This document shows positions 1-33,420 of a stretch of DNA of 33,420 nucleotides, piece after piece. This DNA is from Elusimicrobiota bacterium (lineage in GTDB: Bacteria > Elusimicrobiota > Elusimicrobia > UBA1565). The stretch covers positions 1-33,420 of the forward strand of contig JACRDU010000088.1 in NCBI GenBank assembly GCA_016218495.1. Reading direction: 5' to 3'. A program made the position numbers and the translations under genes. Under the pieces are notes generated by a model. It was not told the origin of the DNA. It was given only the letters and a program-made list of their open reading frames with translations, and did no database searches. Position 1 is the stretch's first letter; the number at the start of each line of letters is the position of its first letter.

Positions 1-2
1 AG

Positions 3-404
3 CCCACAGTATCCCGTCATGAGCCGCACTTCTCGCTCTACCAGGTCCTGGCGCCGATGAGGGCGGCGTCTCTGCTGGCCGACCCGGAAGCGACTTTCTC
101 TTTGCGCTCGGTCTACGCTTTCCCCAACCCCGCCGTGGGCGGCCAGAAGCCCACCATCCATGTCGCCGTGGGCAAGGCCGACAGGGTGACCATCCGCATC
201 TATGACATAGCGGGCACACCGGTGCACGAAACGACTTTGGACGGCAGCCCGTCGGTGGTGAACGACGACTCGGGCGCCCACTTCGCCTACGAATATTCCT
301 GGGCGGGGCACATTCCCTCGGGGGTCTACCTCTACACCATAACGGCAGAGAAGGCAGGCAACGCGCCCATCAAGCGTGTTGGAAAATTGGCGGTGGTGCG
401 ATGA
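3..404 (+). CDS. C-terminal end of a surface protein with FlgD/T9SS-like C-terminal domain (5' partial)
   Basis: The reading frame is open from the window edge, so the real start lies upstream; the ATG at 57 is only an internal methionine. The visible 133 residues read like the end of a large secreted protein. An HFSLYQVLAP segment is followed by an Ig-like domain with PNPA near its start, the strand IRIYDIAGTPVHE, and the ending GHIPSGVYLYTITAEKAG. This is the pattern of FlgD Ig-like and type IX secretion sorting domains (family knowledge). Such domains sit at the end of cell-surface or secreted proteins and may direct outer-membrane export or anchoring. The stop overlaps the start of the PorV-like gene by 4 bases (ATGA), so the two are probably translated together. 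What lies N-terminal cannot be seen. Confidence 0.75.
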   Translation, partial: PTVSRHEPHFSLYQVLAPMRAASLLADPEATFSLRSVYAFPNPAVGGQKPTIHVAVGKADRVTIRIYDIAGTPVHETTLDGSPSVVNDDSGAHFAYEYSWAGHIPSGVYLYTITAEKAGNAPIKRVGKLAVVR

Positions 405-1294
405 AAGCCCTGCTCCTGATTTCTCTCTTGGGCATGCCCGCTTCTGCAGCCTCGCTCGACTCTGGAGCGGCCTTTCTGAAGATCGACCCCTCCGCCCGCT
501 CGGCCGCTTTGGGCGGGGCCATGAGCGCCTCGGCGGGCTCGGCCGACAGCGTCTTCTTCAACCCGGCTGGTTTGTCGAAGTTGGGACGGCGCGAACTCTC
601 GGCCGGACATGCCGAGTGGCTGGCCGGGACGCGCTTCGACGCTTTGGCCTTCGGGGCGCCCACACGGTATGGGAGCTTGGGCGTATCGGCCGTCAGGCTC
701 TCGGTCGGGAGCATCGAGGCGCGCGCCGCCAACCGCAGCCAGGCCGGATCTTTCGAAGCGTCCGACGCTGCATACGGGCTCACTTTGGCGCGGAGCTTGT
801 CTGGGTACTCCGCCGGGGGGACGCTCAAGTTCCTGCGCAGTGAAATAGGCCCCTACTCTGCCCAGACCGTGGCCGTGGACCTGGGCGTGCGCAAGGAGCT
901 CTCCGGTCGTCCGCTCAGCCTGGGGATGGCCGTGCGCAACCTCGGCCAGGGCATGAAGTTCCTGGAACAGGAGGACGCTCTGCCCTTGATGGTGTCGGCC
1001 GGGGCCGCCTACCGCTTGGCGGGCGTCCTGGGAATCGCCCTCGACATACGCCACGAGCCCAACGACAAGCGCACCTCTTTGGCCCTGGGCACCGAGTACG
1101 CCTTCCTCGGGGCGCTGTCCTTGCGGGCGGGCTACGCCGCCAACTCGGGCAATCGTTCCCCGTCCATGGGGATGCTGGGCGGCCTCGGGGCAGGGTTGGG
1201 ATTCCGCCTGAAGTCCTTCGGGGCGGACTACTCCTTCACGCCCTTCGGCGACCTCGGCGACGCGCAGCGCCTGAGCCTCTCAGCGCGCTTCTGA
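401..1294 (+). CDS. PorV/PorQ (UPF0164)-like outer-membrane beta-barrel protein
   Basis: 297 residues. The N-terminus is a signal peptide (MKALLLISLLGMPASAA). The mature start, with AAFLKIDPSARSAALGGA and VFFNPAGLSKL, matches the opening of PorV/PorQ and UPF0164 proteins, which are FadL-like barrels. Alternating glycine- and aromatic-rich strands follow, and the protein ends in LSLSARF, an outer-membrane barrel end with terminal Phe. In Bacteroidota, PorV binds the carboxy-terminal domain of type IX cargo (known for that family). Here the gene overlaps the end of a protein with such a domain, so a cargo-barrel pair is a fair inference. Leu codons TTG and TTT-rich stretches are more frequent here than in the genes after 1335. 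Confidence 0.8.
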   Translation: MKALLLISLLGMPASAASLDSGAAFLKIDPSARSAALGGAMSASAGSADSVFFNPAGLSKLGRRELSAGHAEWLAGTRFDALAFGAPTRYGSLGVSAVRLSVGSIEARAANRSQAGSFEASDAAYGLTLARSLSGYSAGGTLKFLRSEIGPYSAQTVAVDLGVRKELSGRPLSLGMAVRNLGQGMKFLEQEDALPLMVSAGAAYRLAGVLGIALDIRHEPNDKRTSLALGTEYAFLGALSLRAGYAANSGNRSPSMGMLGGLGAGLGFRLKSFGADYSFTPFGDLGDAQRLSLSARF

Positions 1295-1322
1295 GGCTTC
1301 GGCCGCCGGCTCCCATGTTTGT

Positions 1323-1328
1323 TAGAAT
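1323..1328 (+). promoter_or_regulatory. -10 box TAGAAT, 6 bases before a GTG start
   Basis: TAGAAT lies 6 bases upstream of the GTG at 1335, and no Shine-Dalgarno sequence lies between. A transcript begun at the usual distance would start at or next to the start codon. I see no clear -35 box. It fits the same pattern at other gene heads in this window. Confidence 0.45.
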
Positions 1329-1334
1329 CGCCGG

Positions 1335-2324
1335 GTGACCGAGCGCAGCGCGACGGGCCGGACCCTCCTGCTCGCCGGCCTGCTGGCCGCCGCCCCCGCC
1401 GCCGCCGCTCCCGCGGCGTCGTCCCCCTGGTCGGAGCAGCCCTACGCGGTGCTGCTGGTCGGCCCCGACGCCGGCTCGGACTGGAGCCTCTTCGTCTCCC
1501 AGGTCAAGAAGCGCCTGGGCAAGGCGGTGCGGGTGGACGCCTTCTCCGGCTCCCTGGAGCCCAAGGACATCCAGAAGGCCGTCGACCGCCTGCAGGCCTC
1601 GCGCGTGCGCAAGATCGTCGTCGTCCCGCTCTTCCTCTACGCCGAGTCCAAGGAGCTCGAGCAGCTCAAGTACCTGCTCGGCATCGGCAAGCTCCCGTCT
1701 CGCGAGTTCATGGAGTCCTGGGGCATGTCGCAGCGCGTGGTGCCGCGCGTGAAGGCCAAAGCGGCGCTGGTGCTGGGGACGCCGCTGGGCACCGCCGCCG
1801 TGGTCAGCACGGCGCTCGAGGCGCGCAGCCGCGAGGGCGCGCGCCGCGGCAAGCCCGAGACGGTGCTGCTGCTGGGCACGGGCGCCGAGAACGACGCGGA
1901 GAACGCCGCGCGCCTCGCCACCGTCGAGGCCCACGCCAAGCGCCTCGAGAAGGCGGCGGGGCTGGGCGGCGCGCGCGTCTGGCTGCTGCGCCCGCCGACC
2001 CGGGAGAAGCCGCGCCAGGGGTCCGAGTCCCAGAAGGGCCTCAAGGACCTCGTGCAGGGGCTGACCCGCTCCGGGCGCGTGGCCGTCGTCCCCTATCTCC
2101 TGACCCAGGACGGCTCGAGCCGGGCCTGGAAGCGCGTGCTCGAGAACCCCTTCCTGCGCTGGGTGGACAAGGGCCTGCTCCCCGACGAGTCCATCGCCCG
2201 CTGGGCGGCCGAGAAGGCCTCGGCCCTGTCGGGCGAGGCCGACCAGGCCCGCTTCAAGAACCCCGAGGCGCTGCCGCCCCAGGAGCGCGGCCGCGGGGCG
2301 AATCCGTGGGGCCAGAACCGCTAG
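1335..2324 (+). CDS. Exported CbiX/SirB-like protein lacking the chelatase histidines
   Basis: 329 residues from a GTG start. The first 26 residues form an Ala/Leu-rich signal peptide. Two tandem halves follow the class II chelatase pattern (CbiX/SirB, sirohydrochlorin metal insertion). Half 1 has YAVLLVGPDAGSDW at about 37-50 and IVVVPLFLYAESKE at about 94-107. Half 2 has TVLLLGTGAEND at about 176-187 and VAVVPYLLTQDG. Active members carry GHG at the first site of each half and a His after the PLFL or PYLL strand. Here these read GPD and GTG, and no His follows. A metal-insertion reaction is therefore unlikely; binding or a structural periplasmic role is possible. It heads the run of overlapping genes that continues through thyX. 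Confidence 0.65.
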   Translation: MTERSATGRTLLLAGLLAAAPAAAAPAASSPWSEQPYAVLLVGPDAGSDWSLFVSQVKKRLGKAVRVDAFSGSLEPKDIQKAVDRLQASRVRKIVVVPLFLYAESKELEQLKYLLGIGKLPSREFMESWGMSQRVVPRVKAKAALVLGTPLGTAAVVSTALEARSREGARRGKPETVLLLGTGAENDAENAARLATVEAHAKRLEKAAGLGGARVWLLRPPTREKPRQGSESQKGLKDLVQGLTRSGRVAVVPYLLTQDGSSRAWKRVLENPFLRWVDKGLLPDESIARWAAEKASALSGEADQARFKNPEALPPQERGRGANPWGQNR

Positions 2325-2346
2325 AATGGGAGCCAGGAGGGACGCG

Positions 2347-3066
2347 ATGAAAGAGATCAAGGTGCTGGACAAGGGCTTCGTGCGCCTCGTCGAGACGATG
2401 GGCGGCGACGAGGGCGTGGTGCAGGCCGCGCGCGTCTCCTACGCCGGGACCTCGAAGGGCGACGAGAAGGACAAGAAGCTCATCGCCTACCTGCTCAAGC
2501 ACCAGCACCTGACCCCCTTCGAGCACGCCCTCTTCAAGTTCCACGTGAAGTGCCCCATCTTCGTGGCCCGGCAGTGGTTCCGCCACCGCTTCGCCGCCTA
2601 CAACGAGATCAGCTTCCGCTACACCCAGACCGCCGAGGACTTCTACTTCCCCGAGGCCTGGCGCGCCCAGGACTTCAAGAACAAACAGGGCTCGGTGCGC
2701 TCCGAGGAGCTCGACCACGCGGCCCTCTCCAAGGAGTTCAAGGCCGCCGTCGCCCAGTCGTTCAAGGTCTACGAGGCCATGATCAAGGCCGGCGTGGCGC
2801 GGGAGATGGCGCGCATGGTACTGCCGGTCAACCTCTACACCGAGTTCTACTGGACCGTCAACGCGCGCAGCCTCATGAACTTCCTGAGCCTGCGCGCCGA
2901 CGGCCACGCCCAGGCCGAGATCCAGCGCTTCGCCGAGGCCCTGTCGGCCCACTTCGCGGCCTGCGCGCCGTGGACCTACGAGGCCTTCCTGGCCAACGTA
3001 TGGAAAGGGTCCAACGCGCGGCTCGACGCGCAGAAGGAGAAGGCGTGCGCGCCGTTGTCCTCCTGA
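2347..3066 (+). CDS. thyX: Flavin-dependent thymidylate synthase ThyX
   Basis: 239 residues. It makes dTMP from dUMP using FAD, NADPH and methylene-tetrahydrofolate. The ThyX signature RHRX7S is present as RHRFAAYNEIS, followed by FRYTQ. The C-terminal part has AREMARMVLPVNLYTEFYWT and the SLMNFLSLR helix, as in the family, and the length is normal. I chose the ATG at 2347 because AGGAGG sits 6 bases upstream of it; the ATG at 2326 has no such site. A TAGAAT at 2322-2327 could add a promoter inside the run. The 3' end overlaps the next gene by 22 bases. No thyA is in view, so this may be the cell's only thymidylate synthase (inference). Confidence 0.95.
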   Translation: MKEIKVLDKGFVRLVETMGGDEGVVQAARVSYAGTSKGDEKDKKLIAYLLKHQHLTPFEHALFKFHVKCPIFVARQWFRHRFAAYNEISFRYTQTAEDFYFPEAWRAQDFKNKQGSVRSEELDHAALSKEFKAAVAQSFKVYEAMIKAGVAREMARMVLPVNLYTEFYWTVNARSLMNFLSLRADGHAQAEIQRFAEALSAHFAACAPWTYEAFLANVWKGSNARLDAQKEKACAPLSS

Positions 3067-4154
3067 GCGCGGCCTTCCTGCTGGGAGCCTCCGCCCGCGC
3101 GGCGGAGCTCGCGCCGTCGACCGCGCCGGTGGCGGTGTCCGCCGTCCGGCGCGGGGTCATGAAGCTGCTCGTCCATGTGCAGGGCACCGTCCGCCCCGAG
3201 CAGGTGTACCGCCTCAAGTCCACCATCGAAGGCCGCATCGAGACCGTCGACAAGGCCCCCAACAGCTGGTCCGACGAGCGCGACCCCATCGGCACTTTGC
3301 TGACCAACGAGATGGCGGCGCTCGTCGACGCCAACTCGACGACCCCGGGCTCCGTGCTCGAGGACCGCTGGCAGCGGGTCTTCCAGCCGGTGCCCATCGC
3401 CTGCCCCGGCCGCTGCTTCGTCGTCAAGGTCTACGCGACCCCGCGCACCATGGTCCGGGCCGGCGGCCTGCTGGCCGAGGCGGCCGGCAAGCTGCGCCTC
3501 GTCGGGCGCGTCCGGCCCGGGGACACCCAGTGGGTGCGCGAAGGCCAGACCGTCTCCTTCTGGTCCAAGAAGGACCCCTCCCGCCGCCAGAGCGCCAAGA
3601 TCGAGCGCTTCGTGCGCGACGTCCAGGGCCAGCGCGTCGTGCCCGGCGGGACCTTCACGGTGCTGCTGACCCCCGAGGCCTGGCTCGACGCGAACACGGA
3701 GTGGGAGGGCGTCATCGAGGCCGAGGTGCGCAAGGACGTGCTCAGCGTCCCGACCAAGGCCCTGATCGTCCACGACGGGACGGCCTACCTCCCCATCCGG
3801 GTCTCCACCGGGGTGACGACCTACGACGAGACCCAGATCATCGCCGGGGTGCCCGAAGGGGCCTCCGTCCTCCTCATCGACCCGTCCTCGGCCTCCGGCC
3901 TCGGGCGGCACGTGCCCCCGCCGGAGCCTCTGGAGCGCTACTCGCTGGAGAAGGCCGGCCGCCGCGAGCGGCCCAAGAAGGCCGCGGCCGCCGACGAGGA
4001 AGAAGAGAGGCCCGCGCCCCGGCCCGCCACCATCGAGCCCGAGCGCTGGGAGCGCAAGCGGCGCAGCAAACAGAAGGCCGGCCCCATCGACGTGTTCCCG
4101 GACGACCGTCCGGGAGGAGAAAGGGATGACCGATTCCCCAGCGACCTCCGCTGA
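3045..4154 (+). CDS. Exported adaptor-like protein (resembles RND efflux membrane-fusion proteins)
   Basis: 369 residues from a GTG at 3045, preceded by the purine-rich AGGAGAAGG and overlapping the thyX end. It opens with a signal peptide (MRAVVLLSAAFLLGASARAA). The middle has a beta-rich stretch (RLVGRVRPGDTQWVREGQTV), then DVLSVPTKALIVHDGTAYLP and IIAGVPEGASVLLID. These resemble the barrel and membrane-proximal domains of HlyD/MacA/AcrA-type adaptors, where VLSVP and a final GL.EG..V are typical. There is no long alpha-hairpin and no lipoyl pair that I can recognise, and no transporter gene is nearby. The tail (about 300-369) is charged and Pro/Glu/Arg/Lys-rich and probably disordered. Function is unproven; a cell-envelope role is likely. 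Confidence 0.6.
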   Translation: MRAVVLLSAAFLLGASARAAELAPSTAPVAVSAVRRGVMKLLVHVQGTVRPEQVYRLKSTIEGRIETVDKAPNSWSDERDPIGTLLTNEMAALVDANSTTPGSVLEDRWQRVFQPVPIACPGRCFVVKVYATPRTMVRAGGLLAEAAGKLRLVGRVRPGDTQWVREGQTVSFWSKKDPSRRQSAKIERFVRDVQGQRVVPGGTFTVLLTPEAWLDANTEWEGVIEAEVRKDVLSVPTKALIVHDGTAYLPIRVSTGVTTYDETQIIAGVPEGASVLLIDPSSASGLGRHVPPPEPLERYSLEKAGRRERPKKAAAADEEEERPAPRPATIEPERWERKRRSKQKAGPIDVFPDDRPGGERDDRFPSDLR

Positions 4155-4704
4155 AGAGGGCGTGCTCTACGCCAGCCTGCAGGTCCTGCGCGTCGAACCG
4201 CGCTTCCGGGCCCTGATGGCCAACGAGAAGGTCGTCGCCCGCCAGGAGTTCATGGGCGCCTTCGACCGCGGCGCGGAGCGCGTGGCCACGGACGCCTTCA
4301 TCCTGACCGGCCTGTCCCCGCTGGGGGACCTGGCCGTCCTGCGCGTGAGCCGGCACCTGGCCGACCTGCACGCCGCCGTGGCCCTGCTCGCCGACGCCGG
4401 CCTCGGGCGGCACCTGACGCCGACCGACCTGTACCTGGGCACGCTCAAGGAGCCCCCGGCGCGGCAGGGGCGCATGTTCTGCGCGATACCGCTGACGGAC
4501 GCGCCGCGCGCCGGGGCGCCCAAGGGCGCGACGCTCTCCATCCTCGACGGAGCCGGGCTGGGCTCCGCCTCCTTCATGGCGCTGCTCCGCTCGGAGGACG
4601 CGCTGGCGGGCCGGAACTTCCTCAAGGCCCTCGGGAAATCCGCCGCGGCCCCGGTCCTCACCGGCCTGCACAGCGAGATCCGCGACATCGTGGACACCCT
4701 CTAG
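4126..4704 (+). CDS. Uncharacterised protein, possibly a remote chlorite-dismutase-like fold
   Basis: 192 residues. The start is supported by GGAGG 8 bases upstream, and the gene overlaps the previous one by 29 bases. There is no signal peptide, so it is likely cytoplasmic. Residues from about 12 to 110 (VLYASLQVLRVEPRFRAL, then FILTGLSPLGDLAVLRV, then GLGRHLTPTDLYLGTLKEP) resemble the first half of chlorite dismutase/HemQ-like dimeric alpha-beta barrels, where a 'GL..D.Dlm.w', 'glG.hl' and 'YLG.t' pattern occurs. The second half is short and unfamiliar, and I find no clear heme-ligand His. The family suggestion is weak; the gene itself is well supported by codon use and spacing. Confidence 0.6.
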   Translation: MTDSPATSAEEGVLYASLQVLRVEPRFRALMANEKVVARQEFMGAFDRGAERVATDAFILTGLSPLGDLAVLRVSRHLADLHAAVALLADAGLGRHLTPTDLYLGTLKEPPARQGRMFCAIPLTDAPRAGAPKGATLSILDGAGLGSASFMALLRSEDALAGRNFLKALGKSAAAPVLTGLHSEIRDIVDTL

Positions 4705-4712
4705 GGGACCGG

Positions 4713-7001
4713 GTGCGGAACAAGTCCTACCACATCCATCTCCACCTAGACCACCCCGACAGCGAGAACCCCTGGACCGAAGAGCCTGACATCGACCCCG
4801 CCGCCGAGCCCTTCGTCGACGCGGCCGAGCGCTGCACGCACCTCTCCTGGGGCCCGCTGTCGAGCGCCGAGCGCCGCGGGCGCGACGGACGCCTCCAGGC
4901 GCTCGAGAACGTCTGGGCGCTGGTCGGCTTCGACGCCGCCCCGGGGCTGCTGGCCCGGCTCGAGCGCCGCGCGCCGAAGGTCTTCGAGGCCGTGACGGCC
5001 GGCGGCCGCGGCGCCGCCGCGGCCACGGCGTTCCCCCCGCTCGTCCTCCCTCTGGCCGACGCCGCCGACCGGCGCGCGGCGGTGCGCTGGGGGCTGAGGG
5101 ACTTCCGGCGCCGCTTCGGCCGCCCCGCGGCGGGCTTCCGCCCCCCCGGCGGAGCCGCCGACGACGCGACCCTGGCCCTGCTCGCCCGCGAGGGGCTCTC
5201 CTTCGCCCTGCTCCCCGCCGCGGCGGCGGCGCGGACCCGCGCCCCCGGCTCGGCCTGGCTGGAGTCGGCCCCCGAGACGCTGGACTGCTCGCGCCCCTAC
5301 CTGTGGCGCTCCAAGGACGAGCCCGGCCTGTCCCTGCCCGTCTTCTTCATCCCGCCCGGCCCCGACCCCGAGGCGCTCTTCCTGAGCCGGCCGCGCCTCG
5401 GCGGGACGGCGCCGGTCCCCGGCCCCGAAGACCCCGAAGAGGCGGGCGAGAGGCTGGCCGCCAAGCTGGTCGACTCCCTGCGGGTCAACGACGCCGCCCA
5501 GCTGGCCCATGCCGCCTTCGACGCCTCCTTCTTCGGCCTGCGCCTGCCCGGCGGAGAGCGGACCCTGGCCCGCGCGCTGTCCGTCCTGGAGAGCGAGGCC
5601 CCGGCGGGGGCGGCCAGCCACGCCGACTTCCTCGCGCTGTTCCCCCCGCCGCAGGAGGTCGAGGTCCGCTGCGACGCGGCGAGCCGGCGGACGCCGCTCA
5701 GGACCGCCCTCGAATCGCTCTCGCTCGGGCTGTCGGCCGCGGCCCGCGCCGCCTGGACCGGCCTGGTCCGGGACCCCGACGCCGCCGTGGACCTGGCCGG
5801 GGACCTGGCCTTCGACCACTCCCACGCCGCGCAGGAGCGCTTCCTCGGCCGGGTCATGGCGCGCCACCCCCGCCCCGACGATGCCGTGCGCGCGCTGCGC
5901 CTGGCCGACCTCGAGCTCTGGCGGCTGCGCTCGCTGGGCCGCTGGGGTTTCGAGGACCGGGACCCCTCCGGGCCCGACGCCGTGCAGGCCCTGCGCTGCG
6001 CCGCGCGGGCGCTCGACGGCGCCGCGCGGGCCCTGGGCCGCGCGGCCGCCGAGCCGCTCGAGAAGTCCCTGACCGAAGCGCTCTCCGGCGTCCCCTCGCG
6101 GGGGACGGCCTTTGCCAACGCCGCGGCCGTGTACCAGCGCCTAGTCGTCCCCGAGCGCCTGGACGCCGCGCGCCTGGCCGCCCACCTGGCGGCCGCCGAC
6201 CACCTCTTTCACGGGCCCGACCCGGCCGGCCCCGCCTGCGCGCCGCCGGTCTGGGAGGCCGAGGTACGGCCCCTGCTCCGGCGCTGCATGCCGGACGGCC
6301 GCTCCTGGCGCTCCCTGTCGGTGCTTTCCGTCGAACTCCGCCACCGCAGGACCTTCGAGGCCTGGTCGGGGGCCGCCGTCGTGCGCCAGCGCGGGACCGC
6401 GGACTTCGAGGTCAGGTCGGCCGCCGTGACCCCGTCCGAGCGGGGCCCGCTGGCCGCCAAGGCCGACGCGGCCTTCCTGGCCGGGACCGAGGACGCCTTG
6501 CGGGCCGCGCTGGACGCCTCCTGCGGCCCGGCCTCCTGGTCGCTCGACGCCCTGCTGCCCGCGCAGCGCCGCGCGGCGACGCGGGCCTTCCGCGAGCGCG
6601 GGACGCCCGAGCGGCGCGGCCGCCTCGAAGCCTTCGCCGCGCTGTCGCGCCGCTCCGGAGCCTCCCCCGACGCATGGGCCGCGGCCCTGGACGCGCTGGG
6701 CGGCGCCGCGCCCCCGGACTCCCTGCCCGCCGCGCCGCTTTGCCGCATTGCCGCCCTGCGCGCGGCCGAGGCCTTCGCGCTCGAGCCGGGCCCCGGGACC
6801 CTGGCCCCGCTCCTGACCCTGCTCGATGCGGGCCGCCGCGCGGGCCTGAGCTTCCCGCTCTGGGAGCTCCGGGCCCGGGCCTGGCCCGCCCTGCCGCGCT
6901 GCGCCGACGGGGCCGGGACCGCCCGCCTGGCGGCCCTGCTCGGCCTGCCCGCCCCTCAACCGCTCCCGGCCGGAGGAACCCATGGTGACCAGACGCCTTA
7001 A
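4713..7001 (+). CDS. GH57/DUF3536-like protein with apparently degenerate active site
   Basis: 762 residues from a GTG 8 bases after the previous stop, with GGGG upstream. The order of motifs follows the GH57 proteins that carry DUF3536: an N-terminal HIHLHLDH...ENPW (7-21), a 'GPTLLSWLE-P'-like segment (VGFDAAPGLLARLERRAP, 71-88), LVLPLADAADRRAAVRWGLRDFRRRFGRP (110-138), and a C-terminal ALRCAARAL...VYQRLVVPERLDAARLAAHLA. In active relatives the nucleophile lies in a WLPET-like motif and the acid Asp in a DGETFGHH-like motif. Here the sites read FRPPGGAAD (142-150) and FDASFFGLRL (269-278), and the His of the 'YNHmILPLA' strand is gone. An alpha-glucan hydrolase or transferase reaction is thus unlikely; sugar binding is possible. 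The gene overlaps the phoH-like gene by 20 bases. Confidence 0.7.
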   Translation: MRNKSYHIHLHLDHPDSENPWTEEPDIDPAAEPFVDAAERCTHLSWGPLSSAERRGRDGRLQALENVWALVGFDAAPGLLARLERRAPKVFEAVTAGGRGAAAATAFPPLVLPLADAADRRAAVRWGLRDFRRRFGRPAAGFRPPGGAADDATLALLAREGLSFALLPAAAAARTRAPGSAWLESAPETLDCSRPYLWRSKDEPGLSLPVFFIPPGPDPEALFLSRPRLGGTAPVPGPEDPEEAGERLAAKLVDSLRVNDAAQLAHAAFDASFFGLRLPGGERTLARALSVLESEAPAGAASHADFLALFPPPQEVEVRCDAASRRTPLRTALESLSLGLSAAARAAWTGLVRDPDAAVDLAGDLAFDHSHAAQERFLGRVMARHPRPDDAVRALRLADLELWRLRSLGRWGFEDRDPSGPDAVQALRCAARALDGAARALGRAAAEPLEKSLTEALSGVPSRGTAFANAAAVYQRLVVPERLDAARLAAHLAAADHLFHGPDPAGPACAPPVWEAEVRPLLRRCMPDGRSWRSLSVLSVELRHRRTFEAWSGAAVVRQRGTADFEVRSAAVTPSERGPLAAKADAAFLAGTEDALRAALDASCGPASWSLDALLPAQRRAATRAFRERGTPERRGRLEAFAALSRRSGASPDAWAAALDALGGAAPPDSLPAAPLCRIAALRAAEAFALEPGPGTLAPLLTLLDAGRRAGLSFPLWELRARAWPALPRCADGAGTARLAALLGLPAPQPLPAGGTHGDQTP

Positions 7002-7947
7002 GCTCAACGACGACGCCGAGGCCTTGGCCCTGCTCGGCGAGCAGGACTCCAAGCTCAAACGGCTCGAGCGCGAGTTCGGCGTGGAGATGTTCGTCCGCCA
7101 CGACCCCGACGGGCGCGAGCTCCACCTGTCGGTGCGCGGCTCCCCCCAGCGCGTCGAGAAGGCCGTGCGGCGCCTGCGCGAGCGGCTCGACGCGGTCCGG
7201 GCCGGAGAGGTGGACGAGGAGCGCCCCTCCCCCTCGTTCCCGACGGGGACGGCCCCGGTGCCCGACGACGCCGTCTTCGTGTCGGCCTACGGGAAGGCGG
7301 TGCGCCCCCGCGGGGCCCGGCAGCAGGAGTACGTCGACGCCATCGGGCGGGGCGACCTGGTCTTCGGCGTGGGCCCGGCCGGCACGGGCAAGACCTACCT
7401 CGCGGTGGCCTGCGCGCTCAAAGCGCTCCTCGCGCGCGACTGCCAGCGCGTCATCCTCACCCGCCCGGTCGTCGAGGCGGGAGAGAAGCTCGGCTACCTG
7501 CCCGGCGACTTCAACGAGAAGGTCAACCCCTACCTGCGCCCGCTCTACGACGCGTTCTGGTCGATGCTCGGCCCCGACAAGTTCCGCCTGTGGCGTTCGG
7601 AGGAGGTGGTCGAGGTCGTGCCGCTGGCCTACATGCGCGGGCGCACGCTCGAGGACGCGTTCATAATCCTCGACGAGGCGCAGAACACCACCATCGAGCA
7701 GATGAAGATGTTCCTCACGCGCATGGGCACCGGCTCGCGGGTCGTCGTCACCGGCGACATCACCCAGATCGACCTGGAGCGGCCGCACCGCTCGGGCCTG
7801 GTCCTCATCGAGCGCATCCTGCACGGGGTCAAGGGCGCGAAGTTCGTGCACTTCCAGCAGGAGGACGTGGTGCGCCACGCATTGGTGAAGGACATCCTGA
7901 AGGCCTTCGACGTCTGGGCCGACGCGGAAGGGAGGGAGAAGCGATGA
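6982..7947 (+). CDS. ybeZ: PhoH-like ATPase (YbeZ)
   Basis: 321 residues with GGAGG just before the ATG. Residues 1-75 form a small KH-like N-terminal part. The P-loop ATPase domain follows: VRPRGARQQEYVDAI, Walker A GPAGTGKT (131-138), VILTRPVVEAGEKLGYLPGD, Walker B IILDEAQN near 227-234, and the sensor VVTGDITQIDL. This is the classic PhoH/YbeZ pattern. YbeZ is thought to act with the endonuclease YbeY in rRNA processing and ribosome quality control; the next gene is ybeY with a 4-base ATGA overlap, the usual arrangement. Confidence 0.93.
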   Translation: MVTRRLKLNDDAEALALLGEQDSKLKRLEREFGVEMFVRHDPDGRELHLSVRGSPQRVEKAVRRLRERLDAVRAGEVDEERPSPSFPTGTAPVPDDAVFVSAYGKAVRPRGARQQEYVDAIGRGDLVFGVGPAGTGKTYLAVACALKALLARDCQRVILTRPVVEAGEKLGYLPGDFNEKVNPYLRPLYDAFWSMLGPDKFRLWRSEEVVEVVPLAYMRGRTLEDAFIILDEAQNTTIEQMKMFLTRMGTGSRVVVTGDITQIDLERPHRSGLVLIERILHGVKGAKFVHFQQEDVVRHALVKDILKAFDVWADAEGREKR

Positions 7948-8399
7948 AGGTCCTCGTATTCAACGCCGGCGTGCTCGGCGCCGATGGCGAGACGGCCGTC
8001 GCGAAGGGGGTGCGCGCGGCGCTGGGACCCCGGGCGCGCCGCCCGGGCGAGCTCTGCGTGGTGTTCGCCTCCGACGCCCAGGTCCGCGCCCTCAACAAGC
8101 GCCACCTGGACCGGGACCGCGACACCGACGTCATCGCCTTCCCCTATCCCAAGACCTCGGGACAGGCGGACGCCCCCTTCGGCGACGTCTATGTGGCGCT
8201 GGGCGTGGCGCGCCGCCAGGCCAAGGCCTTGGGGCACGCCCTCCTGAAAGAAGCGGTGACCCTGGCCGTGCACGGGACCTTGCACCTGGTCGGCTACGAC
8301 GACCACGCCCCGGCGGACAAGCGGCGGATGTTCAAGCGCCAGGACAGGCTCGTGGCGGGCGTGCTCGGAGATGGGAAAGAAGAAGCGCGCCGCCGCTGA
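7944..8399 (+). CDS. ybeY: Endoribonuclease YbeY
   Basis: 151 residues, starting at the ATG in the ATGA overlap with ybeZ. YbeY is a metal-dependent RNase that acts in 16S rRNA 3'-end maturation and quality control. The family signatures are present: LNKRHLDRDRDTDVIAFP, then GDVYVALGVARRQAKALG, then the metal motif HGTLHLVGYDDH. The usual motif is HGxLHLxGYDH with three His ligands; here an Asp stands at the third position and a His one residue later, a variation also found in some other phyla. The 3' end overlaps the O-antigen ligase-like gene by 29 bases. Confidence 0.93.
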   Translation: MKVLVFNAGVLGADGETAVAKGVRAALGPRARRPGELCVVFASDAQVRALNKRHLDRDRDTDVIAFPYPKTSGQADAPFGDVYVALGVARRQAKALGHALLKEAVTLAVHGTLHLVGYDDHAPADKRRMFKRQDRLVAGVLGDGKEEARRR

Positions 8400-10134
8400 G
8401 CCGGCCGCCGCCTCCGGCCTGGAGGGCTGGGGCCTGGCCGTGCTCTGGGCGGCGGTCTTCGCCCTGCTCGCCTTCGTCCCCGACCAGAAGATCCTGCGCT
8501 ACAAGCTCCTGGCCGTCGAGGCGGGGGCGGCGGCGGCGCTGGCCTGGGTCTTCGCCTCCTGGGCCGCCCGACCTGGAGCGCGCTGGGTCAGGACGCCGCT
8601 CGACGCGCCGGTGGCGCTCTACGCCGCGGGCGGACTCCTCTTCCACGCCCTCTCCCCGGAGAAGGGCGTCTCCAGCCTGGAGCTGGTGCGCATGCTCTTC
8701 GCGGCCACGGCCTTCTTCGCCGCGACGCAGACCCTGCCCCGGCTGGGCCTGCCGGAGTCCCCGGCATGGGCCTGGGGCCTGGGCGGCGCCCTGGGCGGGG
8801 CCTACGCCCTGCTCCAAACGCGCGGCGGCCTGGGCTTCCTCATCGTCCCGCAGGCCGACCGGCCCATCTTCACCTTCGGGAACCCCATCTTCCTGGCCGC
8901 CTTCCTGGCCTCCGCCGCCGCGCTCTGCGCCGCCCTGGCGGCGTCCGCCCGGACCCGAGGCCGCGCCTTCTTCGGCGTCTGCGCCGCGCTGGCCTTCGCC
9001 GGGGTGTGGGTCACGCAGACCCGGGCCGCGTTCGTCGGCCTCGCCGCGGCGGGGGGCCTGGCGGCCTTGACGACGCTCCAGGGCCGGCGCCGGGCCGCCG
9101 CCGCGGCGGCCGTCGCCCTGGCCGTCGCCGCCGCCGCCTGGCACTTCCGCACCCGGCAATGGACGCACGGCCTCATCTGGGCGGACACCCTGCGCCTGTG
9201 GGCTGCCCATCCCTGGTTCGGCTGCGGCCTGGGCCGCTTTCACATCGAGTTCCCGGCCTTCGCCTCCCCCGCGCTGCGCGCGCTCTGGCCGGAGAGCAAG
9301 GTCATCGTGAACTTCGCGCACAACGAGTACCTGCAGGTCCTCGCCGAGACCGGGGTGGTCGGCGCCACTCTGCTCGGCGGGGTGGTCGGCGGCTGGCTGA
9401 TGCTGCTCCGGGACTTCTCCAGCTCGCCCGAACTGCCCCGGCGCCCGCTGGTCGGCGGGCTGCTGCTGGCCGTCGCCGCCCTGCTGGCGCAGAACTTCTT
9501 CTCGCCCGACCTGCGCTTCGGCGTGTCGGGGTTCCTGGTCTTCTTCGGCCTGGGCGCGGCGGCGGCGCTGGGCTGGGGAGAGGCCGTCCCGGTGCCGGAG
9601 TTCCCCGGACGCTTCGCGCTGGCGGGCCTGGGCCTGCTGGCCCTGGGGCTCTTCGCGCGCACGGCCTCCCAGCCCCTGCTGGCCCAGCGCCGCCTGTCGG
9701 CCGAGCCCGGCTTCCACGTGGACGCCACAGACGAGCTCAAGGCCGCCGTCGATGCGCTCTCCGCCCGCCTGCGCGAGAACCCGGCCGACGCCGACGCGGC
9801 CGAGAACCTGGCCTACCTGTACGCGAAGGCCAAGGCCTGGCCGGAGGCCGTCCGGGCCTTCGAGCTGACCGCGCGCCTGGCCCCGGACCGCCCCGGCCCG
9901 CTCAACAACCTGGGCAACCTCGCCTATTCGATGGGCGAGCGCGAGAAGGCCATCGTCTGGTGGGAGAAGTCCCTGGAGGTCGGCCCCGAGCAGGTCGACG
10001 CGCGGCTTAACCTGGGCAAGACCCTCTACGAGATGGGCCGCCTCAAGGAGTCGGGGCGCCACCTCGAAGAGGTCCTGCGCCGCGACCCGACCAACGAGAA
10101 GGCCCAGGTGTTGCTCAAGAAGATGATCGAGTAG
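8371..10134 (+). CDS. O-antigen ligase/polymerase-like membrane protein with C-terminal TPRs
   Basis: 587 residues. The first ~440 residues hold about ten hydrophobic helices. A Wzy_C/O-antigen-ligase-like core has VTQTRAAFVGL, a large loop with HPWFGCGLGRFHIEFP, and FAHNEYLQVLAETGVVGA. The 'G.G.g.f' and 'HN.yl....e.G..G' motifs are typical of this superfamily, which joins lipid-linked glycans to lipid A or other acceptors, or polymerises them. The last ~135 residues carry about three TPR units (ENLAYLYAKAKAWPEAV; NNLGNLAYSMGEREKAIVW; LNLGKTLYEMGRLKESG), probably in the periplasm or cytoplasm as a protein-binding tail. The start overlaps ybeY. The exact acceptor cannot be told, so ligase versus polymerase is open. 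Confidence 0.85.
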   Translation: MGKKKRAAAEPAAASGLEGWGLAVLWAAVFALLAFVPDQKILRYKLLAVEAGAAAALAWVFASWAARPGARWVRTPLDAPVALYAAGGLLFHALSPEKGVSSLELVRMLFAATAFFAATQTLPRLGLPESPAWAWGLGGALGGAYALLQTRGGLGFLIVPQADRPIFTFGNPIFLAAFLASAAALCAALAASARTRGRAFFGVCAALAFAGVWVTQTRAAFVGLAAAGGLAALTTLQGRRRAAAAAAVALAVAAAAWHFRTRQWTHGLIWADTLRLWAAHPWFGCGLGRFHIEFPAFASPALRALWPESKVIVNFAHNEYLQVLAETGVVGATLLGGVVGGWLMLLRDFSSSPELPRRPLVGGLLLAVAALLAQNFFSPDLRFGVSGFLVFFGLGAAAALGWGEAVPVPEFPGRFALAGLGLLALGLFARTASQPLLAQRRLSAEPGFHVDATDELKAAVDALSARLRENPADADAAENLAYLYAKAKAWPEAVRAFELTARLAPDRPGPLNNLGNLAYSMGEREKAIVWWEKSLEVGPEQVDARLNLGKTLYEMGRLKESGRHLEEVLRRDPTNEKAQVLLKKMIE

Positions 10135-10151
10135 GGAACGGGCCGAAATCG

Positions 10152-10157
10152 TATAAT
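10152..10157 (+). promoter_or_regulatory. -10 box TATAAT before leuS
   Basis: A perfect TATAAT lies 10 bases before the leuS ATG at 10168, in the 33-bp gap after the ligase-like gene. No Shine-Dalgarno sequence fits in between. The leader would be about 3-5 bases. The -35 region is not recognisable. Confidence 0.55.
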
Positions 10158-10167
10158 CCGGACGACC

Positions 10168-12696
10168 ATGTCAGACGACAGGATCCCGTTCGCCGAGCTC
10201 GAGGCCAAGTGGCAGTCGCGCTGGCGCGAGGCCGCCCTCTTCAAGACCCCGGCGACGCCGAGCAAGGACAAGAAGTTCTACTGCCTCGACATGTTCCCCT
10301 ACCCCTCGGCCGACGGCCTCCATGTGGGCCACCCCGAGGGCTACACCGCCACCGACATCCTCTGCCGCCTCAAGCGCATGAAGGGCTTCGACGTGCTGCA
10401 CCCGATGGGCTGGGACGCCTTCGGCCTGCCGGCGGAGAACTTCGCCATCGCCACCGGCACGCACCCGCGCATCGTCACGCAGAAGAACATCGCCAACTTC
10501 CGCCGCCAGATATCCTCCTTGGGCTTCTCCTACGACTGGGACCGCGAGGTCGACACCACCGACCCCGAGTACTACAAGTGGACGCAGTGGATCTTCCTGC
10601 AGCTCTACAAGAAGGGCCTGGCCTTCGAGAGCACCATCCCCATCAACTGGTGCCCCTCCTGCAAGACCGGCCTGGCCAACGAGGAGGTCTTCGGCGGCTC
10701 CTGCGAGCGCTGCGGCACCGCCGTCGAGCGGCGCGACATGCGCCAATGGCAGCTGCGCATCACCGCCTACGCGCAGCGCCTCCTCGACGACCTGGAGGGG
10801 CTGGACTGGCCCGAGTCGACTCTGGCCATGCAGCGCCATTGGATCGGCCGCTCCGAGGGCTGCGAGGTGGACTTCACGGTCGGGCCCCACAAGGTCACCG
10901 TCTTCACCACCCGGCCCGACACCCTCTACGGCGCGACCTACCTGGTCCTCGCCCCCGAGCACCCTCTCGTCGAGACCATCACGGCCACCGAGTTCAAGGG
11001 CTCGGTGTCGCGCTACATCGAGTCAGCCCGCCACAAGTCCGACCTCGAGCGCACCGAGATGCAGAAGCTCAAGACCGGCGTGCCCACCGGCGCCCTGGCC
11101 GTGAGCCCCGTCAGCGGGCGCAAGCTGCCGGTCTGGATAGCCGACTACGTCCTCGCCTCCTACGGCACCGGGGCCATCATGGCCGTGCCGGCCCACGACC
11201 AGCGCGACTGGGAGTTCGCCGTCCGCCACGAGCTGCCCATCAAGAAGGTCGTCGAGCCCCCGGCCGAGGCCCTGAAGGCCGACCCCGCCCTGCTCAAGGA
11301 CAAGGCCTTCACCGAGGAAGGCGTCGCCTGCTACTCCGAGGCCATCGACGGCCTGCCCACCGCCCAGGCCAAGGCGAAGATGGCCGCCTGGCTCGAGGAG
11401 AAGGGGCTCGGCAAGCGCAAGGTCACCTACCGCCTGCGCGACTGGGTCTTCTCCCGCCAGCGCTACTGGGGCGAGCCCATCCCGGTCGTGCACTGCCCCC
11501 AGTGCGGCATCGTCCCCGTCCCCGAGGAGAAGCTCCCCATCCTGCTGCCCGACGTGCGCCACTACAAGCCCACCGGCACCGGGGAGTCCCCGCTGGCCGA
11601 CGTCCACTCCTGGGTGAGCACCCACTGCCCCGCCTGCCGCGGGGCGGCCCGGCGCGAGACCAACACCATGCCCCAGTGGGCGGGCTCCTGCTGGTACTAC
11701 CTGCGCTACCTGGACCCGCGCAACTCCGAGAAGGCCTTCGACCCGGTCAACGAGAAGGCCTGGATGCCGGTGGACTGCTACATCGGCGGCGCCGAGCACG
11801 CCGTGCTGCACCTGCTCTACGCGCGCTTCTGGCACAAGGTCCTCTTCGACCTGGGGCTCGTCTCCACGAAGGAGCCGTTCCAGAAGCTGCGCCACCAGGG
11901 CATGATCCTCTCGTTCTCCTACCGGGACCCGCGCGGCGTCTACCACGGCTACGGCGACGTCGAGCACGGGGCCGACGGGAAGGCCCGCCTCGGCGGGACC
12001 GGCGAGGAGCTGGCCGTGCAGGTCGAGAAGATGTCCAAGTCCAAGAAGAACGTGGTGAACCCCGACGAGGTCCTCGACAAGCACGGCGCCGACGTGTTCC
12101 GGCTCTACGAGATGTTCATGGGCCCGTTCGCCGACGCGAAGCCCTGGGACATGAAGGACATCATGGGCCGGGTCCGCTTCCTGCGCCGGGTCTGGGTCAC
12201 CTTCGCCGGCCCCGAATGCCTGGGCGACGGCGACGGGCTCGTCGCGCTGCGCCACCGCACCGTCAAGAAGGTCGGCGAGGACGTCGAGGCCCTGCACTTC
12301 AACACGGCCATCAGCGCGCTCGACATCTACCTCAACGGCATCTGCGAGGCCGCCAAGCCGGCCCGCGTCGACGCCGAGGCCTTCCTGACCCTGCTCAACC
12401 CGTTCGCCCCGCACGTGACCGAGGAGCTCTGGGAGCGCCTGGGCAACGAGCCGTTCCTCTCGGCGCGGCCGTGGCCCGTCTATGACCCCGAGAGGCTCAA
12501 GGAGAGCTCCGTCGAGGTCGTCGTGCAGGTCAACGGGAAGGTCCGCGCCAAGCTCACCGTCGGGGCGGGGTCGGACCAGGAGGCCCTCAAGGCGGCCGCG
12601 CTGGCCCTGCCCAGGATCCTCGAAGAGACCAAGGGCCGCAGCGTGGTCAAGGTCGTCGTGGTCCCCGACAAGCTCGTCAACGTGGTGGTCAAATGA
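10168..12696 (+). CDS. leuS: Leucyl-tRNA synthetase
   Basis: 842 residues, full length. It charges tRNA-Leu. The class Ia signatures are the HIGH-type HVGH at 52-55 inside [17 protein letters not shown], and KMSKS at 621-625. The zinc-like knuckle [10 protein letters not shown]...CERCG is present. The CP1 editing domain has [21 protein letters not shown] and [31 protein letters not shown]-type and [17 protein letters not shown] blocks match bacterial LeuRS. The stop overlaps the lptE-like start by 4 bases (ATGA). The leuS-lptE-holA order is the same as in E. coli. Confidence 0.98.
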
Positions 12697-13319
12697 AGAC
12701 AAAGACCCTCCGCTCCCTGGCCCTGGCCGGGCTGGCCGCGTGCATGGCCGGCTGCGGCGGCGGCGACGACATGGTCTACAAGCCCGCCGACCAGATCCTC
12801 CCGCCGCACATCAAGAAGCTGGCCGTCCGGCCCGTCATCAACAAGACCCAGCAGTTCGGGCTCGAAGACAAGCTGACCCTGCGCATCCGCGACGAGTTCC
12901 TGCGCAACGGCCACTACTCGGTGGTCCCCGAGACGCTGGCCGACGGCGTCATCGTGCTGACCCTGACCCGCTACATCCTGGTCCCGACCCAGTACGATTC
13001 CGTCCTCGCCCCGATCGCCTACAAGCTCCGGGTGATGGCCGACCTCGAGTTCGTGGACCGCACCAAGAACCAGGTGCTCTGGACCGAGCCGAACCTCGAG
13101 GGCGTGCAGACCTACACGGCCTCCACCCTCGCCGGGGGCATCACCGAGGAGCAGGCCCGCGAGCTGATCTGGGAAGTGCTGGCCCGCGACGTCGTGAAGC
13201 GCACCATCGAGGGCTTCGGCTCCGTCTCGGGGACCTCCCGGCGGGAGATCAGCTCCGAGCCCCCTCCCCACGAGACGCCGACGCCGCAGGTCAAGCCCAC
13301 CAACCCGAACCCCTACTGA
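12693..13319 (+). CDS. lptE: LptE-like LPS-assembly lipoprotein
   Basis: 208 residues. It has a lipoprotein signal with lipobox MAGC, lipidated Cys21. Residues ~40-150 follow the LptE pattern: [50 protein letters not shown], and a strand with [10 protein letters not shown]. LptE plugs the LptD barrel that inserts LPS into the outer leaflet (known). The position between leuS and holA supports the call. The C-terminal ~40 residues are Pro/Thr/Glu-rich and likely disordered, longer than in E. coli. The gene ends TGATG into holA. It implies an LPS or lipooligosaccharide outer membrane. Confidence 0.85.
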
Positions 13320-14326
13320 TGGCCTTCGACGCCCCCCCCGCCGCCCATGCCAAGGAGTGGGCCAAGGGCGCCTTCCTCCCGGCCTATTACGTCTTCGGCG
13401 AGGACGAGCAGGCCAAGGCCCTCTTCGTCGACGAGCTGAAGAAGCGCCTCGGCGTCGACGAGTTCAACCTGACCGAGCTCTCCGGCGACAAGGACGGCGC
13501 GGCCGCCGAGGCCGTCTCGGCCGCGGCGACCCCGCCGATGTTCTCCGACCGGCGCCTGGTCGTGCTGCGCCGCGCCGACCTCGGGGCCCCGGACCTGCGC
13601 ATCATCGCGGAGTACCTGCGCGACCCGCTGGCCTCCAGCGTGCTGTGCATGGTCTCCCCGGCCGCCTGGGCCGACGCGAAGGACCCCGCGGCGGCGGCCG
13701 CCAAGTCGCTGGGGGGGCTCGTGACCTTCCGGCCCCTGAGCGACGAGGACGCCGCGCGCCGCCTGCGCGACGAGGCCAAGCGCCTCGGCTTCACGCTGGA
13801 GCCCGAGGCCGCCGAGCTCATGGTCGAGGAGTCCGGGACGGAATGGGGCGTGCTCCGTTCGGAGCTCCAGAAGGTGTCCCTTTACGTCCAGGGCAAGGGC
13901 AAGGCCACGCCCGAGGACGCCGCCGGCTGCCTGGGCTGGCGCCGGCGCACCAACGTCTGGGACTTCCCCCGCGCCGTCCAGCGCCGCGACGCGGCGGCCG
14001 CGGTCAAGATGCTGCACGCCCTCCTCGAGGAAGGCGAGGACGCCTACTCCCTGCTGCCCAAGGTGCGCTCCGCCCTCTCCGCCCAGCTCAAGGCCAAGCG
14101 CCTGCTCAAGGCCGGCGTCACCAAGGACCAGGCCTTCTTCAAGCTGGGCCTCAAGCCGCGCTGGGACGCCGCGTTCTTCGACTGGGCCGAGAAGGTCAAG
14201 GAGCCGCAGCTCGTGAAGGGCCTGCGCGCCTGCCTGGACCTCGAGGCCGACATCAAGTCGAAGAGCTGGCTCGACCCGGCCCTGGAGCTCGAGACCCTCG
14301 TCCTCAAGGCCTGCGGGAAGGGGTAA
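13319..14326 (+). CDS. holA: DNA polymerase III subunit delta (HolA)
   Basis: 335 residues, starting at the ATG that shares its A with the lptE stop (TGATG). HolA is the clamp-opening subunit of the DNA polymerase III clamp loader. The N-terminal AAA+ part has AYYVFGEDEQAKALFVDEL, LSGDKDGAAAEAV, PPMFSDRRLVVLRRAD and a long lid region. The C-terminal collar part has NVWDFPRAVQRRDAAAAVKMLHALLEEGEDAYSLL and LEADIKSKSWLDPALELETLVLK, typical of delta. Length is normal. It ends the leuS-lptE-holA unit; a strong hairpin follows 4 bases after the stop. Confidence 0.92.
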   Translation: MAFDAPPAAHAKEWAKGAFLPAYYVFGEDEQAKALFVDELKKRLGVDEFNLTELSGDKDGAAAEAVSAAATPPMFSDRRLVVLRRADLGAPDLRIIAEYLRDPLASSVLCMVSPAAWADAKDPAAAAAKSLGGLVTFRPLSDEDAARRLRDEAKRLGFTLEPEAAELMVEESGTEWGVLRSELQKVSLYVQGKGKATPEDAAGCLGWRRRTNVWDFPRAVQRRDAAAAVKMLHALLEEGEDAYSLLPKVRSALSAQLKAKRLLKAGVTKDQAFFKLGLKPRWDAAFFDWAEKVKEPQLVKGLRACLDLEADIKSKSWLDPALELETLVLKACGKG

Positions 14327-14330
14327 ACGA

Positions 14331-14360
14331 ACGACGCCTCCGCTCAAGCGGAGGCGTCGT
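14331..14360. terminator. Perfect 13-bp hairpin between convergent holA and rpsT
   Basis: ACGACGCCTCCGC and its exact complement GCGGAGGCGTCGT flank a 4-base loop TCAA. It sits between two genes that end toward each other, so it can end transcription in both directions. The T-tract is poor on the + side and short (TCGTTT) on the - side. Confidence 0.85.
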
Positions 14361-14378
14361 CGGTCCGGAGCCGCCGCC

Positions 14379-14654
14379 TTAAGCGGCTTTGGCCAGACGG
14401 GCGGCCATGCGCGCCTTGCGGCGGGCGGCCGTCTTCCAGTGGATCGTGCCCTTCTTCGCGGCCTTGTCCCAGGTGCTGGCGACCGACGAGAGGAGCTTGG
14501 GCGACTTCGCCTTGTCCTTGGTGAGGGACTCGAGGAAATCCTTGGCGGCCTCGCGCGCCTTGCGCCGGATGACCCGGTTGCGCAGGGTGCGGCGGAGGGT
14601 CTGCCGGTGCGTCTTGATGGCGCCGGTGTGGCGCCCCGTCTTGAGCTTTGCCAT
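14379..14654 (-). CDS. rpsT: 30S ribosomal protein S20
   Basis: 91 residues, very basic and helical. MAKLKTGRHTGAIKTHRQTLRRTLRNRVIRRKAREAAKDF matches the bS20 pattern (polar, Lys/Arg/Ala-rich three-helix bundle that binds 16S rRNA). The C-terminal KGTIHWKTAARRKARMAARLAK is the usual S20 ending. It stands alone on the minus strand between holA and uvrC, with its own promoter (TTGACC, 18 bases, TATGAT) and the hairpin at 14331-14360 after it. Confidence 0.97.
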   Translation of the reverse strand: MAKLKTGRHTGAIKTHRQTLRRTLRNRVIRRKAREAAKDFLESLTKDKAKSPKLLSSVASTWDKAAKKGTIHWKTAARRKARMAARLAKAA

Positions 14655-14663
14655 AGTGGGCCC

Positions 14664-14693
14664 ATCATAGCTTTTCCGTCGGAAGCGGGTCAA
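14664..14693 (-). promoter_or_regulatory. rpsT promoter, TTGACC-18-TATGAT
   Basis: On the minus strand TTGACC (14688-14693) and TATGAT (14664-14669) are 18 bases apart, close to the sigma-70 consensus. The -10 ends 9 bases before the rpsT ATG, so the leader is only a few bases. It lies back to back with the uvrC -10 box. Confidence 0.7.
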
Positions 14694-14702
14694 TCGGGGC
14701 GG

Positions 14703-14708
14703 TATAAT
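14703..14708 (+). promoter_or_regulatory. -10 box TATAAT, 6 bases before the uvrC GTG
   Basis: A perfect TATAAT is followed by 6 bases and then the GTG at 14715. A start site at the usual distance would coincide with the start codon, so the mRNA would be leaderless. No Shine-Dalgarno sequence is present. Confidence 0.6.
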
Positions 14709-14714
14709 CTCCCG

Positions 14715-16019
14715 GTGGAAGGCCCCTCCCGCTCGCACCTGCCTCACGCCACCGGCGTCTACATCATGCGCGACGCCGCGGGGGAGGTCCTCTACGTCGG
14801 CAAGGCCGTGGACCTGTCCCGCCGCGTGGCCCAGTACTTCGCCGAGCGGCCCAAGGACCTCAAGACCAGCCTGCTGGCCCCCCTGGTGCGCCGGGTCGAC
14901 TACATCGCCTGCGCCTCGGAGCGCGAGGCCCTGGTCTGGGAGCGCCGCCTCATCGGCCGCCACCAGCCGTTCTTCAACGCGATGTGGAAGGACGACAAGA
15001 GCTACCCCTGGGTGCGGCTCTCTCTCGAGGAGGACTTCCCCCGCCTGCGCGTCGTGCGGCGAAAGCGCCGCGACGGGGCGCGCTACTTCGGCCCCTACCC
15101 CAAGGTCACGCCGGTCCGGAGCCTGCTGCGCAGCCTCTGGAAGCGCCGGCTCATCCCGCTTCGGCCCTGCGACTACGAGTTCTCCCGCGCCAAGCCCCTG
15201 GCCGAGGCGAAGGTCAAGTCCTGCCTCTATTTTCACACCGGGGAGTGCCCCGCCCCCTGCGCCGGGCGCGTCTCCTTTGACGGCTACCGGCGGCTGGCCG
15301 ACGACGCGCGGCTCTTCTTCGAAGGGCGCTATGCGCGGCTGAGGACCTCGATGACGAAGGCGATGAAGGCGGCGTCCGCCCGGCTCGACTTCGAGGAGGC
15401 CGCGCGCCTGCGCGACAACCTGGAGGGCATCTCCCACATGGGCGAGCGCGTGCGCTACGCCGAGGTGCGCCCGGGGAAGGTGGCCCAGAGGCTCGACGCC
15501 TCCTCGGGCGTCAGCGACCTGCAGGCGGCCCTCGCCCTGGCCCGCCCCCCCCACCACATCGAGTGCTTCGACATCTCGCACCTGTTCGGCAAGCAGACCG
15601 TCGCCTCGATGGTCTGCTTCAAGGGCGGAGAGCCGCACAAGGACCACTACCGGCGCTTCCGCGTGCGCACCGTCGCGGGCATCGACGACTTCGCCGCGAT
15701 GGCCGAGGTGGTGGCGCGCCGGGCCCGCGCGCTGAAGGAAGGCCAGGAGACGCTGCCCGACCTCATCCTCATCGACGGCGGCAAGGGCCAGCTGTCGGCG
15801 GCCGAGAAGGCCCTGGCCTCGGTGCCGCTGAAGCTCCCGCTGGCGTCTTTGGCCAAGCGCGAAGAGGAGCTCTTCCTCCCCGGCCGCGAAGACCCCGTGC
15901 GCCTCGAGCCGTCGCGCCCCGCGCGCCGCCTCGTCGAGCGGGTCCGGGACGAAGCCCACCGTTTCGCCGTCACATACCACCGGCTCCTGCGCGGCAAGAG
16001 CCTCCTGGGGGGAGAATGA
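14715..16019 (+). CDS. uvrC: UvrC-like excinuclease subunit lacking the C-terminal HhH region
   Basis: 434 residues from GTG; typical UvrC is near 600. It makes the dual incisions in nucleotide excision repair with UvrA and UvrB. Visible parts: a GIY-YIG domain (GVYIMRD at 14-20, VLYVGKAVDLSRR at 25-37), Cys152/170/178/182 whose last three match the C-x7-C-x3-C spacing of the UvrC iron-sulfur site, a UVR motif (RLDFEEAARLRDNLEGI, 223-239), and the RNase H-like nuclease with FDIS (Asp286), LILIDGGKGQL (Asp354) and RDEAHRFAVTYHR (His415). It then stops, so the tandem helix-hairpin-helix DNA-binding tail is absent. The stop overlaps the MGMT-like start by 4 bases. The start follows a TATAAT box by 6 bases. 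Confidence 0.92.
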   Translation: MEGPSRSHLPHATGVYIMRDAAGEVLYVGKAVDLSRRVAQYFAERPKDLKTSLLAPLVRRVDYIACASEREALVWERRLIGRHQPFFNAMWKDDKSYPWVRLSLEEDFPRLRVVRRKRRDGARYFGPYPKVTPVRSLLRSLWKRRLIPLRPCDYEFSRAKPLAEAKVKSCLYFHTGECPAPCAGRVSFDGYRRLADDARLFFEGRYARLRTSMTKAMKAASARLDFEEAARLRDNLEGISHMGERVRYAEVRPGKVAQRLDASSGVSDLQAALALARPPHHIECFDISHLFGKQTVASMVCFKGGEPHKDHYRRFRVRTVAGIDDFAAMAEVVARRARALKEGQETLPDLILIDGGKGQLSAAEKALASVPLKLPLASLAKREEELFLPGREDPVRLEPSRPARRLVERVRDEAHRFAVTYHRLLRGKSLLGGE

Positions 16020-16312
16020 ACCTGCCGAAGAGCATCCGCGACGAGATGAAGGGCTACCCGGAGTTCCAGCGCAAGGTCTGGCTGGCCTGCGCGTCCATCC
16101 CGAGGGGGGAGACGCGGACCTACGGGTGGGTCGCCAAGAAGATCGGGAAGCCCGGGGCGGCCCGCGCCGTGGGACAGGCCCTGGGCAAGAACCCCTTCGC
16201 CCCCACCGTGCCCTGCCACAGGGTCGTCGCTTCGACCGGCCTGGGCGGCTTCTCCGCCAAGGGCGGCACGGCCGCCAAGGCGCGCCTGCTCAAAAAAGAA
16301 GGCGCCCTGTAG
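16016..16312 (+). CDS. MGMT-family DNA alkyltransferase domain protein
   Basis: 98 residues from the ATG in the ATGA overlap with uvrC; GGGGGGAGA lies just upstream. It is only the catalytic C-terminal domain of O6-alkylguanine-DNA alkyltransferases: FQRKVWLACASIPRGETRTYGWVAKKIGKPGAARAVGQALGKNP, then PCHRVV with the acceptor Cys67, then GLGGFSAKGG. Because the Cys is kept it could be a true suicide alkyltransferase; without it one would call it an alkyltransferase-like (ATL) protein. ATL proteins recruit nucleotide excision repair, so translational coupling to uvrC is fitting (inference). The N-terminal domain of Ada/Ogt is absent. Confidence 0.9.
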   Translation: MNLPKSIRDEMKGYPEFQRKVWLACASIPRGETRTYGWVAKKIGKPGAARAVGQALGKNPFAPTVPCHRVVASTGLGGFSAKGGTAAKARLLKKEGAL

Positions 16313-16328
16313 GCCGGACGTCCCCACA

Positions 16329-16354
16329 CCCCGCTGAAGCCCGGCACAGCGGGG
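16329..16354. terminator. 8-bp GC hairpin between convergent MGMT-like gene and pilC
   Basis: CCCCGCTG and CAGCGGGG are exact complements around a 10-base loop. It lies in the 57-bp gap where the plus-strand and minus-strand units end toward each other. No T-tract follows, so its strength as a terminator is uncertain. Confidence 0.5.
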
Positions 16355-16369
16355 CTGCCGCCCCGCCGG

Positions 16370-17587
16370 CTACTCGACCATGCTGCCCAGCTGGAACATG
16401 GGCAGGAACATGGCGACGACGATGGAGCCGATGATGATGCCCATCACCACGATGACGAGCGGCTCGATCATCGAGGTCAGGCCCTTCACCGCCGTGTCGA
16501 CCTCCTGGTCGTAGAAGTCGGCGATCTTCGTCAGCATCTGGTCCAGCGCCCCGGTCTCCTCCCCGACGCCGATCATCTGGGTGACCATGGCGGGGAAGAT
16601 GCCGCTCTTCTTGAGCGGGTCGGCCAGCCTCCCGCCCTCGCGGATGGACTCGCGGGCGGTGAGGACGGCCTCCTCGATGATCTTGTTGCCGGCCGTGGCG
16701 GCGACGGTCTCGAGCCCCTGCATGATGGGCACGCCCGACTTGATGAGGGTGCCCAGCGTCCGGGTGAACTTGGCCACCGCCACCTTCTTGAGCAGGATGC
16801 CGAAAACCGGGGCCTTCAGCACCTTCTCGTCGACCATCTTCTGCCCGGCGGGGGTCTTATAGAAGCGCTCGAAGGCCTTCTTCGCCGCGAAGGGAGACCC
16901 GACGATGACGTACCAGTAGCGCTTCATCACGTCGGAGATGTCGATGAGGATCTGGGTGGGCATCGGCAGCTCCTTGCCGAAGCTCTCGAAGATGGTCTTG
17001 AAGGTCGGGATGACGAAGACCATGAGGAACACGGTGACCAGCGCGCAGATGGACAGCACGATGGCCGGGTACATCATCGCCGACTTGACCTTGGCGCGCA
17101 GGGCCTCGGCCGACTCCAGGAACCCCGACAGGCGTTCCAGGATGGTGTCCAGGATGCCTCCCAGCTCGCCGGCCTTGATCATGGCGGTGTAGATCTCGGG
17201 GAAGGCCTCGGGGTGCTTCTTGAGCGCGTCCGAGATCGACAGGCCGGCCTCGATGTCGAGGCGGACCTCGCCGAGGATCTTGCGGAAGGTCGGGTTCTCC
17301 TGCTGCTCCTCGAGGATGGTGAGGCTCTGCACGATGGGCACGCCGGCCGAGACGAGGGTGGAGAGCTGGCGGGAGAATAGGACCAGGTCGCGGGGCGTGA
17401 CCTCCGGCTTGCCGAGGAGCTTCTCTTTGATCGTGGCGACGATGCCGCCGCCCGCCTCGGAGATCTCGATGACCGTCAGCTTCTGGGCCTTGAGCTTCTG
17501 GATGGCCTCCTGCTCCTTGCCCGCATCGATGACGCCGGTGGCCACGTTCCCGCTGGCTTCCTTGGCCTTATAGGCGTATTGGGGCAT
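16370..17587 (-). CDS. pilC: Type IV pilus inner-membrane platform protein PilC
   Basis: 405 residues. It is the inner-membrane core that pilus motor ATPases turn. It starts MPQYAYKAKEASGNVATGVIDA (the usual 'Y.Y.a.d..G....G.i.a' opening) and has two T2SSF repeats: DLVLFSRQLSTLVSAGVPIVQSLTIL with an LRAKVKSAMMYPAIVLSICALVTVFLMVFVIP membrane segment, and KFTRTLGTLIKSGVPIMQGL with the final MIEPLVIVVMGIIIGSIVVAMFLPMF. Length is normal. It lies 3 bases after pilT in the order pilB-pilT-pilC. No pilin or PilMNOPQ genes are in the window. Confidence 0.96.
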   Translation of the reverse strand: MPQYAYKAKEASGNVATGVIDAGKEQEAIQKLKAQKLTVIEISEAGGGIVATIKEKLLGKPEVTPRDLVLFSRQLSTLVSAGVPIVQSLTILEEQQENPTFRKILGEVRLDIEAGLSISDALKKHPEAFPEIYTAMIKAGELGGILDTILERLSGFLESAEALRAKVKSAMMYPAIVLSICALVTVFLMVFVIPTFKTIFESFGKELPMPTQILIDISDVMKRYWYVIVGSPFAAKKAFERFYKTPAGQKMVDEKVLKAPVFGILLKKVAVAKFTRTLGTLIKSGVPIMQGLETVAATAGNKIIEEAVLTARESIREGGRLADPLKKSGIFPAMVTQMIGVGEETGALDQMLTKIADFYDQEVDTAVKGLTSMIEPLVIVVMGIIIGSIVVAMFLPMFQLGSMVE

Positions 17588-17590
17588 GGG

Positions 17591-18667
17591 CTATGCCGCC
17601 GGTGCGGCGGTGCGCTGGATGAGGCGCTTGAGGTCCTCCGGGTCGGAGGAGAACTGCACGGCCTCCTGGTAGGTGATGCGCCCCTTCTTGTAGAGGACGG
17701 CCATCGACTGGTTCATCGTCTGCATTCCGAACTTGCCGCCGGTCTGGATGGTCATCAGGATCTGCTCGACCTTCTGCTCGCGCACGAGGTTGCGCACCGC
17801 GGGCGTGACCGTCATGACCTCGCAGGCCATCGAACGCCCCTGGCCCGAGGCGTTGGGAACCAGCACCTGGCAGAAGATGGTCTGCAGCACGAAGGAGAGC
17901 TGGACCCGGATCTGCTCCTGCTGGTGGGGCGGGAAGACGTCGATGATGCGGTTGATGGTCTGCGCGGTGTCGTTGGTGTGCAGGGTGGCGAACACCAGGT
18001 GGCCGGTCTCGGCGATGCTGAGCGCGGCCTGGATGGTCTCCAGGTCGCGCATCTCGCCGATGAGGATGACGTCGGGGTCCTGGCGGAGCACATGCCGCAG
18101 CGAGGTGGCGAAGTTCGTGGTGTCCTGTCCCACCTCGCGCTGGTTCACGATGCTCTTCTTGTGCGAGTGGACGTACTCGATCGGGTCCTCGATCGTGACG
18201 ATGTGGAGGCTCCTGCGCTCGTTGAGGTAGTCGATCATCGCGGCCAGGGTGGTCGACTTGCCCGAGCCTGTCGGCCCGGTGATGAGGACGAGCCCCTTCT
18301 GGATCTTCATCACGTCGTAGATGACCGGGGGCATCCCCAGCTCCTCGAAGGTCATGAAGGACTGCGGGATGGCGCGGATGACGGCACCGACCGCGCCGCG
18401 CTGGCGGAAGACGTTCATGCGCAGGCGGCCGATGCCCTTGAGGCCGAAGGCCATGTCCAGCTCGTTGGAGCCTTCGAAGCGCGCGCGCTGCTCGTCGGTC
18501 ATCATCGAGAAGACCAGCGTCTGGGTCGCCTCGCCGTTGAGCTTCTCGAAGGGGGTGGCGACGAGCTCCCCGTCGATGCGCAGCGTGGGCGGCGCGCCGG
18601 CGGTCAGATGCAGGTCGGAGGCGCCCCGCTCGTGCATCATCATGAAAAGCTCGCTCATCGAGACCAT
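17591..18667 (-). CDS. pilT: Type IV pilus retraction ATPase PilT
   Basis: 358 residues. It powers pilus retraction for twitching and DNA uptake. It shows the PilT opening (MSELFMMMHERGASDLHLTAGAPPTLRIDGEL), Walker A GPTGSGKST (131-139), the Asp box HIVTIEDPIEYVH, Walker B DPDVILIGEMRDLET (197-211), the His box TGHLVFATLHTND, and VRNLVREQKVEQI, the PilT-specific helix linked to retraction. The ATG at 18667 has GGGAG 5 bases upstream. It sits between pilB and pilC. A second start at 18658 (MSELF) is possible. Confidence 0.97.
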   Translation of the reverse strand: MVSMSELFMMMHERGASDLHLTAGAPPTLRIDGELVATPFEKLNGEATQTLVFSMMTDEQRARFEGSNELDMAFGLKGIGRLRMNVFRQRGAVGAVIRAIPQSFMTFEELGMPPVIYDVMKIQKGLVLITGPTGSGKSTTLAAMIDYLNERRSLHIVTIEDPIEYVHSHKKSIVNQREVGQDTTNFATSLRHVLRQDPDVILIGEMRDLETIQAALSIAETGHLVFATLHTNDTAQTINRIIDVFPPHQQEQIRVQLSFVLQTIFCQVLVPNASGQGRSMACEVMTVTPAVRNLVREQKVEQILMTIQTGGKFGMQTMNQSMAVLYKKGRITYQEAVQFSSDPEDLKRLIQRTAAPAA

Positions 18668-18687
18668 GCTCTCTCCCAGGGGCGCGC

Positions 18688-20553
18688 CTATTCGGAGGCC
18701 GTCACCCTGATCATCTCTTCCACCGTCGTCATCCCGCCCAAAAGCTTCCTTATGGCGCAGGCCCGCAGGTTCAGCATCCCCTGCTTGCGCGCCTGCTCCT
18801 TGATGGCCGAGATCGGCGCCCGGTCCATGATGAGCTGCCGGACCGGGTCGGTGACCTCGAGCACCTCGTAGAGGCCGACGCGGCCCCGGTACCCCGTCCC
18901 CGCGCAGTCCTCACAGCCCTTCCCGCGCGCCAGCGCGACCTTCCCGTCCCCCGACACCTGGAGCTGGTGCTTGGCCACCCCCAGCTTGACCAGCCAATCC
19001 GCGTCGACCTCGTAGTTCTCACGGCACTGCTTGCATATCCCGCGCGTCAGACGCTGGGCGACGACCATCAGCAGGGAGGAGGACATCAGGAACGGCTCGA
19101 TGCCCATCATCCCCATGCGCGTGATGGCGCCGGGAGCGTCGTTGGTATGGAGGGTAGAAAAGACCAGGTGGCCGGTCAAGGCGGCGTTTATGGCGATGGA
19201 GATGGTCTCCAGGTCGCGTATCTCCCCGACCATGATCACGTCCGGGTCCTGGCGCAGGAAGGAGCGCAGGCCGGCCGCGAAGGTGAGGCCGATCTCCGCG
19301 TTGACCTGGACCTGGTTGATGCCCACGAGCTGATACTCCACGGGGTCCTCGATGGTGGAGATGTTGACGCCCGGCTCGTTGAGCATCGAGAGCGCCGAGT
19401 ACAGGGTCGTGGACTTGCCCGAGCCGGTCGGCCCGGTGATGAGGTTGATGCCGTAGGGCGCCCGGATGCACTTGTCGAAGACCGCGCGCGCCTCGGGCTC
19501 GAAGCCGAGCTTGTTGAGGTCCACCTGGAGCGCCGACGCGTCGTTGATGCGCATGACGACCTTTTCGCCATGGACGACGGGGAGGATCGACACCCGCAGC
19601 GCGTACTCCTTGCCGTTGACCTTGATCTTGATGCGCCCGTCCTGCGGGACGCGCTTCTCGGCGATGTCGAGGTTCGCCATGATCTTGATGCGCGAGGCCA
19701 GCGCGTTCTGGAAGCGCTTGGGCGGGGCCGGGACCTCGTTGAGGACCCCGTCGATGCGGAAGCGGACCTTTATCTCCCTGGGGAACGGCTCGATGTGGAT
19801 GTCCGAGGCGCGCGCCTTGATGGCCGAATGGATGAGGAGGTTGGCCATCTGTATGACCGGGGTCCCCTCTCCCGAGCGCTCCAGCGAGATGATGTCCTCG
19901 CCGCCGGACTTCCCCTCCTCGTCCGGCTCGACGTGCTCGACCCCCTTCGCCTCCGCCGCGGTGGCCCCGGTGGCCGACAGGATGTGGTCCAAGGCCTCCT
20001 GCGCGGTCTCCTGCTTGTAGTTCTTGGTCAGCGACTCCAGGATCTCCCTCTCGGACGCCAGCACCGAGACGACCTGCAGGCCCGTCATCATCTTCAGGTC
20101 GTCGACGACCAGGACGTTCAGCGGGTCCGAGACGGCGATGGTCAGGGTGGCTCCCTCCTTCCCCTGCTCGAGGCCGATGGGGACCAAAGTGTGCTCCCGG
20201 GCGATCTTCTCGGGGACCTTGGCGATGACCTCGGGAGGGATGGCCCCGAGCTCGGCGATCTTCAGGTAGCGGATGCCCACCTGCTGGGCCAGGAATTCCA
20301 GCAGCTTCTCCTCCGGCAGGAATCCCATGGTGACGAGCAGGGAGCCCAGCTTCCCGCCCGTCTTGCGCTGGGCCTCCAGCGCCTGGTCCAGCATGCCTTG
20401 GGAGAGCACTCCAATCTCCACCATCAGGTCGCCCATCCTCTTGGGGATGCTCAGGGACAGGCCGGCCGCCGAGACGGCCGGCGGGGCCGAGGACGGGGCG
20501 TTCGCGTCGCGGCTTGGGCCGCTGGGGGTGCTCGCCATGGTAGTAGGGGTCAT
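18688..20553 (-). CDS. pilB: Type IV pilus assembly ATPase PilB
   Basis: 621 residues with the start at 20553. It drives pilus extension. An MshEN-type N-terminal domain (KRMGDLMVEIGVLSQGMLDQAL...GGKLGSLLVTMGFLPEEKLLEFLAQQ) is followed by the motor: SDIHIEPFPREIKVRFRIDG, Walker A GPTGSGKST at about 374-382, Walker B DPDVIMVGEIRDLET, and a tetracysteine zinc knuckle (ICKQC...GCEDCAGTGYRGRVGLYE). The frame is open back to an ATG at 20586, but that codon lies between the -10 box (20588-20593) and the expected start point, so MTPTT at 20553 or MASTP at 20538 is more likely. It is 20 bases upstream of pilT. Confidence 0.95.
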   Translation of the reverse strand: MTPTTMASTPSGPSRDANAPSSAPPAVSAAGLSLSIPKRMGDLMVEIGVLSQGMLDQALEAQRKTGGKLGSLLVTMGFLPEEKLLEFLAQQVGIRYLKIAELGAIPPEVIAKVPEKIAREHTLVPIGLEQGKEGATLTIAVSDPLNVLVVDDLKMMTGLQVVSVLASEREILESLTKNYKQETAQEALDHILSATGATAAEAKGVEHVEPDEEGKSGGEDIISLERSGEGTPVIQMANLLIHSAIKARASDIHIEPFPREIKVRFRIDGVLNEVPAPPKRFQNALASRIKIMANLDIAEKRVPQDGRIKIKVNGKEYALRVSILPVVHGEKVVMRINDASALQVDLNKLGFEPEARAVFDKCIRAPYGINLITGPTGSGKSTTLYSALSMLNEPGVNISTIEDPVEYQLVGINQVQVNAEIGLTFAAGLRSFLRQDPDVIMVGEIRDLETISIAINAALTGHLVFSTLHTNDAPGAITRMGMMGIEPFLMSSSLLMVVAQRLTRGICKQCRENYEVDADWLVKLGVAKHQLQVSGDGKVALARGKGCEDCAGTGYRGRVGLYEVLEVTDPVRQLIMDRAPISAIKEQARKQGMLNLRACAIRKLLGGMTTVEEMIRVTASE

Positions 20554-20587
20554 ACTCGGCGGGAAGGACCAAAGGACCGACCCCATT

Positions 20588-20616
20588 TAGTTAACAGCCA
20601 AACGGTTTTTTGTCAA
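20588..20616 (-). promoter_or_regulatory. pilB promoter, TTGACA-17-TAACTA
   Basis: On the minus strand a perfect -35 TTGACA (20611-20616) and -10 TAACTA (20588-20593) are 17 bases apart, in an AT-rich patch that is unusual for this window. It would start transcription near 20581, giving a leader of about 28 bases to 20553. It makes pilB-pilT-pilC a unit separate from the GYF-domain gene upstream. Confidence 0.7.
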
Positions 20617-20627
20617 CCCGCAAGGGG

Positions 20628-22880
20628 TCAGCCGCCGGGGTTGTTGAAGCCGCTGTCTGCCCCGCCCGCCCCCTCGAGGTCGGAGTCGTCGGGCAGGGGG
20701 GCCTGGCTCGGGGCGGCCCGCCGCGAACGGGTCTTCGCCGGCGCGGAACCCTTGGCGGCGGGCTTGCCGGTATTGAGCATGCTCTTAGCGGAAGGGTTGG
20801 CCCCGGCCAGGGTCTTATTGGCCAGATCGACCTCGAAGCGGAAGCTGTAGGTGGGCTTGCGGCCCCGCCCCCCGCGGGCCCCCTTGAAGACGTTGTACTG
20901 GACGAACCAGATGTCCTTCTCGATGGCGCCGGCCTGCCATTCGGGCTCCGTGTCCGGTCCCAGGAACGAGTACTGGAGCCAGGCTCCGACGGTCCCGCGG
21001 CTCTCGTCGAGCTTGTAGTTCTTGACGAATTCCATGGCCTCGATGCGCCGGTCCGAGACGAAGTCCCGGCTCGCCGGGGCCGGCGCGGCCGGGGGCGCGG
21101 CGGGGGGCGGCAGCTGGGCCTGGGGCGTCTGCGCCGGGGGGGCCGCGGCCTCCCCGCCCGGGCGCGGCTGGAACGGGCTGGCCTGGCGGGCTCCGGGGGC
21201 GGGGGCGCCGGGAGCCTCGCCGTTCTCCACGTCGAAGCTCCCCTGGGCCTTCTGCTCGGGCGCCATGTCCACGGTCTTGGACAGCTGCTTCGGGTTGCGC
21301 AGGAACAGGGCCATGATTCCGGCCAGGGCGATGACGGAGACGGCGAGTATGATGAGGAACTTCTTCGAACGGAAGGCTTCCTTGATCCGCACAACCATGG
21401 AAGGCTTGGTCGCGCCGGTGGCGGGGACCTGGGGCGGCTGGCCGGGCGAGCTCTCCGGGGGACGTGTGGGGATGGACAGCGGCTGGTCGAAGGCGCTGGC
21501 CTCCTGGCCGGGCAGCCGCGGAAGCGGGGTCTGGGTCCCGAACGGAAACGGCGTGGCCTGTCCGGCCACGCCCAGGCCCTGCATTACGGTCTGCGGCAAA
21601 TCGGGCTGACCCATGGTCGGCATGGGCGTCGACATGGACCCCGGGTCCCCGAGCGGAATCGGCTCCGGCGTGGCGCCGAACGGCAGCGGGGCCCCGCCGG
21701 GGCCCATCAGGGGGACGGGGCTGGGGGTGAGGCTCAGACCAGCGGGCATGCCGCCCTGATAGATGACGGTCTGGGGCGTAGCCATCTGGCCGGGGAGCTG
21801 CGGCTGGGCGGTGGGCGCGAAAGCGGGGTCGGAGAAGGTCGCCGGCGGCGGAGGCTCCGTGGGGTCGAGGAAGGGCGGCGGCGGGTCCATCGAAGGGACC
21901 CCGCCGGCCGTATCCGGGAACGGAGGAGCGAATTCCAGCGGCGGAGGGACCTCGGTGACGGGGGAGAGCGACTCGCTCTCCGGGATGCCGAAGCCCAAGG
22001 CCTCGGGCGCCGCGGCCGGGGCGGGCGCCGGCGGCTCGAACTCCAACCCCTCGAGCGCCGGGGCCGGAGCCTCGGCGAATTCGGGCATGGCCAGCTCCAT
22101 CGGGCCGGACGCGGAGGGCAGGCCGCCCTTCCCGACCCGCGCGGCGCGCAAAGCGGCCCGCGCGGGGGAATCGCCCTCGGCCCCGGCGGCCTCGAGCGGG
22201 CTCTCCATCTCGAGCTTCGCCGGCTGCCCGGCGACGGGCTCCGCGGGCGGCGGCGCCTTGCGGACCTGGATCGGCGCGGGTTCGGCCGCTTTCGGCGCCG
22301 CCGCCGGCGGCCTCGCCTCCGGCGCCTTGGCGGCCGGCTTCGGCGCGGGCGCCGCGGCGGGCGGGACCTGGCGCGCCACGGGGATGTTGCCCGTCTCGAA
22401 GAGGGTCAGGCGCGCGCGCAGCTCGGCGATCTCCTTGTCGCGCTCGGTGATGACGGAGTCCTTCGCGTTGAGCCGGTCCAGGATCTCGTCCTGGCGGCGC
22501 TCATGGCGCGCCAGCTGCTCGCGCATCTGGGTGAGCGCGTTGTCGAGCTCGACCGACTTGGTGGCCGAGGCCTCCTCGTGCATCCAGAAGTTGAAGCGGG
22601 GGTCGTCGTCGAAGGCCGGCGGCCAGGCCGCCGCCGAGGCGTCGTCGTGGGCCAGGGTCTCGGAATCGGGGGCGCCGGAGTAGGAGCCCGCCGCCGCGGC
22701 GGCCAAAGACAGCCCGGCCAGCTCGGGGATGCCCTCGATGGCGCGCCAATCGCCGTCGGCCACGCCGGTGGCGCCCTCCTGACAGACCAAGGTCCCGGAA
22801 TGGACCCACTCCATTCCGGCCATCTCCTCGCGCGAATAGGGACCCAGGATGCGCGAGTCGCCGAAGACCCAGTACCTCAC
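20628..22880 (-). CDS. GYF_2-domain single-pass membrane protein of the pilus locus
   Basis: 750 residues from GTG. Residues 1-55 (MRYWVFGDSRILGPYSREEM...DWRAIEGIPEL) are a GYF_2/DUF4339-type domain, thought to bind Pro-rich peptides. A coiled coil spans about 107-162 (LTQMREQLARHERRQDEIL). Then come some 340 residues very rich in Pro, Ala and Gly, a membrane helix at about 506-528 (FLIILAVSVIALAGIMALFL), another Pro-rich linker, and a folded C-terminal domain (about 610-715: FVKNYKLDESRGTVGAWLQYSFLG, DIWFVQYNVFKG). By the positive residues before the helix (RIKEAFRSKK), the GYF part is cytoplasmic and the C-terminal domain periplasmic. It lies just upstream of pilB; a role in pilus or envelope control is inferred. 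No exact family is recognised for the C-terminal domain. Confidence 0.8.
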   Translation of the reverse strand: MRYWVFGDSRILGPYSREEMAGMEWVHSGTLVCQEGATGVADGDWRAIEGIPELAGLSLAAAAAGSYSGAPDSETLAHDDASAAAWPPAFDDDPRFNFWMHEEASATKSVELDNALTQMREQLARHERRQDEILDRLNAKDSVITERDKEIAELRARLTLFETGNIPVARQVPPAAAPAPKPAAKAPEARPPAAAPKAAEPAPIQVRKAPPPAEPVAGQPAKLEMESPLEAAGAEGDSPARAALRAARVGKGGLPSASGPMELAMPEFAEAPAPALEGLEFEPPAPAPAAAPEALGFGIPESESLSPVTEVPPPLEFAPPFPDTAGGVPSMDPPPPFLDPTEPPPPATFSDPAFAPTAQPQLPGQMATPQTVIYQGGMPAGLSLTPSPVPLMGPGGAPLPFGATPEPIPLGDPGSMSTPMPTMGQPDLPQTVMQGLGVAGQATPFPFGTQTPLPRLPGQEASAFDQPLSIPTRPPESSPGQPPQVPATGATKPSMVVRIKEAFRSKKFLIILAVSVIALAGIMALFLRNPKQLSKTVDMAPEQKAQGSFDVENGEAPGAPAPGARQASPFQPRPGGEAAAPPAQTPQAQLPPPAAPPAAPAPASRDFVSDRRIEAMEFVKNYKLDESRGTVGAWLQYSFLGPDTEPEWQAGAIEKDIWFVQYNVFKGARGGRGRKPTYSFRFEVDLANKTLAGANPSAKSMLNTGKPAAKGSAPAKTRSRRAAPSQAPLPDDSDLEGAGGADSGFNNPGG

Positions 22881-22925
22881 GGGGATAGTGTGGCCCCGGA
22901 GTGTTACGGATTCAAGTCTGTGGGG

Positions 22926-23216
22926 CTAGGGGTCGCCCAGGCACGCGTCGTGGTTGTCGACGTTGCGCAGGGTCAGCTCGCCCTGGCCGGGGCCGTACTC
23001 CCAGGTCAGCCGGTACTTCTCGCTGACATAGGCCTCGAAGACCTTCCCGCCGAGGTCTCCGAGGGCCCCTTCCACGGGATGCGTCCTCAGGGAAGGATGC
23101 CGGGGGTTCTCCGCCAGCTGCCCGTGCCGCGCCGCGAGCTGCCGGCGCACGGCCGCGGGGAGCCGAGCGGCCTGTTTCAGGTAGCGCGCCGTCGCCAGGA
23201 GGGCGAAGGCCTTCAC
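22926..23216 (-). CDS. RelE/ParE-like toxin of a type II toxin-antitoxin pair
   Basis: 96 residues. The strand pattern HPSLRTHPVEGALGDLGGKVFEAYVSEKYRLTWEY...ELTLRNVDNHDACLGDP matches RelE-superfamily toxins, in which 'yRl.y' and a final 'HD.vY'-type segment are typical; most such proteins cut mRNA on the ribosome. The N-terminal helix pair (ARYLKQAARLPAAVRRQLAARHGQLAENP) also fits. The start overlaps the antitoxin stop by 4 bases (ATGA), as usual for such pairs. I cannot assign catalytic residues with confidence. Confidence 0.75.
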   Translation of the reverse strand: MKAFALLATARYLKQAARLPAAVRRQLAARHGQLAENPRHPSLRTHPVEGALGDLGGKVFEAYVSEKYRLTWEYGPGQGELTLRNVDNHDACLGDP

Positions 23217-23494
23217 TCGCCGGCTGCGTCGTCGATGGCCTTGTCGAGGGACTTGGCCGACAGGAAGCGTTTGACCCGGCCCGCGGCGATATCCTCGGAC
23301 GCCGCGCGCTCGCCGGCCTGCCAGCGATTGGACCAGAACCAGCGCTGGCCGTAGGGGACGGAGGCCCGGGGATGCAGGACGATGCTGCCGTCGTCGTGCT
23401 TCTCGCAGACGAAGAGGGTGACCCCTTCCTCGAGGAATTCCTTGGGGATGGTCACCTGATTGCGGCGGCCGAGCTGGATCTCCTTCTTGCGCAT
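23213..23494 (-). CDS. AbrB/MazE-like antitoxin
   Basis: 93 residues. The N-terminal half is a swapped-hairpin AbrB-type DNA-binding domain: LGRRNQVTIPKEFLEEGVTLFVCEKHDDGSIVLHP ('g.vtiPk...' motif). The C-terminal half (RWQAGERAASEDIAAGRVKRFLSAKSLDKAIDDA) is the acidic, helical toxin-binding tail; 'A.eDi.aGrv..f' is common in antitoxins. It lies first in the pair with the RelE-like gene. The ATG follows a TACGCT -10 box by 6 bases with no Shine-Dalgarno sequence. The pair probably represses itself through the repeats at 23506-23536 (inference). Confidence 0.82.
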   Translation of the reverse strand: MRKKEIQLGRRNQVTIPKEFLEEGVTLFVCEKHDDGSIVLHPRASVPYGQRWFWSNRWQAGERAASEDIAAGRVKRFLSAKSLDKAIDDAAGE

Positions 23495-23500
23495 AGGGAT

Positions 23501-23529
23501 AGCGTAAGCGGAAACCTATTTCCCGTCAA
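23501..23529 (-). promoter_or_regulatory. Antitoxin-toxin promoter, TTGACG-17-TACGCT
   Basis: On the minus strand TTGACG (23524-23529) and TACGCT (23501-23506) are 17 bases apart. The -10 ends 6 bases before the antitoxin ATG, so the transcript would begin at or next to the start codon. Confidence 0.65.
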
Positions 23530-23536
23530 GCGGAAA
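23506..23536. repeat. Two AAGCGGAAA direct repeats over the toxin-antitoxin promoter
   Basis: AAGCGGAAA occurs at 23506-23514 and again at 23528-23536, 22 bases apart, about two helical turns, so both copies face the same side of the DNA. One copy touches the -10 box and the other the -35 box. This placement is what an autorepressor operator would show; the AbrB-like antitoxin is the natural binder (inference). Confidence 0.55.
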
Positions 23537-23542
23537 ATCCGT

Positions 23543-25009
23543 CTACGCCGCCAGGGGACGGGCCTGCTTGAAGCGCTTGAGGACCTCGGGCTTGCCCAGG
23601 AGCTCCAGCATCCCGAACAGGGTGGGGCCCTCGGTCCGGCCCGAGACCGCCACCCGGATGGGGTGGAATACCTGCCCCGGCTTGAGGCCCTGCTCCTCGC
23701 AGAATTTGCGGATGCGGTCCTCGAGGGGCTTCTCGGTGAACGGCTCCAGGGCCTCGAGCACGGGGCCCAGACCCTCGAGCACGGCGCCGGCGCCCGGCTT
23801 CTTGAGGACCTTCTCCACGGCCTTGGGCTGGTACTCGACCTCTTTGAAGAAGAAGTCGACCAAGGTCGGCACCTCGGAGAGCAGCTTCACCTTCTCCTGC
23901 TCGAGCTTCACCGCCGCGGTCAGGCGGTCCTTGGGCTGGTTGCCGAGGCCGGCGGCCTCGACGAAGGGCCAGGAGTCCTTGAGCAGGGCCTCGGGCGTGC
24001 GCTTGCGGATGTTCTCCCCGTTCATCCAGGAGAGCTTCACCGGGTCGAAGGTGGCGGGGTTCTTCTGGCAGCCCGCCATGTCGAACTTGGCCACCAGCTC
24101 GTCGGGCTCGAAGAGCTGCTGCGAGTCCTTGGTGGACCAGCCCAGCAGGGCCAGGTAGTTGCGCATCGTCTCGGGCAGGAAGCCCTGGGTCTTGTACTCG
24201 AGCACCGAGGTGGCCCCGTGGCGCTTGGAGAGCTTGGTGCCGTCGGGCCCCAGGATCATCGACAGGTGGGCGAAGACCGGCGGCGTCCAGCCCAGCGCGT
24301 TGTAGGCCACGATCTGGGAGGGGGTGTTCGACAGGTGCTCATCGCCCCGGACCACATGGGTCATCCCCATCAGGTGGTCGTCGATGACGCAGGCGAAGTT
24401 GTAGGTCGGGCCGCCGCCCGTCTTCATGATGACCAGGTCCTGCTGGAGCGCGTTGTCGAAGGCCACGTCGCCGCGGATGAGGTCGCGGACCACGGTCACG
24501 CCGTCGTCGGGCATGCGCAGGCGCACCGACGCGGTGCGGCCCTTGGCCTCCATGTCGCGGCGCTGGTCCTCGGTCAGGTGGCGGCAGCGGCCGTCGTAGC
24601 GCGGCGGGCGCTTCTCGAGCTGGCACTGGCGGCGGATGGCGTCGAGCTCGTCTTTGGTGCAGTAGCACTTGTAGGCCTTGCCCTCGGCCAGGAGCTGGGC
24701 GGCGTACTTCTTGTAGAGCTCGACGCGCTCCATCTGGAAATAGGAGGCGTGCGGGCCCTTCGAGTCGAAGGTCCCGTCGGGGCGAGCCGTGGTGGGGCCC
24801 TCGTCCCAGTCCAGGCCCAGCCAGCGCAGGGAGTCGACGATGGCGTTGACCGAGTCGGGGGTCGAGCGCACCTCGTCGGTGTCCTCGATGCGCAGGATGA
24901 AGGCCCCCTTCATATTGCGCGCCAACAGCCAGTTGAAGAGCGCCGTGCGCGCCCCCCCGATGTGCAGATAGCCCGTCGGGGACGGGGCGAAGCGGACTCT
25001 GACGCTCAT
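23543..25009 (-). CDS. gltX: Glutamyl-tRNA synthetase
   Basis: 488 residues, full length. It charges tRNA-Glu. It begins MSVRVRFAPSPTGYLHIGGARTALFNWLLA (HIGH-type HIGG at 16-19), has LRIEDTD, the Cys-rich insert CYCTKDELDAIRRQCQ...RCRHL, VIDDHLMGMTHVVRGDEHLSNTP, and the KMSKS-type KLSKRHG. The C-terminal anticodon-binding part ends with GPTLFGMLELLGK. Whether it charges only tRNA-Glu or also tRNA-Gln cannot be told from the sequence alone. The ATG overlaps the recN stop by 4 bases, so it is the last gene of the comEC-nadK-recN-gltX run. Confidence 0.97.
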   Translation of the reverse strand: MSVRVRFAPSPTGYLHIGGARTALFNWLLARNMKGAFILRIEDTDEVRSTPDSVNAIVDSLRWLGLDWDEGPTTARPDGTFDSKGPHASYFQMERVELYKKYAAQLLAEGKAYKCYCTKDELDAIRRQCQLEKRPPRYDGRCRHLTEDQRRDMEAKGRTASVRLRMPDDGVTVVRDLIRGDVAFDNALQQDLVIMKTGGGPTYNFACVIDDHLMGMTHVVRGDEHLSNTPSQIVAYNALGWTPPVFAHLSMILGPDGTKLSKRHGATSVLEYKTQGFLPETMRNYLALLGWSTKDSQQLFEPDELVAKFDMAGCQKNPATFDPVKLSWMNGENIRKRTPEALLKDSWPFVEAAGLGNQPKDRLTAAVKLEQEKVKLLSEVPTLVDFFFKEVEYQPKAVEKVLKKPGAGAVLEGLGPVLEALEPFTEKPLEDRIRKFCEEQGLKPGQVFHPIRVAVSGRTEGPTLFGMLELLGKPEVLKRFKQARPLAA

Positions 25010-26619
25010 TTGGTCTCCAATAGTTCCAGCGCGTGGCGCCGGCCCGCCTCGGTGACCGTGCGGCCCCCGAGCATCCGGGCCAGGGCCTCGACGCGGCCCT
25101 CCCCTTCCAGCCTGCCAACGCGCGTCTGGGTCCGGCCGCCGCGCACCGCCTTGGCGACCTCGAAATGGACGGCGGCCCGGCAGGCCACCTGCGGGAGATG
25201 GGTGACGACGAGGACCTGCCGGCGACGGCCCAGCGCGGCCAGCCTGTCCCCGACGGCGGACCCGACGGCCCCGCCGACGCCCGCGTCCACCTCGTCGAAC
25301 ACCAGGGTGCCGACGCGGTCGGCCTCGGCCAGGACGGTCTTCAAGGCCAGCATCACGCGCGAGAGCTCGCCGCCCGAGGCCACCGAGCGCAGGGGCTTCA
25401 AGGGCTCGCCGGGGTTGGCGGCGAGCAGGAACTCGACGCGGTCCGAGCCCGTCGGGCCCAGGGCCTCGTCGTCGAGCTCGACGCAGACGGACAGGCGCGC
25501 CTTGCCCAGGTGCAGGCCCGCGAACTCGGCCTGCACGCGCTCGCAGAGCCGCTTGGCCCCCTTGGCGCGGGCCTTGTGCAGGTCTTCGGCCGCCGCCCGG
25601 GCCGCCTTCTCGGCGGCGGCGAGTTCGTCGGCGACGGTCCCGGCGCGCTCGCCGTGCGACTCGAGGCGCTCGAGCTCCGCCTCGAGGCGGGAGCGCGACG
25701 CCACCACCTCGTCGAGCGAGCCCCCGTACTTGCGCTTGAGCTTGCCGAGCAGGTCCAGGCGGGACAAGAGCTGGTCCAGGCGCTCCGGGTCGGAGGCCTC
25801 GGAGTCCTTGTAGGAGGAGAGGGCCGAGGCCGCCTCGGAGGCGGCCTCGCGGGCCCGCCCGAGCGCCTCGCGGGCCGCGCCCGCGGCCGGGTCGAGCCGG
25901 ACCATCTCGTCGAGGGAGCGCTCCGCGGCGCCGAGCTGCTCCTCCGCCGAGCCCTCGGCCTCATAGAGGCGCGCGTAGGCCTCGGCGGCCAGCTCGGCGA
26001 GGCGCGCCGCGTGCTTGAGGCGGGGCAGCTCCGCCTCGAGCTCGGCCTCCTCTCCGGCGCGCGGGTCCGCCGCCTCCAGCTCCGAGGCCTGGAAGCGCAG
26101 CAGGTCCAGCCGCCGCTGGCGCTCCGTGCCGCTCATCTGCAGCGAGGCCAGCTGGTCGGAGAGCTCCTTGCGCCGGCGCCAGGCCTGCGCCATCTGCTCG
26201 CGCTTGGCGGCCGCCCCGGAGAAGGCGTCGAGCAGCTCCAGCTGGGCCGCCGGGCGGACCAGGGTCTGGTGCTCGTGCTGGCCGTGGAAGTCGACCAGGC
26301 CCTCGGCGAGCCGGGACAGGGCCGCGACGGCGGCGGGCTTCCCGTCGACGAAGGCGCGCGAGCGTCCGTCGGCGTCCAGCTCGCGGCGCAGCTCCACCGT
26401 GCGGCCGTCCGAGACGAAGCGGCCGGCCACCTCCAGCCTGGACGCCCCCGCGCGCAGCCAGTCGGTCGTGCCGCGCCCGCCGGCCAGGTAGCCGAGCGCC
26501 GAGACCAGGATGGACTTCCCCGCCCCGGTCTTGCCGGTGAAGGCGCTCAGCCCGGACCCCAATTCGAGGTCCAGCGACTCGACCACGGCGAAGTTCCTGA
26601 CGGAGAGGCGCTCGAGCAT
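25006..26619 (-). CDS. recN: DNA repair protein RecN
   Basis: 537 residues from the ATG at 26619 (MLERLSVRNFAVVESLDLEL), which shares its A with the nadK stop (TGATG) and has GGAGCG upstream; an ATG 15 bases further up is less likely. RecN is an SMC-like ATPase for double-strand-break repair. It shows Walker A GKTGAGKS, DFHGQHEHQTLV typical of RecN, a coiled coil of about 270 residues, the ABC signature SGGELSRVMLALK, Walker B LVFDEVDAGVGG, and VLVVTHLPQVA. Length is normal. Confidence 0.96.
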   Translation of the reverse strand: MLERLSVRNFAVVESLDLELGSGLSAFTGKTGAGKSILVSALGYLAGGRGTTDWLRAGASRLEVAGRFVSDGRTVELRRELDADGRSRAFVDGKPAAVAALSRLAEGLVDFHGQHEHQTLVRPAAQLELLDAFSGAAAKREQMAQAWRRRKELSDQLASLQMSGTERQRRLDLLRFQASELEAADPRAGEEAELEAELPRLKHAARLAELAAEAYARLYEAEGSAEEQLGAAERSLDEMVRLDPAAGAAREALGRAREAASEAASALSSYKDSEASDPERLDQLLSRLDLLGKLKRKYGGSLDEVVASRSRLEAELERLESHGERAGTVADELAAAEKAARAAAEDLHKARAKGAKRLCERVQAEFAGLHLGKARLSVCVELDDEALGPTGSDRVEFLLAANPGEPLKPLRSVASGGELSRVMLALKTVLAEADRVGTLVFDEVDAGVGGAVGSAVGDRLAALGRRRQVLVVTHLPQVACRAAVHFEVAKAVRGGRTQTRVGRLEGEGRVEALARMLGGRTVTEAGRRHALELLETK

Positions 26620-27497
26620 CAGCGCTCCGCCCATTTGAGCTTGGTGCGCAGGAGCTCGTAGTGGGTGCGCTCGGGCGGCACGAGGAGCTTGAAGGGCTGG
26701 CCGCCGCGGGAGACCGAGACCTCGTCTCCCACCGCCAGGCGCAGGCCGACCTGGCCGTCGAGGGCGACCAGGGCTTGCGGCCGGTCGCCGGGGTTGCGCC
26801 GCGTGAGGCGCACGGTCAACGGGTGCTCGGCGGGCAGGACCACCGGGCGCTGGGTCAGGGAATGGGGGCAGATGGGGGTCAAGAGCATCGCGTCGACGCC
26901 CGGCAGCAGCACCGGACCGCCGGCGGCCAGCGCGTAGGCGGTGGAGCCGGTCGGGGTGGCCACCACCAGGCCGTCGCCGAAGTAGGCCGCGACGAAGCGG
27001 CCCAGCGATTCGACCTCGAGGCGGATGGCGCGCGCCTGGTCGCCGCAGCGCACCACGCAGTCGTTGAGGGCGGAGCCGGGGCCGAAGACGCGCTTGCCCC
27101 CGCGATGGACCTCCACCGAGAGCATCCAGCGCGGCTCGACGACGAAGCGCCCCGCGGCGACGCGCGGCACCTCGCGGGAGAAATCGTCCAGGTCCATCGC
27201 GCTCAGGTATCCCAAGCCGCCCGCGTTCACGCCCAGCAGGGGGACCCCGTGCGTCGCCAGGAGGCGGGCGATGCGCAGCATCGTCCCGTCGCCGCCGATG
27301 GCGATGGCGGCGTCGCAGGACTTGAGCCAGGGCTCGGCCCGGTCGGGGGAGGACAGGCGGACCTTGACCCCGTGGCGCTCGAGCAGGCCGCGCACCACCT
27401 TGACGGCGCGGATGGCCTGCTCCTTCTCGGGGTTATGGAAGAGCGCTACGGTGGACACGCCGCCCTGCGCGGAAGACGAGCGAGATTTCACGGCCAT
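26619..27497 (-). CDS. nadK: NAD kinase
   Basis: 292 residues. It makes NADP from NAD and ATP or polyphosphate. Motifs: AIGGDGTMLRIAR (GGDG at 68-71), VNAGGLGYLS (the NGG.LGFL block), and FGDGLVVATPTGSTAYALAAGGP. I chose the ATG at 27497 because GGAGGT lies 8 bases upstream; this gives a 65-base overlap with the comEC-like gene. A GTG near 27461 would trim about 12 residues. It sits between comEC and recN; a nadK-recN pairing is common in bacteria. Confidence 0.94.
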   Translation of the reverse strand: MAVKSRSSSAQGGVSTVALFHNPEKEQAIRAVKVVRGLLERHGVKVRLSSPDRAEPWLKSCDAAIAIGGDGTMLRIARLLATHGVPLLGVNAGGLGYLSAMDLDDFSREVPRVAAGRFVVEPRWMLSVEVHRGGKRVFGPGSALNDCVVRCGDQARAIRLEVESLGRFVAAYFGDGLVVATPTGSTAYALAAGGPVLLPGVDAMLLTPICPHSLTQRPVVLPAEHPLTVRLTRRNPGDRPQALVALDGQVGLRLAVGDEVSVSRGGQPFKLLVPPERTHYELLRTKLKWAER

Positions 27498-29244
27498 CGG
27501 TGGTGACCTCCGCGGCTCCGTCCCGCCGCGTGAATACCGCGGCCTCGGAAGGACACGGGAGCGGCTCCTTCGTCGGAGGCCCGGAACGGACGCAGTATAC
27601 TTCTTTTCCCCGGAGGGCCGCGACGAGGGTGCCGCCCGCGAAGACCAGGCGCGCGTCGCCCAGCACGAGGTTCCCCGTCCCCGCCGCCCGGACGGCCTCC
27701 CCGGCGCCGCGCGACGCCGCGCGCAGAGCGCCGGGGGGCGCGCCCGCGCCGAACAGCAGGCGCCGCGAGTCCGGGAGGACGGCAAGGGCGGAGCCGGCCC
27801 GGGGCCCGTCGAGGACGAGCAGCCGCAGGCGGGGCGGCGCCGCCCGTCCCCAGGCCCCCAGGAACGCGGCCGCGCAGAGCGCGGCTCCCGCCAGGCGCCG
27901 CGCCGCGGCCCGGGACGGCAGGGCGAACAGGGCCGCCGCCCCGAGGGCGTAGACCAGGAGCCCCCCCGGCCCCGGCGCAGGGACCGCCTGGGCCGCCCAC
28001 GGCAAGGACGCGGCGGCCCGGCAGAGCGCCACGAGCCCCGAGACGAGGGCGTCCGCCGCCCATGCGGCCGCCAGGGAGCCTCGGTCGAGCGGCCAAGGCA
28101 AAGCAGACAGGAGCCAGCCCGCCCAGACCAGCACGGCGGCGGCCGAGGCGGCCGGGACCGCCAGCAGGTTGACGAAGAACCCCGCCAGGGAAATCACGCC
28201 GAAGCAGGCCGCGAACACCGGCGTCAGGGCCGTCATCAGCACCGCCTCCAGCGCCACCCCGGCCCACAACAGCCGGACCCCGAGGGGCAGGGACTCCGGC
28301 GGCCGCCAACGCGGGAGCATGATGATGATGGAAAGCAAGGCGCCGTAGGTAAGCAGGAAGCCGGCGTTGAAGAGCTGGCGCGGGTCCCAGAGCAGGGTCG
28401 CCCACGCCGCCAGCAGCCAGGCGTTGAGGAGCCCCGGCTCGCGCCCCATAGCGCGCGCCGCCAGGGCCGCGGCGGCCATCAGCCACGGCCGGGTATGGGA
28501 CGGGTCGGGGATGACGACGAGCAGCTGCAGGGCGCCCGCCGCGACGGCGCAGGCCCCCCGCGCCAGGGGACCGAGCCGCAGCGCCCCGGCGAGCAGGAAG
28601 GCCGCGGCCATGACCATGGTGAGCTTGTCGGCCGACGGAGTCAGCAGATGGACCACCCCGGCGCGCTGCAAGTCGTCCTCCAGCCCGACGGGCAGGGCCC
28701 CGCGGTAGCCCAAGGCCAGGCCCTCGAGGATGGAGGCCCGGACCGGGTCGAAGCGCGCGCCCAGCCAGCGGTGCGCAGCGAGGTGGACGGATTCCCCCCA
28801 CGCCCAGGGGAGCCAGGACCGGGGCGGCGGGCCCAGCACCTCGGCCCGGCGCGCGTGCAGGACCACACAGGCGCCGCGCATGTCGAGGAAGGCCGCCTCG
28901 TCGAAGTCCCCCGGGTTGACCACGCGGGCGGGGCCGCGCAGGTGGCCCGTCAGCCGTACGCGCTGGCCAGGACGCAGCGACGGCCCCGCCAGGTCGCCGC
29001 GGCGCAGGTAGACCAGGACCTTGGCCCCCTCGTCGCTGCGCAGCCAATAGCGGTCGCCCGGCCGCTTGGGCGTCACCCCGGAGAGCAGGGTCCCTTCCAG
29101 CGCGGCCTCCGGGAGCCGGGTCATGGCGACCAGGCGCGGCGGAGGCCTGACATGGAAGAAGCCCCGCTGCCAGAGCACGCTCAGGACGGCGGCGTAGAGG
29201 ACGAGCCCCCAGAGCAGGGGACGCCTCAGCTCCCAAGGACGCAC
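27433..29244 (-). CDS. comEC: ComEC/Rec2-like DNA-uptake channel, tail domain degenerate
   Basis: 603 residues from GTG. The N-terminal part has a membrane helix and a DUF4131/OB-like region (RVRLTGHLRGPARVVNPGDFDEAAFLDMRG). The competence core follows with about ten helices: ILEGLALGYRGALPVGLEDDLQRAGVVHLLTPSADKLTM, SHTRPWLMAAAALAARAMGRE, QLFNAGFLLTYGALLSI. The usual HLLAISGLHV motif reads HLLTPSADKLTM. The C-terminal region that normally opens 'LDVGQGDa' reads LVLDGPRAGSALAVLPDSRRLLFGAG and lacks the HxHxDH metal motif, so the metallo-beta-lactamase-like nuclease domain is cut down and inactive. It could still be a DNA channel. It is upstream of nadK. Confidence 0.82.
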   Translation of the reverse strand: MRPWELRRPLLWGLVLYAAVLSVLWQRGFFHVRPPPRLVAMTRLPEAALEGTLLSGVTPKRPGDRYWLRSDEGAKVLVYLRRGDLAGPSLRPGQRVRLTGHLRGPARVVNPGDFDEAAFLDMRGACVVLHARRAEVLGPPPRSWLPWAWGESVHLAAHRWLGARFDPVRASILEGLALGYRGALPVGLEDDLQRAGVVHLLTPSADKLTMVMAAAFLLAGALRLGPLARGACAVAAGALQLLVVIPDPSHTRPWLMAAAALAARAMGREPGLLNAWLLAAWATLLWDPRQLFNAGFLLTYGALLSIIIMLPRWRPPESLPLGVRLLWAGVALEAVLMTALTPVFAACFGVISLAGFFVNLLAVPAASAAAVLVWAGWLLSALPWPLDRGSLAAAWAADALVSGLVALCRAAASLPWAAQAVPAPGPGGLLVYALGAAALFALPSRAAARRLAGAALCAAAFLGAWGRAAPPRLRLLVLDGPRAGSALAVLPDSRRLLFGAGAPPGALRAASRGAGEAVRAAGTGNLVLGDARLVFAGGTLVAALRGKEVYCVRSGPPTKEPLPCPSEAAVFTRRDGAAEVTTDGREISLVFRAGRRVHRSALP

Positions 29245-29289
29245 GATGCTAGTACGCGCTTGGGCGTCTGGGAGTTCCCTGGAAATGCG

Positions 29290-29514
29290 CTACACGAACA
29301 GGAAGGTCAGCCCGGCCAGGAGGAAGCAGGCTCCGAACACGAGGAGCCCTGCGCCGGCGTAGGCCGCCAGCCCGCGCCCGGGAGGCCCGGCGGGGCGGAA
29401 CCCTCCCCCCGGCTCGAACGGCTCGGAGAAGCGGCGGTGCAGGACGAACCCGACGCAGCACAGGACCGCGCCGGACGCCAGGCTCACGACGGCGAGGAAG
29501 GTCCGGTCGCTCAC
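29290..29514 (-). CDS. Small two-helix membrane protein
   Basis: 74 residues from GTG. Two hydrophobic segments (LAVVSLASGAVLCCVGFVL and GLAAYAGAGLLVFGACFLLAGLTFLFV) are joined by a Pro/Gly/Arg-rich loop, so both ends are likely on the same side of the inner membrane. It lies 4 bases after the stop of the HEVTH gene and 45 bases before the comEC-like gene. I do not recognise a family. Confidence 0.55.
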   Translation of the reverse strand: MSDRTFLAVVSLASGAVLCCVGFVLHRRFSEPFEPGGGFRPAGPPGRGLAAYAGAGLLVFGACFLLAGLTFLFV

Positions 29515-29518
29515 GCGG

Positions 29519-31321
29519 CTATTGCGCGGCCCGGTTCACGCCGATGACCATGGCGCCGGTGTTCACGAAGCCCTGGGTCTGGGTGAAGCCCAGCACGTAG
29601 TTGGCCCGGCTGTAGAGGTTGGTCATCAGGCCCACCTCGGCGGGGGCGAAGGCGGGCACCCGGCCCGTCATCAGCCCCTTCTCGAAGGCCGAGACGTTGG
29701 TCAGGAGGCCCGCCGTGTAGCTCTGCGAGCGGGCGGCGATGGCCGCGCCCTGCTCGAAGGCGGGGATGGCGCGCTCGAAGGCCTCGACGCCCCGCAGGGC
29801 CTCCTTCATCTCCGCCGGGTTGAGCGCCCGGCCGGCGATGCCGTTGCGCGCCATGAAGTCGCGCACTAGGCCCGCGCGCAGCTGCAGCTGCTGCACGGCA
29901 TGGGTGACCTCGTGGGCGGCGCCGACCCTGGTGTTGGTGACCAGGCTCGCCGGGCCTCCCGAGCTCATCCCCATCCCCAGCAGGGAACGGTCCTCGGCCA
30001 CCTGGATACCGTACTTCTTCCCGGTCTCCCTGAGCCCGGCCAACACGGCGCGGGCCTGCTCGGGCTTGGTCCCACCGGCCTTGGTAGCGGTCCGGATGGC
30101 CGTGGTGATCTCGCCGCTGACGGCGCGGGCGGCGTCGTCGGAGACCGCGGTGAACCCGGCGATGGCTGAGCCGGCCCGCGGGCCGAAGCTGATGACCTTC
30201 TCGCCCTGGGCCAGCCGGCTCACCCCTCCCGCCACGGGCAGGAAGGTCAGCACCGTCATGCCGGAGTCCAGGGCCAGCGCCCCGCCGGTCTTGAGCTTGG
30301 TGCCGCGCGACACGTCCCGGTTGTCGATGGTGTAGCCCAGCTTGGCGGCGTTCTTCTCGACGCCGGCCAGGCCGCTGAAGCGCAGCAGGCCGCTCATGGC
30401 GCCGCAGCCCCAGCTGGCGGCGGTGGAGCCGCTCCGGGAGTTGCGCGCGGCGCATTCGTCCCAGAACTGCACCGCCTGGCCGACCGTGCCGGGGTCGCGC
30501 TTGTACTCCTCCTCGAATTCGCTCAGGACCGCCCCCTCCTTCTTCTGCTGGGTCGCCAGCAGGCGCGCATGGCGCGCCGACACGTCGCGCAGCTGCTCGC
30601 GCAGGCCCGGGGCGGGGGCGGGGATGGCGCCGGTGCGCAGGGAGCGGGGCCCGGACGCGGCCGGGACGGCGTTGAGGCGGCGCAGCTCCTCGCGGCTCAT
30701 GGGGCCGGACCCGGCGCCCCAGCCGCCCGCCGAGGCCAGCATGACCTGGCCGTCGGCCGGTCCGGCCTCGAGCTGGCGCCGGATGGCCGCCATGCGCTGG
30801 CTCAGGGCCTCGCGGCGGCCGGCGGGAAGGGAGGGATTGGCCAGCATGCGCTCGACGGCCGCCTGCTCGGCGGCCAGCTCCTGCGGGGTCTTCGGCGCCG
30901 TGCCCGGCCGCGCGCCCGGCGCCCCGGCCGGCTGCAGGTAGACCCCGCGGGCCTTGGCGAACTGCTGCCCGTTCATCTTCAGCCCCGAGCAGGCATCCAG
31001 CAGGCGCCGCTCGTAGGCCCGGTCGGTCTCCCCGTCCTGCTTGCCCTTCTGGACCTCGGAGGCGTCGGCAGCGCCCTTCAGGAAGTCGCGCACGGCCTCG
31101 AGGTGCTTCACGCCGTCCCAGCCCGCCCGCTCGTCGGCCCCAACGGCGGTCAACTCGTCGGCCTTGACCACGGCCTCCACCGACTGGCGCGCCAGGAAGG
31201 CGGTCACCGCCACGCGGCGCGCCTCGTCGAGCTTCTGTTCAGGCGTGGGAGAGGCCGGCCCGGCCAGCGCCGGGACGGCAGGGAACAGACAAGCCAGCAG
31301 AAGAATCTGGGCTCGGCGCAT
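29519..31321 (-). CDS. Exported protein with HEVTH (HExxH) motif, family unknown
   Basis: 600 residues from the ATG at 31321, chosen because it opens a clear signal peptide (MRRAQILLLACLFPAVPALA) and follows a promoter. The first ~330 mature residues are helical, Ala/Arg/Glu-rich, with Pro-rich linkers. The C-terminal part has a hydrophobic stretch (SGMTVLTFLPVAGGVSRLA) and, at 467-477, GAAHEVTHAVQ with HEVTH at 470-474. That is the zinc-peptidase HExxH form, and 'HE.TH..QQ' is also seen in DUF4157-like proteins. A third ligand is not obvious. It could be a periplasmic or secreted peptidase, but activity is not shown. A 16-base dyad overlaps its -35 box. Confidence 0.7.
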   Translation of the reverse strand: MRRAQILLLACLFPAVPALAGPASPTPEQKLDEARRVAVTAFLARQSVEAVVKADELTAVGADERAGWDGVKHLEAVRDFLKGAADASEVQKGKQDGETDRAYERRLLDACSGLKMNGQQFAKARGVYLQPAGAPGARPGTAPKTPQELAAEQAAVERMLANPSLPAGRREALSQRMAAIRRQLEAGPADGQVMLASAGGWGAGSGPMSREELRRLNAVPAASGPRSLRTGAIPAPAPGLREQLRDVSARHARLLATQQKKEGAVLSEFEEEYKRDPGTVGQAVQFWDECAARNSRSGSTAASWGCGAMSGLLRFSGLAGVEKNAAKLGYTIDNRDVSRGTKLKTGGALALDSGMTVLTFLPVAGGVSRLAQGEKVISFGPRAGSAIAGFTAVSDDAARAVSGEITTAIRTATKAGGTKPEQARAVLAGLRETGKKYGIQVAEDRSLLGMGMSSGGPASLVTNTRVGAAHEVTHAVQQLQLRAGLVRDFMARNGIAGRALNPAEMKEALRGVEAFERAIPAFEQGAAIAARSQSYTAGLLTNVSAFEKGLMTGRVPAFAPAEVGLMTNLYSRANYVLGFTQTQGFVNTGAMVIGVNRAAQ

Positions 31322-31333
31322 AGGGGTACCCGA

Positions 31334-31362
31334 AGTATGGCCCCGGAGCCTTGACATTTCAA
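31334..31362 (-). promoter_or_regulatory. Promoter TTGAAA-17-CATACT for the HEVTH gene
   Basis: On the minus strand TTGAAA (31357-31362) and CATACT (31334-31339) are 17 bases apart. The -10 ends 12 bases before the ATG at 31321, giving a leader of about 5 bases without a Shine-Dalgarno sequence. Confidence 0.6.
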
Positions 31363-31364
31363 GG
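31349..31364. promoter_or_regulatory. Perfect inverted repeat CCTTGA-N4-TCAAGG, possible operator
   Basis: Two 6-base arms are exact complements around 4 bases. The dyad covers the -35 box of the HEVTH gene. Its size and place suit a repressor site; the binder is unknown. Confidence 0.45.
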
Positions 31365-31383
31365 GGCCCCCCGCCCGCCGGGC

Positions 31384-31695
31384 CTAGAGGAGGAAAACGG
31401 CGGCGACGAGCAGGTCGGCGGCGCAGACCAGGACGGCGTCGGTCAGCAGGGAAGCCGCGGCCCGCCCCGCCGCCAGCCGGTAGGCGCGCCGGGCCAGGAA
31501 GAGGAAGACGGCGATATAAGGGAAGACATACAGGCCGGCGGGGCTGCGGTAGAACAGCAGGATTCCCGCCATGATGACGTAGCGCAGGATGCCCAGGAGC
31601 AGCGGGATGTAGAGGACGGCCGCGGCGCGCGACCAGCGGCCGCCGCCCTCCACCTCGACGTCCTGGTCCGGCTCGGCCTGTTCCTCGTCTTCCAT
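31384..31695 (-). CDS. Small membrane protein of unknown function
   Basis: 103 residues. The first 20 are acidic (MEDEEQAEPDQDVEVEGGG) and are followed by about three membrane helices (AAAVLYIPLLLGILRYVIMAGILLF; GLYVFPYIAVFLFLA; LLTDAVLVCAADLLVAAVFLL). The N-terminus is probably cytoplasmic. A TATACT box ends 7 bases before its ATG. The gene is 13 bases after the GT39-like gene. No family is recognised. Confidence 0.65.
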   Translation of the reverse strand: MEDEEQAEPDQDVEVEGGGRWSRAAAVLYIPLLLGILRYVIMAGILLFYRSPAGLYVFPYIAVFLFLARRAYRLAAGRAAASLLTDAVLVCAADLLVAAVFLL

Positions 31696-31702
31696 CAGGC
31701 CC

Positions 31703-31708
31703 AGTATA
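31703..31708 (-). promoter_or_regulatory. -10 box TATACT, 7 bases before the 103-residue membrane protein
   Basis: TATACT on the minus strand ends 7 bases before the ATG at 31695, in the 13-bp gap after the GT39-like gene. No Shine-Dalgarno sequence and no clear -35 box are seen. Confidence 0.45.
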
Positions 31709-32890
31709 TCACTCGGCGGCCGCGGCCCGGCCCGTCAGACGGCAGAGGCCGAGGGCGGCCAGGCAGACCAGGAACGGCTCGAGCGGGGTCCGGTAGCGTA
31801 GCGAGGTGAAGAACACCGCGTGCAGGGCGGTCAGGTTCGCCATCAGCCCCCAGACCGGGGCCCAGCGCGGGTCGCCGCGGGCCTCCCACGCCCCCACCAG
31901 GGCCAGCACGAACAGCGCCGAGAAGTACAGCCCCGCGGCCCAGCGCGCCGCCGGCGGATAGGGGTCGTAGACCCACGGGCGCCAGAACAGGAAGGCCTTG
32001 CCGACGACGATGCGCAGCGCCGCCAGGGGCTCGGCGCGGACGAAGTCCTTGGTCTTCTGCAGGTAGTAGACCCCGACCTTGTTGAAGTCCGCGGGGTCGG
32101 CCAGCCCCAGGCGCTCAACTTCCTCGCGCATGTCGTAGGGACGGCGCCGGACCTCTTCGCGGTCCAGCGTGAAGCCCTCCCAAAGGGTCCAGCCCCCGTT
32201 GGTGGCGATGGGGATGAACTGTCCGTGCTTGACCACGTTCCGCACGCCCCACAGGGCTGGCGCCGCCCCCCAGCCGGCGGCCAGCAGCAGCCAGGCCGGC
32301 CAGCCGCGCAGCGAGCGGCGCGCCCAGACGACGGCGCCGGCCAGGAAGGCCGGGTAGAACAGCGTGACGCTGCGGGTCAGCGACATGACGCCGCCCAGCA
32401 CCCCCAGCGCGAACCCGCGCTTGGGAGACAACGGGTCTCCCGCCGCGTCGAGGCCCAGCACGAACACGCCGAGCAGCACCATGAAGAGCGGCTCGGACTG
32501 GAGCTGGACCGAGAAGTAGCCGAGCAGCGGGTCCAGCGCCAGCCACAGCGCCGCGACGCGGGACGCCGTCGACGGGAGCACCCGCCTGGCCCACAGCGCG
32601 AACAGCAGCACCGCCGCCGTCCCGAGGACGACGTTCACGCACTGCACGGCCAGGTGGCTGGGGGCGCGCACGGCGGCGAAGACCCCGGCGACCCAGAAGC
32701 TGTAGACCGGGGGGTGGATGATGACCGGGGCCGGCGGCAGCCAGCCGAGCAGCACCTTCGCGTAGTAGGGATAGGGGTCGTAGCCCAGGCGCTCGCTGAG
32801 GCCGGCCGCTTCCCAGACGAGCAGGGCGGCGACGCGCGCGGCCAGCGCGAGGAGGGCGACGCCGACGAAGAAACGCCGCTCGGAGCGCAT
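31709..32890 (-). CDS. GT39/ArnT-like membrane glycosyltransferase
   Basis: 393 residues with about nine membrane helices. The first periplasmic loop carries the acidic motif LGYDPYPYY (Asp38), and the next loop HPPVYSFWVAGVFAAV; both fit the PMT/ArnT/GT-C fold, in which the loop Asp acts in sugar transfer from a polyprenyl-phosphate donor. Further fits are LQSEPLFMVLLGVFVLGLD, GGVMSLTRSVTLFYPAFLAG and, near the end, FFTSLRYRTPLEPFLVCLAALGL ('yRy..p..P' pattern). The target (lipid A, protein or another glycan) cannot be told. A TATACT box lies 8 bases before the ATG. Confidence 0.82.
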   Translation of the reverse strand: MRSERRFFVGVALLALAARVAALLVWEAAGLSERLGYDPYPYYAKVLLGWLPPAPVIIHPPVYSFWVAGVFAAVRAPSHLAVQCVNVVLGTAAVLLFALWARRVLPSTASRVAALWLALDPLLGYFSVQLQSEPLFMVLLGVFVLGLDAAGDPLSPKRGFALGVLGGVMSLTRSVTLFYPAFLAGAVVWARRSLRGWPAWLLLAAGWGAAPALWGVRNVVKHGQFIPIATNGGWTLWEGFTLDREEVRRRPYDMREEVERLGLADPADFNKVGVYYLQKTKDFVRAEPLAALRIVVGKAFLFWRPWVYDPYPPAARWAAGLYFSALFVLALVGAWEARGDPRWAPVWGLMANLTALHAVFFTSLRYRTPLEPFLVCLAALGLCRLTGRAAAAE

Positions 32891-32898
32891 GCGGACCG

Positions 32899-32904
32899 AG
32901 TATA
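32899..32904 (-). promoter_or_regulatory. -10 box TATACT before the GT39-like gene
   Basis: TATACT on the minus strand ends 8 bases before the ATG at 32890. It lies back to back with the promoter of the NYN-like gene in a 67-bp gap. The -35 region is weak. Confidence 0.5.
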
Positions 32905-32922
32905 GGAAATGAACATATGCCG

Positions 32923-32951
32923 CCGACAGCGCCGCCCCAATGGGCTACAAT
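32923..32951 (+). promoter_or_regulatory. Promoter CCGACA-17-TACAAT, 6 bases before the NYN-like gene
   Basis: CCGACA (32923-32928) and TACAAT (32946-32951) are 17 bases apart, and the ATG follows after 6 bases. No Shine-Dalgarno sequence is present, so a leaderless transcript is likely. Confidence 0.55.
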
Positions 32952-32957
32952 GGCGGC

Positions 32958-33420
32958 ATGACACAGGACCTGGCATCCCCCCCCGCCCCATCCCATGGCC
33001 CCATCGACTCGGTGCTCCTCATCGACGGGGACAACGACCCGCACTTCCCCACCGGCTACGAGGCCACGGAGCGCACGCTGGTGAGGGTGTTCCTGCGCCA
33101 GAGCGCCGAGACGCCGCGCGCGCTGGCCAAGCGCCTGACGGGCATCCCCAACTGCGTCAGCGTCGCCGCCACGAAGACGGCCGGCAACGCCGCCGATTTC
33201 GTGATGGCCCTGCACGCCGGCATCCTCCACGCCACGCTGCCCATGCACATCCCCTTCACCATCGTCACCAACGACAAGGGCCTCTCCGTCATCGCCCAGG
33301 AGTTCCTGCGCGTCGGCCGCCAGACCGTGCTCTGGACCTCGCACGCCGAGAACGGCCCCGCCGCCGAGGCCGCCGCGCCGCGCGCGTCGTCCGGCCGCGG
33401 CCGCGGGGGCGGGCGGCGGG
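32958..33420 (+). CDS. PIN/NYN-like ribonuclease-type protein with Arg/Gly-rich tail (3' partial)
   Basis: 154 residues are visible and the frame is open at the window end. A Pro-rich N-terminus leads to VLLIDGDNDPHF (Asp23, Asp25), then AGNAADFVMALHAG (Asp80) and FTIVTNDKGLSVIAQEFL (Asp106). These acidic residues, spread over about 85 residues, match the PIN/NYN nuclease fold, which binds metal and cuts RNA. After about 140 the sequence turns to PRASSGRGRGGGRR, an RGG-type RNA-binding tail. The full length and any further domain are unknown. The gene is divergent from the GT39-like gene. Confidence 0.7.
   Translation, partial: MTQDLASPPAPSHGPIDSVLLIDGDNDPHFPTGYEATERTLVRVFLRQSAETPRALAKRLTGIPNCVSVAATKTAGNAADFVMALHAGILHATLPMHIPFTIVTNDKGLSVIAQEFLRVGRQTVLWTSHAENGPAAEAAAPRASSGRGRGGGRR

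Follow-up and report, generated by a model that had tools for sequence, protein, structure and literature searches.

The gene at positions 4713 to 7001 of the window (i.e., the whole stretch of 33,420 nucleotides that was analysed) is a real gene in an Elusimicrobia-type genome, and its product, here termed GH57B, is a diverged GH57 protein. Comparison of GH57B with an intact paralogue and with copies from related genomes favours, on balance, the view that this protein lost glycosidase activity after a gene duplication and has since persisted as a non-catalytic protein. That the retaining GH57 mechanism is lost, as judged from the aligned nucleophile position, is well supported. The features referred to below are as follows.

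2326 to 3066, + strand: thyX, conserved upstream neighbour (Pfam, synteny)
4126 to 4704, + strand: shortened chlorite dismutase/HemQ-family protein, 192 aa (profile, E 2e-11)
4713 to 7001, + strand: GH57B, GH57/DUF3536-type protein of 762 aa without the nucleophile Glu (ORF, profile, alignment, tree, model)
4713 to 5672, + strand: ex-catalytic barrel, about residues 1-320 (better conserved half in the three same-genus orthologues; GH57 structures align to residues 1-435)
4737 to 4745, + strand: HxH motif, His9 and His11 (kept in 8/8 family copies)
5037 to 5039, + strand: Pro109, replacing the NHMILPLA His (alignment)
5148 to 5150, + strand: Gly146 (GGC), replacing the nucleophile Glu (alignment)
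5520 to 5522, + strand: Asp270, kept at the proton-donor position (alignment)
5688 to 6200, + strand: DUF3536-matching part, residues 326-496 (Pfam; the Cys/His motif immediately before it is deleted)
6982 to 7947, + strand: phoH, sharing 20 bases with the end of GH57B (Pfam, synteny)
7944 to 8399, + strand: ybeY (Pfam, synteny)

Active-site residues and fold of GH57B

As claimed in the first-pass annotation, positions 4713 to 7001 hold an open reading frame of 762 residues on the + strand, which was called with a GTG start codon. Description of the product as a GH57/DUF3536 relative stood with respect to fold and descent and only in part with respect to Pfam. Thus, the score of GH57B against DUF3536 (PF12055) was 76.6 bits, above the curated cut-off of 25 bits, for a match that covered residues 326-496 and only positions 6-172 of the 284 in the profile, whereas the Pfam GH57 model gave no match to GH57B at an E value of 1 or less. 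The latter model matched the paralogue from the same genome (paralogue A) with 48.2 bits. An NCBIfam search of GH57B gave no match. The GH57 architecture of a (beta/alpha)7 barrel followed by helices was evident from structure matches, and homology from a tree that placed GH57B with intact paralogues. The AF2 model of GH57B (pLDDT 91.8, pTM 0.92; paralogue A, pLDDT 89.8, pTM 0.87) found its best matches among GH57 enzymes, in agreement with the earlier assignment to this family. The top VIA-align match was the GH57 amylopullulanase 9ihu (Z 26.6 over 324 residues), and the match to 1k1x (Z 22.5 over 328 residues) was confined to model residues 2-475. With Foldseek, 1k1x was matched at E 8.6e-08 and the first 25 rows were all GH57 enzymes. 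GH38 and CE4 enzymes, which are metal-dependent, were also among the VIA-align matches, at lower Z.

The position of the nucleophile was readily identified, as RPPGG of GH57B paired column by column with WLPET. In this alignment Gly146 stands at the Glu column, and Ala was noted at the same position in both same-genus orthologues (L033 and L034). Loss of the nucleophile, as originally described, was thereby confirmed. Sequencing or assembly error behind this loss was ruled out, since three genomes of the genus agree. The companion claim that the acid motif had also been lost was not borne out. FDASFFG aligned with TDGETYG without a gap, and the ungapped pairing of FDAS with DGE places Asp270 at the proton-donor position; the reading of a lost acid was thus rejected because the alignment retains the catalytic Asp. 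This residue is kept in GH57B and L033 and is Ser in L034. To describe GH57B as a large enzyme without its catalytic residues is therefore an overstatement with respect to the Asp, although the description holds for the Glu, which three species have replaced by Gly or Ala, and is further borne out by the loss of other pocket residues.

When the family profile was compared with 1K1W, the 4-alpha-glucanotransferase of T. litoralis, residue 123 paired with the Glu of WLPE and residue 214 with the Asp of DGE; we take these two residues to be the catalytic nucleophile and acid of that enzyme. The T. litoralis enzyme (1K1W/1K1X) and GH57B have the barrel fold in common, and the proton-donor Asp position is kept in GH57B, whereas the nucleophile position is Gly. 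PMC6037648 places the GH57 nucleophile, a Glu, on strand 4 and the proton donor, an Asp, on strand 7.

The His of the NHMILPLA strand was correctly described as gone, its place being taken in GH57B by Pro109. Three further changes had gone unreported in the first-pass annotation. Both His of GHH are replaced in GH57B; the Tyr and Gln that follow HxH are replaced, within the genus, by Asp13-His14, the HxH itself being intact; and a segment, WSCxHGxxRWxxDCGC, is deleted in GH57B, L033, L037 and L039. In all eight copies from the family of the window, HxH had both of its His, and the His of NHMI and the two of GHH were absent. Asp was found at position 13 in six of these eight copies while His14 was confined to the genus. 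The Cys/His motif of DUF3536-type proteins, defined from intact copies in the present alignment as WSCxHGxxRWxxDCGC plus TSCGWFF, is missing from GH57B through deletion of the former and replacement of the latter. Overall, GH57B retains 40 of the 90 columns that are near-invariant among intact copies.

Paralogue A, the B locus and loss of catalytic residues

An intact paralogue, the possibility of which had been raised with the original description, was found in the same genome as a DUF3536 protein with complete motifs (HGHFYQPPRENPW, YNHMIMPLAD, WLPETAVD and TDGETYGHHH). This protein, named A, scored 293.5 bits against DUF3536 compared with 79.3 bits for GH57B in the same six-frame search, and its gene adjoins those for GlgB (983 bits) and TreZ (632 bits). 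B denotes the copy at the thyX-hlyD-GH57-phoH-ybeY locus, including GH57B itself, upstream of which lie an HlyD-like gene and thyX. phoH adjoined the GH57 gene in 31 of 33 B loci (window excluded), and the other two loci were near contig ends.

GH57B was matched in 56 of 57 genomes (its own and those of relatives), from which 59 stretches provided 58 aligned GH57 rows and 57 tree rows. Fragments shorter than 300 aa (L052, L060) and, for split genes, the second piece (L064, L081) stayed outside the alignment and tree; L064 (366 aa) was also omitted from the tree. The tree, calculated under LG+G4 rather than the mixture model that the program uses by default, was rooted at the midpoint and comprised 23 A rows and 34 B-locus rows; single copies from families f3 and f4 were counted among the latter. 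The nearest named relatives were Elusimicrobia metagenome genomes, as indicated by a scan with the family alignment that returned eight loci (seven titled Elusimicrobia and one titled 'bacterium'); a scan of genome contigs with the single protein gave no match, nor did a search of plasmids. Each of the five f3 and f4 genomes (completeness 77-91%) contained matches at one place only, and the phoH locus is thus probably the older GH57 site. This conclusion leans mainly on synteny, since the tree root is weak, as is the placement of the f3 and f4 single copies (75/61).

Losses of catalytic residues were restricted to the B locus. Thus, the Glu was lost in 7 of 34 B-locus rows (kept in 27) and the Asp in 6 (kept in 28), with at least one of the two lost in 9, whereas neither was lost in any of the 23 A rows. 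Parsimony on the 57-row tree placed three Glu changes and three Asp changes, every one at the B locus. Within the family of the window, both residues were kept in three of eight rows (L035, L038 and L040), Asp alone was lost in two, Glu alone in two (GH57B and L033) and both in one. Both residues were also lost, independently, from the B copies L041, L046 and L047 of genus g7 in family f2, while three other genomes of this genus (G014, G022 and G049) have a thyX-hlyD-phoH locus with GH57 absent between hlyD and phoH. One single loss, that of L042 (genome G050, genus g10), may be an error because the Glu-to-Gly change is one base relative to L044, the GH57 frame is short (556 aa) and the phoH match is in two pieces; the Glu loss, the frame and the phoH split may all be assembly errors.

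A glgC gene was noted upstream of the GH57B-type gene at the B locus in families f3 and f4 and in much of f2, at a distance of 0-38 bases in 9 (including L042) of the 17 rows with syntenic glgC and of 0.7-4.4 kb in the other 8. Both of the two syntenic copies that were tested passed the PRK00844 and TIGR02091 cut-offs. The arrangement suggests that glgC and an intact GH57/DUF3536 gene may constitute a two-gene glycogen unit. Syntenic glgC was absent from the B locus in all eight rows of the window family, the genomes of which carry more distant glgC genes (37-47% identity) elsewhere. Both catalytic residues were kept in 16 of 17 rows with syntenic glgC versus 7 of 14 without, L047, L048 and L073 being outside these counts since they contain too little upstream sequence. 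The seven rows that kept both residues without syntenic glgC, three from the window family (L035, L038, L040) and four from outside it (L076, L079, L083, L084), count against a strict link. Among four independent tree pairs (mean of 200 pairings), 1.5 went the same way, 0.0 the opposite way and 2.5 showed no difference, far too few for significance. A link between the loss of glgC and that of the active site is thus suggestive only. In separate observations, glgC was seen immediately upstream of intact GH57/DUF3536 genes at L044:9216-10484, L036:3420-4622, L049:3582-4811 and L051:3493-4683.

Constraint on GH57B and erosion of the neighbouring gene

The constraint on GH57B is weaker than that on paralogue A but real, as was evident from substitution ratios, distances, a shuffle test and conservation of the barrel. 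NG86 dN/dS values within the genus were 0.45-0.52 for B versus 0.29-0.39 for A, although these are rough, with GC3 at about 0.95 and synonymous sites close to saturation. The corresponding ratio of B to A distances was 1.62-1.83, whereas many pairs of f2 copies with an intact active site had B and A distances that were about equal, and ratios of at most 1.54 were seen among the exceptions. Amino-acid identity between GH57B and L034 was 0.591. When the observed differences were shuffled over positions in 1000 trials, identity averaged 0.431 and never exceeded 0.466; the remaining two genus pairs behaved likewise. The stop-codon part of this test was weak, as a mean of 5.5 stops was expected, yet some of the shuffles also contained none. 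Identical positions between GH57B and L034 numbered 208 of 317 in the barrel half and 236 of 441 in the rest. The B gene was present in all eight genomes of the window family, seven times as a complete frame and once truncated at a contig end. Together, the identity above the shuffle maximum and the retention of the gene throughout the family uphold the claim that it has been kept under selection.

GH57B sits tightly between phoH and the gene at 4126-4704, the product of which lacks the stretch that holds EVHTQ in solved structures. This stretch is presumably the heme-ligand region, carrying the heme-ligand His of the family. No HemQ model matched the copy in the window, while a longer copy from family f4 (L051) matched one at 130.7 bits, under the cut-off of 235. 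The 4126-4704 gene is itself eroding (NG86 ratio of 0.68-0.90) and appears to be a second enzyme relic, directly beside GH57B. In genus g4, B is present and the HemQ-like gene is absent from the 129-171 base gap before B, and B is thus independent of that gene.

Interpretation of the B copy and comparison with known systems

The history that best accommodates these results would begin with duplication of an ancestral alpha-glucan GH57/DUF3536 enzyme, GH57B being the copy left at the probably ancestral locus and A the copy, always intact, that occurs in many relatives and lies beside glgB and treZ in this genome. The active site of B has been dismantled bit by bit in the family of the window; in the genus of the window the catalytic Glu has disappeared, HxH persists and the Asp is retained in two of three species. 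Purifying selection has preserved the fold together with an open frame and a large part of the barrel. Lacking the Glu, the protein should form no covalent glycosyl-enzyme and hence would not act as a retaining glycosidase or transferase. As a last step, GH57B would have become a non-catalytic protein that most plausibly serves alpha-glucan metabolism as a scaffold or regulatory partner, although this role is a guess. A binding or regulatory role, as proposed in the first-pass annotation, is one that we only infer, and retention of just 40 of 90 near-invariant columns, with many changes around the former active site, argues against the original ligand being bound as before.

The main rival to a kept non-catalytic role, which we regard as the most likely reading, is relaxed decay, in which a redundant copy that lost both its job and its glgC partner is eroding toward deletion with no new role. 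This is possible although considerably less probable. The faster evolution of B than of A would be expected for decay too and, like degeneration of the upstream HemQ-like gene, counts against a kept role; decay would also fit the g7 genomes with both residues lost or with no GH57 at the locus, as well as the more frequent retention of both residues beside syntenic glgC. It does not readily explain why the B gene persists in every genome of the window family, why amino-acid identity so clearly exceeds that of the shuffles or why the formerly catalytic half is better conserved than the tail.

Readings in which GH57B is still an enzyme were given little weight. A pocket rebuilt from HxHxDH, Asp270 and Arg277 for, e.g., a metal-dependent or inverting reaction is improbable; HxH in 8/8 family copies, Asp13 in 6/8, the genus-specific His14 and the fold shared with GH38 and CE4 enzymes are in its favour, but the position of Asp270 varies even within the genus, being Ser in L034. 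Lower still is the probability that GH57B remains a weak GH57 enzyme with a nucleophile from elsewhere in the chain, e.g., the conserved Asp150. While Asp270 and HxH are kept and the Asp at position 150 hardly varies among the 37 rows of alignment A1, the latter is equally conserved in intact copies and is thus no replacement nucleophile, and GHH, NHMI and the Cys motif were lost along with the Glu. A more elaborate version of the non-catalytic reading would make GH57B a former glycogen enzyme of the phoH-ybeY cluster with a pocket rebuilt from HxHxDH and Asp270, which might sense alpha-glucan or a small ligand and link storage-carbon status to the cluster, with parallel conversions in other lineages; this too is a long shot.

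Loss of catalysis after duplication is an ordinary event, but the present series is unusually complete. Dead glycosidases are known, usually as end points only, whereas here one fixed genomic position shows the path, from an intact gene, often beside glgC, to the stepwise loss of Asp or Glu in different lineages that have a second, intact copy. The locus thus offers a natural series for the order in which an active site is dismantled and for the usefulness of what remains, and it cautions that a DUF3536/GH57 annotation is no proof of an active amylase.

Among known systems, the GH57 'like' proteins of Janecek and co-workers are described in PMC6037648 as having the nucleophile and/or proton donor replaced and as being, in all likelihood, something other than typical GH57 enzymes. 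GH57B resembles them in the replacement of a catalytic residue, having lost the Glu and kept the Asp. The 'like' groups in PMC6037648 are named for other GH57 specificities, whereas the case of GH57B is one of recurrent losses at a single syntenic locus with intermediates present. Among the papers searched, none mentioned GH57 together with pseudoenzymes, and DUF3536 occurred in PMC11206854 alone. The latter concerns the closest characterised protein found, by motif, PoGH57 of Pontibacter sp. SGAir0037, which is described there as a DUF3536-annotated GH57 protein of 93 kDa with motifs HGHFY and ETYGHH and with low amylose activity by hydrolysis, a 4-alpha-glucanotransferase being suggested. 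As given in PMC11206854, the PoGH57 motifs are intact and the same as those of paralogue A, a likeness judged by motif. Intact DUF3536 GH57 proteins (L053:3375-5792 and relatives) were also noted to share the Cys/His motif WSCxHGxxRWxxDCGC plus TSCGWFF, the region of which in paralogue A (residues 317-333) was modelled with low confidence.
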